Assembly (NCBI RefSeq): GCF_021228795.1
Contig: NZ_CP089309.1
Span: 3,841,501-3,905,500, forward strand
Direction of reading: 5' to 3'
Source: Thiocapsa bogorovii
Lineage (GTDB): Bacteria > Pseudomonadota > Gammaproteobacteria > Chromatiales > Chromatiaceae
Length of the DNA stretch: 64,000 bases
The translations under genes were made by a program, and so were the position numbers. Under the pieces are notes generated by a model. The model was not told the origin of the DNA. It did not search any database and saw nothing but the letters and a program-made list of their open reading frames with translations. Of this stretch, positions 1-64,000 are shown piece by piece (positions within the stretch are counted from its first letter, which is position 1; the number at the start of each line of letters is the position of its first letter).

Positions 1-1
1 C

Positions 2-1684
2 GCCGCCGAGGTGGAGCGCACCGTTCAGATCCTCTGCCGGCGGCGCAAGAACAACCCGTTGTTCGTCGGCGAGGCGGGCGTGGGCAAGACCGCGATCGCC
101 GAAGGCTTGGCCAAGAAGATCGTCGACGGACAGGTTCCGGAGATTCTCGGCGATGCCGTCATCTACTCGCTGGACCTCGGCGGCCTCGTGGCCGGAACCA
201 AATACCGGGGTGATTTCGAGAAGCGGCTCAAGGCGGTCCTCGCACAACTGAAGCGCCAGCGTCACGCGATCCTCTTCATCGACGAGATCCATACGATCAT
301 CGGCGCCGGGTCTGCCTCGGGCGGGGTCATGGATGCCTCGAACCTGATCAAGCCCGTGCTGGCCTCCGGTGATCTGCGTTGCATCGGCTCCACGACCTAC
401 CAAGAATACCGCGGTATCTTCGAGAAGGATCGGGCGTTGGCGCGTCGCTTCCAGAAGATCGACGTCGAAGAGCCGTCGGTCGAGGAGACCTTCGAGATCC
501 TCAAGGGGCTCAAGAGCCGGTTCGAAGAACATCATCAGGTGTCCTACACCAACCCGGCCTTGCGTGCCGCAGCGGAGCTGTCGAACCGTTACATCAACGA
601 TCGCCATCTTCCCGACAAGGCGATCGACGTCATCGACGAGGCGGGTGCACACGTCCAGCTCAAGAGCCCCGCGAAGCGCAAGAAGCGCATCGATGTGGGC
701 GACGTCGAGGCGATCGTCGCCAAGATGGCGCGCATCCCCTCGAAGAAGGTTTCGGCCTCCGACACGGAGTCGCTCAAGAACCTCGATCGCGATCTCAAGA
801 TGGTCGTGTATGGTCAAGATGCGGCGATCGATGCCTTGACCTCCTCGATTCGCATGAACCGCTCGGGCTTGGGGACCGAGGAGAAGCCGATTGGCTCGTT
901 CTTGTTCACCGGTCCGACCGGCGTCGGTAAGACGGAGGTGACCCGTCAGCTGGCGCGGATCCTCGGCATGGAGCTTCTGCGCTTCGACATGTCCGAATAC
1001 ATGGAGCGGCACACGGTCTCGCGGCTTATCGGCGCGCCGCCCGGATATGTGGGCTTCGATCAGGGCGGTCTGCTGACCGAAGAGGTCAACAAGCACCCGC
1101 ATGCGGTCTTGCTGCTCGACGAGATCGAGAAGGCACATCCCGATGTCTTCAACCTGCTCCTGCAGGTGATGGACCATGGGACACTGACCGACAACAACGG
1201 TCGGAAGGCAGATTTCCGCAACGTGGTCCTGGTGATGACCACGAACGCCGGGGCAGAAGAAACCGCTCGACGCTCGATCGGCTTCACCGAACAAGATCAC
1301 TCGACCGACGGTATCGAGGCGCTCAAGCGCTACTTCACACCCGAATTCCGCAATCGGCTCGACGCAGTCGTGCAGTTCGGCTCCTTGAGCGAGGAGACGA
1401 TCCGGAGCGTTGTGGATAAGTTCGTGTTCGAGCTCGAGCAGCAACTCGAAGAGAAGAAAGTGAGTTTGACGATCGACGCCGATGCCCGTGCCTGGCTGGC
1501 GGATAAAGGCTACGATCCGAAGATGGGCGCCCGTCCGATGGCACGGGTAATCCAGAACCACATCAAGAAGCCGTTGGCCAACGAGCTTCTCTTCGGTGAT
1601 CTCGTCGCAGGCGGAAACGTGCACATCCACGTGCAAGGAGAGACGCTCGCTTTCGACATCAACGGCGAGCCACGTTCGCTATGA
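2..1684 (+). CDS. clpA: ATP-dependent Clp protease ATP-binding subunit ClpA (5' truncated by window)
   Basis: Unfoldase that threads substrates into ClpP; with the adaptor ClpS it degrades proteins with destabilising N-termini. The reading frame is open from the first bases, so the N-domain is outside the window. Seen: first AAA+ module with Walker A GEAGVGKT and Walker B LFIDEIHT, second module with GPTGVGKT and LLLDEIEK, then the small D2-C domain. The loop RRSIGFTEQ matches the IGF/IGL loop that docks on ClpP, which separates ClpA from ClpB. The neighbours infA, bpt and aat fit the usual gammaproteobacterial clpA region, and clpS is expected just upstream. Confidence 0.97.
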
Positions 1685-1872
1685 GCGACAGCCCGGCGAC
1701 AGGCGTCGACCGGCGCTCCGTGCGATCATCGCGTCTCCGGCGAAGGAGCGCCGGTCGCTGCGAACGACCCTAAGATAGCGTTTGCCCGGCGGCTACGACG
1801 GAATCGTTTTTGTCCTGCGTGTCCGTGAAGCCCTTTCCGGCCGTCTGCGACTCCTTTTCGTTTCGGACGTGC

Positions 1873-2091
1873 CTATCGTGCTCGATACACGATGCGACCT
1901 TTCGTGAGGTCGTAGGGCGTGAGCTCGACGGTGACTTTGTCCCCTGTAAGGATGCGGATATAGTGCTTGCGCATCTTGCCGGAGATGTGAGCCGTGACGG
2001 TGTGACCGTTCTCCAGCTCGACCCTGAAAACAGTGTTCGGCAGAGTCTCCGTGACCGTGCCTTCCATTTGGATTACGTCGTCTTTTGACAT
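1873..2091 (-). CDS. infA: Translation initiation factor IF-1
   Basis: 72-residue S1/OB-fold protein that binds the ribosomal A site of the 30S subunit during initiation. The sequence begins [13 protein letters not shown] and ends KGRIVYRAR, with the core motif KMRKHYIRI, and the length is exactly typical. It is convergent with clpA with about 190 bp between them, and it is transcribed away from the bpt-aat operon on the same strand. The infA-clpA pairing is conserved in Gammaproteobacteria. Identification is essentially certain. Confidence 0.98.
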
Positions 2092-2215
2092 AGTTTTTGT
2101 GTGTTGTACTGCGTGATCGGATCCGGGCCATGAAGCTCCGGGAGTGTATCACAGGTTGGACGTTTCGGCGGGGCAGCGCGATTCGTTCCGTGCCGCATCG
2201 ATCGACCGAAGGGAC

Positions 2216-2974
2216 CTAACCGAGATCCAGCGGCTGGGTACGATCGAAGCTCAGCCACCGGTGGCCGTCCCACGCTTCGATCGGGCGGAAACGCTCTTTA
2301 TACCGCATCTTCGGCGAGTCTCGAAGCCAATAGCCCAGATAGAGGTAGGGGGCGCCGATGCGTCGGGCCGCTTCGATCTGCGCCAGGATTGCGAAGGTTC
2401 CCGGCGAGCGTTCCGAGTGCGTCGGATCGAAAAAGGTGTAGACGGCGGAGAGTCCCTGCTCGAGGACGTCGGTCACGGCCACGCCGACCAGTCGCTCGCC
2501 GAGCCTCATCTCGATGAAGCGAGTGGAGCCGCCCCAGCGCTCGACCAGAAATCGGCGGTAGCTTCCTTCGGAGGCATCGTCCGCCATACCGCCTTCGGGA
2601 TGACGCTCACTGAGGTAACGTCTGTAGAGTTCGAAATGGCTCCGCTTGAAGGCGGCCGGCGTGTCGAGGAGGCTCAGCTCGGCCGAATTACGGCGCCAGT
2701 TGCGCCGTTGCGAGCGGTTCGGGACGAATTCCGCAACCGGTACGCGCACCGGCACGCAGGCTGCACAGCCTCGACAGGCCGGTCGGTAAACATGTGAACC
2801 GCTGCGTCGGAATCCCTGATCGACCAGAGCCTGGTAGGTCGCGCCGTCGATGCGGGCTGTCGGGTCCACGAAGAGGGTGCGCGCACGGCGCCCGGAGAGG
2901 TAAGAGCAAGCGTGCTCGCCGGTCAAATAGAGGGCGAGATGGCGCCCGGCAAGGGGGCCGTCCGCGGCATTCAT
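2216..2974 (-). CDS. bpt: Aspartate/glutamate leucyltransferase (Bpt, arginyltransferase family)
   Basis: 252-residue ATE/Bpt family protein that transfers leucine from Leu-tRNA to N-terminal Asp or Glu, making substrates for ClpS/ClpAP. Seen: N-terminal Cys-rich motif [12 protein letters not shown], the central R-R-N-x-x segment, and a GNAT-like C-terminal half with [17 protein letters not shown] and YLYLGYW. The ATG at 2974 was chosen because it overlaps the aat stop as ATGA (2971-2974), which indicates translational coupling. A longer open frame upstream lies inside aat and is not coding. ClpA is encoded 0.5 kb away. Confidence 0.93.
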
Positions 2975-3735
2975 AGTGTCTCCGCGTTGCCGTCGAGAAG
3001 GGGAAGATGCTCGCGTCCGTCGTCCCAGCTTCGATCCCGGTGTCGATCCCGATGTCCACCGGACGTCTCCGGAGCGGGCAGCCGGCAGAGTCGTTCCAAT
3101 CGACGCACCAGCTCGTCGCGAGGGATCTCCACGGCGCCCAAACGGATCAGATGCTCGGTGCGCATCTGACAGTCGATCAGGCCGAATCCCCAGCGCGTCA
3201 GGCGCTCGCATAGATGCAGGAGTGCAACCTTCGAGGCGTCGGTCGCCCGGCTGAACATGGACTCCCCGAAGAAGGCGCCTCCGACGGCAACCCCGTAAAG
3301 GCCACCGGCGAGCTCGCCGTCCTGCCAAACCTCCACCGAATGCGCGATCCCGCGTCGATGGAGCGTTTCGTAGGCCATCACCATCTCCGGGAGGATCCAG
3401 GTGCCGCCCTGTGCGTCTCGCGGTGCCGCGCAGCCGCGAATGACCGCGCCGAAGTCGCGATCCATGGTGACCCTGAAGGTCTGCTTGCGCAGCCGTTTGC
3501 GCAGGCTGCGCGGCACCTTTAAGGATTGCGGAAAGAGCACCGTGCGCGGGTCCGGGGACCACCATAGGATGGGATCGCCTTCGCTGAACCAGGGAAAGAT
3601 GCCGCTTCTGTAGGCGCTTTCGAGGCGTTCCGGGGATAGATCGCCGCCGAACGCCAGCAGACCGTTAGGCTCGCGCAGGGCGTGGCGAACATCGGGGAAC
3701 GCGGACCTGTCGTGCGGATCGAGACGCGGGATCAT
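2971..3735 (-). CDS. aat: Leucyl/phenylalanyl-tRNA--protein transferase
   Basis: 254-residue L/F-transferase that adds Leu or Phe to proteins with N-terminal Arg or Lys, marking them for ClpS/ClpAP. Seen: family hallmarks [20 protein letters not shown] near the N-terminus, [20 protein letters not shown], and [19 protein letters not shown]. The C-terminal tail beyond about residue 225 is low-complexity and not conserved. The start overlaps the upstream COG3146 stop and the stop overlaps the bpt start, both as ATGA, so the three genes form one coupled operon. Confidence 0.96.
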
Positions 3736-4922
3736 TCTGGATCGCGTCCCGCCGGTGCCGGGATGGCCGATGGGCTGCCGTCTCGGCGGTAGGGGCTGTG
3801 GGCCTGCATCTCGGCGATGTAGTCGTCCATGCCTTCCGCCTCAAGCGTCACGAAACGCGCGATGGCGTCGCGGAAGGCCGGGTCGGCGATCCAGTGTGCC
3901 GACCAGGTCGGGGTCGGCAGGAAGCCGCGGCTGACCTTGTGCTCGCCTTGGGCGCCCGGCTCGAAGCGGGTCAGACCCTTTTCGATGCAGTAGTCCAGGC
4001 CCTGGTAGTAGCAGGCCTCGAAATGCAGGCTGTGGAAGTCCTGAAAACATCCCCAGTGGCGACCGTAGAGCGAGCGGGCGCCGACCAGATCGAAGGCGGC
4101 GGCGACGATGTCGTTGCCGTACTCTGCAAGCACCAGCAGCAGACTCTCGCCCATCGTCTCGCCGATGGATTGGAAGAAGGGCAGGGAGAAGGTCGGGATT
4201 CCGCCGCGCTTGTCGAAGGTGTCGCAGTAGAGGCGGTGGAAGGTGGCCCATTCCGCCTCCGTCACCGCGTTCCCCGGGATGCGTCGAACCCGCACGCCGG
4301 ACTCCACGACGCGCCGCCGCTCGCGCTTGATCTTCTTGCGCTTCTCGGCCGTAAAGGCCCCGAGATAATCCTCGAAGGAGCTGTAATCCCGGTTGTGCCA
4401 GTGAAACTGACAGCCGACGCGTCTGAGCAGGCCCTGATCTTCGAGCATTGCCTGCTCGTCGTCCGCCGTGAAGAGCCAATGCATCGAGGAGACTCCCACC
4501 TCCTCGGCCACCCGGATCGCGCCCTGAATCAGCGCGCGTGCGTGATCCCGGCGCGCGGGCGAATCCCCGGTCAGGAGCCGCGGTCCCGTCGCGGGGGTGT
4601 AGGGCGAGGCGAGCACCAGCTTCGGGTAGTACCGCAACCCTTTGCGCCGGTAGGCGTCGGCCCAGCTCCAGTCGAAGACGAACTCGCCGTAAGAGTTGAA
4701 CTTCAGATAGCAGGGCGCAGCCGCGACCAGATGGCCCTCCGCGTCGTGCAGCGCGAGATGACGCGGCAACCAGCCGAGTGACTCCCCGACGCAGCCGTGA
4801 CGCTCCATGGCATCGAGGAACTCATGGCGCAGGAAAGGGCTGTCGTCCCCTGCGAGCCGGTTCCATTGGTCCGCGGAGATGTCGGCTATCGCCGAGTGGG
4901 TCGTCAGTCTATACATGGGCAT
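3732..4922 (-). CDS. COG3146/DUF482 family N-acyltransferase-like protein
   Basis: Predicted 396-residue protein of the GNAT-fold family often labelled peptidogalycan biosynthesis protein (COG3146). Its substrate is not established. Seen: N-terminal [28 protein letters not shown], and the late motif [17 protein letters not shown], all characteristic of the family. The start is placed at the MPM pair at 4922/4916. The frame stays open upstream to 5087 but that part is Arg-rich and unlike the family. It is the first gene of the operon with aat and bpt (ATGA overlap at 3732-3735). A link to N-degron aminoacyl transfer is suggested only by context. Confidence 0.85.
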
Positions 4923-5149
4923 TGATCTGAGGGCCGCGCCGGTAAGAGCCACATGAGGGCGCCCGATCGGTGCCCAAGGCCTGATCGAGCGCGCGTGGAG
5001 CCTCGGCTGAATCGCACGACGGGCCGACATCGCGCCGCTTCGCTGTAGGCCGCTCCGACCCGTCGGCGCGCCTTGCTCCCCACACACGCTGAACGCGCCC
5101 TGTTCTCCGACGAACCCAGATGCGCTGATCTGTCAGATGCTCCGGGCCG

Positions 5150-6130
<981 letters not shown>

Positions 6131-6258
6131 TCAATTGCGCGTTGTATTCGGATCGTGCACCGCATTGCATCCGGTTCGGACTTGCGGTCGATGGTCGGCA
6201 GAGCTGCGCTCGAAGACTCGCGCGAGATACCCGCGCCGCCGCGTTGGCCATGCGGAGC

Positions 6259-7515
6259 TCACGGGTTCTTCGTCCCCTGGGGACTCGCGGCTACGCGGCG
6301 GACCAAAGGCCCGAGTGTCAGGCCCTGCACCAGCACGGAGAAGACCACGATGATGTAGGTCACGGTCAGGATCAGATCGCGAGGCTCGCCATCGGGCAAC
6401 GTCAGGGCCAAAGCGACCGAAATCCCGCCGCGCAGACCGCCCCAGGTCAGGATCGACAGGAATCCGGGTTCGAAGTGGCGACTCCGGCGCAGGATGCGAA
6501 AGGGCAGACCGACGCTGGCCAGACGTGCGAGCAACACCAACGGGATCGCGAAGAGACCGGCAGAGATGAATTGCCCGGTCATGCTGATCGCCAGGACCTC
6601 CAGCCCGATGATCACGAACAACACGGCGTTGAGGATCTCGTCGACCAACTCCCAAAAGTCGTCCAATCGATATCGGGTGGCCTCGGTCAGGGCAATGGAG
6701 CGACCCCGACTGCCGATGATCAGGCCGGCGACCACGATGGCGATCGGTGCGGAGACGTTTGCATGCTCGGCGATGGCATAGCCGCTCATGGCCAGCGCCA
6801 GCGTCACCATGATCTCGACCTGATAGTTGGCCGTCCTGCTGATCATGTTGAGGGCGATCCAGCCGATGAAGAAGCCGAACGCGATTCCTCCGACGATCTC
6901 GGTGGCAAAGAGCATCAGCGCGTCGCCGATCGCCGGGGGCGTCTCCCCGGCGGCGATACCGGCCAACAGCATGAAGACCACGACCGCCACGCCGTCGTTG
7001 AAGAGCGATTCGCCGGTGATCTTCATCTCCAGTGATTTCGGGGCCTTTGCATTCTTCAGAATGCCGAGGACCGCGACTGGGTCGGTGGGCGAGATGAGCG
7101 CACCCAGGAGCATGCAGTAGATGAGCGGGATCTCGATGCCGAGTGCGAAGAACAGGAGCCAGCTTCCGAAGCCGATGAGGATGGTCGCGCCGACGACGCT
7201 TGCCGAGGCGAGGACCGCGATCGCCCACTTGTGCCTTGAGAGCTCTCGCAGGTCGACGTGGAGCGCGCCGGCGAAGAGCAAAAAGCCCAACATCCCCTGA
7301 AGCAGGGCCTCGCTGAAATCGATACTGGCCAGCATGCGCTGAACCTCCTGCTCCAACTCTCGCGCAAACGGGAACGGCAGCAAGAGCAAGAGCGAAAACA
7401 CCAATGCGATCAGCATGAGGCCGATGGTGTTCGGGAGCTTGAGATACCGATCGTTCAGCCAACTGAAGAGTGCCGAAAACCCGATCAGGACGGCGAGAAC
7501 ATCAAAAAGTCGCAT
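6259..7515 (-). CDS. CPA1-family Na+(K+)/H+ antiporter
   Basis: 418-residue polytopic inner-membrane protein with about 12 hydrophobic segments. Seen: ion-binding region PTDPVAVLGIL, the GESLFNDGVAVVVF motif with the conserved N-D pair, and GGLRGGISVALAL in a late helix, all diagnostic of NhaP/CPA1 exchangers. There is no long cytoplasmic C-terminal domain. It probably exchanges Na+ or K+ for protons in pH or salt homeostasis; the cation cannot be predicted. It stands alone, followed by trxB after 143 bp. Confidence 0.93.
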   Translation of the reverse strand: MRLFDVLAVLIGFSALFSWLNDRYLKLPNTIGLMLIALVFSLLLLLPFPFARELEQEVQRMLASIDFSEALLQGMLGFLLFAGALHVDLRELSRHKWAIAVLASASVVGATILIGFGSWLLFFALGIEIPLIYCMLLGALISPTDPVAVLGILKNAKAPKSLEMKITGESLFNDGVAVVVFMLLAGIAAGETPPAIGDALMLFATEIVGGIAFGFFIGWIALNMISRTANYQVEIMVTLALAMSGYAIAEHANVSAPIAIVVAGLIIGSRGRSIALTEATRYRLDDFWELVDEILNAVLFVIIGLEVLAISMTGQFISAGLFAIPLVLLARLASVGLPFRILRRSRHFEPGFLSILTWGGLRGGISVALALTLPDGEPRDLILTVTYIIVVFSVLVQGLTLGPLVRRVAASPQGTKNP

Positions 7516-7880
7516 CGTTGTGGGGTCCTTGTTCGCTGTGCCGAGGCGTTCTCGAATCCGCGAGCCTCAGGCGGTTCGATGTTTCTTCACTAAACACATC
7601 CCGGAGTGATCGCCAGAGCATCGACCCGCAGGGCTTGAGATGCCGGCTTCGCGTCTGCTCCGACGATGGCCTTCGGTGCGCAGCCGCAGCACGATTATGC
7701 CGCGTCTTCGTCGGTTCGGCGCGCCGTTAAGCATCGGCTGCCGCGCGTGCTCGCGGACCCTGGCGCAGCGCGGGAGCGGCGACACCGCCGGGGCGGGCGT
7801 CGATGCTCACTTGACACCTCGCGCATGACAGTCTAGAAGTTTCGTTTACAGGTAATTGCGAAGTATATCGAGTGTGAATT
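7516..7880. other. Intergenic region between divergent antiporter and NlpC genes
   Basis: About 365 bp with no convincing coding region; short frames here are Arg/Pro-rich and lack a ribosome binding site. It must hold the divergent promoters. The last 40 bp before the lipoprotein gene are AT-richer. No operator, RNA gene or repeat was recognised. Confidence 0.5.
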
Positions 7881-7883
7881 GTG

Positions 7884-8342
7884 ATGCGTCGAACAGGCGG
7901 TTGCATTCTCTGGGCGATTCTGATGCCCCAGATCTTGTCCGGTTGCGCCACTTCGCGGAACGAGCTCGCCGGGCCGCGTGCGGACGTGGTCCTGGCCGGT
8001 TTGTCTCAGGTCGGAACGCCCTATGTCTACGGGGGGAACTCGCCCGGCGAGGGTCTCGATTGCTCCGGGCTTACCTATTACGCACACCATGTCGCCGGCG
8101 TGGAGATCCCGCGTGTTTCGATCGATCAGCTGCGCGCGGCCACGCCGGTGCCGGGTCGTCAGCCGCGGCCCGGCGACATGGTCTTCTTTCGCACCGGGCC
8201 GGGGCAGCACCATGTCGGGCTGATGGTGGACAACGAGCGTTTCGTGCATGCCTCGACGTCTCGCCGACAGGTCCGACTCGATCGGCTCTCGACGCCTTAC
8301 TGGCAGGCACGGTACCTGGGGGCCGGAACGTATCTCGACTGA
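7884..8342 (+). CDS. NlpC/P60 family cell-wall peptidase lipoprotein
   Basis: About 152 residues. Seen: a short signal peptide ending in a lipobox (ILSGCA), so the protein is probably lipid-anchored. An NlpC/P60 domain follows, with GTPYVYGGNSPGEGLDCSG (the catalytic Cys lies in LDCSG), RPGDMVFF, and the catalytic His in HHVGLMV. The family cleaves D-glutamyl-diaminopimelate bonds in peptidoglycan peptides. The start could be GTG at 7881 or ATG at 7884. It lies 130 bp upstream of the HiPIP gene, with no obvious functional link. Confidence 0.92.
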   Translation: MRRTGGCILWAILMPQILSGCATSRNELAGPRADVVLAGLSQVGTPYVYGGNSPGEGLDCSGLTYYAHHVAGVEIPRVSIDQLRAATPVPGRQPRPGDMVFFRTGPGQHHVGLMVDNERFVHASTSRRQVRLDRLSTPYWQARYLGAGTYLD

Positions 8343-8471
8343 ATTGCCCGATCGAGCTTGGCCTTCCCCTCGCGTTTTTCGGACCAATGTAGCACAATGC
8401 GCGACAGCTTCCGGTCGAGCCGGAGGTGTCGATGTCACCACAATATGAATTACTCGAAGGAGTTGACAAAC

Positions 8472-8840
8472 ATGTCCGATAAGCCAATGAGCACGAGCCG
8501 TCGCGACGCTGTCAAGGTGATGCTGGGAACCGCTGCCGCGATCCCGGTCATCAATCTGGTCGGCTTCGGCACCGCGCGCGCCGAGGTTCCTGCGAACGCA
8601 GTCGCGGCGAACGATCCCACCGCGGTCGCGCTCAAGTACAATGCCGATGCGACCCAGTCCGACCGAGCCGCTGCGGCGCGTCCTGGCCTGCCGCCCGATG
8701 AGCAGCACTGCGCAAACTGTCAGTTCCACCTCCCCGACGTCGCCGGTGCGACCGAAGAGTGGCACGGCTGCAGCCTGTTCCCCGGCAAGTTGATCAACGT
8801 CAACGGCTGGTGCGCGTCCTGGACCCTGAAGGCCGGCTGA
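8472..8840 (+). CDS. hip: High-potential iron-sulfur protein (HiPIP)
   Basis: 122-residue precursor of a periplasmic [4Fe-4S] electron carrier; in purple bacteria HiPIP can reduce the photosynthetic reaction centre. Seen: twin-arginine signal with [11 protein letters not shown], cleavage probably after GTARA, and a mature domain of about 85 residues with the four cluster cysteines in [13 protein letters not shown] and WCASW. The ATG at 8472 has AAGGAG at 8457-8462; an in-frame ATG about 27 bp upstream would place the Tat motif too far in. A strong terminator follows. It is the best lineage marker in the window. Confidence 0.97.
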
Positions 8841-8871
8841 TCGCATCGATCGCTCGCCTTAGATTGTCCGT

Positions 8872-8894
8872 AACGGGGCCGTTTGGCCCCGTTT
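8872..8894 (+). terminator. Rho-independent terminator after HiPIP
   Basis: Perfect 9-bp stem AACGGGGCC/GGCCCCGTT with a GTTT loop, followed by a short T-rich stretch. It starts 31 bp after the HiPIP stop codon, as expected for a highly expressed single-gene unit. Confidence 0.85.
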
Positions 8895-9056
8895 CTCGTT
8901 GCATCCCGGAACCTCGGGGTGTCCGATGCCCTTGACGCGTGTCACACCCGACAACCCTGCGGTCCCCATGATCGCCCGATAACCGCTACTTCCAGGTCCG
9001 GTTTTTGCTTTGATTTCGAGAACGCGATCTCTTCCAGACGTTCTCCGGTGACCCTC

Positions 9057-9911
9057 ATGACCTTCTCGCAATACCCCTCGTCCTCGAGCTCCGAGATTTC
9101 CCAAACCTTCGGCGGCTCGATCCGTTCCCGCGATACCTCGGCCCCGAGCTGGCGCATCGCGCTCTTACGAGGCATCGTCTGGGGGCTGATCGGGATGATC
9201 TATGCGCCCTTGTTTACAGGTCTCGCCGAGTTGTTCCAAGGCTTAGGGTTCGGCCACGGGACCTACATCGCTGCGGCAGCTTTGGCGGGTGCGGTGGGTG
9301 CCGCGCTCTATGGTGCGCGTGAGGTGGCGCTGATCGCGACGGGCATCGGTGTCTTGGTCGGGGTCATCGTCCTGATGTTTTTCGACGAGCGGATCGCAGT
9401 CTTTCATGTCGTTTTGGTGGCGGGAGGCGTCGCGGGTCTGGTCGGCCTGGCCGTGAGCTTTCCCGCGCGTTGCTCGAGACATGTCCCGGGGAAGACCATG
9501 GCCGGCTTGGCGACCGGCGCGATCTGCGGCGGCGTTTTGGCGTTGGTCGAGCCCTTCCATCCGAATCCATTTTCCTCGTTCGCGGTGCTGGCCTTTCTCG
9601 TGAGTGTGAACGGGGTACTCTATGTCTCGACCGTGCGTTGGTGGCTGTCGCTGTCGCATCGAATCCATTGCGAGTCAAAACCTTGCTACATCATCGAGTC
9701 CTTGGTCATGGCAACGCTGGCAGGTTTGGCCGCCGGCAGCGTTTGGATGATGATCGGTCCTCTGATCGACTTCGATGCCGGGCTGTGGCAATCCGCGAGC
9801 GCGGCCATGCATGATCGCATCCCGATGGCGATCCTCGGGGGGCTGTTCGGCGGCGCGCTCGCCGGAATGCTGCTCGAGTTCTTCCGATTTTCTTGGGTGC
9901 ACGATCTCTAA
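9057..9911 (+). CDS. Polytopic membrane protein of unknown function
   Basis: 284-residue protein from ATG 9057. A Ser-rich soluble N-terminus of about 35 residues is followed by roughly eight hydrophobic segments rich in Gly and Ala, in a pattern suggesting an internal duplication. No catalytic or transport motif was recognised. The stop is 5 bp before rlmE, so the two may be co-transcribed. The frame remains open upstream to 8883, but that part crosses the HiPIP terminator and is unlikely to be translated. Confidence 0.7.
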   Translation: MTFSQYPSSSSSEISQTFGGSIRSRDTSAPSWRIALLRGIVWGLIGMIYAPLFTGLAELFQGLGFGHGTYIAAAALAGAVGAALYGAREVALIATGIGVLVGVIVLMFFDERIAVFHVVLVAGGVAGLVGLAVSFPARCSRHVPGKTMAGLATGAICGGVLALVEPFHPNPFSSFAVLAFLVSVNGVLYVSTVRWWLSLSHRIHCESKPCYIIESLVMATLAGLAAGSVWMMIGPLIDFDAGLWQSASAAMHDRIPMAILGGLFGGALAGMLLEFFRFSWVHDL

Positions 9912-9916
9912 CCGAT

Positions 9917-10537
9917 ATGGCGAAAACAGCCTCGAGTCGGAAATGGCTGGATCGGCAGCATAGCGATCCCTACGTCAAGCGCGCGCAGCGCGAGGGGTAT
10001 CGTTCGCGTGCTGCCTACAAGCTGCTCGAGATCCAGGAGAAGGATCGGATCTTTCGCCCGGGGATACGGGTGCTCGATCTGGGTGCGGCACCGGGCAGTT
10101 GGTCCCAGATCGCGGCACGTCTGGTCGGGGGGCGCGGCAGTGTCGTTGCGCTCGATCTGTTGCCGATGGATCCACTGGCCGGTGTCGTCGTCATGCAGGG
10201 TGACTTTCGCGAGCCCGAGATGCTCGAGCAACTCTGCGCGACCTTGGGCGGCGAGTCCCTCGATCTGGTGCTCTCGGATATGGCCCCCAACATAACGGGT
10301 ATGACCGTCGTGGATCAGCCGCGCTCGATGTATCTCGTGGAATTAGCCCTGGATCTTGCGCGGTTGCGTCTGCAACCCGGCGGTTCGCTGGTCGTCAAAG
10401 TCTTCCAAGGAACGGGCTTCGACGACATCCTGACCGAGCTGCGAAGGAGCTTTTCCAAAGTGGTCAGTCGTAAGCCCAAATCATCGCGACCCCAGAGTCG
10501 GGAGCTCTACCTGGTCGCCAAAGGCTTTCATCGTTGA
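9917..10537 (+). CDS. rlmE: 23S rRNA 2'-O-ribose U2552 methyltransferase RlmE (FtsJ/RrmJ)
   Basis: 206-residue SAM-dependent methyltransferase that modifies U2552 in the A-loop of 23S rRNA. Seen: N-terminal RKWLDRQHSDPYVKRAQREG, SAM motif VLDLGAAPGSWSQ, LSDMAPNITG with the catalytic Asp, and SLVVKVFQG with the catalytic Lys. It is followed directly by ftsH, the classical heat-shock rrmJ-ftsH arrangement. ATG 9917 gives the standard family length. Confidence 0.97.
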   Translation: MAKTASSRKWLDRQHSDPYVKRAQREGYRSRAAYKLLEIQEKDRIFRPGIRVLDLGAAPGSWSQIAARLVGGRGSVVALDLLPMDPLAGVVVMQGDFREPEMLEQLCATLGGESLDLVLSDMAPNITGMTVVDQPRSMYLVELALDLARLRLQPGGSLVVKVFQGTGFDDILTELRRSFSKVVSRKPKSSRPQSRELYLVAKGFHR

Positions 10538-10611
10538 GGCGTCGGTGCTAATTTCGATCGTTCGACCTCGACACCATCGCGTCGGTCCACCATCAGCAGG
10601 GGCAAGCAGCC

Positions 10612-12549
10612 GTGAATGACATGGCGAAAAATATACTTCTTTGGGTGGTCATCGCCGTCGTGCTGATGTCCGTCTTCAACAATTTCACCACCGCGCCCAC
10701 GACCCCGCGGACCCTGACCTATTCGGATTTCATCGAGCAGGTGCGACAGGGCGAGGTCAAGGAGGTGACCATTCAGGGCCGCACGATCGAGGGACTCAGC
10801 TCTTCCGGTCAGAGGTTCACCACCTTCAGCCCCGGTGACGACGGACTCGTGGGGGACCTCCTGAACCACGACGTCGTGATCAAGGCGGCGCCCCCCGAAA
10901 AACAATCCGTTCTGATGCAAGTTCTGATCAACTGGTTCCCGCTCTTGATCTTGATCGGGATCTGGATCTTCTTCATGCGGCAGATGCAGGGCGGTGCCGG
11001 CGGTCGCGGTGCCATGTCATTCGGTAAGAGCCGTGCCCGGATGCTTTCGGAGGATCAGGTCAAGGTGACCTTCCAGGATGTCGCGGGTGCCGAAGAGGCC
11101 AAGGACGAGGTCTCGGAGATGGTCGATTTCCTGCGCGATCCGAGCAAGTTCCAGAAGCTCGGCGGCAAGATCCCGAAAGGCGTCCTCATGGTCGGCCCGC
11201 CCGGAACCGGCAAGACCCTGCTTGCCCGCGCGATTGCCGGCGAGGCCAAGGTGCCCTTCTTTACCATCTCGGGCTCGGACTTCGTCGAGATGTTCGTCGG
11301 TGTCGGCGCCTCGCGCGTGCGCGACATGTTCGAGCAGGCCAAGAAGCATGCACCCTGCATCATCTTCATCGACGAGATCGACGCGGTCGGCCGGCATCGC
11401 GGTGCCGGCCTGGGCGGTGGTCACGACGAACGCGAGCAGACCCTGAATCAGCTCCTCGTGGAGATGGACGGGTTCGAGGGCAACGAGGGCGTCATCGTCA
11501 TCGCGGCGACCAACCGCCCCGACGTGTTGGATCCTGCGCTGCTGCGTCCGGGTCGATTCGATCGCCAAGTGGTCGTCCCCCTTCCGGACGTGCGCGGTCG
11601 CGAGCAGATCCTGAAGGTGCACATGCGCAAGATCCCGGCGGCCGAGGACGTCAAGGCGTCGGTCTTGGCGCGCGGTACCCCGGGGTTCTCGGGCGCGGAT
11701 CTCGCCAACCTCGTCAACGAAGCCGCTCTCTTCGCTGCTCGGTCGAACAAGAAGATGGTCGACATGGACGATATGGAGAAGGCGAAAGACAAGATCATGA
11801 TGGGCGCAGAGCGTCGCTCCATGGTCATGTCCGACGATGAAAAGCGCCTGACCGCCTATCACGAGTCCGGCCATGCCATCGTCGGTCGACTGGTGCCCGA
11901 CCACGACCCGGTCCACAAGGTCAGCATTATCCCGCGCGGCCGCGCGCTCGGTGTCACGCTCTTTCTGCCCGAGGACGACCGCTTCAGCTACAGCAAACAG
12001 CGCCTGGAGAGCAGCATCTCGAGCCTCTTCGGCGGACGCTTGGCCGAGGAGCTGGTGTTCGGTGCGGAAAGCGTCACGACCGGCGCTCAAAACGACATCC
12101 ATCGTGCGACCGAGATCGCCCGCAACATGGTGACCAAGTGGGGTCTGTCCGACAAGCTGGGTCCGCTGACCTACAGCGAGGAGGAGCAAGAGGTCTTCCT
12201 CGGGCATTCGGTCACGCAGCACAAGAGCGTCTCGGACGAGACGACGCATCTCATCGACGAAGAGATCCGCAACGTCATCGAGCGCAACTACGAACGAGCC
12301 CGTGGTCTGCTCGTCGCCAACATGGACAAGCTACACGCCATGTCTGCCGCGTTGATGAAGTACGAGACCATCGACGCGGAGCAGATCAACGACATTATGT
12401 CCGGCCGCCCGCCGCGTCCGCCGAGCGACTGGGAGGACGAGGAAACCGGCGGCCGTCCGGCCGGTCGTCGCTCCGATCGTGCGCGACAGGCTGCAACGAA
12501 GGCCGATACGGACGACGGGACGCTCGGGCGACCTGCAGGCGAGCATTAA
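10612..12549 (+). CDS. ftsH: ATP-dependent zinc metalloprotease FtsH
   Basis: 645-residue membrane-anchored AAA+ protease that degrades misfolded membrane proteins and regulators such as LpxC and sigma-32. Seen: two N-terminal transmembrane helices (about residues 5-25 and 103-123) enclosing a periplasmic domain, Walker A GPPGTGKT, Walker B IIFIDEID, pore motif [15 protein letters not shown], second region of homology [18 protein letters not shown], and zinc-binding HESGH. The GTG at 10612 was chosen, with an AGGGG-like ribosome binding site; ATG 10621 is possible. Length is typical. Confidence 0.98.
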
Positions 12550-12565
12550 TCACACGGAGGTGGAC

Positions 12566-13930
12566 ATGTCGGGACGTCGTTATTTCGGAACGGACGGGAT
12601 CCGTGGACGGGTCGGGGAGGGGATGATCACGCCCGACTTCGTCCTCAAGCTCGGCTGGGCTGCCGGGCGCGTCTTCGGTCAGGGTAATGGCGGCAAGGTT
12701 CTGATCGGAAAGGATACGCGGATCTCGGGATACATGTTCGAGTCGGCCTTGGAGGCAGGGCTCGTGGCGGCGGGCGTGAACATCCGTCTCCTCGGGCCGA
12801 TGACCACGCCGGGCGTCGCTTATTTGACCCGCACCTTTCGCGCCTCGGCCGGTATTGTCATCACCGCCTCCCACAATCCCTATCAAGACAACGGCATCAA
12901 ATTCTTCTCGGCGGACGGCGATAAACTCCCGGACGACATCGAGGAAGCGATCGAGGCCGAGCTCGAGCGGCCTCTGCGTACCGTCGATTCGGCCGCTTTG
13001 GGCAAGGTCAAGCGGATCGACGACGCCAACGGGCGTTACATCGAGTTCTGCAAGAGCACCGTTCCGACGAGCATGAATTTCCGTGGTCTGCGGGTCGTCG
13101 TCGACTGTGCCAACGGCGCGACCTACAACACGGCGCCCTATGTCTTCGAAGAGCTCGGTGCGGAGGTGGTGCGCCTCGGCGCCGATCCGGACGGTTTCAA
13201 CATCAATCGCGATGTCGGCTCCACCCATCCGGACGCCTTATGCCGTGCTGTCGTGCAGGAAGGCGCTGATTTGGGCATCGCTTTCGACGGCGACGGCGAC
13301 CGCGTGCTGATGGTCGATGGCAAGGGACAATTGATCGACGGCGATCGGCTGTTGTACGTCATTACCAAGGCCCGTCTTGCCGACGGGGCGATGCGCGGCG
13401 ATGTCGTCGGCACCCTGATGAGCAATCTGGGCTTCGAGCATGCGCTGCAGCGGCTCGGTGTCGGATTCGTGCGCGCGAAGGTCGGCGATCGCTACATCAT
13501 GGAACATCTGAAGCGCTCTGACGGCATTCTCGGCGGCGAGCCTTCCGGACACATCATCTGTCGCGACCGCACCAGTACGGGTGACGGGATCGTGGCGGCT
13601 TTGCAGGTCCTGGCCGGTTTGAAACGCCTCGACACGGGTTTGCATGAGATCTGTGCCGAGGTTGAGCCGTATCCTCAACTTCTGATCAATGTCCGGTTGG
13701 ACGCACGGCGCGATATCGTCGGGCTGCCTGTCGTGCAGGATGCGTTACAGACCGCCGAGCAGACGCTTGCGGGCCGGGGGCGCGTTCTGCTGCGTCCCTC
13801 CGGGACCGAGCCGCTGGTGCGCGTCATGGTCGAGGGCGTCGACGCAAGCGAGGTCCGACGTCTTGCCGAGTGGCTGGCCGATGTCGTCCGCGACCAGATT
13901 GCGCCGTCAGCGGATGGGCTGGCGTCTTGA
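12566..13930 (+). CDS. glmM: Phosphoglucosamine mutase
   Basis: 454-residue enzyme converting glucosamine-6-phosphate to glucosamine-1-phosphate for UDP-GlcNAc synthesis. Seen: N-terminal [12 protein letters not shown], active-site phosphoserine loop [15 protein letters not shown], metal-binding DGDGDR, sugar-binding GEPSGH, and C-terminal phosphate-binding [17 protein letters not shown] at 12556-12560 sets the ATG at 12566. It follows ftsH by 16 bp. In many relatives folP lies between ftsH and glmM; it is absent here. Confidence 0.98.
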
Positions 13931-15312
13931 CCGCGACCAGCTCTATCCATGGAATGTGGTCGACTCGTCTGGCCTTTATTCTGGCCGCGAGCGGGTCGGC
14001 CGTGGGTCTCGGGAACATCTGGCGCTTTCCCTATACCGCCGGCGAGTACGGCGGTGGCGCGTTCGTCCTGGTTTATATCCTGTGTGTCGTCCTGATCGGC
14101 GTCCCGATCATGATGGCCGAGATCATGCTCGGGCGGCGGGGCCGGCGCAGTCCGATCAACACCATGCGCGTCCTCGCCAGCGCGGAGGGCCGAGCGCCGG
14201 CATGGCAATTACTGGGTTGGATGGGCATCGTTGCGGGCTTCCTGATCCTCTCCTTCTACAGTGTGATTGCCGGCTGGACGATGGGCTATATCTTCCGAGC
14301 CGCGACCGGACTCTTCACCGGTATCGACGGAGCGGGTGCAGGCGAGATGTTTTCGGGTCTGATCGGCGACGCAGAGCGGCTGCTCGCTTGGCACACCATC
14401 TTTATGGTGATGGTGGTGCTGGTCGTCGCGCGCGGTGTGGCGGGCGGTCTCGAGAAGGCGGTGCGCATCCTGATGCCGGCGCTGTTCGTGCTCCTCGTCG
14501 TCATGGTCGGATACGGCATGCAGGCCGGCGATTTCGACAAGGCGGTTGCCTATCTTTTCGAGCCCGACTTCGCCGAGTTTCAAGGCAAGGCTGGCGAGGC
14601 GATCCTCAGCGCCATGGGCCAAGCGTTCTTCAGCCTGAGCCTCGGGATGGGCGCCATCATGATCTACGGGTCCTATCTCAAGCGCGACTCCTCGATCGCG
14701 CAAAACACCATGATCATCGCCGGACTGGATACCCTGGTCGCCCTTTTGGCCGGGCTTGCAATCTTCCCCATTGTCTTCGCCCACGGCCTGGCTCCGGATA
14801 GCGGACCCGGTCTGATCTTTCAGACCTTGCCGATCGCCTTCGGGGACATGCCGGGCGGGTCTTTCTTTGGAGCCTTGTTCTTCGTGCTGCTCCTCTTCGC
14901 GGCTTGGACCTCGGCCATTTCCCTCCTGGAGCCGCTCGTGGCCTGGCTGGTCGAGAACATGAGCTTTAGTCGCGTGCGCGCATCCGTCTTGGGCGGGCTT
15001 ACCGTCTGGCTGCTGGGCATCGGCTGTCTGCTCTCGTTGAATGCCTGGTCGGAGGTCAAGATCTTCGGCAAGGGGTTTCTCGATCTCTTCGACTTCCTGA
15101 CCGCGAACATCCTGTTGCCCCTCGGCGGTGTCCTGATTGCGATCTTTGCGGGCTGGATGCTGTCGCGGGCCTCCTCCTCGGACGAGCTTCAGATGGACGA
15201 TGGCCCGGCCTTCCGGCTTTGGCGGTTGCTGATCCGGTATGTCGCCCCCATTGCCGTCGGCATCGTGCTGCTGAATGCCGTCGGCGTTCTCGGGTGGATC
15301 GGACTCGGGTAA
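13927..15312 (+). CDS. Neurotransmitter:sodium symporter (NSS/SNF) family transporter
   Basis: About 461 residues with 11-12 transmembrane segments. Seen: the NSS signature in TM1, [14 protein letters not shown], which forms the sodium and substrate site, followed by [14 protein letters not shown] and the unwound TM6 region [15 protein letters not shown]. Bacterial members import amino acids such as Trp, Leu or Tyr with Na+; the substrate here is unknown. The TTG at 13927 overlaps the glmM stop (TTGA), suggesting coupling; ATG 13954 is an alternative start. It occupies the position where secG or tpiA often follow glmM. Confidence 0.9.
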
Positions 15313-15416
15313 AGTGCGCCGAGAGAAGTCGCCAGGCTCGGCCACAGGTGGATCGACGTTCGTCTCCAAGTGCGTGGGTCGACGACGGTCGAGCGACTGA
15401 ATCGAGATCTTTCATT

Positions 15417-15507
15417 TTCTAAACCGCGTCACGCACACGGCTTTGGATGCCCTCGAGGCGCAGGCTCTGCATAAACGTCGGTTTTTCACTCGGGACGCGG
15501 TTTAGAA
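15417..15507. repeat. 14-bp perfect inverted repeat bracketing 63 bp, abutting the ratA start
   Basis: The left arm TTCTAAACCGCGTC (15417-15430) and right arm GACGCGGTTTAGAA (15494-15507) are exact reverse complements, and the right arm ends at the base before the GTG start of ratA. The intervening 63 bp show no gene. It could be a dispersed extragenic palindromic repeat or a cis-regulatory structure in the ratA leader. Confidence 0.7.
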
Positions 15508-15942
15508 GTGGCTATCGTTAGAAAAAGTGCTCTGGTGCCTTACTCGGCATCGCAGATGTTCGACCTCGTCTACGATGTCGGCTCATACCCGAAGTTCCTG
15601 CCGTGGTGCGATAAGACGCGCGTCATTTCCGAGACCGACGAGAAGATCTGCGGCCAGATCGAGGTGGCCCGCATGGGGATTCGCCAGACCTTCAGCACCT
15701 GTAATCGGTTCGAGCGAGATCGGCGGATGGACATCGATCTGCTCGACGGCCCCTTCCGAAAACTCGTCGGTGGATGGCGTTTCATCCCGTTGCGCGAGGA
15801 TGCCTCCAAGGTCGAGCTTGAGCTGGAGTTCGAGTTTTCCGGACATCTGATCGACAAGGCCTTCGGAGCTGTTTTTCACCAGATCGCCAATACACTGGTG
15901 GATGCCTTTTGTCGGCGTGCCGAAGAGGTCTATGGTGACTGA
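15508..15942 (+). CDS. ratA: RatA family START-domain protein (ubiquinone-binding / ribosome-association toxin family)
   Basis: 144-residue START/SRPBCC-fold protein of the RatA/COQ10 family. E. coli RatA is reported to inhibit 70S assembly, while COQ10 homologues bind ubiquinone; which applies here cannot be read. Seen: SALVPYSASQMFDLVYDV, YPKFLPWC, GPFRKLVGGWRF, and LELEFEFSG near the end. The GTG start directly follows the right arm of the 14-bp inverted repeat. It overlaps ratB by 11 bp. Confidence 0.92.
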   Translation: MAIVRKSALVPYSASQMFDLVYDVGSYPKFLPWCDKTRVISETDEKICGQIEVARMGIRQTFSTCNRFERDRRMDIDLLDGPFRKLVGGWRFIPLREDASKVELELEFEFSGHLIDKAFGAVFHQIANTLVDAFCRRAEEVYGD

Positions 15943-16264
15943 CTATCTGAAGGTGTCCGTGGCCTATGTCGGTGAGAACGACCAAGTGCTTCGTCCCCTC
16001 GAGGTGCGCATCGGCGCGACGGTGCGTCAGGCGATCGAGCAATCCGCCGTGCTCTCGCGCTGTCCCGAGATCGATCTGGCCGTCAACCAAGTCGGCATTT
16101 TCGGAAAGCTGGCCAAATTAGATCAGGTCTTGGAGGATGGCGATCGCATCGAGATCTATCGCCCCTTGATTGCCGACCCCAAGGAAGCGCGTAAACGACG
16201 CGCATCGGAAGGGAAGGTCATGCGCAAAGGCGGTACGGATGCAGATTCAAGTGCCGGGACCTGA
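15932..16264 (+). CDS. ratB: RnfH/RatB family ubiquitin-like protein
   Basis: 110-residue small beta-grasp protein of the RnfH family. Seen: VSVAYVGENDQVLRPLEV at the N-terminus and the family signature VGIFGKLAKLDQVLEDGDRIEIYRPL. The C-terminal 25 residues are basic (PKEARKRRASEGK), as usual. ATG 15932 overlaps the ratA stop by 11 bp, the standard ratAB arrangement, next to bamE. The molecular function is not established. Confidence 0.93.
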   Translation: MVTDYLKVSVAYVGENDQVLRPLEVRIGATVRQAIEQSAVLSRCPEIDLAVNQVGIFGKLAKLDQVLEDGDRIEIYRPLIADPKEARKRRASEGKVMRKGGTDADSSAGT

Positions 16265-16308
16265 GCCGGCGCATCGCGATCGCACCGGGCTCTTCACCTG
16301 GGCGGCCG

Positions 16309-16803
16309 CTAGTTCTTCGGCTCCAAGCCGATCGTTTCCAAACCGCGTGTGATCAGACCTTTGCGTTCCTTGTAGTCGGGAACAGACACGACCATTTCCT
16401 GCGGTTCTCTCGACTCCGCGCGCGCCGGGTTCGGGCGAATATCGCCCTCGATACGCGCAAGGCTATCATCTTCCTGAAAATAGAGCGTCAGGTAGCGGAT
16501 CTCCATGGGATCGTGCCCGCGCTGGATCGTATAGGTGTAGTCCCAGCGATTGGTCTGGAAGAAGTCCGTCAGCAGGGGCGTACCCAACAGAAATTGGACC
16601 TGGCGCTTGTTCATCCCGAGCTCCAGGCGATCGACCATCTCCTCGGTGATGATATTGCCTTGTTGCACCGTCATCTTATAGACAAATGGGAGATCTTCCA
16701 GGACAGAGCCCCGGTACTCTTCGGGCTTTTTGTCACGGGAGCAGCCGCCCATCGCGAGCGTGACCAGGAAGCCGAGGATCGAGAAATAGACCAACTTTCG
16801 CAT
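16309..16803 (-). CDS. bamE: Outer membrane protein assembly factor BamE
   Basis: 164-residue lipoprotein of the BAM complex that inserts beta-barrel proteins into the outer membrane. Seen: signal peptide with lipobox AMGGCS, then the SmpA/OmlA fold with VQQGNIITEEMVDRLELGM, KRQVQFLLGTPLL, and RWDYTYTI. The C-terminus extends about 40 residues beyond the E. coli protein with a basic tail. It is divergent from fur, a conserved arrangement, and convergent with ratAB. Confidence 0.95.
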   Translation of the reverse strand: MRKLVYFSILGFLVTLAMGGCSRDKKPEEYRGSVLEDLPFVYKMTVQQGNIITEEMVDRLELGMNKRQVQFLLGTPLLTDFFQTNRWDYTYTIQRGHDPMEIRYLTLYFQEDDSLARIEGDIRPNPARAESREPQEMVVSVPDYKERKGLITRGLETIGLEPKN

Positions 16804-16943
16804 GTCTTGAAAACAGCGCGTTTGGAGTGAACCCAGGCATGATACAGCAGCGCCCCGATCCGATCATCGTGGCGACGAATCAGAAGACGAATCGGGCAGG
16901 CCCGCGCGCGGCGCGGGAACTGCCTCAGACGGGGAGATGGGAT

Positions 16944-17366
16944 TTGGAAATCGAGCAGATCAAACAGGCGGGTCTCAAGGTCACCGCACCCAGGGTCGCG
17001 ATCCTCGCCATTCTAGAGAACTGCGGTAAGCGCCACCTGAGCGCCGAGGATGTCTACAAGGAGCTCCTCAACAACGGCGAGGAGATCGGGCTTGCGACCG
17101 TCTACCGCGTCTTGACCCAGTTCGAGGGGGCGGGGCTCGTGTGTAGGCGTCACTTCGAGACCGGGCAGTCGGTCTTCGAGCTCAACAGCGGAGACCACCA
17201 CGACCATCTGGTCTGCGTCAAATGCGGCAAGGTCGTGGAGTTTTGCGACCCGATCATCGAAGAGCGCCAGTCCAAGATCGCCGAGGAGCGCAACTTCCGG
17301 ATCGAGGATCACTCGCTCGTACTCTACGGCATCTGCGCGGAGTGCGAGAAGACGAAGAGGCGTTGA
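16944..17366 (+). CDS. fur: Ferric uptake regulator Fur
   Basis: 140-residue metal-dependent repressor. Seen: winged helix IKQAGLKVTAPRVAIL and GLATVYRVLTQFEGAGLV, metal-site HHDHLVCVKCGKVVEF with its CxxC zinc motif, and a second C-terminal pair CAEC. The TTG at 16944 has GGGGAGA about 7 bp upstream and gives the family's normal length. An ATG at 16827 would add 39 residues unlike Fur proteins. It is divergent from bamE, so the intervening region must carry both promoters and possibly Fur boxes. Confidence 0.93.
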   Translation: MEIEQIKQAGLKVTAPRVAILAILENCGKRHLSAEDVYKELLNNGEEIGLATVYRVLTQFEGAGLVCRRHFETGQSVFELNSGDHHDHLVCVKCGKVVEFCDPIIEERQSKIAEERNFRIEDHSLVLYGICAECEKTKRR

Positions 17367-17488
17367 GGCTGGGAGTTTAGTGTGTCCTTCGCCCCGCCCG
17401 GACGCTACGCGGAGCCCGGTCGGCGATATCGTGCTTTCCGCTAGGCCGGCGTCGGCCCTGTTGCCGACGCGGCCACCCCTTGCGGCCG

Positions 17489-20400
17489 TCACCCCATCAA
17501 TTGCCGGAGCACCGCATTGACCTCTTGTAGCCGGCGCTGCGGCTCGGCCATGTCCCGGTAAAACCGCAACTTGTCGCTGCCGTCCAGCTTGAACTCCTTC
17601 GGCCTCTGCTGAATCAGGCGGATCAGATTGCCGGGGTCGATGCTCGGCGTCTCGTCGAAGAGGATTCGCCCGCTCGCCGGGCCCGCTTCGATCTTGCGGA
17701 TCCCATACGGCTGGACCTTCAGCTTCAGCTCGGTGATCTCGAGCAGGTTCTTGGCCGGTTCGGGCAGCAGACCGAAGCGATCGATCATCTCCACCTGCAG
17801 CTCCCGAAGATCGCCTGTCGTGGCGGCACTCGCAATCCGCTTGTACATCACGAGCCGCGCGTGCACGTCGGGCAGATAGTCGCTCGGCAAGAGGGCGGGT
17901 AGGCCGAGGTCGATCTCGGCGCCGTGGCTGAGCGGACGATCGAGCTCGGGCGTGCGACCGGCCTTGAGCGCCTGGACGGCGCGTTCGAGCAGGTCCATGT
18001 AGAGCGAGAATCCGACCTCGTGGATCTGACCGGATTGCTCGTCCCCGAGCAGCTCGCCCGCGCCGCGGATCTCGAGATCATGGGTCGCGAGCGTGAAGCC
18101 GGCTCCCAGATCCTCCATCGATTCGATTGCCTCCAGGCGCTTCTTGGCGTCCGCCGTCATCGCCTTGGTCGGTGGCGTGATGAGATAGGCATAGGCGCGA
18201 TGGTGCGAGCGCCCGACCCGTCCCCGCAGCTGATGCAGTTGTGCTAGACCGAGCTTGTCCGCCCGATTGATGACGATGGTGTTGGCGCTCGGAACGTCGA
18301 TACCGCTCTCGACGATGGTGGTGCAGACCAGCAGGTTGAAGCGCTGGTGATAGAAGTCGCGCATTACCCGCTCGAGATCGCGCTCGCGCATCTGTCCGTG
18401 CGCGACCTGCACGCGCGCCTCCGGGATCAGGGCCTCGAGCTTCTGTGCCTGGTTCTCGATCGTCTCGACCTCGTTGTGCAGGAAATAGACCTGACCACCG
18501 CGTTTGAGCTCGCGCAGCACCGCCTCCTGAATCAGGCTGTCGCTCCACGGGCTGACGAAGGTCTTGATCGGATGACGCTCGACCGGCGGCGTGGCGATGA
18601 TGGACAGATCCCGCAGGCCGGACATGGCCATGTTGAGCGTGCGCGGAATCGGCGTTGCCGTGAGCGTGAGGACATCGACCTCGCTGCGCAGGTTTTTGAG
18701 CTGCTCCTTATGGCGCACCCCGAAACGGTGCTCTTCGTCGATGATCGCCAGTCCCAGATTCTTGAATTTCAGAGTGGGCTGCAGCAGCTTGTGGGTCCCG
18801 ACCAAGATGTCGACCGTGCCGTCGGCCAGACCTTCCAGCACCTTCTTCTGCTCCTTGGCGGTGCGAAACCGCGACAAGCTCTCGATCTTGATCGGCCAGT
18901 CGGCGAAGCGGTCCGAGAAATTCTCGAAATGCTGTTGGGCGAGCAATGTGGTCGGGACGAGTACGGCGACCTGACGTCCGCCCTGCACGGCCATGAAGGC
19001 CGCTCGCATGGCCACCTCGGTCTTGCCGAAGCCGACATCGCCGCAGACCACCCGATCCATCGGCCTGGCGTCTTCCATGTCCGCGATCACACCCTCGATG
19101 GCGCGCAGCTGATCGGGCGTCTCCTCGAAGGGGAAGGCGGCGGCGAAGGCGGCATAGTCGTCCCCCGGGGCAGGGCAGGCTACGCCCTCGCGGGCGGCGC
19201 GCCGTGCGTAGATATCCAGCAGCTCGGCGGCCACGTCGTGCGCTTTCTGCGCGGCCTTGCGTTTGATCCGGTCCCACTGCTCGCCCCCGAGACGGTGCAG
19301 GGGCGCGTTCTCGGGCGAGGCGCCCGTGTAGCGTGAGATCAGATGCAGCGAGCTGACCGGGACATAGAGTTTGTCGCCGTTGGCATATTCGAGCGCGAGG
19401 AACTCGGTGGTCATGCCGCCGACCTGCAGGGTCTGTAGCCCCAGATAACGCCCGACACCGTGCTCTTCGTGGACGACCGGCGCACCTTCGGTCAGCTCGG
19501 TGAGGTTGCGCACGATGGCGTCGCTGTCGCGCTCGCGCGCTCGGCGCCGCCGCTCCTGGCGCACCCGCTCGCCATAGAGCTGAGTTTCGGTCACCAGGGC
19601 GATGCCGCGGTCTTCCAGCACGAGCCCGCGCTCCAACGGGGCGACGGTCAACGCCAGGTCGAGATCGCCGTCGATGAAGGCTTGCCAGCCATCGACCTGA
19701 CGGGCGCGGATGTTGAACCCGGCCAAGTGCTCGGCGAGCATCTCGCGCCGCCCCGTACTCTCGGCGACGAACAGGACCCGACGCTCGGGCGCGCTCAGAA
19801 AGTCCTGCAAGGCTTGCGCGGGATGCGCCGCGCGCGCTTGGATGGCGAGCGGGGGCAGGGTGCTCGTCGCGAAGTTGTGGAACGCCGCATACCCCTTGCG
19901 TCGATCCGTCACCTCGTGCGACTGATAGAGAACGCCCGACAGCCGGTTGAGCGCCCCGGCCATCTCGTCGGGGTGGAGATAGAGCTTGGCCGGCGCAAGG
20001 AGCGGACGTTCGATGTCGTGACGACGCTGCTCGTAGCGCTGAGCGACGCCGGCAATGAAGGTCGTTGCGGTCTCGCGACAGGCGTCGGACTCCAAGGCCA
20101 GGACGCCCGCGGGCAGATAGTCGAAGAGGGTCGCGGTCGCCTCGAAAAAAAGCGGCAGATAGTATTCAAGCCCGGCCGGCGTGCGCCCCTCCGACACCTC
20201 GCGATAGACCAGGCTGGATTGCGGGTCGCCCTCGAAGCTTGCCCGATAGCGCTGGCGAAACCCCGAGATCGCCTCCTCGGTCAGCGGGAACTCGCGCGCC
20301 GGCAGCATCCGAACCTGCTCGAGCTTCTCCTGAGAACGCTGGGTCTCCGGGTCGAAGGTCCGGATGGTCTCGATCTCCTGATCGAAGAGATCGATCCGCA

Positions 20401-20980
20401 GCGGGACCTCGCTGCCCATCGGGAAGACGTCCAGCAGCGACCCGCGCACCGCATACTCGCCGTGACCGATGACCTGGGAGACGCAGGAATAGCCGGCACG
20501 CTCCAGGCGGCGACGGGTCGCGTCCAGGTCCAGCCGATCCCCGACCGCGAGCACCAGGGACTGCCTGTCCACGTACTCGCGCGGCGGCAAGCGTTGCATC
20601 AGGGTGCCGACCGGGACGACCAAGACACCTTTCTCGAGCCCCGGCAAGCGGTGCAGCGTCAACAGCCGCTCCGAGACCAGCTCCGGAAGCGGGGAGAAGA
20701 CGTCGTAGGGCAGTGTCTCCCAGTCCGGAAAGCCCAGCAGCGCAAGCCCGCTCCCTGCCAGAAAGAATCCGAGCTCGGCGCGAAGATGCGCGGCGGCTTG
20801 AACATCCGGCACGACAGCCAGGATGAGTCCCTCATGCGCGCGGGCGGCCTCCGCGATCGCGAGCGCGACGCTTGCGCCGTACAGTCGCCCCCACAGTAGG
20901 CGTTCGCCGGGTCGACCGGGCAGCGGCGGACCGAGCGGAGACGGCATCTTCTTCAGGGCCACCGGGTGCATGGACGGCAT
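17489..20980 (-). CDS. mfd: Transcription-repair coupling factor Mfd
   Basis: About 1163-residue ATP-dependent DNA translocase that removes RNA polymerase stalled at lesions and recruits UvrA. Seen: UvrB-like N-terminal domains with DWETLPYDVFSPLPELVSER, RNA-polymerase interaction region VHEEHGVGRYLGL, helicase motif I GDVGFGKTEVAMRAAF, motif II DEEHRFG, motif III TATPIPRT, and motif VI QLRGRVGRS, then the regulatory C-terminal domain. The start is set at the MPSM codon (20980); the open frame extends 60 bp further upstream. Confidence 0.97.
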   Translation of the reverse strand: MPSMHPVALKKMPSPLGPPLPGRPGERLLWGRLYGASVALAIAEAARAHEGLILAVVPDVQAAAHLRAELGFFLAGSGLALLGFPDWETLPYDVFSPLPELVSERLLTLHRLPGLEKGVLVVPVGTLMQRLPPREYVDRQSLVLAVGDRLDLDATRRRLERAGYSCVSQVIGHGEYAVRGSLLDVFPMGSEVPLRIDLFDQEIETIRTFDPETQRSQEKLEQVRMLPAREFPLTEEAISGFRQRYRASFEGDPQSSLVYREVSEGRTPAGLEYYLPLFFEATATLFDYLPAGVLALESDACRETATTFIAGVAQRYEQRRHDIERPLLAPAKLYLHPDEMAGALNRLSGVLYQSHEVTDRRKGYAAFHNFATSTLPPLAIQARAAHPAQALQDFLSAPERRVLFVAESTGRREMLAEHLAGFNIRARQVDGWQAFIDGDLDLALTVAPLERGLVLEDRGIALVTETQLYGERVRQERRRRARERDSDAIVRNLTELTEGAPVVHEEHGVGRYLGLQTLQVGGMTTEFLALEYANGDKLYVPVSSLHLISRYTGASPENAPLHRLGGEQWDRIKRKAAQKAHDVAAELLDIYARRAAREGVACPAPGDDYAAFAAAFPFEETPDQLRAIEGVIADMEDARPMDRVVCGDVGFGKTEVAMRAAFMAVQGGRQVAVLVPTTLLAQQHFENFSDRFADWPIKIESLSRFRTAKEQKKVLEGLADGTVDILVGTHKLLQPTLKFKNLGLAIIDEEHRFGVRHKEQLKNLRSEVDVLTLTATPIPRTLNMAMSGLRDLSIIATPPVERHPIKTFVSPWSDSLIQEAVLRELKRGGQVYFLHNEVETIENQAQKLEALIPEARVQVAHGQMRERDLERVMRDFYHQRFNLLVCTTIVESGIDVPSANTIVINRADKLGLAQLHQLRGRVGRSHHRAYAYLITPPTKAMTADAKKRLEAIESMEDLGAGFTLATHDLEIRGAGELLGDEQSGQIHEVGFSLYMDLLERAVQALKAGRTPELDRPLSHGAEIDLGLPALLPSDYLPDVHARLVMYKRIASAATTGDLRELQVEMIDRFGLLPEPAKNLLEITELKLKVQPYGIRKIEAGPASGRILFDETPSIDPGNLIRLIQQRPKEFKLDGSDKLRFYRDMAEPQRRLQEVNAVLRQLMG

Positions 20981-21163
20981 TACCTCGCGACGACGACAAG
21001 GCGAGGATTCTCGCACAGCGTCGCCGCGGTTGCAGTGCACGCGGTCCTGCCCTCGTCAGCATCGGGTGTAGAGCCTCCGGTTCCGCGCTCGCATGCAGCG
21101 TCGCGCACGCCGCCGAGCTGGCGGCAGTGCACGAGCGGGGCAGTCGGCCGCGATTCGCCGCAC

Positions 21164-22252
21164 TCAACCCTTCCGCGAGACGAACCAGACATTCATCGGG
21201 TCATGCGGAAGCACATGCCGCTCGATCTCCGCGAAGCCGGCTTCGCGCAGCATCCCCTCCGCGGTCTCCCAACCCCACATGGTGCCGAGTCCCTCTCCGC
21301 CTTGTCCGAGCGAGACGGGCGTGCAGTGGACGCAGGAGATCGCATAAAGCAGCGATGCCATCGGAAAGTCGAGATTCTTCTCCAGGTGTGCGGAGCCGCC
21401 GATGTCCTGCATCAGATAGACACCGCCGGGACGCAGCGCCCCGCAGAGGCGTCTCAAGAGGTCCCGGGGGTCTTTCTGATCGTGCACCGCATCGAAGGAG
21501 ACGACGAAGTCGTACCGCTCCCGCTCCTGGAAGTGGCTCAGGTCCCGCACTTCGAAACGGACGTTCTCCGTTCCGTTCGCCCGTGCGTCGCGCGTCGCAT
21601 CCGCGATGGCGTCGGGACAGAGGTCGTAGCCGGTAAAGCGGCTGCGCGGATAACGCTGCGCCATCGCGATCAGGGCCCGGCCACGTGCGCAGCCGGCGTC
21701 CAAGACCTCGATCCCGGCCTCGAGGCGCCGGTTGAGTCCGGGGACCAGCGGGAGCAGCGTGTCGAAGAGCTGCGCGACCACGGTCTGGTTGCTGTCCTCG
21801 CACATCACCTGGTGAAAGTCCGGGAAGTCGCCGTAGCCCAGACCATCCCCGGTCTCGAAGCAGGCGAGTGTGCGATCCTGGACCTGGCCCATCAGGGTCA
21901 CATACTGGGCGTAGACGGCGAAGTTGCCGATGATCCCGTCGCGCGTGAGGCACGCGGCATGCTCGGCCGGCAGCGTGTAGGTTCGACGCACCGGGTCGTA
22001 CCGGACGATGCGACCGGTGGTCATGGCCGCAAGCCATTCGCGCACATAGCGCTCCGACAGTCCCGCCTCCGAGGCGATGCGGTGGCTGGTGCTCGGCGGC
22101 AGCTTGGCCATGAGGTCGAGCAACCCGGTGCGGTGTCCGATCGAGAGCATGACGGCGACGGCACCGGAGTCGAGGATCTGCCCGATGCGCTCGGCAAAGG
22201 TTTCGGCGTCTTGTTGATCGAAGGTCGGTTTCTCTGCGAGTGACAGTGACAT
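21164..22252 (-). CDS. SAM-dependent class I methyltransferase with N-terminal winged helix
   Basis: 362 residues. The N-terminal 100 residues resemble the winged-helix dimerisation domain of O-methyltransferase-like proteins (STSHRIASEAGLSERYVREWL). The C-terminal half carries the SAM motif VLDAGCARGRALIAMA, the acidic residue of YDLCPDAI, and YDFVVSFDAVHD. The substrate is unknown. A GGAG lies 8 bp upstream of ATG 22252. It is divergent from the GlxA-type regulator about 110 bp away, so that regulator may control it. Confidence 0.85.
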   Translation of the reverse strand: MSLSLAEKPTFDQQDAETFAERIGQILDSGAVAVMLSIGHRTGLLDLMAKLPPSTSHRIASEAGLSERYVREWLAAMTTGRIVRYDPVRRTYTLPAEHAACLTRDGIIGNFAVYAQYVTLMGQVQDRTLACFETGDGLGYGDFPDFHQVMCEDSNQTVVAQLFDTLLPLVPGLNRRLEAGIEVLDAGCARGRALIAMAQRYPRSRFTGYDLCPDAIADATRDARANGTENVRFEVRDLSHFQERERYDFVVSFDAVHDQKDPRDLLRRLCGALRPGGVYLMQDIGGSAHLEKNLDFPMASLLYAISCVHCTPVSLGQGGEGLGTMWGWETAEGMLREAGFAEIERHVLPHDPMNVWFVSRKG

Positions 22253-22360
22253 GGTTGTGCTCCGGCGTTGTTGGCGGGGTAGGCTCAGGATCCTCCGGAT
22301 CGCCGGGTCGCGGCAGAGGCATGCTGGACAAAAACGGGGCATTTCGGTCAAGATTTTACG

Positions 22361-23401
22361 ATGAGCCGCGAGCGACACCCGGCACCTGTGTCCGTGAGCC
22401 TGCTGGCGTTGCCTGAAAGCATGCCGGCTGCACTCTATGGCCTGTTCGAGGTCTTCTCCTCGGTCGGTGTGACCTGGTCCGAGCTGACCGGCGAGCCGGC
22501 CGCCGCCGCCCGTCTCGATGTGCAGATCCTCGCCGCCCGTGCTACACCCTTCCCGAGTCCCTTGGGCATCCCGATCGCCCCGCACGCAGGCATCGATACG
22601 GTCACCGAGACCGATATCATCGTCGTCACCGACTTGGCCCTTGCCGCCGACAGCGATCCGCGCGGTCGCTGGCCGGAGGAAGCGCGCTGGCTGCGCGAGC
22701 GCTACCGCTCCGGCGCAACCCTCTGCTCGGTCTGCACCGGCTCCGTCCTACTGGCCGATGCCGGCCTGCTCGACGGCCAGGAGGCGACCAGTCATTGGAG
22801 CGTCACGGGTCTCTTCAAGCACTACTACGCCGGGGTGCGATTGCGTCCGGAACGCATCCTCTCTCTGAGCGGAGAAGACGGACGCATCGTCACCAGCGGC
22901 GGTGCGGCTGCTTGGGAGGATCTGGCGCTGTATTTGGTTGCCCGGTTTTGCGGCGAGGCCGAGGCGGTGCGCCTGGCCAAGCTCTTCCTGTTCGGCGATC
23001 GCAGCGAAGGCCAGATGCTCTACGCCGCCGGTGCGCGGCCTCGACGTCATGAGGACGCCGTCATTGCACGCTGCCAGGCGTGGATCGCCGAGCACTACAG
23101 CCTCGACAATCCGGTGGCCCGTCTTGTCGCCGAGTCCGGTCTCGCCGAGCGCACCTTCAAACGACGCTTCCAGGCTGCAACCGGCTACTCGCCGGTCGAG
23201 TATGTCCAGACCCTACGGGTCGAGGAGGCCAAGCACCTGCTGGAGACCACCAGCGAGACCACCGATCTGATCGCCCATCGTGTCGGTTACGAGGATCCAA
23301 CCTTTTTCCGGCGGCTCTTCAAACGGCGGACCGGCGTCACCCCGGCACGCTATCGACAGCGTTTTCAATCGATCGGCAAGCTCCCTCGCGGGTCATGCTG
23401 A
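22361..23401 (+). CDS. GlxA family AraC-type transcriptional regulator with DJ-1/PfpI domain
   Basis: 346 residues. The N-terminal half is a class I glutamine-amidotransferase-like (DJ-1/PfpI) domain with the elbow cysteine in CTGSVLLADAGLLDG and TSGGAAAWEDL. The C-terminal half has two AraC/XylS helix-turn-helix motifs (VARLVAESGLAERTFKRRF and DLIAHRVGYEDPTFFRRLF). The family senses small molecules through the N-terminal domain; the ligand is unknown. It is divergent from the methyltransferase gene. Confidence 0.92.
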   Translation: MSRERHPAPVSVSLLALPESMPAALYGLFEVFSSVGVTWSELTGEPAAAARLDVQILAARATPFPSPLGIPIAPHAGIDTVTETDIIVVTDLALAADSDPRGRWPEEARWLRERYRSGATLCSVCTGSVLLADAGLLDGQEATSHWSVTGLFKHYYAGVRLRPERILSLSGEDGRIVTSGGAAAWEDLALYLVARFCGEAEAVRLAKLFLFGDRSEGQMLYAAGARPRRHEDAVIARCQAWIAEHYSLDNPVARLVAESGLAERTFKRRFQAATGYSPVEYVQTLRVEEAKHLLETTSETTDLIAHRVGYEDPTFFRRLFKRRTGVTPARYRQRFQSIGKLPRGSC

Positions 23402-23551
23402 GCCCCCAACGGATCGCGCCTGAGACGCGACGGCGCATTCCCTCCGGACGTTCACGCCGGCCTCACCGCCCGATGCAGTGCGCTCGGTCGCCGGTCTGGT
23501 GCGCGTTGTCGAATATCCGGACGCGATGCGTGGTAACGCCTGACCCGGACG

Positions 23552-24302
23552 ATGGACCTCTGGTCAGCGTGCCGCGAAACGATCCACATTGGTCCCCTCG
23601 GCGGCGATCTGCTGCGTATGGTCGAGAGCCAGCAACAGATCGCGACGACCTCGCTGGTCGATGGCCTAGCCGAGCAGGCCTTGCTCGAGGAGCTGATCGA
23701 GCGCTCCAAGCCACCGCTGCGATCCGGAACCGAGCGTCTCCATGATCTGCTTGCCACCCCGTTCCGCTATCCACCGCTCCGTCACGGCTTGCGCTTCGGG
23801 ACGCGTTTCGAGCCGAGTCTGCTCTACGGTGCGCGCGCACTCCCGACCCTGCTCGCCGAGGTCGCCTTCGATCGCTTCCTGTTTTGGCCCGCGATGGAGG
23901 TTCACCCGCCATCGGGCCAACTGCTGACCCAACACACCCAGTTTCGTGCGCGTTGGCGAAGCGAGCGCGGTGTCCGTATGCAGGCGCCGCCCTGCGCGAC
24001 CTACGAGATACAACTGCGTCACCCGAGCGACTATGAAGTCTGTCAACGTCTCGGAAGCGCGTTGCGCGAGAACGGTGTCGTTGCCTTCGAGTTTCTCTCG
24101 GCCCGCGACCCGGATCGCGGCATCAACGTTGCGCTGCTTGAGCCGGAGGCATTGACGACGGGCCCCGCTCGGCGTCCGCGCCTGGCTGTGCGAGACCCGT
24201 CCCGATCGCATTCTCTTCGTCTGCGAGGACGAGCCCGAGTTGTATGTTCTTCCGGTCGATCTCTTCACCGTCGATGGTTCACTGCCGCTCCCGGCGGGTT
24301 GA
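23552..24302 (+). pseudogene. RES-domain toxin gene, frameshifted near the 3' end
   Basis: RES domains are NAD+ phosphorylase or NADase-like toxins, normally paired with an Xre/MbcA-like antitoxin. Seen: TTSLVDGLAEQALLEELIE, then the RES core PFRYPPLRHGLRFGTRFEP and LYGARALPTLLAEVAFDRFL. After residue about 205 the frame turns into Arg-rich nonsense. The true C-terminus (RAWLCETRPDRILFVCEDEP, ending SLPLPAG-stop at 24302) lies one frame over. One extra C in the C4 run at 24163-24166 explains the shift. No antitoxin gene is visible in the 150 bp upstream. A sequencing error in the homopolymer is possible. Confidence 0.75.
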
Positions 24303-24326
24303 CGACGGTGCCGTCGCACTCGCCAC

Positions 24327-26087
24327 TTAAAGTTCCAATCTCGCCAGGGTTTTGATAAGGCGCTGTTGCTGATCTCGGTCAGTCATGGGGTAGGTCTCCA
24401 GCCAAGTGTCGGTCGAAAAATCAGGATGAATGGCGCGAATCTCTTCCGCTTCCCACTCTGCGTCCTGGTGCTCCCCTCCGAGCTCGAGGGCGGCCGCGAG
24501 AAAGACGCGGACTTCCAGGACCTCGGGGTTTCGCATGGCCGCCTCACGCAGGTTGATCAGGGCCTGGACCTGGTCGTCGATAAAGAAATAGGCCCGTCCG
24601 AGGATCATGTAGTAGAGATAACCGGCACTCGGATTGAGCTGGATGGCGGCCCTGGCGAGCGGAATGGTGCTTCGAGGCCGGCCGGAATAGGTCTCGATGC
24701 CGCCTTTAAGCGCCAAGGCGTCGGCAAACCCGGGGTCAAGACGAAGCGCTTGATCGAGATGTGTCCATGCCTCTTGGTGCCGCCGCTGTTGGACCTTCAC
24801 ATAGCCGAGTGTCCAATAGACCTCCGGGAGGTTCGGGTCGATCTCCGCGGCCGTCTCGGCCATCGTCAACGCCCGCTCGAGCGCGGCTGTGCCGCCGCCG
24901 GTCCACTGATTACGGTACGCGTAGGCATATGTGAGTGCGAGCCCCGCGTAGGCGCGGGCGAATCCGGGGTCTTTCCTGATCGCTTGTAGGTAGAGATCCC
25001 GTGCGCGTCTGTTTTGGTCCTCGCGGCGCACCAGAAGCTGGGACTGCGCGCGCAGGAAGAGGTCGTAGGCCTCCACGGATCGGGTGTAGCGATGCGCGAC
25101 CCGATTCTTCTCGACCTCGCTCAGCGTCACCAAAAGGGCTTTTGCCAATCTGTTCCGAATGTCTTGTTGAACCTCGAACAGATTCTCGAACGGTTGGTCG
25201 TAGCGTTCGACGGACAATTGGCGACCGCTGCTCGCATCCGTGAGGCGGACCTCGGCCCGGATGCGATCGCCCACGCGTTGCACGCCACCCCAGACCTCGT
25301 AGCGAATGCCGGGGGATGCGGTCTCTTTGACGTCCGCCGCGTTGTTCCGGCTCCCTGCACCCGTCACGGACAACCCCGAGAGCTGCGACAAGTCGGCGAT
25401 GAGGTCGGCCGTGAGACCACGCGCGAGATAGAGCTGGTCCGGATCGTCGCCCAAGACATCGAAAGGCAGGACCAAGACGCGGGTCATCGTCGACGGGACG
25501 GGATGGGTCGGACCGCTCGATTCCTGTGTTTCGCCGGGTGCGCCGACGGGCCCGCCGAAAGGCCCGAGCACCCGGAAATAGAATAGAAACGAGGCCAAGA
25601 CCCCCACCCCGAGAAGGATCACAAGCAGCAGACGTCGCCGAGAACCGAGCGGTCGCGTGATCCGATCGAGCCCCTCGCGTCGCGAGCTCTCGGTCGGATC
25701 GGCCCGTTCAGCCTCGGCGACAAACCGGTAACCCCGTTTGGGCACGGTCTGGATGTATCTCGGGTTGCGGGGATCGTCCCCCAATGCCTGGCGCAACTTG
25801 GTGACCGTCTTGGTCACGGCGTCGTAACCCACCAAGGCACCGCGCCAAACGTCGCGTTCCAGCTCCTCCCGAGATACCACCTCGCCCGAGCGCCCGGCGA
25901 AGTAGACCAGCACATCCATCACCTTGGGCTCGACCCGGACCAGCTCGGTGCCCCGGCCCAGAAGACCTCCCTTCGGATCGACCGACCAGAGACCGACCCG
26001 AAAGCCATCCTCTCCCCGTGTGGCGGGAGAGATGCCGGAACCTTGCGGGTCGGGCATGGGTTCTGACGCAGTCTCGGGTTCGCTCAT
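24327..26087 (-). CDS. CadC/ToxR-like transmembrane regulator with TPR domain
   Basis: 586 residues. Order of domains: OmpR/PhoB-type winged helix at about 25-120 (VEPKVMDVLVYFAGRSGEVV, DAVTKTVTKLRQALGDDPRN and the wing YIQTVPKRGYRFVA), one transmembrane helix at about 152-172, a TolB-like periplasmic segment (RVLVLPFDVLGDDPDQLYLA), then tetratricopeptide repeats to the C-terminus. This is the architecture of membrane-embedded one-component regulators that sense a periplasmic signal. The target is unknown. It is divergent from a small secreted-protein gene about 200 bp away. Confidence 0.88.
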   Translation of the reverse strand: MSEPETASEPMPDPQGSGISPATRGEDGFRVGLWSVDPKGGLLGRGTELVRVEPKVMDVLVYFAGRSGEVVSREELERDVWRGALVGYDAVTKTVTKLRQALGDDPRNPRYIQTVPKRGYRFVAEAERADPTESSRREGLDRITRPLGSRRRLLLVILLGVGVLASFLFYFRVLGPFGGPVGAPGETQESSGPTHPVPSTMTRVLVLPFDVLGDDPDQLYLARGLTADLIADLSQLSGLSVTGAGSRNNAADVKETASPGIRYEVWGGVQRVGDRIRAEVRLTDASSGRQLSVERYDQPFENLFEVQQDIRNRLAKALLVTLSEVEKNRVAHRYTRSVEAYDLFLRAQSQLLVRREDQNRRARDLYLQAIRKDPGFARAYAGLALTYAYAYRNQWTGGGTAALERALTMAETAAEIDPNLPEVYWTLGYVKVQQRRHQEAWTHLDQALRLDPGFADALALKGGIETYSGRPRSTIPLARAAIQLNPSAGYLYYMILGRAYFFIDDQVQALINLREAAMRNPEVLEVRVFLAAALELGGEHQDAEWEAEEIRAIHPDFSTDTWLETYPMTDRDQQQRLIKTLARLEL

Positions 26088-26283
26088 GGCTATGAGTCTA
26101 GCCGACGGAGAAACGACGAAATGCCCGGCGGAAGATCATCCGACTTTCGGCGTGTTTTCGTCAGGACAATGTGTGCCGATTCGCCTATTCCTGAAGACAA
26201 CCCCCGCCGTTCGGCACGCCCGGCGATGCCCTATCGGACTCGGACGGAGGGATCCATCGACCACCGGAGAAGAGGACACGACC

Positions 26284-26607
26284 ATGATGAAGCTCCCCCT
26301 AATTGTCGGTCTGTCGTTTGCGACGTTCGAAGGCTTTGCCATCTGCACACCCGATCCGCCGGAGATCGGCGACATCGGCCCCGTCTCGGAGCTGGTCTGC
26401 CGCGATCTGAAGCAGCGCTTTCCGGATTCAACCACGGCTGTCGAGAATCGGACCATCCGCTCGCCCGAAAGGGTCGAGATCCTGGTCTCGGTCGACGGCG
26501 AGCCGATGGTTCTCGGCTATGAGCTTGACGGGTTTGTCTGGGAGGCCATGCCGTCGCAGGAGGGATCGGAGGAGGGTTATGCGTCGGTCGAGAGGAGCGG
26601 CCGATAG
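26284..26607 (+). CDS. Small putatively secreted protein of unknown function
   Basis: 107 residues from ATG 26284, preceded by a purine-rich GGAGAAGAGG. Seen: a weakly hydrophobic N-terminus (MMKLPLIVGLSFATFEGFA) that may be a signal peptide, followed by an acidic domain with two cysteines (ICTPDPPE and ELVCRDL). No family was recognised. It is divergent from the CadC-like regulator and could be under its control. An upstream in-frame extension to 25924 runs through the regulator gene on the other strand and is not credible. Confidence 0.6.
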   Translation: MMKLPLIVGLSFATFEGFAICTPDPPEIGDIGPVSELVCRDLKQRFPDSTTAVENRTIRSPERVEILVSVDGEPMVLGYELDGFVWEAMPSQEGSEEGYASVERSGR

Positions 26608-26626
26608 TGGTCGACGCCGGGGTGCG

Positions 26627-27619
26627 CTATGTCCCCGGCGTCGTGGGCGGAAAGGCCTTGGCATAGGCTGCGCCGAGTCGCGGATCGTCGCGCTCGGCGA
26701 CCACGCCGCCAAGGCGTTTCCGCAGTCGCGCATTATTGCGGTAGGCGCCCAGCTCGGCGATCGCGACCTCTGCGCTCGCGCGATCCGCATACTCGACAAT
26801 CGCGACGAGCCAATCGAGCGCCGCCTCGCTGCGGTGCAGCGCCGCCGCCCTCAGCAGCAGATGCTGCGCACCGCGCTTGAGGGGCTCGGCGTCCCAGCAG
26901 GTGCGCAACAGGTCCAAGGCGCCGTCGAGCCGCGATTCCCCGAGCGCGAGTGCGGCGAGTCCGTTGATCTCCGTGCTCGGCGTGACGAGGAAACCGCCGA
27001 CGAAGTCGAGTGCATCCTCCCCGGCGACCTGCAAGAGTGCGACAAGACAGTCGCCCGCGACCTCCGGCTCCGGATCGCCGCCGAGCGCTTTGGAGCGCAG
27101 CACCGCTTCGGCCGCCAGGGGTTGGGTGCAGGCGATCGCACGCGCAGCGCCGCTGCGCGCATGTGGCTCCGGGTCGTAGAGCAGGTTGACCAAATGGATC
27201 AAGGCGCGCGGATCGCTCGTAGCGGCAAGGCCGATGGCGCAGCTCACGCGCAGATCGACGGCCGTGTCGACGTTGCCGCCCCACACCGGCTCGGGTTGGC
27301 GATAGCGGATGCCGGCAATGTAGAAGCCGGCATCCTGACTGTCCAGCGCGACCAGCGCGCGCACGATGGCGCCCTTGGCGGTGCACCCTGGGTCGCGCTT
27401 CGCCGGATCTTCCAGAAAACGCCGATAGGCCGCGATCAAGTCCGGCTCGAGCGCGTAGAACAGCCGATCACCGGCCAGCTCCGCGGCCTTCGCGACCATC
27501 AGGTGATGCCGATCCGCCAATGCCTCTCTTGCAGCGGCCAGCACGCGTTCCGGGATCTCCCGATCGCAGAGCGACCGGAAGGCGTCTGTCTGATCGCGGA
27601 TGTCGCGGCGTGGGGCCAT
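26627..27619 (-). CDS. HEAT-repeat domain protein
   Basis: 330 residues, predicted all-alpha. Seen: repeated helical pairs of the HEAT/PBS-lyase type (DLRVSCAIGLAATSDPRALI, HARSGAARAIACTQPLAAEA, EINGLAALALGESRLDGALD). The N-terminal segment (DAFRSLCDREIPERVLAAAREAL) is also helical. No catalytic motif, signal peptide or membrane segment was seen, so it is probably a cytoplasmic protein-protein interaction scaffold. It is convergent with the small secreted-protein gene, separated by 19 bp. Confidence 0.8.
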   Translation of the reverse strand: MAPRRDIRDQTDAFRSLCDREIPERVLAAAREALADRHHLMVAKAAELAGDRLFYALEPDLIAAYRRFLEDPAKRDPGCTAKGAIVRALVALDSQDAGFYIAGIRYRQPEPVWGGNVDTAVDLRVSCAIGLAATSDPRALIHLVNLLYDPEPHARSGAARAIACTQPLAAEAVLRSKALGGDPEPEVAGDCLVALLQVAGEDALDFVGGFLVTPSTEINGLAALALGESRLDGALDLLRTCWDAEPLKRGAQHLLLRAAALHRSEAALDWLVAIVEYADRASAEVAIAELGAYRNNARLRKRLGGVVAERDDPRLGAAYAKAFPPTTPGT

Positions 27620-27823
27620 GTATGTATGCTTCCGAAGCGGTGTGATAACTGTGATCTATCGGCCTGACAACCGTAGCACGCGTCCACCTCGGAGCCTCGC
27701 GATAGCGAATTATCGAGGCCTGTTCTCTTTTCCCCTGCCCTCTCCAAGCAAAATCGCGCAGAATCCCGCTTCCAAAAACCTGGCCTTGATTTTAAGCACG
27801 GGCTGACTTACTGCTCCTTCAGG

Positions 27824-28096
27824 CTAGTACCCCGTTCCACCCTATTTTGCATGCTCAGAGCCCCCCCAAAGGCGCCGGGGCAAGGCACAGTCCGCGGGGA
27901 ATAGTGGATCCTATTTCCAAGGGCTGTAAAGCCGCCCCGGCGCCTTTGGGGGGCTCCCGAAGGGCAAGGCGAGAAGCGTTCGGCGCCGTTGTTGCGCGAG
28001 CTTGAAAGAGGACCACTCTTCCTTCACTCGCGCGCCTAGCCGCCGAACGCTTCTCGCCTTGCTGAGCACGCAAAATAGGGTGGAACGGGGTACTAG
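27824..28096. repeat. 273-bp nested three-stem palindrome (possible MITE-like or cruciform element)
   Basis: The outer arms 27824-27858 and 28062-28096 are reverse complements with 34 of 35 bases paired. Inside lie two adjacent hairpins. The first has arms 27859-27881 and 27934-27955, with one extra C in the C-run and a 52-nt loop that contains its own smaller hairpin. The second has arms 27964-27985 and 28041-28062, a perfect 22 bp with a 55-nt loop. The fold is cloverleaf-like. The right end coincides with the truncated end of the DUF3800 pseudogene. No protein is encoded, and no target duplication was identified. Confidence 0.85.
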
Positions 28097-28521
28097 GGAC
28101 AACATTCACCGTTGCAGTGCCCAGAGGTTGCCAGGTCGGCCTTGTCTCTCACGATGGCATAGAAGTGCACGTTCGCCTTCCGCAGGAGTCCGTAAACCTC
28201 TCGACGGACCTCCGGCAGATCGTCTTTGGCGTGGAAAGCCAGCGTTGTTTTGCGGTTTTCCGGTTGCATCGAAAACACACCTCTGAACCAAGGGTCGGCC
28301 AGTCACGCCGACCTCAAGGTCTCCAACTGTCCAGCCAGATCCTCCGGATCCTCGATCTCCAGCTTGCCGAGCAAGAAGTAACCCGAGCAGCCCTCCTCGC
28401 CGACGATGAACCGGCCTGTGCGATTGAAAAGCGTCGGGTCGCCGGCCTCGTCGACGAAATAGCAGAGGCTGGATTCCGGGGTGTCCGAAAGCGGAGACAG
28501 AGGTCCGTCTTGGTCAGTCAT
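28093..28521 (-). pseudogene. DUF3800 protein gene with in-frame TGA, 3' truncated
   Basis: DUF3800 proteins are predicted RNase H-fold nucleases often found near defence genes. From ATG 28521 the frame encodes SSLCYFVDEAGDPTLFN, GRFIVGEEGCSGYFLLGKLE and LETLRSA, then meets TGA at 28303-28305. The same frame continues with LADPWFRGVFSMQPEN, KTTLAFHAKDDLPEVRREV and FYAIVRDKADLA, so a single nonsense change splits it. Homology ends about 35 bp before the stop at 28093, where the 273-bp palindrome begins. The rest of the gene has been lost. Confidence 0.75.
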
Positions 28522-28617
28522 TCGCGGCGGATCATCAGGCGCAGCTGTGGATTGGCGTTGGTGTCGAGAACGGGCGCTCGATCCGGTGCGCGGCGGCTGC
28601 AATATGAGCTGACGTGA

Positions 28618-29005
28618 TCATTCCGAATGCACCCGTGCGCGAGCCCGCTGAGTGACATTAAACACCCAGCAAGCCGTTCTGTTGCGATCCAGGCCGTTCG
28701 GCTCGATCAGTCCATAGCGCATCTCGACCGCGTAGGGGTTCAACTCATCCAGATGTGCCGCATGCGGTGGTGCGCTGAGTCCCGCATCCTCGAGCAGATC
28801 AAGCAACTCGGCGATGTCGTGAGTGCGACGAAAAAATCACCGCAGCGTGATCAAGGACAGCCTTCAATGCCTTGTCCACCGCCTGCTGGGCATGAAAACC
28901 CGCGAGTGAATCATGCAGGCTCGGATCTGCCGCCAACGTGGCGAATGCCGGTTGACCGTGTTCCGCCGCAGCGAGCAGGATCTCCGCGAGGGTTCGCTCA
29001 ACCAT
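28618..29005 (-). pseudogene. HEPN-domain toxin gene, frameshifted
   Basis: HEPN proteins of this type are toxins or RNases paired with MNT nucleotidyltransferase antitoxins. From ATG 29005 the frame encodes MVERTLAEILLAAAEHGQP and LAGFHAQQAVDKALKAVL, typical HEPN. It then shifts at an A6 run (28831-28836; T6 on the coding strand). Removing one T restores VIFRRTHDIAELLDLLEDAG and HLDELNPYAVEMRYGLIEP, which lie in another frame down to the stop at 28618. The start codon directly follows the MNT gene tail, the usual arrangement. Confidence 0.75.
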
Positions 29006-29055
29006 AGACGGCCCTCCCTTCCCGCAAGGCCCAGAACAAGGCGCTGTCGGTAACC
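28998..29055 (-). pseudogene. C-terminal remnant of MNT-domain nucleotidyltransferase (HEPN partner)
   Basis: The frame ending at the TGA at 28998-29000 reads TDSALFWALREGRAVYG, the typical end of small MNT-fold nucleotidyltransferases encoded just upstream of HEPN genes. Upstream of about 29055 the frame loses this character and the sequence belongs to the helicase-like fragment. Only the last 15-20 codons survive. The 5' limit is approximate. Confidence 0.5.
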
Positions 29056-29169
29056 GCCGATGTGGAAGTTCCAGACGGCGAAGGCTCTCGCGATGCCGCA
29101 CCACTCTTGCTGGTGGCGGAGACCCGTCCAACCTGAAACGCTGTTGTCGACGATGAAGAGATCGCGCAT
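29050..29169 (-). pseudogene. N-terminal fragment resembling PLD-like/helicase defence protein
   Basis: From ATG 29169 the frame begins MRDLFIVDNSVSGWTGLR, continuing EWCGIARAF. I associate this opening with large phospholipase-D-like helicase proteins. After about 35-40 residues the similarity is lost and the sequence joins the MNT remnant. The fragment is too short to function. Family assignment rests on memory of the N-terminal motif only. Confidence 0.4.
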
Positions 29170-29210
29170 CGTGAAGTTCGGAAATCATTCGGAAACTTTG
29201 CCGGTCGCCA

Positions 29211-29243
29211 AAACAAAAAAGGCATGCGTTGCCGCATGCCTTT
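29211..29243 (-). terminator. Terminator of the tRNA-Glu gene
   Basis: An 11-bp perfect stem (29218-29228 with 29233-29243, loop TTGC) is followed on the minus strand by a T-rich run. It lies 8 bp downstream of the tRNA CCA end and is oriented with the tRNA, so it is the native tRNA terminator left on the chromosome side of the insertion. Confidence 0.8.
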
Positions 29244-29251
29244 GCTTTTAT

Positions 29252-29294
29252 TGGCGTCCCCACGGGGGTTCGAACCCCGGTTACCGCTGTGAAA
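29252..29294 (-). other. tRNA-Glu(UUC) 3'-half remnant: predicted left attachment site
   Basis: Read on the minus strand, this is the 3' half of tRNA-Glu from the anticodon loop CTTTCAC through the T-arm GGGGTTCGAACCCC to the encoded CCA. The preceding 5' half (29295-29330) keeps a tRNA-like length and a possible D-stem. Its anticodon stem cannot pair (GAACT against AGCGG) and the acceptor strand has mismatches. The gene is therefore not functional as written. Adjacency to an integrase makes it the likely att site, displaced when an element inserted. Confidence 0.75.
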
Positions 29295-29402
29295 GAGTTC
29301 TATCCTGGACGTCCCAGGATCTTCTGGGACAACAGCAACATTATGATATAGTTTGAGATTTAACGTTTTTCATCCCATACTATCCATCGTGATCCCAGAT
29401 CA

Positions 29403-29424
29403 TCAGTTACCCGTCAGTTACCCG
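29403..29424. repeat. Tandem 11-bp direct repeats upstream of integrase
   Basis: TCAGTTACCCG occurs twice in perfect tandem (29403-29413 and 29414-29424), ending 16 bp before the integrase start. Two 7-bp palindromes (around 29300-29330) sit closer to the tRNA remnant. Tandem direct repeats next to att sites are typical arm-type binding sites for tyrosine integrases. Confidence 0.55.
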
Positions 29425-29440
29425 CCAAGAGTAATGCGCC

Positions 29441-30718
29441 ATGGCACGATCGGTCAGAAGCAATCCTCTCGAAACCCGTACCAATCGCCTTAAGCTCGCG
29501 ATCCGCGGCACGCTTCATTTTGTGACGATCGGTGACGGCTTGGCCTTGGGTTACCGTCGCACCATGAAGGGCAACGGGACCTGGCAGGCCAGGTTGTGGA
29601 CCGGCGAAAAGTATCTGAAGCACACGCTGGGTGAGGCTGATGACTTTATGGAAGCCGATGAGACGAACGTGCTCACGTTCTTCCAAGCTCAGGGCAAGGC
29701 AATTGCGTTTGCTCAGGAGGCCCGCAAACCTGATCTACCCAACAGCAAGCCAGTCACCTTGGGCGAGGCGGCGACCGCCTATCTGGCGTGGTACAAGGAC
29801 CACCGCAAGGCATACCGTGAGACCGAGGCCACGGTGAATGCCCACATCCTGCCGACCTGGGCGGATAAACTGCTCATGGACATCACGACGCCCGAGATCA
29901 AACGGTGGCATAAAAAGTTGGCCACTACTCCGGCCCGCAAGCGTAGCAGTAATCGATCCACGAAGACGGCCTATCGGGAACAAGCCACCACTCCGGACGG
30001 GAAACGCGCCAGAAGATCTACCGCCAATCGGATCCTGACAGTCTTGAAAGCGATCATGAACAAAGCGTTTCGGGATGGGCTGGTCAGCGACGACACCGCG
30101 TGGCGGCGTGTGAAGCCTTTCGAGAACGCCGACGAACCTGTTACCCGATTCTTGAGCACCGCCCAATCCATCCGGCTCATCAATGCATGCCAGCCGCACT
30201 TCCGCCAGTTGGTGAAGGCGGCCTTATTCACTGGTTGCCGATACGGAGAACTGACTCGTTTGCTCACGAAGGACGTGAACCTCGATACCGGCTTGGTCTA
30301 TATCAGCCCCGAGGCCAAGAGCGGTAAAGGTCGTCATGTCCCTCTGCATGCCGAGGGCCTGGATTTCTTCAAGACCAGCATCACGGTTAAGACTGGGAAG
30401 GACTACGTTTTCGTGCGGGAGGATGCCGACCCCTGGGGTAAGAACCACCATGTCCGATTGCTCAAAGCCGCCTGTGCGCAAGCCAAGATCGAACCGGAGA
30501 TTGGCTTTCACGAGCTACGCCACACCTACGCCAGTACCCTGGCGCAGATGGGGGTGGATTTGCTTACCATCTCCAAGCTGTTGGGCCATGCCGACACCCG
30601 CATCACCAGCCGACATTATGCCCACCTGTGCGACAACACCCTGAAGGCCGCCGTCGCGAAACTGCCTGGTTTCGGCCACCGAGTCGACCCGAAGGTGAAG
30701 GCAGTATTGTCGAGTTGA
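29441..30718 (+). CDS. int: Tyrosine site-specific recombinase (integrase)
   Basis: 425 residues. An N-terminal region (about 1-100) probably binds arm sites, a SAM-like core-binding domain follows (TLGEAATAYLAWYKDHRKAY), then the catalytic domain. Catalytic residues seen: Arg267 in TGCRYGEL, His357 and Arg360 in HELRHTYAS, and Tyr393 in RHYAH, with LLGHADTRIT between. The integrase is complete. It lies about 150 bp from the tRNA-Glu remnant and reads away from it, so it should catalyse integration and excision of the element at that tRNA. Confidence 0.95.
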   Translation: MARSVRSNPLETRTNRLKLAIRGTLHFVTIGDGLALGYRRTMKGNGTWQARLWTGEKYLKHTLGEADDFMEADETNVLTFFQAQGKAIAFAQEARKPDLPNSKPVTLGEAATAYLAWYKDHRKAYRETEATVNAHILPTWADKLLMDITTPEIKRWHKKLATTPARKRSSNRSTKTAYREQATTPDGKRARRSTANRILTVLKAIMNKAFRDGLVSDDTAWRRVKPFENADEPVTRFLSTAQSIRLINACQPHFRQLVKAALFTGCRYGELTRLLTKDVNLDTGLVYISPEAKSGKGRHVPLHAEGLDFFKTSITVKTGKDYVFVREDADPWGKNHHVRLLKAACAQAKIEPEIGFHELRHTYASTLAQMGVDLLTISKLLGHADTRITSRHYAHLCDNTLKAAVAKLPGFGHRVDPKVKAVLSS

Positions 30719-31426
30719 ACCGGACCGAGGCTGGATGCTCCGAAAGGGACGACAGATCGCTCTGGCTTTCGCCCGTCGCCTTGAATTCCCCGTAAGACTG
30801 ATTCCAGTGAACGTCCGGGAACGCCTCCCCACCGACTCCCGAAATTCCTGGCGCTTCAGCGTTTCGTAGGTGACATTCTTGATTCAGGAGATCTTGGTCG
30901 ACGTGGAGTGGGAGACGCTCGCCGTAGTCATTCACTGGGTGGCGATCAGACGGAGTTGCTGGTGAAGAAAAACCGCAGCGGACGGCACCGCTCCACAAGC
31001 GACACGCGACACTACGGATTAAGAGTGCAGCGATTTGGCCCCGGTTGCCCTCGTTACTCGTTCGATGACGGATCCGAAGGCGGCTCCGAAACCCTCGTCC
31101 CCGGCCTGTGTGCCCATCTCGGCGGATCCTTCGGCGAATGTTGCCGATTGCTCTGTCGTAGGGCCGGGCCAAGACCGGAGAGCGGCGCCGAACTCGATAT
31201 GTCCTCGGGCCTCTCGCCTGCGGAACACCACTTGGTTTTGCCGCATCGGCTCGCTGTCGTAGGTCGGCCGAAGTGCGAAGTGAGGCTTTGCTCTGCGAAC
31301 GCCCCGTCTGCTGGAGTCAGCCCGATCGACGTGACGCCGGCGCCTGCGGTGCGGCGGAGGCCTGGGCCGCGGCGAGCGCGCGTTCATCCGCACCGAGACC
31401 GAAGGTCGATCGTTGCGCATGGATTT
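30719..31426. other. Region without convincing genes between int and alpA
   Basis: About 700 bp. Several open frames of 75-220 codons exist on both strands, but they are Arg/Ser/Pro-rich and lack ribosome binding sites and recognisable motifs. This is probably decayed or regulatory sequence. No repeat or RNA gene was recognised. Confidence 0.4.
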
Positions 31427-31636
31427 CTAAGACCAGGGTGCGAACTCGTCGTCGGTGGCCGCGCGGATCAGCGCGGCGAGGATCGCTTCGATGTCATGCT
31501 CGGGCCATGCAGCCGCGCGTGCACCCAGCGCGATCGGACGTGGAAAGAGTCCGGCGGCGATGCGGGCATACACTCGTGAACGGCTGTAGCCGGTGCGCTC
31601 AAGCACGGTTCGTAAGCGCAGCACAGAGGTTGGCAT
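31427..31636 (-). CDS. AlpA family transcriptional regulator
   Basis: 69-residue MerR-like helix-turn-helix protein. Seen: LRLRTVLERTGYSRSRVYAR followed by GLFPRPIALGARAAAWPEHD, the standard AlpA pattern ending in a short acidic tail. AlpA proteins on phages and islands activate excision or act as excisionase-like factors. The IS1380-type element is inserted 5 bp upstream of its start codon, separating it from the FlhD-FlhC-like genes with which it probably once formed an operon. Confidence 0.85.
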   Translation of the reverse strand: MPTSVLRLRTVLERTGYSRSRVYARIAAGLFPRPIALGARAAAWPEHDIEAILAALIRAATDDEFAPWS

Positions 31637-31641
31637 ATAAC

Positions 31642-33329
31642 CCTAAAAAGAGCAGTTAAACCTTGCCTCGAGTGATCCAAGCGGCTGAAATATCGGCGCA
31701 AGGAGGTCCCGATGAGCAATCCGATCCCTCACCCGCAGGGTGAACCCGAAACCACCGCATTGGTACCGCATGCCGGCCCGGTTGCGGTGGACACGTTTGG
31801 CGGCCGCGTCCACGTCGAGTGGGATGCGCAGGCGGCGGTCACCCCGCTGGGGCAGCTGCCGTTCTTCACCGAGTTTCTGCGCCTGGGCGGGCGCTTCGAC
31901 GCCTGGGTCGAGAGCTGCCCGCTGAAGCTGACCAGCCCGAACGCCCCGAGCACGCGCGACGTTCTCGGTACCGCCATCCTGGCGGTGCTGTCCGGGCATC
32001 AGCGCGATGCCCACATCATTGCCCTGCGCGGCGACACCATCAACGCCGCCCTGCTGGGCATGGAGGCGGTGGTGAGCGAGGACTCGGTGCGCCGCAACCT
32101 CGGCAAGCTCGATGAAGCCGACGGGGTGGCCTGGTTGCAGAACCATCTGGACGCCTGCGTGGCCCCGGTGCCGGGCGTGCCCTGGATTCTCGATACCGAC
32201 GTGACGGTCAAGCCGCTCTACGGGCATCAAGAGGGTGCGCTCAAGGGCTACAACCCGCACAAGCCGGGGCGCCCTTCGCACACCTACCACACCTATTTCG
32301 TCGCCGGTCTGCGTCTGATCCTGGACGTGGAGGTGCTGGCCGGCAACCAAACCGCGTCCAAGTACAGCGCGCCGGGGCTGTGGGAGTTGCTCGCGCGCCT
32401 GCCGCGGGTGCACTGGCCGCTGTGCATTCGCGGCGACCGCGACTGGGGCACCCAAGCCAACATGGCGCGTGCCGAGCAGGAGGGGATCCCCTATCTGTTC
32501 AAGCTGCGCATGACCTCCAAGGTCAAGCAGACCGTCGAGCGCCTGATGCGCGATGCCGAGTGGTGCGATGCCGGTCAAGGCTGGCAAGGGGCCGAAACGA
32601 CCCTGCGTCTGTCGGGCTGGAGCCGCGCACGGCGCGCCGTCGTGCTGCGCCGGCGCATCAAGGCCGACCTGGCCGTCGTCGAGCAGGGTGATCCCGAGCA
32701 GCTGCGCCTGAGCTTCGCCGAGTTCACCGACCAGACGATCCTCTACGAGTACGCCGTGCTGGTGACCTCGCTGCCCCATGAGATCCTGAGCGTGGCGCAA
32801 CTCTATCGCGATCGCGCCGACGCGGAGAATCCCTTCGACGAGCTCAAGAACCATTGGGGCTGGGGCGGCTTCACCACCCGCGACATCAAGCGCTGCCGCT
32901 TCATGGCGCGCATCACCGCCTTGACCTACAACTGGTGGAGCCTGTTCGTGCGCCTGGCCGACCCGACTCGGCACACCGAGGCGATCACCAGCCGCCCGCT
33001 GCTGCTCAGCGCACCGGCACGACTGACCCGTCACGGCGGGCAGAGGCGCCTGACCATCAGCCATCCCCATGCCGAAGCCGGGTGGGTGGAGGCGACCTGC
33101 CGCGAGATCGCGGCCTTCTTCAACACCCCGCGCCGAACTGCGGAGCAGTTGAGTCCCCTGCAACGCTGGTACCGGCTCCTCTCGCGGGCGCTGGTGAAGT
33201 ATCTCAACGGCCGCCAATTGCAGCCGCCGGCGGTGTTACCGGCGCCGGCGTAGCCGCCGAACCGCCGGTATGTGTACTCGCCCGCGGGCCGAAAACGCTC
33301 CGCGACGGGCGCTAACTGCTCTTTTTAGG
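31642..33329 (+). mobile_element. IS1380-type insertion sequence with 5-bp target duplication
   Basis: 1688-bp element bounded by perfect 17-bp terminal inverted repeats CCTAAAAAGAGCAGTTA (31642-31658; complement at 33313-33329) and flanked by a 5-bp direct repeat ATAAC (31637-31641 and 33330-33334). One transposase gene fills it. CCT ends and a 5-bp duplication fit the IS1380 family. The intact duplication suggests a fairly recent insertion. Confidence 0.92.
31712..33253 (+). CDS. DDE transposase of the IS1380-type element
   Basis: 513-residue transposase with a DDE catalytic core. Seen: first Asp in WILDTDVTVKPLYG, second in CIRGDRDWGT, and the Glu region YRDRADAENPFDELKNHWGW, with the Y-R-E-K-like spacing of the IS4/IS1380 superfamily. 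AAGGAGG at 31700-31706 sets the ATG at 31712. The gene is complete and appears intact. Assignment to IS1380 rather than IS4 rests on the 5-bp target duplication and CCT ends. Confidence 0.9.
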   Translation: MSNPIPHPQGEPETTALVPHAGPVAVDTFGGRVHVEWDAQAAVTPLGQLPFFTEFLRLGGRFDAWVESCPLKLTSPNAPSTRDVLGTAILAVLSGHQRDAHIIALRGDTINAALLGMEAVVSEDSVRRNLGKLDEADGVAWLQNHLDACVAPVPGVPWILDTDVTVKPLYGHQEGALKGYNPHKPGRPSHTYHTYFVAGLRLILDVEVLAGNQTASKYSAPGLWELLARLPRVHWPLCIRGDRDWGTQANMARAEQEGIPYLFKLRMTSKVKQTVERLMRDAEWCDAGQGWQGAETTLRLSGWSRARRAVVLRRRIKADLAVVEQGDPEQLRLSFAEFTDQTILYEYAVLVTSLPHEILSVAQLYRDRADAENPFDELKNHWGWGGFTTRDIKRCRFMARITALTYNWWSLFVRLADPTRHTEAITSRPLLLSAPARLTRHGGQRRLTISHPHAEAGWVEATCREIAAFFNTPRRTAEQLSPLQRWYRLLSRALVKYLNGRQLQPPAVLPAPA

Positions 33330-33450
33330 ATAACGTCTCCAAATGAAGTAGGCGTTTCGATTGGCGCTTCGGCGCGCCGGGATTGGGCTGAGCGCCAAGA
33401 TGGATCTAACGGTGATCGCTCGAGTCGCAGGGTGAGCGGGGCGGCCGACG

Positions 33451-34050
33451 TCAGGGATCTGTTGTCGTGATGTGATCCCTGTGCTCGCCAGCCGGAGGTG
33501 AATGCACGGCTTCGTCGGGTGGCAGGTGATCAGCCCCATCGCGCGACTGCCGAGACACCTTCAACGCACAGATCGGACAATCCACGGCCCGGTGCGAGAA
33601 CGCCCTTGCAACATAGGGGATCGCGCAGCGCTCGCAGCTGCGAAAGAGCACAAGCCCCGTGGTCAGGTCGCGTGCAATCACCCAGCTATGATTGATGTCG
33701 AGGGGTGAACCGAGCGTGTCGGATGCCGCCAGCCGCGTCATCTGCTCCAGATAGAGGCGATGCCCCGTGAGCAGCGCCTCGATGTCGATGCTCCGCTGAA
33801 CCGCCGCGCCGCCGAAGGCGCGATACAAGCCCGTGAACAGCGATGCGTTGGCCTGCCGGCGCGCCGTGCCGAGGAGGGTGGCGGTGCTCGGCAGCTGACC
33901 GGGCAAAGGCTTACAGCCGTGGATCTCGTGGTGCAGTTCGCGCAGTACGGCCGGCCGCAGACCGCTGATCCGCGCCACAAGCGAGGTGCGCATGCCGCGC
34001 CGGATCAAGGCGATCGCCAGCTGCGTCCTGGCGTGATGCCGAAGTCTCAT
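33451..34050 (-). CDS. FlhC-like transcriptional activator (SetC/AcaC-type) on a mobile element
   Basis: 199 residues. Seen: helical N-terminus RTQLAIALIRRGMRTSLVAR with LRPAVLRELHHEIHGCKPLPGQ, like the DNA-recognition region of FlhC, and a C-terminal zinc motif of two C-x2-C pairs (CERCAIP and CPICALK) like the four zinc cysteines of FlhC. It overlaps the FlhD-like gene as ATGA. FlhC homologues on integrative elements and IncC plasmids (SetC, AcaC, SgaC) switch on transfer and excision genes. No flagellar genes lie nearby, so that role is inferred. Confidence 0.75.
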   Translation of the reverse strand: MRLRHHARTQLAIALIRRGMRTSLVARISGLRPAVLRELHHEIHGCKPLPGQLPSTATLLGTARRQANASLFTGLYRAFGGAAVQRSIDIEALLTGHRLYLEQMTRLAASDTLGSPLDINHSWVIARDLTTGLVLFRSCERCAIPYVARAFSHRAVDCPICALKVSRQSRDGADHLPPDEAVHSPPAGEHRDHITTTDP

Positions 34051-34403
34051 GGCTGCGCGGCCTCGTCGGCGGCGAGCAGAATCACCTGCAGCCCCAACCC
34101 GAGTGCGGACGGCCCGGTCGTCCGAAGACGTTCCTGCAGCCAGCACACACGAAAACGCGGTCGAAACAACAGCACGCCCGAAGCAGCCAGTTCGTGCAGC
34201 ATTGCGAGCGAGGCATGACGCAGGATGTCCAGCACTTCTCGGTCGAGACCATAGACCAAGACGGCCTTTTCGGCGTCCGAACGGGCGAGTTCGCGTGCGC
34301 CGAGCAGCCACATCAGATTCAGGGTATCGACCTCGCAATCTTGGTACGCCGCAGGGTCTATCCGGGGTGCTTCCCCGTCGGGGGTCTTGTGCGTGTCCGT
34401 CAT
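34047..34403 (-). CDS. FlhD-like transcriptional co-activator (SetD/AcaD-type)
   Basis: 118 residues, close to the length of FlhD. Seen: VDTLNLMWLLGARELARSDAE, VYGLDREVLDILRHASLAML and SGVLLFRPRF, which follow the FlhD pattern (N-L-x-L-L, then a helix pair ending in a short basic strand). It is the first gene of the pair and its stop overlaps the FlhC-like start (34047-34050). ATG 34403 was chosen; ATG 34427 would add eight residues. FlhD alone is weakly conserved, so the call leans on its neighbour. Confidence 0.65.
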   Translation of the reverse strand: MTDTHKTPDGEAPRIDPAAYQDCEVDTLNLMWLLGARELARSDAEKAVLVYGLDREVLDILRHASLAMLHELAASGVLLFRPRFRVCWLQERLRTTGPSALGLGLQVILLAADEAAQP

Positions 34404-34429
34404 CTTCGTTCTCGCGGCAAAAAACATGC

Positions 34430-34543
34430 TGACAGTGCTATAATCGTTCTCATAAAACGAAACTTTCAAATAAATAAGCGCAAATGCCGCTATATAACGC
34501 ACTATAAAGCGATTTCTCGGCACGCGACTCGGGTGGTAGAACC
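34430..34543. promoter_or_regulatory. AT-rich divergent promoter/operator region
   Basis: The only strongly AT-rich stretch in this part, lying between the FlhD-like gene (minus) and the Xre-type repressor (plus). It contains two palindromes, CGTTCTCATAAAACG (34445-34459, imperfect) and GCTATATA-N6-TATAAAGC (34489-34510, one mismatch). Both are suitable as operators. A TTATAG hexamer near 34440 on the minus strand could be the -10 box of the activator operon. Confidence 0.5.
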
Positions 34544-35008
34544 ATGACAACGGACGAACAAGATTCTGATTTAGATCCCGAATGCTCCTGGGATGCCGCC
34601 GGATTCGCCACGCGCCTGGCGCGGGCCAAGGGCATGGCGTCCACGAACGCATTCGCGCAAAAGTGTGGGATTTCCGAGAGCATCTTCCGCAAGTACCTCG
34701 CGGGCGCGAGCGTTCCCGGAGCGGACAAGCTGGTCGATATCGCCCGTGTGGCCGGCGTGTCTCTGCTCTGGCTGGCGACCGGGCAAGGGCGCGCCGAGGA
34801 CGGCACGGACGCGATCGTGCGGGGTCCGGTCGACGTGGCTCTGCTGGAAACCCTGCTCGAGTCGGTTGAAGGCGGACTCGAGGAGATCGGCGCGACCTTG
34901 ACGCCGACGAAGAAGGCCAAGCTGGTTGCGGCGCTCTACAGCCTCTATCGCAGCAGCGAGGATGTCCGCAAGGCGCCGGTGTTGGAACTCGTCAGGCTGG
35001 CGAGCTGA
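34544..35008 (+). CDS. Xre-family HTH regulator (candidate element repressor)
   Basis: 154 residues. The N-terminal domain carries a phage-repressor-like helix-turn-helix (NAFAQKCGISESIFRKYLAG, then LVDIARVAGVSLLWLATG). The C-terminal half is helical with an acidic stretch and no S24 peptidase or Ser-Lys autocleavage motif, so it would not be induced by RecA-type self-cleavage. Divergent orientation to the FlhD-FlhC-like operon mirrors setR against setCD logic and suggests that it represses them. Confidence 0.8.
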   Translation: MTTDEQDSDLDPECSWDAAGFATRLARAKGMASTNAFAQKCGISESIFRKYLAGASVPGADKLVDIARVAGVSLLWLATGQGRAEDGTDAIVRGPVDVALLETLLESVEGGLEEIGATLTPTKKAKLVAALYSLYRSSEDVRKAPVLELVRLAS

Positions 35009-35160
35009 GCGTGACCGAGTGCACGCTTCCGCGAATCCGCTTCGGAATGAGGGTCGCAAGACGCTTTTTTGTGTTGACCCGGTTGATGCGTCCGGCGACG
35101 ATCCGACGCGTTCGACACGATGTGCAGACTTCGGATCACGGAACAGCGGAGGTTTTTTCG

Positions 35161-35562
35161 ATGGTCGACAAGAGTGATGAAATTCGTTCGACAATTCGCG
35201 GGATCATGGGCGAGAGCGTGCCCAAGCCGAGACCGTCGGAGCTGGCGATGCCGTCGTTGAGCATCGATATCGGCGGCATCAATCTCAAGAACCACAACGC
35301 GTTCGAACGGGCGCATCCGGATCATCGCATCGATCTTCCCGCGATCGCGGCTGCGCCGCCGGCGGCTCAGCGCTGCCACCGACAGCACCGTAGCATTCTG
35401 CGGGTGCTCTGCACTCTGCTGCTGTTTGCCGCCATCGCCCCGCTCTACCTGGTGGAGTTCCTGTCGGACATGCCCGACAACATCATTTTGACCATCGGAT
35501 TCGTGGCGCTGCTCTTGAGTATGATCAGTTTTACGATCGCGACGATGCTCGAACCGTCCTGA
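35161..35562 (+). CDS. Small two-helix membrane protein of unknown function
   Basis: 133 residues from ATG 35161. The N-terminal 80 residues are soluble and carry LAMPSLSIDIGGINLKNHNA. Two hydrophobic helices follow at about 79-97 (ILRVLCTLLLFAAIAPLYLV) and 107-128 (IILTIGFVALLLSMISFTIA). No family was recognised. It follows the Xre repressor by 150 bp on the same strand and ends in a strong terminator, so it may belong to the same transcript. Confidence 0.55.
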   Translation: MVDKSDEIRSTIRGIMGESVPKPRPSELAMPSLSIDIGGINLKNHNAFERAHPDHRIDLPAIAAAPPAAQRCHRQHRSILRVLCTLLLFAAIAPLYLVEFLSDMPDNIILTIGFVALLLSMISFTIATMLEPS

Positions 35563-35570
35563 TCCGAGGA

Positions 35571-35594
35571 CGGCCGCTCGTCCGCGAGCGGCCG
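35571..35594 (+). terminator. Hairpin terminator after the small membrane protein
   Basis: A 10-bp perfect stem CGGCCGCTCG/CGAGCGGCCG with a TCCG loop, followed by CGTTTCT. It begins 8 bp after the stop codon of the 133-residue membrane protein. Confidence 0.7.
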
Positions 35595-36057
35595 CGTTTC
35601 TGCGGGAAAGCACCGACCGCTTCCGATCCAGCACGGTCGTGACAGTTTCCGCACAGCCTCGCGCGCCCTCGGCAGGGCCCACCTGCCGGGGTGGGTGAGC
35701 GATCGGGCTGTCCGTCCATCGTCACCGCATGGACCGACGCAAAGCGCCAAGCCCGCCGCCCGCTGTCATCCCCTGTTTGTCTCCGACTGTTCGGGTGTCG
35801 GGCCGCTCCGGCCGGGCGCGTTACGCCACATCGCTCCCGACGGCCGACAACAATGCCCAAAACCCGCGAAAGACGTCGAAAAGCGTCATCTTGAGCGGCT
35901 TCGCCGCGCTCGCGTTCGGCCTATCATCTGTTCAGCGTTCGAGGACGCTTTCCGCACCGGCCCAGGCTTCGGCAACCCTGTCGGCGGGACGATCTCAAGC
36001 GTGTGTTCCATGTCGGCGGCGGCGATGCACCGGTCGGCCCGGCCCGCCGGGCCGGAT
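35595..36057. other. Gap upstream of the replication module
   Basis: About 460 bp. The frame of the following HTH gene stays open from 35695, but this upstream part is Arg/Pro-rich and lacks a ribosome binding site. No repeat or RNA gene was recognised. It probably holds the promoter of the HTH-DnaT-DnaC genes. Confidence 0.4.
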
Positions 36058-36309
36058 ATGACAGACAGCGATTCGGAGCCCGGAATGAACAACACCATCG
36101 GAGGAAACCTCTGTCACCTGCGCCGGCGATCCGGTCGGACCCAAGCCGAGGTGGCCAAGCGCGCCGGGGCCTCGCAAGCTTGGATCTGCCGCATCGAGAC
36201 CGGCGAGGCCAACCCGACCCTCGCCAGCATGCGCCGCATCGCCCGCGCTCTGGATGTCGAGGTCGTGGATCTGCTGCAACGCCGCCGCGAGCAGGAGTGC
36301 CCGGCATGA
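36058..36309 (+). CDS. Small Xre-family HTH regulator
   Basis: 83 residues (or 74 from the ATG at 36085). A single Cro/CI-type helix-turn-helix: NLCHLRRRSGRTQAEVAKRA, then ASQAWICRIETGEANPTLAS and RIARALDVEVVDLL. No effector domain is present. The stop overlaps the next start as ATGA (36306-36309), so it is translationally coupled to the DnaT-like gene and probably autoregulates the replication operon. Confidence 0.85.
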   Translation: MTDSDSEPGMNNTIGGNLCHLRRRSGRTQAEVAKRAGASQAWICRIETGEANPTLASMRRIARALDVEVVDLLQRRREQECPA

Positions 36310-37160
36310 GCCGAGCGGCACGCGATTGGGCTTGGGACTGCCGCGGACTGACGCCGGCCCAGCGCTTGGTCCTGCTGGCGCTGGCCGAACATGCCGACGA
36401 GGCGGGTGACTGCTGGCCGTCGTTGTCGCGCCTGGCCGCGCGCGCCGAGGTCGATCGGCGCACCGTCACGCGCTGTCTGGCGGCACTCGAGGCGCGCGGT
36501 CTGATCCAGCGCACGCGCAGCCGGCCGCAGCGCACACTCTACAGCCTTGCGGTTGGCGCATCCCCCGCGCAGGCGCCGATCCGCGACGAGGAAACAGCGT
36601 GGGGCAGCGAACCCATTCCCCTCGACGACGGACGTGCGATCGTCTTGGATCCGCTCGACCCGACGGGGCCGAATCCTCGAACCGGGGGCGACACGCCCCT
36701 GGACCGGGGGCGACAGCACCCGGGAGACCTTTCGCGCTCTGAAGCGTCATGTCCCCCGAACCGTCATATGAACGGTCATGGAACCGTCAGTAAATCGCCG
36801 TCGTCGCGACGCGACCCCGGCGTGTCACACGACATCCCGAAACGCAGACCCGATCCGGCGCGCCCGATTCCGCCCGACTGGGGACCCGGTGCCCGGGTCC
36901 TGAGTTGGGCCGCCAAGCAGGGCATCGCGCGCGATTGGGTCCAGGAACAGGTCCAGGAGTTCGTAGCCTACTGGACCGACGCCGGGTCGCACCGCACGAG
37001 TTGGGACGCCACCTTTATCCAGCGCCTGCAGACCCTGCAGGCCCGCACGACGCAGAGGCCACCGCATGAGCCGACCGGACGACTCGCCGACAAAGACTAC
37101 GCTCGCGGAGCGACCCCGCTCGATCGCATCCCCTGGCTGCTGCCGGCTGATGTCGCTTGA
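36306..37160 (+). CDS. Winged-helix/DnaT-like replication protein
   Basis: 284 residues. N-terminal winged helix (GLTPAQRLVLLALAEHADEA, then LAARAEVDRRTVTRCLAALE), as in phage and plasmid replication initiators. A disordered proline-rich middle follows, then a C-terminal DnaT-like ssDNA-binding segment at about 205-245 (ARVLSWAAKQGIARDWVQEQ and SHRTSWDATFIQRLQ). The tail ends DKDYARGATPLDRIPWL. It is coupled to the HTH gene upstream and overlaps the DnaC-like gene downstream. It is likely to load the host helicase for replication of the element. Confidence 0.75.
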   Translation: MSRAARDWAWDCRGLTPAQRLVLLALAEHADEAGDCWPSLSRLAARAEVDRRTVTRCLAALEARGLIQRTRSRPQRTLYSLAVGASPAQAPIRDEETAWGSEPIPLDDGRAIVLDPLDPTGPNPRTGGDTPLDRGRQHPGDLSRSEASCPPNRHMNGHGTVSKSPSSRRDPGVSHDIPKRRPDPARPIPPDWGPGARVLSWAAKQGIARDWVQEQVQEFVAYWTDAGSHRTSWDATFIQRLQTLQARTTQRPPHEPTGRLADKDYARGATPLDRIPWLLPADVA

Positions 37161-37824
37161 GGAGCTGGCGGAGCACGGACGCCGAGAGATCCGACAACTC
37201 CTGGCCGCACGCCGGGACGAGGCGCAACGCCGGCTCGAATCGGCCGTCGGACGCTGCGGAATCCCCCCGCGCTTTCGCGCGAAGACCTTCGAGAGCTATT
37301 TGGCCACGACGCCGGAGCAGGAGCTGGCCTCGAGGGTCTGTCGCAGCTACGCGGCGCGCTTTGCGGCCGGCGCCCGTCACGGCGACAGCCTGCTCCTGCT
37401 CGGCGGTCCCGGTACCGGCAAGACGCATCTCGCCTGTGCCATCCTCGCGAGTGTGATCCGGGCCGGCTACACGGGGCTGTTCATGTCCGTCCCGGCCGCG
37501 CTGCGCACGGTGCGCGATACCTACGCGACGCGGGCGGCGTGCTCGGAGAGCGAAGCGCTGGCGATGCTCACCGACCCCGACCTGCTGGTGCTCGACGAGG
37601 TCGGACTGGCGATCGGCAGCGACGACAAACGCCGCGCCATGCTGTTCGACGTGCTCGATACCCGCTATGCGAACCTGCGTGCCACGATCCTGATCGGCAA
37701 CCTGACCGACGAGGAGATGGAGCGCTACCTCGGCGAGCGGATCATGGACCGGCTCTGCGAAGGCGACTCCGCCGTGGTGTCCTTCACCTGGCCGAGTTAT
37801 CGGCGCAGCGGGGGTGACGTTTGA
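37150..37824 (+). CDS. DnaC/IstB-like AAA+ helicase loader
   Basis: 224 residues from ATG 37150. Seen: RCGIPPRFRAKTFESYLA, Walker A GGPGTGKTHLA, Walker B LLVLDEVGLAIGSD, sensor ILIGNLTDEEM, and a C-terminal arginine-finger region, all as in DnaC. ATG 37066 has a better Shine-Dalgarno but would overlap the conserved end of the DnaT-like gene by 95 bp. Paired with a DnaT-like protein it makes a primosome-style replication module. It is not IstB, as no IS21 istA is present. Confidence 0.85.
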   Translation: MSLEELAEHGRREIRQLLAARRDEAQRRLESAVGRCGIPPRFRAKTFESYLATTPEQELASRVCRSYAARFAAGARHGDSLLLLGGPGTGKTHLACAILASVIRAGYTGLFMSVPAALRTVRDTYATRAACSESEALAMLTDPDLLVLDEVGLAIGSDDKRRAMLFDVLDTRYANLRATILIGNLTDEEMERYLGERIMDRLCEGDSAVVSFTWPSYRRSGGDV

Positions 37825-38238
37825 TGCGGTCCGGAATCGGGTGCGTGCGGAGCTTTTCCGGGGAGGTGATTCACGCTGTCGCACGGAGCTCACTTCGGGA
37901 GAAACCGGCCATGCAATGCTCTACACGGGCGCATGATGCACGTCACCCGCGTGCTCCGACCGCCTGTCGTGGCGGAGCGCGTGGCCTCGATCGCTGCCGC
38001 GGCGATGCCGCCCGTTAGATCGCTTGGCCCCGGTCAGCCTGAAAGCCGACCTCGACCGCTACGCGCGCTGCGGGTGCGGACATATGGCGAGCCGGTCGAT
38101 GCAATGACGCTGATCCCTCGCATGCCGGAAGCGTTCATCGCACGGGAGGATTCCGAGAGGCAAGGGGGTGGGTAGCCGGAGGCATCTCGCGCTGGATTAC
38201 CCAACGGTTGATTGGGGTTGCTTAGAAAAATTGTCGTT
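37825..38238. other. Gap downstream of the DnaC-like gene
   Basis: About 410 bp without a convincing gene. An 80-codon frame (37933-38175) has no ribosome binding site or recognisable motif. The last 40 bp become AT-rich ahead of the AbiE operators. An origin could lie here but no iterons were seen. Confidence 0.35.
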
Positions 38239-38325
38239 ATCGTAGTCTGGCTACGACTGGGAGAATCAAATCAAATTGACTTTCCTTTGAAAAAGTTATA
38301 TCAATCGTAGTATGACTACGACTGG
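38239..38325 (+). promoter_or_regulatory. AbiE promoter with two operator-like repeats
   Basis: Two 22-bp copies differing at two positions (38239-38260 and 38304-38325), each centred on an inverted repeat of the form CGTAG-N5-CTACG. The second overlaps the abiEi start codon. Between them lie TTGACT (38276-38281) and TATCAA (38299-38304) at 17-bp spacing. AbiEi antitoxins of known systems bind two inverted repeats to repress their own operon, so autoregulation is likely. Confidence 0.7.
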
Positions 38326-39049
38326 CGCAAGTAAGTTAAATAAACTCTACACCCGGCTGGCGCCGGGGACGCCGCTGACCTTGGAGGACCTGGCGGCGCT
38401 GGGCATCTCAGCAGACCTGGCCGTTCACTACGTCCGGGCGGGCTGGCTCACGCGCCTGGCGCGCGGCGTCTACTGCCGCCCGAACGACACCCTGGCCCTG
38501 AATCCCAGCCTGCTGCTGCTGCAACGCAGATTCGACGGTTTACATGTCGGCGGCAGGTCGGCACTCGACTGGTATGGCCTGCGCCAGTACGTGTCGCAGC
38601 AACCTATTCTGCACCTGTACGGATGGATGGCAGCGCGCCTGCCGGAGTGGTTCACCGAGCATTTTCCGGCCGAGTATCACCGCAAGCGCCTCTTCGACGA
38701 GCAGCCGAACGCCTTGCTGCACGTCGACCCTTTCGAGAAGCGCAGCGGGGCGCCGCAGGTTTCGGCGCCGGAACGCGCGCTGCTGGAGCTGTTGAGCGAA
38801 GTCGGCGTGCGCCAATCGTTGCAGGAAGCCCGCGAACTTGTCGAAAGCGCCTACAGCCTCCGCGCCGACGTGCTGCGAGAACTGTTGCAGCACTGCATGA
38901 GCGTCAAGACCGTCCGGCTCTGTCTTCAGCTCGGCCGCGAAGGCTCACTGCCATGGGCCGTCAAGCTCGATCCCGCCAAGCTGCCGACGGGCAGTGACCG
39001 GCCCTGGGTGTCCCGATCGGCCGACGGCATCTTGGTGCTCAAATCATGA
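38312..39049 (+). CDS. abiEi: Type IV antitoxin, AbiEi family
   Basis: 245 residues. An N-terminal winged helix (LTLEDLAALGISADLAVHYV and GWLTRLARGVYCRP) is followed by the AbiEi C-terminal domain with APERALLELLSEVGVRQSLQ. In AbiE systems this protein counteracts the nucleotidyltransferase toxin AbiEii and represses the operon. It is coupled to the toxin gene by an ATGA overlap (39046-39049). The promoter carries two matching operator-like repeats. Confidence 0.9.
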   Translation: MTTTGASKLNKLYTRLAPGTPLTLEDLAALGISADLAVHYVRAGWLTRLARGVYCRPNDTLALNPSLLLLQRRFDGLHVGGRSALDWYGLRQYVSQQPILHLYGWMAARLPEWFTEHFPAEYHRKRLFDEQPNALLHVDPFEKRSGAPQVSAPERALLELLSEVGVRQSLQEARELVESAYSLRADVLRELLQHCMSVKTVRLCLQLGREGSLPWAVKLDPAKLPTGSDRPWVSRSADGILVLKS

Positions 39050-39987
39050 ATCCGGTCTATCTTGATACCGCGCGCCTGCTGACGCAGGTTGCGCCGTTGG
39101 TGTTCGTGGATGACACCTTCGCGTTGAAGGGCGGCGCGGCGATCAACCTATTCGTTCGCGACATGCCGCGCCTGTCGGTCGATCTCGATCTGATCTTTCC
39201 CGACCATGTGCCGCCGCGCGAGGAGGCGCTGGCGCGCATCAACGACGCCATCCGGCAGGCCGCCGAGCGGTTGAGGACGCGTGGGTTCCAGACGCATGCG
39301 CCGGCGGCCGATGCCGGCGAAACGAAGCTGCTGGTGCGTCGTGGTCGAATCGAAGTCAAGATCGAAGTGAACGTCGTCATGCGCGGCACGGTGCAGCCGG
39401 TGCGCCGCGCCTCGCTCAGGCCTGTCGCCCGTGACCTGCTGATGGCCGACCTGGACATCCCGGTGGTTTCGCTGGAGGACGTGTACGGCGGCAAGCTGGT
39501 CGCGGCGCTGGACCGACAGCACCCGCGAGACCTGTTCGACGTGATGCAGCTTTTCGCGCATGAGGGCATCACGCCTGGTATCCGGCGCGCCTTCGTCGTC
39601 TACCTGGCGAGCCACAACCGTCCGGTGCATGAAGTGCTGTTTCCACCGTTGCGCGACATCCGACAAGACTACGCGCACAACTTCGCGGGCATGACCGCCG
39701 AGCTGGTGCCGCTCGATGCATTGCTCGCCGCGCAAGAGCGCATGGTCCGCGAACTCCAGCAGGGGCTGGATGACAACGAGCGACGCTTCCTGCTGTCGCT
39801 GGTCGCCGGCACGCCCGACTGGTCGCTGCTGGGCATCGCACATCTCGAACATCTGCCGGGCATCCGTTGGAAGCTTCACAACTTGGCGCAGTTGCAGAAG
39901 ACCAATGCGAAGAAGTTTGCCGTGCAGGCCGATGTGCTTGCCGCCAAGCTGGCGGACAGTACGTCGCTGGCGGCTCGGGAGCATTGA
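39046..39987 (+). CDS. abiEii: Nucleotidyltransferase toxin, AbiEii/AbiGii family
   Basis: 313 residues. Seen: polymerase-beta-like nucleotidyltransferase motif LKGGAAINLFV followed by RLSVDLDLIF (the G-G and D-x-D motifs), then LEDVYGGKLVAALDRQHPRD with the conserved Lys and Asp, and a helical C-terminus. The family blocks growth, for example by nucleotidylating tRNA, and gives phage abortive infection. It forms a bicistronic unit with abiEi. Confidence 0.92.
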   Translation: MNPVYLDTARLLTQVAPLVFVDDTFALKGGAAINLFVRDMPRLSVDLDLIFPDHVPPREEALARINDAIRQAAERLRTRGFQTHAPAADAGETKLLVRRGRIEVKIEVNVVMRGTVQPVRRASLRPVARDLLMADLDIPVVSLEDVYGGKLVAALDRQHPRDLFDVMQLFAHEGITPGIRRAFVVYLASHNRPVHEVLFPPLRDIRQDYAHNFAGMTAELVPLDALLAAQERMVRELQQGLDDNERRFLLSLVAGTPDWSLLGIAHLEHLPGIRWKLHNLAQLQKTNAKKFAVQADVLAAKLADSTSLAAREH

Positions 39988-40625
39988 AAGCAGAGAGCAG
40001 GTGTTGTTTCCAAAACGATGTGGTCACGAACTTCTAGAATTCGCCCACCTCACCATCGGCCATCTATCCACGATGCGACACCGCCTAACGCGTGTTCGCA
40101 AGGTCTGAGCGAACCAGACCGGCCACCGAGCCGAGCCATCCGAGCGATCGCTCCGCCCCATGAACGGTCAATCACGGAGTTCACATCAGCGTCCGCTAAC
40201 ACCGCATTGCGGTCACTGAAGCCCCAATAGCCGGCGAAGCGCCACCAAAGGAAGCGGACGTCCGATTCGTGGCGCCAGCGGGAACTCTGTCCCAAGAGCG
40301 GCCGCTTGAAGCGACAGCAGCATCGATCGTCGCTTCATATATCGCCTGGGACCCGGGACATAACGACATGTGCGGCCCTACCGTCCGCGCGTGTAAAGCG
40401 TTTCGGAGTCAGCATCGTTCGTTCGCACAGGTCCCACTGCAGGTTCCGCGCAGCAAACCTTGCGGCATTTGGTTCACGATCTCTCGCCGCAACGACCAAC
40501 ACCTCGTCGAATCGGTTCGCTACTGCGGGCCTTCGAATGGCGGAATCAATAGCGGCCGCTATACTCAGAAAGACCAAGTTAGGCAGGGGATTCGGCACCT
40601 TCACCGAGTTTTCGGAGGTTGCAGC
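39988..40625. other. Gap upstream of the Tc toxin BC gene
   Basis: About 640 bp. The toxin frame is open back to 40269, but the upstream part (40269-40625) lacks similarity to Tc proteins and precedes a good ribosome binding site at 40614-40618. Short frames on the minus strand are not convincing. No clear promoter or repeat was found. Confidence 0.45.
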
Positions 40626-43600
40626 ATGTTGCCTCGCGCCGATTCGTCCAATGCTTCCGGGAGATCCGGTGGCGTCGCTGGACCGCCTTTTCTCGCGCTG
40701 CCAAAGGGAGGAGGTGCCGTACGCGGCATCGGCGAGAAGTTCGCCGCCAATCCCGTCACCGGCACCGGCTCGCTGACCATCCCCGTCGCCACCAGCCCCG
40801 GGCGCTCGGGCTTCGGACCGCAGCTCGCACTGTCATACGACTCCGGCTCCGGCAATGGTCCTTTCGGTCTGGGCTGGGACCTCTCCCTGCCCGCGATCAC
40901 ACGCAAGACCGACAAAGGGCTTCCACGCTACTTCGACGCGCAGGAGTCGGACGTCTTCCTGCTCTCCGGCAGCGAGGACCTGGTCCCGGAGCTGACGTCG
41001 GACGGTTCCCGTTACGAAGACAGCACCCGTGCCCCCGGCTACACCATCCACCGCTACCGACCCCGCATCGAGGGGCTGTTCGCGCGCATCGAACGTTGGA
41101 CCAAACTCGACCCGGAGACCGGCCAACCCGCCGAGCCGCCAGACGTCCACTGGCGCTCCATCTCGAAGGACAACATCCTCACCCTCTACGGCCCCGGCGC
41201 CAATTCTCGCATTCAGGACCCCGACGACCCCGGCCGCGTTTTCTCTTGGCTCATCTCCGAGACCCGCGACGACAAGGGCAACGCCGTCCTCTACGAGTAC
41301 AAGGCGGAGAACGGTACCGGCGTCGACCTGACCAAGGCCTGCGAGCGCAACCGCGGCGGCAGCGGCGACCCGCGCCGCCATACCAACCGCTACCTCAAGC
41401 GCATCTGCTACGGCAACCGCAAACCCCTGCTCGATGCGGCCGGAAAGCGTCCACGGTTCCTAACCCGCGCAGAGATTGAGAACAGAGACAAGGATGCCTG
41501 GATGTTCGAGGTCGTCTTCGACTACGGCGAGCACGACGAGAGTGCCCCGACACCGTCGGATGCCGGCGACTGGACCTATCGCCACGACCCCTTCTCCACC
41601 TACCGCGCCGGTTTCGAGGTGCGCACCTGCCGTCTCTGCCAGCGGGTGCTGATGTTCCATAACTTCCCGGACGAGACCGGCGTCGGCCACTTCCCGGACG
41701 AGACCGGCGTCGGCGCCGACTGCCTGGTCCGCTCCACCGACTTCACCTACCGCTACGAGCATGAGCAAGCGCAGGGCGACCCTCGCAATCCGATCCACTC
41801 GGTCCTCACCTCGGTTACCCAATGCGGCTACCGGCGCAAGCCCGGCGGCTACCTGAAGCGCTCGCTCCCACCGGTGGAATTCGATTACAGCGCGGCCGTG
41901 TTCGACGACACCGTCCGCGAGCTCGACTCGAAGAGCGTCGAGAACCTGCCCTATGGCCTCGACGGCTCGACCTACCAATGGGCGGACCTGGACGGCGACG
42001 GCCTCGCAGGCGTGCTGACCGAGCAGGGCGGCGCCTGGCTCTACAAGCGCAACGAGTCACCGCTGACCCGCACCGTCACGGACGGTATCGCCCGAACGGC
42101 CGCGCGTTTGGGCCCCGTCGAGACCATCCCCTCGCGGCCCGGCGGCGGCCTCGCCGGCGGCAGCCGTCAACTGCTCGACCTCGCCGGCGACGGCCAGCTC
42201 GATCTCGTCGAGCTGAGCCCGCCCATTGCCGGCTTCTACGAGCGTACCGACGACGGAGACTGGCAGCCCTTCCGCCCGTTCACGGACAACCCAAACCTCG
42301 ACTGGCAGGACCCAAACCTCAAGCTCGTCGACCTCACCGGCGACGGCCATGCCGACGTGCTGATCACCGAGGATGAGGTATTCACCTGGTATCCGTCCCT
42401 GGCCGAGGCCGGCTTCGGCAGCGCCGAGCGCCTGCCCGCCGCCTTCGATGAGGAGCACGGACCCCGCGTCGTCTTCGCTGACGGCAGCCAGACCCTGTTC
42501 CTCGCCGATCTCTCCGGCGACGGACTCACCGACATCGTCGTTATCCGCAACGGCGAGGTCTGCTACTGGCCGAATCTGGGCTACGGCCGCTTCGGCGCCA
42601 AGGTGACCATGGACGATGCCCCATGGTTCGACGCGCCGGATCAGTTCGACCCGCGCCGCATCCGGCTCGCCGACATCGACGGCTCCGGCGTGACCGACAT
42701 CCTCTATCTCGGGCGCCGGGAGACCCGCGTCTGGCTCAACCAGTCCGGCAACGCCTGGGGCGCCCCGCAGACGCTCGCGGGCTTTCCGGATGTCGACAAC
42801 GTCGCGTCGGTGGTTGCGGTGGACCTGCTCGGCAACGGCACCGGCTGCCTGGTCTGGTCATCGCCGCTGCCCGGCGAGTCCCGTGCCGCCCTGCGCTATC
42901 TGGACCTGATGGCCCAGGGCAAACCGCACCTGATGGTCGGCCTCAAGAACAACCTAGGTGCAGAGACCCGAGTACGGTATGTCGCCTCCACCTCGTTCTA
43001 TCTGACCGACCGACAGGCCGGCCACCCCTGGATCACCCGCCTGCCCTTCCCGGTCCACGTGGTAGAACGGGTCGAGACCCACGACCACATCAGCGGCAAC
43101 CGCTTCACCACCCGCTACGCCTACCACCACGGCTTCTTCGACGGCGTCGAGCGAGAGTTCCGCGGCTTCGGCATGGTCGAGCAGTGGGACACCGAGGAGC
43201 TGGCCGCCCTGACCGCCGACGGTACCTTGCCCGCGGCGACCAACGAGGATCCGGCCTCCCATGTCCCGCCGGTGCTCACCCGCACGTGGTTCCACACCGG
43301 CGTCTATCTGGGCCGGGAACATGTCTCCGACTTCTTCGCCGGTCTGCTGGACGGGAACGACAAGGGCGAGTATTACCGCGAGCCGGGGTTGACCGACGAC
43401 GAAGCCTCCAAGCTCCACCTGGACGATGTGGAGCGACGCTTGTATGACGATAAACAGGCGCGCGCACGTCTTCTCCCGGACACGGTGCTCCCACCGGGAC
43501 ATTCGGTCGACGAGGCCCGCGAGGCCTGCCGCGCCATCAAAGGCTCCATGCTGCGTCAGGAGGTTTATGCCCTGGACGGCGGAGACAAGGAGCAAACCCC

Positions 43601-46600
43601 CTACAGCGTCACCGAGCAGAACTTCACCGTCCGGCTCATTCAGGGACGCAAAGACAACCGCCATGCCGTCTTCTTCACCCACGCCCGCGAGACCCTTGGC
43701 TATCGCTACGAGCGCGATCCGGAGGACCCGCGCATCAGCCACGCCCTCACGCTGCATGTCGATGACTACGGCAACGTCTTGGAGGCGCTCGCCATCGGCT
43801 ATGGCCGGCGCAAGGCGTCGACCGACCCGTCACTGACCGCGGCCGACAAGGCCAAGCAGACCGGACCACTGATCACCTTTACGGAGAACAGCGTCACCAA
43901 CCCGATCGACGATTCCGTCGAGACCACCGACGGCAAGACGATCAAGTACCCGGACGACCACCGGGCGCCGCTGCCCGCCGAAACGCGTACCTACGAGCTA
44001 ACGGGGTTCAAGCTGGAAAGCAAGGCCGTTCGTTTCAGCATGGACGATTGGACGACAAAGGACCCAATCACCGGCCTCTTACGGCTCGAATCTGCCGCCG
44101 AGATCGACTACGAGGTGACGGCGAGCCCCGGCGACAGACAGAAGCGCCTGATCGAGCATGTCCGCACCCGCTACCGCGAGGACGATCTCACCGGCCTCCT
44201 GCCCCTCGGAAAACTCGAGCCCCTAGCCCTGCCGGGCGAAAGCTATACCCTGGCCTTCACCCCGGGCCTGCTGCATCAGGTCTACACGCCCCGGCGCCCC
44301 GGTCAGCCGGACGAGCCCCTGCTGCCCACCGACCCGGTCCAGCTCACCCAGTTGCTGGGCGGCAAAGGGGCCGACCAAGGCGGCTATATCCAGATCGACG
44401 GCAACTGGTGGATACCGGCAGGCCGCGTCCACTACTCCACCGACCCCAAGCATAGTGCCGCCCAGGAGCTGGCCGAGGCCCAAGCGCACTTCTACCTGCC
44501 GCGCCGCTATCGCGACCCGTTCGATCAGGACACCCTCGTCGACTTCGACGGCCCGGCTGTCCCGTCCAAGCTTGCCTACGACCTCCTAGCGACCCGTACC
44601 CAGGACGCCTTGGGCAACACCGTCGAAGCCGCCAACGACTACCGCGTCCTGCAGCCCAGCCTGGTCACGGACGCCAACGGGAACCAAACCGCCGCCGCCT
44701 TCGATGCCCTGGGCTTGGTCGTCGCCACCGCGACAATGGGCAAGTCCGGCGAGGGCCTCGGGGACCTGCTACAGGGATTCGACCCCGACCCAACCCTTGC
44801 CGAGCTCCAACAGTTCGTCGCGGACCCACTGGGCGAGGCTGCATCGCTTCTCGGCAAGGCCACCAACCGTATCGTCTACGACCTAGAGCGCTTCACGCGC
44901 GCCAGAGACCCGGATCACCCCGAATGCGGCAGCCAACCGCCCTTCGCCGCCACGCTGGCCCGCGAGACCCATCTGCACGAGCCTGGCGGCGCCCAGACCA
45001 AGATCCAGGTCGGCTTTAGCTACTCCGACGGCTTCGGCCGGGAGATCCAGAAAAAGATTCAGGCCGAGCCGGGCGAGGCGCCCCAGCGTGGGAACCCGGT
45101 CGTCATGGCCAGTGGCGATACCTGTCCTGGCAAGCTCAAGCGAGATGCGAAGGGCGAGCCGGAGCAGGGCCGAGCTGATCCGCGCTGGGTCGGCACCGGC
45201 CGCACCGTCTTTAATAACAAGGGCAAGCCGGTTCGGAAGTACGAGCCATTCTTCAGCGCCGCGCACCTCTATGAGCCCGAGCGGGACATGACCGACACCG
45301 GCGTCAGCCCTGTGCTCTTTTACGATCCGCTGGACCGGGTCATCGCCACCCTGCACCCGAACCATACCTACGAGAAGGTCGGCTTCGACCCCTGGCGGCA
45401 GACCACCTACGACGTCAACGACACCGTTGCCGCCAGTGGTCAGCAGACGGCTGACCCGCGTACCGATCCCGATATCGCCAGCTTCGTCGAGGCGTATTTC
45501 AAGACCCAGCCGGCCGCTTGGCAGACCTGGCACCAAGAGCGCACCACCGGCCAGATGGGCAACGCGGAGCAGGAAGCGGCCCAAAAGGCAGCCAAGCATG
45601 CCGATACGCCGACCATCGCCCATTTCGATGTACTCGGCCGGCCCTTCTTGACCCTGGCGGACAACGGACCGGACCCCGCGAAGCCGACTGAGCGCCTCCT
45701 CTTTGCCACCCGCGTCGAGCTCGACATCGAGGGCAATCAGCGCGCGGTCATCGATGCCAAGGACCGGATCGTGATGCGCTACGACTACGACATCGCCGGC
45801 CCCGAGCAGCGCGAGGACGGAGAGGAAGACCAAGGCCCCGACAGCATCCACCATGCGAGCATGGAGGCCGGCGAGCGCTGGTTGTTGAAGGATGTCGCCA
45901 GCAACCCGATCCGCGCCTGGGACAGCCGCGGCCATGCCCTCAGGACCGAATACGACACGCTGCGGCGGCCGGTCGCGAGGTACGTTCGCGGCACCGATGC
46001 CCAGCACTCCGACCCGCGGACCCTGAACAAGGAGCCCCGATTCGAGGAGATCGACTATGGCGAAGGCCAGGCGAATGCGGCCGCCCTGAACCTGCGCACC
46101 CGCGTCTATCGGCACTGCGACGGGGCGGGCGCGGTGACCTATGGCTACGACTTCAAAGGGAATCTCCTCGCCAGCACCCGTGAGCTGGCCGACGAGTACA
46201 AGGACATCCTCGATTGGGGTCTTCCCCAACCGCCCGGCGAAACCTTCAAGAGCAGCACCGCCTACGATGCCCTGAACCGCCCCATTGCTCTAAGAACCCC
46301 GGACCAAAGCGATAGCCGCCTGACCTACAACGAGGCCAATCTGTTGCAGGCCATCAGGGTCAACCTGCGCGGCGAGCAACAGAACGGCCAGCCCGTCTGG
46401 ACCGACTTCGTCATCAACATCGATTACGACGCCAAGGGCCAGCGAACCCGGATCGACTATGGCAACAAGGTCACCACGAGGTATGAATACGACCCACTGA
46501 CCTATCGCCTGACCCATCTGCTCACACGGCGCGACCCCAGTTTCCTCGATGACTGCCCCCAGCAGCCAAAAGCCGGCTGGCCCGGCTGCCAGGTCCAGAA

Positions 46601-48620
46601 TCTGCACTACACCTACGATCCGGCCGGCAACATCACCCGCATCCGCGACGATGCCCAGCAGACGATCTTCTTCGCGAACCAACGGGTGGAACCAACCGCG
46701 AACTACAGCTACGACGCCATCTACCGCCTGACCGAGGCGACGGGGCGCGAGCATTTGGGCCAAGCCGCTAACGGTAGCCCGCTACCGCCGACACCCAGCA
46801 GTCACACCGATTCGCCGAGGCTGCTCCATCCGAGTGACGGCAACGCCATGGGCCGGTATCGCCAGCAATATGTCTACGACGAGGTCGGCAACTTCCTGAA
46901 GATGATCCATCAGGGAACGAATCCGGCAAACCCCGGCTGGACCCGCCAATACACCTACCAGGAAGACAGCCTGCTGGACCCTGGCAAGAAAAGCAACCGG
47001 CTGAGCAGCACCCGGATTGGCACTGGTGCCACCGAGAAATACACTCATGATGACCACGGCAACATGACCTCCATGCCGCATCTGTCCGAGATGCGCTGGG
47101 ACTTCGAGGACCAACTGCTAACGAGCGCGCGACAGGTAGTCAACCAGGGCGCACCGAAGACGACCTATTACGTCTACGACGCCGGCGGGCAGCGGGTGCG
47201 CAAGGTGACGGAACGGCAGAACGGAACGCACAAGACGGAGCGCATCTATCTCGGCGGCTATGAGAGCTACCGCGATTACTCAGGCGATGGGAGCACGGTA
47301 ACACTGGAGCGGGAGACCCTGCACATTATGGACGACAAGCAGCGGATCGCTTTGGTGGAGACACGGACAGATGTTGCCAATTCACCGGCAGAGCAATTAA
47401 TCCGTTACCAGCTTGGGAATCATATTGGATCGGCGAGTTTGGAGTTGGATGGTGACTCGAAGATCATTTCCTTCGAGGAGTATTATTCCTTTGGGAGTAC
47501 CGCTTATCAGGCCGTGCGTGATCAAACCGAAACGCCGAAACGGTACCGGTATACGGGGAAGGAGCGGGATGAGGAGACGGAATTAGGTTATCACAGGGCA
47601 AGATATTATGCGTCTTGGATAGGAAGATGGATAAGCGTCGATCCGGACGGATTGATGGATGGATCAGATTTTTTCGTATACTCTAGAAACAATCCTATTA
47701 GGATCAGCGACCCAAGCGGTAGGCAAAGCTATAGGAATGATCCGAGGGGTAATTTGTATAGAGGTATTGCGTTCGTTAAGAGTCTCCCGCGGTCGATTGC
47801 AGAGAGTTTTTGGGACCTTATCACGCAGAATCCAGCGTATCAGACATGTGCGAATGTGACTGACATCGCAATGATGGCGAGCGGCGCCGTTCTTGGGAAA
47901 GACCTGTCTAAGCATCTAACTGGGAATATTGGAAGAGGAGCTGCTGCAGGGGCGTCTGATACAGACCAAGCGGTTGAAGTTGCGAAACAAACGTTGGAAG
48001 TAGGCGTTAGTAAAGGCTTCGATATTGGTCTAAAGCATCTAACGTCCGCAGCCCCGCAGAAAGGACTACGCTTACTGAAGGGAAAAACGGAAGCTCCCCC
48101 ACGGTCTTCTCCATCGCTTGCTAACAAAGCGCCTGCTGAAACAGCTAGAGATGCGGAAACGATGCTGCAACATGAATTTGAGTTTAAATTCGCTTACGTG
48201 GAAGGTCAAACGACCAGAGCCGCAACTGTAGCTGAGGCAAAGATATTTAGGGAAAGTGTACATTTGAAAAGAGAAATATCTGTGTCAACGGTTAGTGGCG
48301 TTGAGCATACCATCGAAGGCGAAGCCGCCTCGGTTGCTGTATATGCAGGAAAAAATGTGACGGATGTGCTCCATACTCATCCAGTGACTAGAGTTGCTAG
48401 GGCGTCCATTGGCAAAGAGTCTGATATAGGAGCTATTCAGGCAGGTAATTACCCTCAATCCGGAACATTCCGCATAGTTGCTGAAAGATGGCCTATCACT
48501 CGCCAGACAGCAAAAAAAATCGGAGCTATGCCACCTCCAACGAGAATTGTCACTACGGTTATTCCCGTAAGCTCGGTTTATATGGGGCATCTACGTTATC
48601 AATCATTCCGGATACCGTGA
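40626..48620 (+). CDS. Insecticidal-type Tc toxin, fused TcB-TcC subunit with RHS shell and variable C-terminal tip
   Basis: 2664 residues. Order: SpvB domain (about 30-350; GSLTIPVATSPGRSGFGPQL), three FG-GAP-like propeller repeats (about 570-700; LTGDGHADVLI, LSGDGLTDIVV, IDGSGVTDILY), TcdB middle domains (YHHGFFDGVEREFRGFGMVE), then RHS repeats ending with RYTGKERDEETELGYHRARY and NPIRISDPSG (2362-2365). TcB and TcC normally form a hollow shell that encloses the self-cleaved C-terminal effector; here they are one polypeptide. Residues 2366-2664 are the candidate effector, in AT-richer DNA. GGAGG at 40614-40618 sets ATG 40626. TcA is encoded just downstream. Confidence 0.92.
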   Translation: MLPRADSSNASGRSGGVAGPPFLALPKGGGAVRGIGEKFAANPVTGTGSLTIPVATSPGRSGFGPQLALSYDSGSGNGPFGLGWDLSLPAITRKTDKGLPRYFDAQESDVFLLSGSEDLVPELTSDGSRYEDSTRAPGYTIHRYRPRIEGLFARIERWTKLDPETGQPAEPPDVHWRSISKDNILTLYGPGANSRIQDPDDPGRVFSWLISETRDDKGNAVLYEYKAENGTGVDLTKACERNRGGSGDPRRHTNRYLKRICYGNRKPLLDAAGKRPRFLTRAEIENRDKDAWMFEVVFDYGEHDESAPTPSDAGDWTYRHDPFSTYRAGFEVRTCRLCQRVLMFHNFPDETGVGHFPDETGVGADCLVRSTDFTYRYEHEQAQGDPRNPIHSVLTSVTQCGYRRKPGGYLKRSLPPVEFDYSAAVFDDTVRELDSKSVENLPYGLDGSTYQWADLDGDGLAGVLTEQGGAWLYKRNESPLTRTVTDGIARTAARLGPVETIPSRPGGGLAGGSRQLLDLAGDGQLDLVELSPPIAGFYERTDDGDWQPFRPFTDNPNLDWQDPNLKLVDLTGDGHADVLITEDEVFTWYPSLAEAGFGSAERLPAAFDEEHGPRVVFADGSQTLFLADLSGDGLTDIVVIRNGEVCYWPNLGYGRFGAKVTMDDAPWFDAPDQFDPRRIRLADIDGSGVTDILYLGRRETRVWLNQSGNAWGAPQTLAGFPDVDNVASVVAVDLLGNGTGCLVWSSPLPGESRAALRYLDLMAQGKPHLMVGLKNNLGAETRVRYVASTSFYLTDRQAGHPWITRLPFPVHVVERVETHDHISGNRFTTRYAYHHGFFDGVEREFRGFGMVEQWDTEELAALTADGTLPAATNEDPASHVPPVLTRTWFHTGVYLGREHVSDFFAGLLDGNDKGEYYREPGLTDDEASKLHLDDVERRLYDDKQARARLLPDTVLPPGHSVDEAREACRAIKGSMLRQEVYALDGGDKEQTPYSVTEQNFTVRLIQGRKDNRHAVFFTHARETLGYRYERDPEDPRISHALTLHVDDYGNVLEALAIGYGRRKASTDPSLTAADKAKQTGPLITFTENSVTNPIDDSVETTDGKTIKYPDDHRAPLPAETRTYELTGFKLESKAVRFSMDDWTTKDPITGLLRLESAAEIDYEVTASPGDRQKRLIEHVRTRYREDDLTGLLPLGKLEPLALPGESYTLAFTPGLLHQVYTPRRPGQPDEPLLPTDPVQLTQLLGGKGADQGGYIQIDGNWWIPAGRVHYSTDPKHSAAQELAEAQAHFYLPRRYRDPFDQDTLVDFDGPAVPSKLAYDLLATRTQDALGNTVEAANDYRVLQPSLVTDANGNQTAAAFDALGLVVATATMGKSGEGLGDLLQGFDPDPTLAELQQFVADPLGEAASLLGKATNRIVYDLERFTRARDPDHPECGSQPPFAATLARETHLHEPGGAQTKIQVGFSYSDGFGREIQKKIQAEPGEAPQRGNPVVMASGDTCPGKLKRDAKGEPEQGRADPRWVGTGRTVFNNKGKPVRKYEPFFSAAHLYEPERDMTDTGVSPVLFYDPLDRVIATLHPNHTYEKVGFDPWRQTTYDVNDTVAASGQQTADPRTDPDIASFVEAYFKTQPAAWQTWHQERTTGQMGNAEQEAAQKAAKHADTPTIAHFDVLGRPFLTLADNGPDPAKPTERLLFATRVELDIEGNQRAVIDAKDRIVMRYDYDIAGPEQREDGEEDQGPDSIHHASMEAGERWLLKDVASNPIRAWDSRGHALRTEYDTLRRPVARYVRGTDAQHSDPRTLNKEPRFEEIDYGEGQANAAALNLRTRVYRHCDGAGAVTYGYDFKGNLLASTRELADEYKDILDWGLPQPPGETFKSSTAYDALNRPIALRTPDQSDSRLTYNEANLLQAIRVNLRGEQQNGQPVWTDFVINIDYDAKGQRTRIDYGNKVTTRYEYDPLTYRLTHLLTRRDPSFLDDCPQQPKAGWPGCQVQNLHYTYDPAGNITRIRDDAQQTIFFANQRVEPTANYSYDAIYRLTEATGREHLGQAANGSPLPPTPSSHTDSPRLLHPSDGNAMGRYRQQYVYDEVGNFLKMIHQGTNPANPGWTRQYTYQEDSLLDPGKKSNRLSSTRIGTGATEKYTHDDHGNMTSMPHLSEMRWDFEDQLLTSARQVVNQGAPKTTYYVYDAGGQRVRKVTERQNGTHKTERIYLGGYESYRDYSGDGSTVTLERETLHIMDDKQRIALVETRTDVANSPAEQLIRYQLGNHIGSASLELDGDSKIISFEEYYSFGSTAYQAVRDQTETPKRYRYTGKERDEETELGYHRARYYASWIGRWISVDPDGLMDGSDFFVYSRNNPIRISDPSGRQSYRNDPRGNLYRGIAFVKSLPRSIAESFWDLITQNPAYQTCANVTDIAMMASGAVLGKDLSKHLTGNIGRGAAAGASDTDQAVEVAKQTLEVGVSKGFDIGLKHLTSAAPQKGLRLLKGKTEAPPRSSPSLANKAPAETARDAETMLQHEFEFKFAYVEGQTTRAATVAEAKIFRESVHLKREISVSTVSGVEHTIEGEAASVAVYAGKNVTDVLHTHPVTRVARASIGKESDIGAIQAGNYPQSGTFRIVAERWPITRQTAKKIGAMPPPTRIVTTVIPVSSVYMGHLRYQSFRIP

Positions 48621-48635
48621 CACAGGACTAAACAA

Positions 48636-48705
48636 CCACCGGCTAAAGCCGGTGGGTTTGCCCTACGGACTGAAAGTCCGGATACGCGTCGACTGAGCGA
48701 CGCGT
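48636..48705. repeat. Three tandem hairpins after the TcBC gene
   Basis: Three palindromes within 70 bp: CCACCGGCTAAAGCCGGTGG (48636-48655), CGGACT-GAA-AGTCCG (48666-48680), and ACGCGTCG-N6-CGACGCGT (48684-48705). The first could terminate transcription of the toxin gene. Clustered hairpins of this kind resemble ends of IS200/IS605-type elements. Confidence 0.65.
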
Positions 48706-49286
48706 CGAGGGCTGGCGCTTGGAGCATTCCTCTGCACATCCCGGCGACGGTGAGTTCTTTGCGGACGACTGCCACAACACCCGCACCGCTAGCCAAACAG
48801 GAACAGGAGGCGTGCCCAGGCGGTTTGATGGTCCATCAGACCGAGACCACTCCGGAACGGTGGCCGACGTCGCTGACACCGATGCCTCGCAAACAGCCCG
48901 GATGAAATCTGCCCGCCTGAAAGGCGGGGGTTTTAACCTTGGATATCGAAATAAAGAGGGAAACCTTGATCTGAATCCCGGCCACAACCTGACGGGGGAC
49001 GGGCGGGACGCCCGATCCCCGACCTGCAAGGGTGGCCAAAGTTATGATCGACGTTAAGAGGGACGGATCACGTTTGTTCATCACAGCATAAGAGGCTAGA
49101 ACAGTTGTCGCTTTGATATGGGTTTTTGTCGGTTTCCTTGCGGCCCCTTCTTTCCTTGCTTGCCTCGGAAATTACAACGGCGATTGCGTACACCCGGTTC
49201 ACTCCGATCCATTCCTATCACCTGGCGGAGCGAACCCATACAGACCATGAAAGCAACAGCAGTCGCCAAGGCGACAGAGGCATCCA
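48706..49286. other. Non-coding gap with a further hairpin
   Basis: About 580 bp. It contains a hairpin CCCGCCT-GAA-AGGCGGG (48912-48928) followed by GGTTTT. Open frames on both strands read through the hairpins and resemble nothing known. It may be the remnant of a TnpB-type element of which only the palindromic ends survive. Confidence 0.4.
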
Positions 49287-49412
49287 ATGGCGGAGCAAAC
49301 CTATAGCGTCGGCGGTATTGTCTTGAAATCAACTGGCACCGACAGCGCGGGCCTCGGGCTCGAATCCTTGGACTCAGACCTGCTGTTCGACAAACTGCTC
49401 GGCTCCGCGTGA
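49287..49412 (+). CDS. Small protein, 41 residues, between Tc toxin genes
   Basis: Short frame starting MAEQTYSVGGIVLKSTG and ending LLFDKLLGSA, with AGAGG 7 bp upstream of ATG 49287. The stop is 10 bp before the next gene, which has its own GAGGAG. Composition is balanced and unlike a random frame. No family was recognised. It may be a small accessory of the toxin locus or a fragment of a longer gene. Confidence 0.45.
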   Translation: MAEQTYSVGGIVLKSTGTDSAGLGLESLDSDLLFDKLLGSA

Positions 49413-49422
49413 GGAGACGTCA

Positions 49423-50022
49423 ATGGATCCCACATGGCCCTGGAACAGCCTTGAGATCGCCAAGCTGCTGGTCTCCGTCCTCACACCCCTGTCGATCGGA
49501 CTTCTTGGTTTCTGGTTCAACCGGCGGTTGCACAAGTTGGAGTCGGAGCGTGAAGACTCGCGACGAACGGAGGAGGCGCGGAAAAGAAAAGCGCGCGACG
49601 AGCTCGAGAGGCGGTTTGTGCCGCATATCGAATTTGACATCGACTGCCATTTCTATGGGCCGCACCAAGGCAAGTACGCGGCCGAGTTCACGCTTTCGGC
49701 CAGCAACAAGGGAATAACACGTCATGAGTTCACGAGCGTCCTTCTGCGCGTGCGTGGCGTGACCCAGGAGGCTTCATTGCGCTTCTGGGCAAAGCATTAT
49801 CCCCACAGGTTGGAGTTTCCGGAAGCGATTCTCAAGGATGAAGTCAAGCCTAGGAACTGGAATTATATCTTCGTCGAGCCGGGTGTTACTCAGCGTCTCA
49901 CCTATTCGACGATCATTGATGAAGAGATACGACTTATCACCGCGCGTGCCGAATTCCATTACGCGCGGTACACGCCTCACAGCACCGAAAGGATGTTCGA
50001 AGTCCGTGCACCGAAGGTCTAA
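49423..50022 (+). CDS. Membrane-anchored coiled-coil protein of unknown function
   Basis: 199 residues. A single N-terminal transmembrane helix (about 12-30; IAKLLVSVLTPLSIGLLGFW) is followed by a charged coiled coil (about 33-65; LHKLESEREDSRRTEEARKR) and a beta-rich C-terminal domain (HIEFDIDCHFYGP and TLSASNKGITRHEF). This layout is shared by various small membrane-associated hypotheticals. It lies 30 bp upstream of the TcA gene, so it may be co-expressed with the toxin. No function is proposed. Confidence 0.7.
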   Translation: MDPTWPWNSLEIAKLLVSVLTPLSIGLLGFWFNRRLHKLESEREDSRRTEEARKRKARDELERRFVPHIEFDIDCHFYGPHQGKYAAEFTLSASNKGITRHEFTSVLLRVRGVTQEASLRFWAKHYPHRLEFPEAILKDEVKPRNWNYIFVEPGVTQRLTYSTIIDEEIRLITARAEFHYARYTPHSTERMFEVRAPKV

Positions 50023-50052
50023 AGACCTCTTTAGAAACCGAAGAGATCAGTC

Positions 50053-53000
50053 ATGCGCGATACGACCCACCCTCTCGCCCTCAATGACCGCGGCGAGGCC
50101 GTTGCGGAGCTTCAACAGGCGCTTGTCAGCCTGGGTTTGCCAATCCCCAGAGGCGAGACGGATGAGGCCGCCTTCGGTGTCGGCACCGAGAACGCGCTTC
50201 TCAGCTTTCAAACGAGCGCTAACCTGCGTCGTACCGGAATCACGGATGCGGACACGGAGGCGGCATTGGCCCGTGCGATCGGTGTCGTGGCGACGGGCCA
50301 GTATCGGGCTGAAGGTCGCATCTTTTCCGGCCAGGGATTTCCGGCTGGAGGGGTCACCGTGCGGCTCTACAGCCGTGGCTTCGGCGATTCCAAGGCTCTG
50401 ATTGGCCAGACAGAAACCGACGGTCAGGGCTTCTATGCGGTGAACTACGATCTTCCGGGCCGGTCGGCAAACCTCGAAGTCTTCATGGTCTCCCCGGACG
50501 GTGCCGAGGTCTCCTTGTCGAGCACCCGGTTCAACGCGGAACGGTACGAGGTGCTGAATCTTGTTGCACCAGCCGGTGCGGTTCCCTTGGCGCCTGAATT
50601 CGAGCGGCTGAGCCGCGATCTTCAGGCGCACCTGGGGGACGCCGCGGAGGGGCGGGCCGGTCTCGCCGATGCGCAAGAGAACGGCGAGCGGCAGGATCTC
50701 ACGCTCCTGCATCGGGCCACGGGCTGGGATGCCCGACTGATCGCCATGGCAGCGACCGCTGACCGATTGGGCAACGAGCTCGGCATCGCGCCGGATGCCG
50801 CTTACGCCCTGTGCCGGGTCGGTCTGCCCACGGACCGGGAGCTGCTCGCCCGAGTACCCACCGCAGCCATCGGAAAGGCACTGCGCAAGGCCGTCGAGTC
50901 GGGCATCGTCGCGCTCGACCAAGACCAGATCGTCGAGGCCGAAGGGCACCTTCGAGAAACGGCCATCGAGACCCGTCGTCAGGAACGGGCGCCGGGCGCC
51001 CTGTCGACGTTCGGCGAGCTGCTCGGCAAAGCGGATAGCGTCGAAGCGAAGGAGCGCGCGCTGTTTGAAGACCTCCATTTCGCCCGCGAAGACGCCGTCG
51101 TGGACCTTTGGGAGCAGGCACGCGCCCGAGGGATAAGCGAAAACTCCATCGCTGCCTTGCGGCTGCAGGGCAAGCTGGCGTGCCTGACCTTCAACAACGC
51201 CGAGCTTGCCGCTTCGCTCCAAAGCGACCTCGATTCGCCCGACGACCTAACCCCCCTGGTCGACCTGGATCTCGACCGGGCCGAGACCTGGAAGGCGCAA
51301 CTGCGCGGATTGGGGAACCGGGACAGAGAGGACGCGCTGGAGGACCTGATCCCGCCTGCCTACCAAGGCGAGACCCCGGCGGACCGACTCGATGCCTACG
51401 CCGCGGACCTGGCTCGCAAGGTCCGGGTGAGCTTCCCGACCCAGGTGGTCCGGCGATTGGTCGAGCGGGGCGATCTCTCGCTCGGCGACGGCCCCCAAGC
51501 CGGCGTTGCCAGCTTTCTAAAGAATGCCGCCGATCTTGGCTTTGAGCTGGGACAAACGCGACTCAGCGCGTTCGTTGAGCAGAATCTCGACAAAGTCCTG
51601 TCGGATGATATGACGTCGGCGGAGCGAACCGCCACGGTGAAGGAGATCACCCGCCTGCAGTGTCTCTATCAGATCACGCCGAGCAACGAGTCGCTCATCG
51701 CCATCGCGAAGCTCGGCTTCGCCTCCGCGGACGATGTAGCCGCCTTTACGGCCGACGAGTTCCGCGACCGCTTCGGCGCGGACTTCCCGTCTCTTGACGA
51801 GGCACGTCTGGTCCACGAGAAGGCGCAGCAGGTCACCAGCGTCATCTACAACTTCTGCACCATGGCCCAGCAGATGGCCAGCACGCCGCCAACCTATGTG
51901 ACGTCCCCTTCTGCGTCCCAGGTAACGGAGGCAAAGAACAATCTGATCAAGCATTATCCTTCGCTGGAGACCCTGTTCGGCTCATTGGATTTCTGCGACT
52001 GTGAGCACTGTCGTTCGGTCTTGAGTCCGGCGGCCTATTTCGTGGATCTCCTGCAATTCCTCGACCCCAAACCGACGGTATGGACGAGCTTTTGTCATGC
52101 CTGGAGGAGAAAGCACGGGCAGGAGGCGCCCTATCCCTTCGGCGACAAAGCAGCCTATGACCGTTTCGATGCCGAGTGGAAAGACGGCGCCCCGCCGATC
52201 GAGAAGACGCCATACGAGATCCTTATCGCCCATCGCCCCGATCTGCCACACATTCAGCTCACCTGTGAGAATACCCAAACCGCCTTGCCGTATATCGACG
52301 TCGTCAACGAGATCCTCGAATACTACGTTGCCCACGGCGAACTCGCTGCCGGTGCCGCTCACAACACCGGCAAGGATGTCACCACGGCGGAGCTGCTCGC
52401 CGAGCCCCAAAACGTGCTCTCCGCTGCCTACGACAAGCTCAAGACGGCCTGCTACCCGCTGAAGCTGCCCTTCGACCTCTGGCTGGAAACCGCTCGACGG
52501 TTCTTCGATCACTTCGACACCCCGCTCTGGCAGGTGTTGGACCTGCTGCGACCGACCGAGACGCTGTTCGACACCACGGTGGCCTACGCCCGCGAGGCGG
52601 TCTTCGGCGAGTACCTGGGGCTTTCACCGGCGCAATCTGCGCTCTTTGCCAATACTGAGCCGCTACATTGGCATCTCCTCTACGGATACAGCGAGGAAGC
52701 CGATGCGCTCAAGGCGCTTACCTGCGCCAAGACGCTCTCCAGGCGGTTGGACCTCAGCTATAAGGAGCTGGTGGACCTCGTGCAGACCAGCTTCGTGAAC
52801 CCCGGGCTAGCCGATCTGGCGCTCGTCTGGAAGTTGGGACTCGAGATTGGTGATGTGGTGCAGTATTTCAAAGTCCAGGGAACGCCTGGTTACGCTGCTG
52901 AGCAGCAGGCCTTCGAGCAACGTCTGGGCGCCCTCGACACGACCTATCAGCTGCAGGCGGGCTCCACCAAGAAGGCGCTTGAAGACCTCTGGAAAGCCGG

Positions 53001-56000
53001 GAAATTCGAAGACACACTGGTGCTCAAGGACACCTCCGGTCTTTGCGATTTCGGCGAAACCTACCTTCGGTTTGTCGATGGTACGGACGCCGACGCGCTG
53101 GTGCTTCTGAAGATCAACCTCTTCGTCCGGCTATGGAAGGCACTCGGCTGGTCGATGGAGGAAACCGATCGCGCCCTTCAGGTCTTCCTGCCCAAGAGCT
53201 TACTGCCGTTGAATAGCGCGGACCTCGGCGAGGCCCTGCAGACTGCGCTGATCTACCTTGCCCACCTCAAGGCCCTTGTGGAGAAAGTCGAGGTTGGCAA
53301 GAACAGCCGCTTGAAGCTGCTCACCTTGTGGTTTGACCTGCCGACGACGGGCAAGCAGTCACTTTATGCCCAGCTTTTCCTCACGCCAAGTGTATTGAAA
53401 GAGGATCCGGCCTTCGACGATCCGCTGGGCAAGTACCTCTCCGACTCGACCCGTCTCCTTGCGGATCATCTCGGCACGCTGCAGGGTGCCCTAAACCTGA
53501 CCGCGGATGACATACGGCGAATTCTGCTTGACGTCGACATCGATATCGCTCCGCTCTTTTCGTTAACTTGGTCCGACCTTGAAGGCGTGCTGAAGGACGG
53601 CGCCCCCCCGAAAGCGCTCCAGACGGCTTGCAAGGGCAAAGGCGTCTCGCTGTCCACCAGCGCCGTTGTCAAGACGGAGATACAGGATGCCAAGTGGCGC
53701 ATCACCGACGGACAGAAGCAGTATGTACTCACGAAGACTGGCGCAACATTACTGTTTTACGATGCCGGGGACGCCCCGAAGCTTACGCTGGAGAATGTCT
53801 CGCTGCTGTACCGCTATGGCTTGCTGTCTGCGGGTCTGAACCTGTCGATACGCGATCTGATTCGATTGAAGGGGCTATCCGGGCTGGACCCCTTCAAGCC
53901 ACTATGCAAGACGGCGCTGGCCGTCATTACGGACGATTACGCGCTCACGCAAACCCTGCAGTTCGTTGAGGTAGCTGAAAAGATCAAGCAGAGTGGCTTC
54001 GCGGTAGAAGACCTGGAATACTTGATTCGCCATCGATTCGATTCCACCGGTGACTACCGTATCAGCGCCGAGCCGCCGTTCGCGGTTATTAAGACACTCG
54101 CTGCCGGGCTGCGGAACATCGATGCGGAGCATGCCGTCCCGGTCGATGCAGACAGCATCACGGACGACTGGCTGCAGCAGGAGCTCGCCCTTGTACTGAG
54201 CAGCGATGTCGCTCAGCAGTTTTTCGCTATGGTCAAGGGGACGGTCGTATACGAGGCTAGCGAGGCAGAGGTTCTCGATGCGAACAAGCTCGATCCTAAG
54301 AGCTTGGCCAAGTTTCCTGCCGTCCAGGTCAGCTACGATAAACAAGAGACGACTCAGCGGCTCCGCTACCTTGGCGTTCTGACGGATACGGCAAAGATCG
54401 CACTGACGGCAGCCATCCCGTCGGCAGTGCTTAACGATCTTCTTGCCAGAGTACAGAAGGCGGCCAAGACGTTTTTCGATAAGCATCTCAAAGGCTTTCT
54501 TTCCGCGGCTGACTTCGATCTGTTGTTTGGCGCCGGACGACCGGACGCGGAGAAGCGGAAGAAGATCGCCGACGCCTTCCTGCCCTATTTACGAAGAAAG
54601 CTCTCCCGCCAGCTCGCGGTGCAGACGCTGGCGGCCGACCTCAAGGCCGACGCCTCCCTCGTCGAGGCGCTGCTGACCGACTCCGGCGAGGCGTCGGGTT
54701 ATCTGGTGCCGGCGGGTCAACCCGAACGGCTCCTGAGCGATCCCAGCGATTCGAGTAAGCCGATTCTGGACGCCTTCGTCACGGCAAACACACAAGGTCT
54801 AACGGGGGCGTTTTACGACAGTGATGACAAGCTCATCGAGACGATCCACTTGGATGCTGCCGACACCGGCGCCAAGACTACCACCGGCACAGCCATTAAG
54901 CCCGCCGAGACCAGCAGCGCGCACCTGGACGGCTGGATCGAGGTAGCTACAACGGGGACCTATTGTTTCTTACTGGCCTTGACCCCTGGGGCCGAAGCCG
55001 AGCTCGGCTTCGACCATCTGCCGGATCCGCTGGTTCGCGGGAAAGCGGACACCCAAGCCACGACGACGACCGAGCTCAGCGGCTACCTGGAGCTGAAGGC
55101 AGGCGTGCCCTACCACTTCACACTGGATGCCCGCAACCTCGACACCAGCGACGTGGCCGTTCTCGTGCAGAGCGCCGACATGGCGAAAGATGCCCTCAGC
55201 AAACTCAGACTCTACCCCGCGGCCGGCGTCGAACGCGTTAAGAGGGCATCGACATTGTTGGCGAAGACGCTCCAGATCCTGCAAGGTCTGGGACTGAGCG
55301 AGAGAGAGTTGCGCTACTTCGTCACCTATCAGGCCGATTTCAACAATCTCGATCTGGGCAAGCTCCCGACAGGGGCCACCGACGACACAGCGATTAACGC
55401 GGAGGCGCTCTTCGGTCAGTTTCTTCGCCTCGCGGACTACGCCGCCCTGAAACGCGAACTTTCCGCAGGCACTGACGACCTGATCGCCATCTTCGAGCAG
55501 GCTCGGTGCAGCTATCCGGCAACAGCCGCGTCACTGGACAAGAAGACGGCGTTGTTCAAGGACCTGTGCACCAGGGTCGCCTCCCTCACGCGCCGCAGCA
55601 CCGAGATGGTCCAGGCGACGGCGGAGCATCTGGGCTTTGCGACCCAATCTTCGTCCGACGGCACGACATTGTCTCTTCTGGCGCCTGACTTCACACACGA
55701 AAGGGGTCTTGAGAGGCTCTGGAAGGTCTTGCAGCTTGTCGAGAAGCTCGGAGTTTCGGCCGACACGTTGGCCCGCTGGACGGCAATCGTCGGCAGAACT
55801 ACGCCCGATACAAGCCGCGCGGCGATCGCCAACGAGCTGAAGAACGCCATCAAGTCCCGTTACACGCCGGAGAGCTGGCAGCGCATCGCGCAGTCAATTT
55901 TCGACGAGCTGCGCCGGCTCCAGCGCGATGCCCTGGTTGCGCAAGTCATGCATGAGGAAGGCTTCGAGCGCATGGAAGAGCTGTTCGAATACTTCCTGAT

Positions 56001-57699
56001 CGACCCCGGCATGGAGCCGATCGTTCAGACCTCACGGATTCAGCTCGCGATCTCGTCCGTTCAGCTCTTTATTCAGCGAAGTCTGTTGAATCTCGAGCCT
56101 CTGGTCGATCCTTCCGCGATCAACGGCAAGCACTGGCAATGGATGAAGCGCTACCGCGTCTGGGAGGCGAACCGCAAGATCTTTCTCTTCCCTGAGAACT
56201 GGCTCGAGCCTGAATTCCGTGACGACAAGAGTCACCTCTTCGAGGAGATGGAGAGCGCGCTGCTGCAAGGCGACGTCTCGAACGACTTGGCCGAAGAGGT
56301 CTTGTTCAATTACCTGAGCAAGCTGGAAAGGCTCGCGCGTCTGGAGATCGTGACCATGTATTGCCAGGAGCAGCCGCTGTCTCCGGAATCCAACACACTG
56401 CATGTCATCGGACGCACCGAGAATCAGCCGCACGAGTACTTCTATCGGCGTTACGCCCAGCAGATGTGGACACCTTGGGAGCCCGTGACCACCGAGATCG
56501 AGGGTGACCACGTGGTGGCCGCCTTCTGGCGGGACAGGCTGCACCTGTTTTGGGTCACGTTTCTGGAGACCGCGGAGAAGAGTGCAACCAGCGACCCTTT
56601 CAAGGACAACGCGAAAGGGCTAGGAGAAACAACATCCAGCACACTGATCGCGCAAGCCACCGCGGCTGCACGACGAACAGTCGACGTCCAGTTGAATTGG
56701 GCCGAGTATTTTCAAGGCGAATGGAAAACGCCTGAAAACACAGGTTTGAGAAAACCACTGCGTGTCGACATCGGAGACATAGATCAGGCGTTCGACAAGG
56801 GCGAGATCTTCATCTTCGTCACCGAGGTCGAGAACGAAGACGCGGTGACGATCAACCTTCGTGGGGCGAACTTCTTTTATGGGATACCCGCACAAGATAG
56901 TACCGTTACGATGTCGGCTGCTCCACCACAAGACAACGCGACCGCCTTCCATCTGGTCACCAAGAGCAGCCCGCCGGAGATCTGGCCTGTGGCCGACTTG
57001 CCGAAGCGCCCCTACTCAGCGGGAAGCTCAGCGCTGATCCGCGAGGCGACCCAGCACACAAAGGGGCAAGGCGCGCTTATGATCACCTACGACGAAACGC
57101 TCGTGGAGGAGAACGGCAAGCAGGGCCAGCCCCAATCGGCGCGAAGTTCGATCCTATGCAAAGGATTTGGAGCCCCGAGGCTGGATCTCTTCTCGCTGCT
57201 GACATGCAGCAATGCGCTGCGATCGTTCCCGGACGAAATCGGCATGCTCGTCAGCCCTTTCTTCTATCAGAACCGCTGGCACGCCTTCTTCGTCGAACCG
57301 ACCCTGACAGAGACCAAGGTCGTCGACTGGAAGGAGTATGTCATCAGTCCTACGTTTCCCGATCCCATCCTGTTAGAAGATGCCTGGTGGAAAGAAATCC
57401 CCCTAAAGCCCGAGGTTCCATTGCAGAAACTGCCTTTGCCAGGCGCGGTGGGACCACTTGCCCGTTACAAGATAGAGATCGGTCAGGATTGGGTAACCGA
57501 TCCGACGACGGTCCTCGATTACAAGGGACAACTGATCGGAAAGGGTGGGGCACTCCTGCCGGAAGGAGGAGCGGAGGGATCGGCGCGTGGACGACCTTCC
57601 GTGGTGACCGATGTCCGGGAAGGGAATGGAAGGCGCATGATCGGCAGCAATGGCTTGCGGCCGGCTGACCTCGCAAGTCTGAAGTCCCCGGTTCGTTGA
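50053..57699 (+). CDS. Tc toxin TcA subunit, N-terminal half (TcA1)
   Basis: 2548 residues. Order: a peptidoglycan-binding-like domain (about 8-75; DRGEAVAELQQALVSLGLP), a transthyretin-like beta domain (about 88-170; GQGFPAGGVTVRLYSRGF), helical shell region with the VRP1-type motif FCDCEHCRSVLSPAAYFVDL (about 655), a PA14-like beta insertion (about 1585-1680), and the neuraminidase-like region with WMKRYRVWEANRKIFLFPEN (about 2030). The pore-forming C-terminal part of a normal TcA is missing here and is supplied by the next gene, as in two-gene TcA systems such as YenA1/YenA2. Confidence 0.88.
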   Translation: MRDTTHPLALNDRGEAVAELQQALVSLGLPIPRGETDEAAFGVGTENALLSFQTSANLRRTGITDADTEAALARAIGVVATGQYRAEGRIFSGQGFPAGGVTVRLYSRGFGDSKALIGQTETDGQGFYAVNYDLPGRSANLEVFMVSPDGAEVSLSSTRFNAERYEVLNLVAPAGAVPLAPEFERLSRDLQAHLGDAAEGRAGLADAQENGERQDLTLLHRATGWDARLIAMAATADRLGNELGIAPDAAYALCRVGLPTDRELLARVPTAAIGKALRKAVESGIVALDQDQIVEAEGHLRETAIETRRQERAPGALSTFGELLGKADSVEAKERALFEDLHFAREDAVVDLWEQARARGISENSIAALRLQGKLACLTFNNAELAASLQSDLDSPDDLTPLVDLDLDRAETWKAQLRGLGNRDREDALEDLIPPAYQGETPADRLDAYAADLARKVRVSFPTQVVRRLVERGDLSLGDGPQAGVASFLKNAADLGFELGQTRLSAFVEQNLDKVLSDDMTSAERTATVKEITRLQCLYQITPSNESLIAIAKLGFASADDVAAFTADEFRDRFGADFPSLDEARLVHEKAQQVTSVIYNFCTMAQQMASTPPTYVTSPSASQVTEAKNNLIKHYPSLETLFGSLDFCDCEHCRSVLSPAAYFVDLLQFLDPKPTVWTSFCHAWRRKHGQEAPYPFGDKAAYDRFDAEWKDGAPPIEKTPYEILIAHRPDLPHIQLTCENTQTALPYIDVVNEILEYYVAHGELAAGAAHNTGKDVTTAELLAEPQNVLSAAYDKLKTACYPLKLPFDLWLETARRFFDHFDTPLWQVLDLLRPTETLFDTTVAYAREAVFGEYLGLSPAQSALFANTEPLHWHLLYGYSEEADALKALTCAKTLSRRLDLSYKELVDLVQTSFVNPGLADLALVWKLGLEIGDVVQYFKVQGTPGYAAEQQAFEQRLGALDTTYQLQAGSTKKALEDLWKAGKFEDTLVLKDTSGLCDFGETYLRFVDGTDADALVLLKINLFVRLWKALGWSMEETDRALQVFLPKSLLPLNSADLGEALQTALIYLAHLKALVEKVEVGKNSRLKLLTLWFDLPTTGKQSLYAQLFLTPSVLKEDPAFDDPLGKYLSDSTRLLADHLGTLQGALNLTADDIRRILLDVDIDIAPLFSLTWSDLEGVLKDGAPPKALQTACKGKGVSLSTSAVVKTEIQDAKWRITDGQKQYVLTKTGATLLFYDAGDAPKLTLENVSLLYRYGLLSAGLNLSIRDLIRLKGLSGLDPFKPLCKTALAVITDDYALTQTLQFVEVAEKIKQSGFAVEDLEYLIRHRFDSTGDYRISAEPPFAVIKTLAAGLRNIDAEHAVPVDADSITDDWLQQELALVLSSDVAQQFFAMVKGTVVYEASEAEVLDANKLDPKSLAKFPAVQVSYDKQETTQRLRYLGVLTDTAKIALTAAIPSAVLNDLLARVQKAAKTFFDKHLKGFLSAADFDLLFGAGRPDAEKRKKIADAFLPYLRRKLSRQLAVQTLAADLKADASLVEALLTDSGEASGYLVPAGQPERLLSDPSDSSKPILDAFVTANTQGLTGAFYDSDDKLIETIHLDAADTGAKTTTGTAIKPAETSSAHLDGWIEVATTGTYCFLLALTPGAEAELGFDHLPDPLVRGKADTQATTTTELSGYLELKAGVPYHFTLDARNLDTSDVAVLVQSADMAKDALSKLRLYPAAGVERVKRASTLLAKTLQILQGLGLSERELRYFVTYQADFNNLDLGKLPTGATDDTAINAEALFGQFLRLADYAALKRELSAGTDDLIAIFEQARCSYPATAASLDKKTALFKDLCTRVASLTRRSTEMVQATAEHLGFATQSSSDGTTLSLLAPDFTHERGLERLWKVLQLVEKLGVSADTLARWTAIVGRTTPDTSRAAIANELKNAIKSRYTPESWQRIAQSIFDELRRLQRDALVAQVMHEEGFERMEELFEYFLIDPGMEPIVQTSRIQLAISSVQLFIQRSLLNLEPLVDPSAINGKHWQWMKRYRVWEANRKIFLFPENWLEPEFRDDKSHLFEEMESALLQGDVSNDLAEEVLFNYLSKLERLARLEIVTMYCQEQPLSPESNTLHVIGRTENQPHEYFYRRYAQQMWTPWEPVTTEIEGDHVVAAFWRDRLHLFWVTFLETAEKSATSDPFKDNAKGLGETTSSTLIAQATAAARRTVDVQLNWAEYFQGEWKTPENTGLRKPLRVDIGDIDQAFDKGEIFIFVTEVENEDAVTINLRGANFFYGIPAQDSTVTMSAAPPQDNATAFHLVTKSSPPEIWPVADLPKRPYSAGSSALIREATQHTKGQGALMITYDETLVEENGKQGQPQSARSSILCKGFGAPRLDLFSLLTCSNALRSFPDEIGMLVSPFFYQNRWHAFFVEPTLTETKVVDWKEYVISPTFPDPILLEDAWWKEIPLKPEVPLQKLPLPGAVGPLARYKIEIGQDWVTDPTTVLDYKGQLIGKGGALLPEGGAEGSARGRPSVVTDVREGNGRRMIGSNGLRPADLASLKSPVR

Positions 57700-57718
57700 A
57701 TCAAGCGGAGGCCCTTCG

Positions 57719-60700
57719 ATGACCGACAGTTTTCACACCTTCTTCGACGCCAAGGTCCTCCCCTTGATCGGCAAGCCACGGTTGGGAGGCTCGATCAGCG
57801 AACAGGTACGGGTCACCACCCGAAACCGCACGCTTAGTTATCGGTTCTATCCGCATTTCCACCCGTATGTGGAGGAGCTCGTTGGGCAGTTGGTGACAAG
57901 TTCCGTGAACGGCCTCCAGACCGTCGATACCAAGTATTGCCTATTGGCCACGCTGAGCGATGGCTGCATAGCCACGACCTCAAGCGGTGCCCAGATAACC
58001 CTGAGTGCCGGAACGTCCGCCAGACTCATCGCCGGGACGGTGCTTACACTCGGAGGCGATACCGCACTCCGAGTGTCGGGGAATCGTCTGGTCACCTGCG
58101 CCGACGGGAAGATGACGACGTTGGCGAAAGGCACATCGGTTACCGTGTCAAGCGGCACCGCGATCGAGACATTGGTCGGCAAGGCACTCACTCTCCAGCA
58201 GGCCGCCACGTTGTCCTTATCGGACGGACAGCCAAGACCGGTCCTCTCCGAGGAGATCTTCACCGCCGATCGGTACGATCCAGATCCCGTGCTGGTGCCG
58301 AACACGCCAGATTCGCCTCATCCGCTGAAGGACCTCGACTTCACGTCGAGCGGCGCCTACTCGGTCTACAACTGGGAGCTGTTCTACCACCTGCCGCTGA
58401 CTGTCGCCCTGCATCTAACCAAGAACCAGCGGTTCGCGGATGCACAACAGTGGCTGCATTACGTCTTCGACCCCACCGACGACAGCGATGGTCCGACCCC
58501 GGAGCGGTTCTGGAAGGTCAAGCCTTTCCAGACCACGGATGTCAAGCGGATCGAGGAGATCCTTGTCAATCTGTCCACCGGCGTCGACGAGAAGTTGCGA
58601 AAGGACACGATTAACAGCATCAATGCCTGGAAGGAGGCGCCATTCCGCCCCCACTTGGTTGCCCGCTATCGGCAGTCCGCGTACATGTTCAAGGCGGTGA
58701 TGGCCTATCTGGATAATCTCATCGATTGGGGAGATAGTCTCTATCGCCAGGACACTCGGGAGACTGTCAATGAAGCGCTGCAGCTCTACGTCCTGGCGGC
58801 GAACATCCTCGGTCCGAGACCGCAGGCCGTCCCGAAAAAGGGCTCGGTCCGCCCGCAAACCTACGCCAACCTGAGGCAGGACCTGGACAAGCTGGGGAAT
58901 GCCCTGCGCGAGCTCGAGGCCGACATCCCATTCGATCTCGCGCCTCGCCCCCGAGCGGCGACCGAGCTCACCGGTCAAACATCACTCGGCAGTTTCGGCA
59001 AGACGCTCTACTTTGGTGTCCCGCGCAACGACAAGCTGAGCGGTTACTGGGACACCGTCGCCGATCGCCTCTACAAGATCCGCAACAGTCTCAACATTCA
59101 GGGCATCTTCCGACAGCTACCGCTCTTCGAGCCCCCCATCGATCCGGGCCTCTTGGCGAAGGCGGCTGCCGCCGGGTTGGACATCGGCGCCATTCTCACC
59201 GGCCTGAATCAACCCTTGCCCTTGGTCCGTTTTCAGGTGCTGGTGCAGAAGGCCGCCGAGATCTGCCAAGAGGTGAAATCATTGGGCAACGGGCTGCTCG
59301 CAGCCATCGAGAAGGAAGACAACGAGCTCCTTGCGATTTTGCGTGCTAAGCATGAACGGGTTCTCTTGGGGCTGGCGGAAACCGTGAAGTACGCGCAGTG
59401 GCAGGAGGCGATTAAGTCCCGTGAGGCACTAGAGACCTCCTTTGACAATGCTGCGCAACGATTCATCTACTACGAGCGGCTCTTGGACGAACAACAGTCA
59501 GACGTAGAGAATAAAACCGACACAGCCCGATCGAGTCTTGGCGATCTCGAGACCGACGGCTTCGAGAAATCAAATACGTCTTTTGCATCGAAAGAACCTA
59601 CCGTCGAGTTACGCAGTATAGCCGTTGATATTGCACATGGGGTTTTTGAGAACGACCTTGCCGGCGGCAAGAAATTAAGTCAACACGAGCTTGACGAACT
59701 GAGGAAGCTGGAAGAGGCCCAAGAAGAAACCGAGGCAGCCACGCATTGGGACAAGGCGGCTGGGGGCATGGCGATCGTTCCTGATTTCGAATACGCATAC
59801 AAGCCCATGGGAAGCGGGTGGTCCTTTAGGGTGGGTAGAGCCAACATTATTGCTGCTTTGCAATTTGTTTCTAGTTTTTACAAAGCCGAGGCTCAAGAGC
59901 TCACTTTCGAGGCCGGAAAGTCCGCAAAAACCGGTTCCTACGCCACCCGCGAGCGGGAATATGCTTTTCAGAGTAATCTTGCCGCCGGGGAAATGACGCA
60001 GATTCTCAAACAACTGCGCGCGGCTCAAATCCGGGAGTACAGCGCGAAGCGGGACTGGACCAACCACCAGCAGCAGGTCCGCCACGCGGAGGAGATCGAA
60101 TATTTCATGACCGGTGAAAAGAACAAGGACTGGGCTTACAAGATCAGCCCCAAGCAGTCGAAGTCAGCGAACAAGGCCCTTTATGGCTGGATGAAGCGGG
60201 AAACGAAAGGGCTGTATGGGCAATGCTTCCAGCTCGCCTTCGATGTCGCCAAGAAGGCTGAGCGCGCGCTCCAGCACGAACTGGGCGATCCGAGCCGGAG
60301 CTACCTGCAGTTCGGTTATCTGGACGGAAACCAGGGCCTGCTGGCCGGCGAGAAGCTGTACCTGGATATCAAGCGCATGGAGATGGCTTACCATGATCTC
60401 AATCAGCGCGAGTACGAGATCACCAAACACGTCAGCCTGCGCCAGGTCGATCCTATCGAGCTGCTGAAGCTCCGCGCGACCGGGAGTTGCAGCGTCGAGT
60501 TGCCGGAATCGCTCTTCGACATGGATTGCCCCGGGCACTATTTCCGGCGGATCAAGTCGGTCGCCTTGACCATCCCCTGCGTCACCGGTCCCTATACCGG
60601 CGTCAACTGCACCCTGACCTTGCTGAGCAGCGCGATCCGCAAGAGCGCTCGACTGCTCTCTGATGGGGCCGGCAACGGCTATGCAAGAACAGGCCCCGAG

Positions 60701-61399
60701 GACGATCGCTTCAGCGATTACTACGGCAGCCTGCAATCCATCGTGGGCAGCAGCGGGCAGAACGACAGCGGACTGTTCGAAACGAATCTCCGGGACGAGC
60801 GCTATCTGCCGTTCGAGTACTCCGGCGCCATCGGTAAGTGGCAATTGTCTTTGCCTGCCGACCCAAGCAAGAAAGAGCCTTGCCAGTTTGACTACGATAC
60901 CATCTCGGATGTGATCCTCCATATCCGCTATACGGCCAGGGAGGGAGGCAGTTTGCTGCGCAAAAAAGCAATGAACAGCCTTGAGAAGCTGATCAATGAG
61001 GCCGAAGCTGCTGGCTCAGTGCGACTGTTCTCCGTGCGGCACGATTTCCCGAGCGCATGGGCCGAATTTAAGGCGGCTTCGATCCCAGCTAAAGGTTATG
61101 CCAAACTCGCTCTGGACATCAAGGCGGAGCATTACCCGTTCTGGAGCGGTGACAGCCTTAATGTCACAAAGTCCATCGAGCTCATTGCGAAGGGGCTCAC
61201 TAATTGCGATGTCAAGTTCATCACTGACGGGAAGGCGACCGTTGAGGAACTCAATGAAGATACACGTTTCGGAACCGATTGCGTATCGACGGTGCTGACA
61301 TCTAAGCCGCTTCCCAAGCCTTTCGGCCAGTTCGATGCCTTTCTCAGCCACAACTCGATGAAGGAGCTGTTTATCGCGGTGATTTGGGCCAAGGCATGA
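57719..61399 (+). CDS. Tc toxin TcA subunit, C-terminal half (TcA2: channel and TcB-binding domain)
   Basis: 1226 residues. Starts with the TcA segment RTLSYRFYPHFHPYVEELVG, then an unusual Ser/Thr/Gly-rich stretch (about 65-175), then GAYSVYNWELFYHLPLTVAL and WLHYVFDPT, which are typical TcA. A long helical channel region follows (about 500-960; KYAQWQEAIKSREALETSFD and YLDIKRMEMAYHDLNQREYE). The C-terminal TcB-binding domain carries SLFDMDCPGHYFRRIKSVAL and LPFEYSGAIGKWQLSLP. The gene starts 19 bp after TcA1 with GCGGAGG upstream, so the two halves are made together. Confidence 0.9.
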   Translation: MTDSFHTFFDAKVLPLIGKPRLGGSISEQVRVTTRNRTLSYRFYPHFHPYVEELVGQLVTSSVNGLQTVDTKYCLLATLSDGCIATTSSGAQITLSAGTSARLIAGTVLTLGGDTALRVSGNRLVTCADGKMTTLAKGTSVTVSSGTAIETLVGKALTLQQAATLSLSDGQPRPVLSEEIFTADRYDPDPVLVPNTPDSPHPLKDLDFTSSGAYSVYNWELFYHLPLTVALHLTKNQRFADAQQWLHYVFDPTDDSDGPTPERFWKVKPFQTTDVKRIEEILVNLSTGVDEKLRKDTINSINAWKEAPFRPHLVARYRQSAYMFKAVMAYLDNLIDWGDSLYRQDTRETVNEALQLYVLAANILGPRPQAVPKKGSVRPQTYANLRQDLDKLGNALRELEADIPFDLAPRPRAATELTGQTSLGSFGKTLYFGVPRNDKLSGYWDTVADRLYKIRNSLNIQGIFRQLPLFEPPIDPGLLAKAAAAGLDIGAILTGLNQPLPLVRFQVLVQKAAEICQEVKSLGNGLLAAIEKEDNELLAILRAKHERVLLGLAETVKYAQWQEAIKSREALETSFDNAAQRFIYYERLLDEQQSDVENKTDTARSSLGDLETDGFEKSNTSFASKEPTVELRSIAVDIAHGVFENDLAGGKKLSQHELDELRKLEEAQEETEAATHWDKAAGGMAIVPDFEYAYKPMGSGWSFRVGRANIIAALQFVSSFYKAEAQELTFEAGKSAKTGSYATREREYAFQSNLAAGEMTQILKQLRAAQIREYSAKRDWTNHQQQVRHAEEIEYFMTGEKNKDWAYKISPKQSKSANKALYGWMKRETKGLYGQCFQLAFDVAKKAERALQHELGDPSRSYLQFGYLDGNQGLLAGEKLYLDIKRMEMAYHDLNQREYEITKHVSLRQVDPIELLKLRATGSCSVELPESLFDMDCPGHYFRRIKSVALTIPCVTGPYTGVNCTLTLLSSAIRKSARLLSDGAGNGYARTGPEDDRFSDYYGSLQSIVGSSGQNDSGLFETNLRDERYLPFEYSGAIGKWQLSLPADPSKKEPCQFDYDTISDVILHIRYTAREGGSLLRKKAMNSLEKLINEAEAAGSVRLFSVRHDFPSAWAEFKAASIPAKGYAKLALDIKAEHYPFWSGDSLNVTKSIELIAKGLTNCDVKFITDGKATVEELNEDTRFGTDCVSTVLTSKPLPKPFGQFDAFLSHNSMKELFIAVIWAKA

Positions 61400-61400
61400 G

Positions 61401-62124
61401 GTGCGCGGGTTTGGCTGGGAAGCCCCGCGGAGGATTCCGCGCACAGAGACGTTTCTGTTCGAAAAGAAGCCTCTGTTTACACTGATGATCGGCTGGCTTT
61501 TCTGGGCGTTGTTTGCAGCGGCCTTTCCGGCCTGTCTCCAGGCGACGGAGAACCTGATCACGGCACCGACGGAGCCACTTCGACTCGCGCAGCGCGATGA
61601 AGAACCAAGCCGTGTCCGCGTCCCAGACGTGCGTGGGCGGAATATCACACAGGCGGAGGCCGTCATCCTCCGCGCGGGACTCTCCCCCGGCCGGATGACA
61701 CCGCAGGATTCGGATTGGGCAGATAACACGGTGCTGCGCCAGGACCCTGCTCCGGGGCAGCAGGTCCAACACGGTACGCCCGTCGGCTTGTAGTTCGCGA
61801 GACGATCCGTCGCGCGGGGCGTCCCAAGCGTCATCGGGCACCCGGTCTGGGAAGCGGAACGGATTCTTAAGGAAGCGGATCTCAGGATGCGCGAAGGGGG
61901 CCGAGAGCGATCGGACCGACCGGAGGACACCGTTGTCCGGCAGGAGCCAGGGCCTGGGGGATTTCGTCCGCCCGATGCGGTCGTCAACGTCTGGTTGGCA
62001 GTGCCCGACTTGGTCACGGTACCTAGCCTGGTGGGCAAGTCGGTCGAGACCGCCAATGCTCTGCTGGGCAAGGCCCTGCGGCTCGGGCAGCTATCGAGGC
62101 GGCCCTCCGAGACGCCGGAAGGCC
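61401..62124 (+). pseudogene. PASTA-repeat protein gene with in-frame TAG, truncated by IS66
   Basis: The frame encodes a hydrophobic signal or anchor (MIGWLFWALFAAAFPACLQA, from ATG 61485) and a first PASTA repeat (VRVPDVRGRNITQAEAVILR ... NTVLRQDPAPGQQV). It then meets TAG at 61791-61793. The same frame continues with a second repeat (GVPSVIGHPVWEAERILKEA) and the start of a third (VPSLVGKSVETANALLGKAL) before the IS66 end at 62125. PASTA domains bind peptidoglycan fragments or beta-lactams. The first part could still be translated as a 103-130-residue protein. Confidence 0.7.
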
Positions 62125-62208
62125 GTAAGCGTCCAGCGAAATACATCTATCCCGCGCACTGCGCGATCTGCAAGATGCCGCCATGTTCCACGCACCGAGG
62201 GGAAAAGC

Positions 62209-62568
62209 ATGGCAGAGAAGCGGCGCAGTCGCGAGCAGTGGCGGGAGTTGGTCCGGGGCTGGCCGGGCAGTGGTCTGACGCAGGCACAGTACTGCGAACA
62301 CCACGGCATTTCCACCGGGAGTCTGTCGCGGTGGCGGGCCGTCTTCGGCCGGGAGCACCAAGCGGGCGGCGGCCCGGCGCGATCCCGCGCCGAGGCGCCG
62401 TTATGCTTGCTGCCGGTGCAATTCAGTGAAGCCCTCGAGCCGGCGCGCCGTGATCGGGTGCTGACCGTCGTCTTCGGTGACGGCGTGCGCCTGGAGGTCC
62501 CGCCCGGATGCGATGGCGCCACACTCGCGCGGGTGGTGGATGTGCTCGCGCAGCGCACGACGGCATGA
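62209..62568 (+). CDS. tnpA: IS66 accessory protein TnpA
   Basis: 119 residues. Seen: the helix-turn-helix-like N-terminus RSREQWRELVRGWPGSGLTQ and YCEHHGISTGSLSRWRAVFG, followed by a variable linker and FGDGVRLEVPPGCDGATLAR near the end. This is the IS66 Orf1 pattern. GAGGGG lies upstream of ATG 62209. The stop overlaps the tnpB start (ATGA at 62565-62568). Confidence 0.9.
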   Translation: MAEKRRSREQWRELVRGWPGSGLTQAQYCEHHGISTGSLSRWRAVFGREHQAGGGPARSRAEAPLCLLPVQFSEALEPARRDRVLTVVFGDGVRLEVPPGCDGATLARVVDVLAQRTTA

Positions 62569-62918
62569 TCGGCTTCGGCGCACGCACGCAGGTGTATCTG
62601 GCTGCAGGGGCCACGGACATGCGCAAACAAATCGACGGTCTTGCGGCCTTGGTGGTCGATGTGCTGCAGGCCGATCCGTTCTCGGATCATCTGTTCGTCT
62701 TCTGTAATCGCAGCCGCGACAAGCTCAAGATTCTCTATTGGCACAACAACGGCTTTTGGCTGTGGTATCGGCGTTTGGAGCGCGAGCGGTTTTGGTGGCC
62801 GGCGCCGCAGAGCGTCACACCGGTCATGCTCTCGATCCGCGAATTGGGCTGGTTGCTCGAAGGGCTCGATCCGCGCCGTGTCAAAGCCCATCGGCGGGCT
62901 GAATTCGACCTGCTTTAA
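62565..62918 (+). CDS. tnpB: IS66 accessory protein TnpB
   Basis: 117 residues of the IS66 Orf2 family. Seen: the canonical VYLAAGATDMRKQIDGLAAL, FVFCNRSRDKLKILYWHNNG and FWLWYRRLERERFWWP. Length is standard. It is translationally coupled to tnpA. Required for transposition of IS66 elements, although its exact biochemical role is not settled. Confidence 0.95.
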   Translation: MIGFGARTQVYLAAGATDMRKQIDGLAALVVDVLQADPFSDHLFVFCNRSRDKLKILYWHNNGFWLWYRRLERERFWWPAPQSVTPVMLSIRELGWLLEGLDPRRVKAHRRAEFDLL

Positions 62919-62966
62919 ACGCGATGACGCTCGAATGAAGGTCGGTATTCCGGTATTATTCAGTTC

Positions 62967-64000
62967 ATGGACGGCCCGCTTCAAAGACTTCCGAATGACC
63001 CCGAGATGCTCCACGGGATCATTGGCCGGTTAAGCGATCAACTGGCGCAATCCGAACGCGAGCGAGCCGAACAGTCGCTGCAGTTGGAACAGCACTCCAA
63101 TACCCTGCAACAGCAGACCCGGCGTATTGACCAGTTGCTCGAGTACATCGAGCTGTTGCGGCGCAAGCGCTTCGGCCGCAGTGCCGATCGCATCCCCGAG
63201 AGTCAGCTCGGGCTGTTTGACGAGACCGAGCTCGAGGCGCTGATCGCCGAACTGGAAGCCGAGCTGCCGGCCGACACCGCGCCGCCGGCGACACCCGCCG
63301 AAGACACCCTCGCGCCGCCCAAGGGCAAGCCGGTGCGCCGGCCGCTGCCGAGCCATCTGCCGCGGGTCGAGCGTATCCTGGATCTGCCCGAGGCGGAGAA
63401 AGCCGCCATGGGCGAGGATTGGGTCTTGATCGGCTACGACAGCTCCGAGCAACTGGCGGTCATCCCCCGCCAGACCTACGTCATCGAATACAAGCGCGCC
63501 AAATACGTTGCCCGTAACGAAGATGTGCCGGGCGCGGAGGTCGGGGTGAAGATCGCCCCGCGTCCGGCGCAGATCATCCCCAAATCCATCGCCCACAGCT
63601 CATTGCTGGCCTCCATCGTGACGGCCAAGTTCGTCGATGCCCTGCCGCTGTATCGTCAGGAGACGATCTTCGCGCGCGAGGGCATCGCGCTCGGGCGCCA
63701 AACCATGGCGGGCTTGCTCATCCAACTGCAGGTTCCGCTGCAACCCGTCGCCGCGGCGCTGAAAGACCTGCTGCGCCGGGGAGCGGTGGTGCATATCGAC
63801 GAGACGCCGGTGCAGGTCCTGCGCGAGCCCGGACGCGAGAACACGCAAGACTCCTACATGTGGGTGTTTTGCGGCGGGCCGCCGGGCACACCGGTGCGCT
63901 GGTTCGAGTATGCCCCGAGCCGGGCCGCGGAAGTCCCTCGTCGGGTGCTGTTCGCGAGCGACGTCGATCCGCCGCCGCTGCCGTTGTATCTGCAATCCGA
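62967..64000 (+). CDS. tnpC: IS66 transposase TnpC (3' end outside window)
   Basis: Open from ATG 62967 to the window end (more than 340 codons) without a stop. Seen: an N-terminal coiled coil (LAQSERERAEQSLQLEQHSN), the family motif IELLRRKRFGRSADRI, the acidic linker ELEAELPADTAPP, the conserved segment QIIPKSIAHSSLLASIVTAK, and the first catalytic Asp in VVHIDETPVQVL. The remaining DDE residues lie beyond 64000. Confidence 0.93.
   Translation, partial: MDGPLQRLPNDPEMLHGIIGRLSDQLAQSERERAEQSLQLEQHSNTLQQQTRRIDQLLEYIELLRRKRFGRSADRIPESQLGLFDETELEALIAELEAELPADTAPPATPAEDTLAPPKGKPVRRPLPSHLPRVERILDLPEAEKAAMGEDWVLIGYDSSEQLAVIPRQTYVIEYKRAKYVARNEDVPGAEVGVKIAPRPAQIIPKSIAHSSLLASIVTAKFVDALPLYRQETIFAREGIALGRQTMAGLLIQLQVPLQPVAAALKDLLRRGAVVHIDETPVQVLREPGRENTQDSYMWVFCGGPPGTPVRWFEYAPSRAAEVPRRVLFASDVDPPPLPLYLQS

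Follow-up and report, generated by a model that had tools for sequence, protein, structure and literature searches.

The locus analysed here lies in a window of 64,000 nucleotides (the whole stretch of DNA that was analysed) from Thiocapsa bogorovii, and comprises a pair of genes resembling flhD and flhC (flhD1 and flhC1, pair 1), a divergent repressor gene, an AlpA-family gene, an integrase gene and a set of replication genes. Its features are given below in window coordinates, with strand and supporting evidence.

29252..29295, minus strand: left attachment site formed by a displaced tRNA-Glu 3' part (44-bp match, 98%, to C1:3993338-3993381, same strand)
29441..30718, plus strand: tyrosine integrase (PF00589, 104.1 bits)
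31427..31636, minus strand: alpA, AlpA-family regulator/excisionase (PF05930, 45.4 bits)
31642..33329, plus strand: IS1380-type insertion separating flhC1 from alpA, with its transposase at 31712-33253 (DDE_Tnp_1 families)
33451..34050, minus strand: flhC1 (PF05280, 62.7 bits, Pfam cut-off 27)
34047..34403, minus strand: flhD1 (PF05247, 32.9 bits, Pfam cut-off 27)
34404..34543, no strand: divergent flhD1/xre promoter-operator region (56.4% A+T; conserved blocks in 8 aligned loci)
34444..34460, no strand: TCGT-N9-ACGA, read by eye as a candidate operator (O2) within the putative flhD1 promoter
34500..34513, no strand: CACTATAAAGCGAT, read by eye as a candidate operator (O1) that covers the putative xre -10
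34544..35008, plus strand: xre, encoding a CI-type HTH repressor that lacks a peptidase domain (PF07022, 33.8 bits)
35161..35562, plus strand: conserved 133-aa ORF (phmmer)
36061..36309, plus strand: small HTH regulator, start placed by alignment (HTH_31, 49 bits)
36306..37160, plus strand: replication initiator, DnaT/O-like (PF17948, 56.7 bits; phrog_1032)
37150..37824, plus strand: DnaC-like helicase loader (phrog_50, 213 bits)

The proposed flhD1-flhC1 switch

Both subunits of pair 1 score above the Pfam cut-offs of the FlhD and FlhC families, the only families matched in Pfam (neither DUF2857 nor ParB gives a match), and the profile search thus bears out the resemblance claimed in the original prediction. 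The ATGA coupling is likewise seen, as an overlap between the stop codon of flhD1 and the start codon of flhC1 directly downstream, and the two predicted C-x2-C zinc pairs (C139/C142 and C158/C161 of FlhC1) are invariant in 14/14 aligned FlhC1 sequences, whose profile finds 2avu FlhC with an E-value of 7.5e-18. Values of dN/dS between 0.18 and 0.44 for flhD1, flhC1 and xre point to purifying selection on pair and repressor, so that the observation is not down to chance. Pfam and NCBIfam name the family as flagellar, in keeping with the idea that pair 1 began as a flagellar FlhDC, was moved into a mobile element and continues to act on motility; however, Flagellin_N has no match in the genome (99.99% complete), the window FlhC reaches 63 against a cut-off of 216 for the NCBIfam FlhC equivalog, and grouping with flagellar FlhC is rejected (p-AU 3e-74; for the limits of the tree tests, see the last section). 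With flagellin missing and the tree against it, a flagellar role in the Thiocapsa host is taken as refuted, its chance being vanishingly small.

Between flhC1 and alpA lies an insertion with 17-bp terminal repeats (31642-31658 and 33313-33329), flanked on both sides by the target repeat ATAAC (31637-31641 and 33330-33334). The transposase is IS1380-like, in line with the predicted identity, and has IS1380 as its best NCBIfam model, but stays under the cut-off (143.9 versus 180 bits). Once the insertion is subtracted, the coordinates leave 121 bp between flhC1 and alpA, a gap as short as foreseen (about 125 bp) with a slightly different exact value. The operon flhD-flhC-alpA postulated on this basis recurs with the same spacing elsewhere: in 8 of the 21 other loci examined, alpA stands 112-131 bp behind flhC1 without an insertion, at exactly 121 bp in L062 and L063, and its position relative to pair 1 is last. 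In the remaining 13, alpA is not behind flhC1; at L065 and L070 the next same-strand match is an integrase, about 200 bp behind flhC1. Overall, the next same-strand gene after flhD1-flhC1 is a recombination gene of either kind (alpA or integrase) in many loci besides that of the window. In the window copy only the target repeat separates the insertion from the alpA start codon downstream of it, so that alpA is probably uncoupled there from the switch.

On the other side, pair 1 is divergent from the CI-type repressor gene, behind which the replication genes follow. A small Xre-type repressor devoid of a self-cleavage domain had been anticipated, and the 154-aa product indeed matches HTH or repressor families only, with no peptidase family found in Pfam or NCBIfam. 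The AT-rich region expected between repressor and pair corresponds to the 140-bp flhD1-xre gap, whose 56.4% A+T compares with 37.3% in the window and is reached by 0.5% of 140-bp segments. An automatic repressor-repeat pattern gives at least one match in 9/14 loci, never more than two in each, and misses the window's own locus, so that operators O1 and O2 remain a by-eye reading. The 133-aa ORF lies beside xre in 11 other stretches (phmmer), namely the sister element ICE2 (see below) and 10 from other genomes, and is split by a stop codon in the G110 copy.

Host elements and a second pair

Judged from its gene content and ends, the window module makes up the left end of an integrative conjugative element (ICE1) of 122.6 kb in tRNA-Glu, an intact tRNA-Glu (ttc) being found at the place of the C1:3993338-3993381 match (ARAGORN; L019 16338-16413). 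Integrase, tRNA-end repeats, relaxase and coupling protein are all present, and ICE1 encodes a TraI_2 relaxase (MobH-type), TraD, TraF/H/G, TraB and TraL/E/K of an F-type conjugation system. Pair 1 is linked to an integrase and a conjugative element; its place beside an integrase and not flagellar genes is as the original prediction had it. A sister element of the same genome, ICE2 in tRNA-Leu, carries the same flhDC1-xre block with its integrase at the opposite end; alpA was not found in ICE2. MobI is recognized in ICE2 (PF19456, 74.5 bits) and has homologues in ICE1, and the four FlhC genes of the genome all lie within the two elements.

The mating apparatus of ICE1 is incomplete, as 0/12 genes of the ICE2 dsbC-traC-traU-traN operon match the 124-kb ICE1 stretch (tblastn, 1e-3). 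Together with the insertion that cuts off alpA, this shortage of transfer genes would fit a decayed remnant whose circuit is inactive today, a reading that we regard as unlikely: the flhC1-alpA gap is free of insertion at 8 other loci, the regulators are under purifying selection, and ICE2, which has the missing genes, could help from within the same genome.

A second pair, flhD2-flhC2 (pair 2), lies in the same element about 50 kb to the right of pair 1, beyond the window, in the context ParM-SLT-D2-C2-TraF-TraH-TraG, with MobI also in the element. FlhD2 is too divergent to match Pfam FlhD; the best 10 PDB matches of its model (pLDDT 70) are FlhD or FlhD-complex chains, but with E-values of at least 0.066. 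FlhC1-type and FlhC2-type proteins occur on one contig in 7 cases from 6 genomes, and in Sedimenticola and a tubeworm-symbiont relative an integrase is preceded by two tandem FlhDC pairs. That either pair arose by recent duplication of the other was considered and rejected (p-AU 0.0018), as was a close match to FlhC1 on a known plasmid, all 1218 plasmid records matched being below 60% identity.

FlhDC1 might also be the sole master activator of excision and transfer, analogous to SetCD, with FlhDC2 as a leftover or modulator. The divergence of FlhD2 would suit this, as would the closer relation of FlhC1 than of FlhC2 to SetC (90.9 versus 71.6 bits) and the case of G007, whose sole FlhC match is FlhC1-type with SLT, TraF and TraH within 6 kb. 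It is nevertheless rather unlikely, given that purifying selection acts on FlhC2 (dN/dS 0.18) and FlhD2 (0.11) between ICE1 and ICE2, that flhDC2 is found between SLT and TraF in 8/8 copies examined, and that the sole FlhC match in G144 and G150 is FlhC2-type.

A candidate activator box in transfer promoters

The original prediction called for a search for operator motifs upstream of element genes, and the outcome is divided: a candidate motif is found before traL and dsbC and, more weakly, before traI, with none of weight at int or alpA among the best matches listed. By sequence comparison, a conserved candidate activator box lies upstream of traL and dsbC, where the profiles score 19.2 against a column-permutation maximum of 14.0 (0/200) and the distance to the start codon is alike (101 bp for traL, 97 bp for dsbC). 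The case for the box rests on this test and this likeness of distance, because raw identity is only modest (29/45 in ICE2 and 31/45 with the ICE1 traL, versus at most 28 in shuffles and at most 30 in 398 random ICE2 stretches). The traL block is kept in 7/7 elements and the dsbC block in 9/9 Thiocapsa loci; in the 5 dsbC-type loci from other genera, a search gave no dsbC box.

The same candidate box is probably also present upstream of traI. The traL-traI profiles score 19.3 against a permutation maximum of 11.8 (0/200), the dsbC and traI profiles alone fail the test (75/200), and a 45-column traL+dsbC matrix has the traI copy among the matches listed in 7/7 elements, at 8.9-18.7 bits, with best scores of 2.5-17.3 in one shuffle of each element. 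The ICE2 copy, at 8.9 bits, falls under two unrelated matches and also under 17.3, the highest score after shuffling; unrelated matches outscore the copy of G112 as well. Built from traL alone, a 27-position matrix scores 38.7-41.7 bits at the traL sites of the 7 elements; no other site exceeds 19.0, and there is no second convincing promoter. For int, alpA, flhD1 and the replication genes, no box of weight occurs among the best 5 (45-column) or up to 9 (27-position) matches listed per element, and the few matches near these genes score no higher than background, with 5.3 bits ahead of flhD1 in G110 and 10.0 near alpA in G112. A parM copy first read by eye failed the profile test, which does not support a box at the expected place in the parM promoter, the one that should drive FlhDC2 and traFHG; permutation results for traL versus parM (2/200) and parM versus mobI (1/200) both come from matches at other places, and no box is claimed for them. 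Applied to 18 stretches (the dsbC-type loci of G144, G150, G181 and G182; pTs417; loci of other genera and plasmids), the 45-column matrix yields no convincing match, the best being 13.5 bits in the IncC stretch (10.0 in L108), so that it does not tell pair 1 from pair 2 as binder of the box.

These matches also bear on whether FlhDC1 mainly controls how the element, once excised, replicates in the manner of a plasmid, just as the FlhDC of SGI1 helps AcaCD to drive RepA, with FlhDC2 as the transfer activator. The rep and dnaC genes do lie behind xre in the same block, and SGI1 replication requires its own FlhDC together with AcaCD (PMC7826253). The HTH-rep-dnaC genes, however, are divergent from flhDC1, on the repressor side, and no box of weight precedes them among the best 5 matches listed per element, making a mainly replicative role improbable.

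Proposed mechanism and known systems

It appears reasonably probable that the window region is the excision-control end of the ICE, in which an FlhDC1-AlpA switch is held under Xre while FlhDC2 reinforces or takes over transfer. In the quiet state, Xre would sit on repeats over both promoters and keep flhD1-flhC1-alpA off; repression would be lifted by means other than self-cleavage, and a single transcript would then supply both the FlhD1C1 activator and AlpA, so that activation and excision would begin together. FlhD1C1 may turn on the conjugation operons (traL, dsbC and probably traI with the common candidate box) and, directly or indirectly, the operon with FlhD2C2 at the SetCD/AcaCD position, whose product could take over or reinforce transfer expression. 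Several results speak against this scheme: no box of weight is among the best matches listed at int, alpA, flhD1 or the replication genes, the parM promoter is not supported, the traI copy is weak, ICE2 has no alpA, and 13 of the 21 other loci lack it behind flhC1. More tentatively, and with the balance somewhat against it, two FlhDC activators of separate origin may form a relay. FlhD1C1, produced with AlpA or an integrase and controlled by a CI-type repressor that is not cleavable, would commit the element to excision, while FlhD2C2, produced within the tra operon, would lock in transfer. No description of such a relay inside one element was found in the literature surveyed, which was available in part.

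When a large conjugative element moves is decided by activators of the FlhDC type. Here, elements of purple sulfur bacteria have two pairs of separate origin, one by the recombination genes and the other by the transfer genes. Separate switching of excision and transfer thereby becomes testable, as does induction of a CI-type switch without self-cleavage; the conserved box is a ready target for binding tests, and cross-activation has a natural test case in a genome with two sister elements of which one is short of transfer genes.

The original prediction of a new family of element regulators was too strong, since FlhDC-type activators of ICEs and plasmids are already known (SetCD, AcaCD, SgaCD, Rts1, and BisDC with alpA). 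Its likening of the locus to the logic of SetR/SetCD, AcaCD and SgaDC stands as regards homology, the integrase and conjugative link, the operon and the divergent repressor, but not as regards gene context or a clade with SetC and AcaC. Clades of FlhC1 or of FlhC2 with SetC and AcaC are rejected (p-AU 0.0039 and 0.0046, respectively) in tree tests weakened by long branches (AcaC end branch 1.36) and by the naming of all four groups after the tree had been seen. SetCD and AcaCD activate int/xis/tra promoters (PMC4344509, PMC4207636), and their relatives adjoin TraG, a lysozyme-like gene, partition genes and MobI (PMC4542580). Pair 1, with int, alpA, xre, rep and dnaC as neighbours, is therefore not their counterpart by position, this context belonging to pair 2.

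The SetCD/SetR system of SXT/R391 resembles the window locus in placing an FlhDC-type pair under a CI-like repressor, within an element that has a MobH-type relaxase and an F-type T4SS. FlhC1 is closer to SetC (90.9 bits) than to E. coli FlhC (63.5 bits), and SetC is 32.7% identical to FlhC1 over 159 aligned columns. However, SetR has a LexA-like peptidase domain that the window repressor lacks, and the R997 record reads SLT-setD-setC-eex-traG, whereas pair 1 adjoins alpA/int and replication genes. The SLT-acaD-acaC order beside ParM in the IncC record resembles FlhDC2, unlike the window pair. AcaCD acts at traL, traV, dsbC, traN, traF and traI (PMC4207636, PMC4542580), compared with a box here before traL, dsbC and probably traI. 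IncC transfer, controlled by Acr1/Acr2, is described in the same articles as recA-independent and not under SOS control, and a repressor without self-cleavage thus has a precedent. Rts1 (IncT) also combines an FlhC-type activator and an SLT gene with a repressor not significantly homologous to SetR (PMC10838148), but it is a plasmid, and its SLT, TraG and MobI context matches FlhDC2.

ICEclc likewise has an ICE transcript that combines alpA with an FlhC-like activator; yet, according to PMC7423338, BisC belongs to DUF2857 and BisD has a ParB domain but no FlhD domain. There, alpA is the first gene, ahead of parA-shi-bisDC, instead of the last as in the window type, and the input is TciR and BisR rather than a divergent CI-type repressor. 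Finally, the families in PMC4542580, which come from enterobacterial, Vibrio and Aeromonas elements, apparently have one pair each. Two FlhDC pairs act on one element in SGI1, whose replication requires both SgaCD (its own FlhDC) and AcaCD (PMC7826253), but there the second pair comes from the helper plasmid, whereas in Thiocapsa both pairs lie inside one element.

The flhD1-flhC1-alpA module

The genome under study consists of one contig (C1) of 5.65 Mb, in which the window (C1:3841501-3905500) covers the left end of ICE1, a tRNA-Glu element. There, the displaced end of tRNA-Glu is followed from left to right by an integrase gene, alpA (minus strand), an IS1380-type insertion, and flhC1 and flhD1 (both minus strand). 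To the right of flhD1 lie xre (plus strand), an open reading frame (ORF) of 133 aa, a small HTH gene, and genes for a DnaT/O-like replication initiator and a DnaC-like helicase loader.

29252-29295, minus strand: displaced 3′ end of tRNA-Glu, leftmost in the module
35161-35562: conserved ORF of 133 aa, behind xre in 10 Thiocapsa copies and split by a stop in that of genome G110

The likeness to FlhD and FlhC, originally read from the sequence alone, was borne out by profile search, both subunits scoring above the Pfam gathering scores; a profile built from 14 FlhC1 sequences also retrieved two solved FlhC chains (E 7.5e-18 and 7.5e-16). The 133-aa ORF matched no family in NCBIfam, and its C-terminal part appears hydrophobic by eye. 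The block is a real regulatory module, whose function we infer throughout. Values of dN/dS are 0.25–0.44 for FlhC1 and FlhD1 (three comparisons each), 0.18–0.33 for Xre (three comparisons), and 0.18 for FlhC2 and 0.11 for FlhD2, the subunits of a second pair (one comparison each).

The original prediction had deduced an operon flhD-flhC-alpA by removing the insertion, and this arrangement was seen directly in 8 of the 21 FlhC1 loci compared besides the window (ICE2, a sister element of the same genome, and 20 loci from other genomes). In these eight (L062, L063, L064, L066–L069 and L132), flhC1 is followed on its own strand by alpA after 112–131 bp. Two of them, L062 and L063, have a gap of 121 bp, the value also calculated from coordinates for the window once the insertion and one ATAAC copy are subtracted. 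The remaining 13 loci have no alpA match behind flhC1. The next same-strand match behind flhC1 is an integrase gene (PF00589) at ∼200 bp in L065 and L070, and L130 has an integrase match at ∼900 bp. Seven loci contain a second FlhC-type gene behind flhC1: in L133, L137 and L078 this gene is succeeded by an integrase gene in the same orientation, and in L134, L135, L136 and L075 the stretch examined shows no same-strand integrase; none of the genes searched for was found behind flhC1 in L129, L131 and ICE2. Thus the activator shares its operon with a recombination gene in many of these loci, but not in all. Tandem FlhC-type genes 1–2 kb apart on one strand (L133, L135, L137, L078 and L075) occur in Sedimenticola, a Lamellibrachia symbiont and others, and the second FlhC of the tandem loci forms its own clade in the FlhC tree.

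Xre has 154 residues and matches HTH or repressor families only, in agreement with a repressor devoid of a self-cleavage domain. It starts 140 bp from flhD1, and the region between the divergent genes is A+T-rich, again as predicted, and conserved in blocks (8 aligned loci). By eye, the word TCGYTTTAT occurs twice in 6 of 10 Thiocapsa loci (ICE1, ICE2, G117, G112, G111b and G110), once in two and not at all in two; where paired, one copy covers the putative xre −10 element and the other lies in the putative flhD1 promoter. Each of two Halochromatium-type loci contains the word ACGCTTTAT twice (by eye). An automatic repeat pattern matched 9 of 14 loci, the window's own not being among them.

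Host elements and the second FlhD-FlhC pair

ICE1 extends far beyond the window: the tRNA-Glu end is repeated on the same strand at C1:3993338, where ARAGORN finds an intact tRNA-Glu, giving an element of ∼122.6 kb (C1:3870750-3993381). It encodes a TraI_2 relaxase, TraD, TraF, TraH, TraG_N, a TrbI-type TraB, TraL, TraE and TraK, and holds pieces homologous to the MobI gene (PF19456) of ICE2. None of the 12 genes of the ICE2 operon DsbC-like–TraC–TrbC_Ftype–TraU–TraN was matched in ICE1 at 1e-3; therefore, ICE1 may be unable to transfer independently, and may either depend on ICE2, which carries the missing transfer genes, or be defective. ICE2 runs from an intact tRNA-Leu (L020 786-870, ARAGORN) to a displaced 3′ half of tRNA-Leu (C1:34978-35040), thus spanning the contig ends over ∼230 kb, an extent less sure than that of ICE1 because many genes inside look by eye like ordinary chromosomal ones. 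Its block flhDC1-xre-rep-dnaC is 87% identical to that of the window over 2.9 kb and has no alpA. By gene content, this element type is related to the SXT/IncC group.

Further observations concern the contents of both elements. Another IS1380-type transposase copy lies near the right end of ICE1 (L019 10085-11626), its first 45 residues identical to those of the transposase separating flhC1 from alpA, and the small HTH gene recurs as a partial copy near the integrase end of ICE2 (L020 2840-3187). Cargo in the window includes an AbiEi/AbiEii type IV toxin-antitoxin pair (38312-39987) and three very large ORFs of 2783, 2548 and 1226 aa (40269-61399), the first of which we take to resemble an RHS/SpvB-type protein.

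Four FlhC genes were matched in this genome, two in flhDC1 blocks and two between SLT and TraF genes (one each in ICE1 and ICE2). The latter belong to a separate second pair, ∼50 kb to the right of the first in ICE1.

L009 4088-5004 and L010 9425-10341: second FlhD-FlhC pair, in the tra operon of both elements, outside the window

In ICE1, the genes are arranged as ParM, small ORF, SLT, FlhD2, FlhC2, TraF, TraH, TraG. FlhC2 scores 61.1 bits against PF05280; FlhD2 is not matched by the Pfam FlhD family, and the 10 best PDB matches of a weak FlhD2 model (pLDDT 70, 4 sequences) are FlhD or FlhD-complex chains (best E 0.066). TraG, partition genes, MobI and a lysozyme-like gene are the published neighbours of SetCD/AcaCD relatives (PMC4542580), and the IncC and R997 records have the order SLT-D-C. 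The SetCD/AcaCD position therefore belongs to the second pair and not to that of the window.

FlhC1 was matched in 36 of 210 genomes in an order-wide search and in 5 of the 10 other genomes of the genus. Both FlhC types share a contig in seven cases from six genomes, at distances of 50 kb (ICE1), 144 kb (ICE2, measured through the contig ends), 68 kb (G117), 53 kb (G113), 53 kb (G112, contig 28), 30 kb (G110, contig 56) and 124 kb (G111); only for ICE1 and ICE2 do tRNA ends show that the two types lie in the same element. The genus has another three FlhC1 copies, located in G111 (at 5.24 Mb), G112 (contig 71) and G110 (contig 58), with no FlhC2 nearby.

Relationships and a candidate activator box

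A tree built from 56 FlhC proteins places Thiocapsa FlhC1 and FlhC2 in distinct supported groups. Constrained groupings were rejected for FlhC1 + SetC + AcaC (p-AU 0.0039), FlhC2 + SetC + AcaC (0.0046), FlhC1 + FlhC2 (0.0018) and FlhC1 + flagellar FlhC (3e-74), all to be read with caution, the two with SetC/AcaC most of all, because the groups were named after the tree and the SetC and AcaC branches are long. Pairwise scores of FlhC1 descend from SetC (90.9 bits) through FlhC2 (77.0) and E. coli FlhC (63.5) to AcaC (60.8). The tree also contains a SetC (L052, genome G014, same family as the genome studied) nearly identical to the SXT/R391-type SetC of R997 (tree distance 0.011), reflecting either contamination or an SXT/R391-like element in an unusual host.

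A search for conserved motifs upstream of element genes, as suggested originally, yielded a candidate box at traL and dsbC and, less surely, at traI; int, alpA, flhD1 and rep have no weighty box match among the best matches listed. A block upstream of traL is conserved in 7/7 elements, the sequence preceding it not being conserved. A similar block precedes the DsbC-like gene heading the traC-traU-traN operon in 9/9 Thiocapsa loci and was found in none of five dsbC-type loci of other genera. The two blocks share 30 of 45 consensus positions and start 101 bp (traL) and 97 bp (dsbC) from the start codons. Against 200 column permutations, profile matches reached 19.2 for traL-dsbC (permutation maximum 14.0) and 19.3 for traL-traI (maximum 11.8). 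The traI box is less sure because the direct comparison of dsbC with traI does not reach significance (75/200 permutations) and the ICE2 traI copy scores below background matches. Boxes at parM and mobI are unsupported at the expected places, the best matches falling elsewhere (traL-parM, 2/200 permutations; parM-mobI, 1/200).

Proposed control and known systems

Xre would keep flhD1-flhC1-alpA off, and its release would let the activator and AlpA be made together; the element would then be excised and the conjugation operons, including that encoding FlhD2C2, switched on. What is new here is that a second, separate pair exists and that the first is frequently linked to alpA or int. Known systems offer partial parallels. 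AcaCD acts upstream of traL, traV, dsbC, traN, traF and traI (PMC4207636), and IncC transfer is independent of recA (PMC4207636, PMC4542580). In ICEclc, alpA and an FlhC-like subunit share one transcript (PMC7423338), but the partners of this subunit come from other families than here. Two-activator control is known from SGI1 and its IncC helper, both pairs being required for SGI1 replication (PMC7826253); there, the pairs reside on two elements, whereas here both are carried by one.
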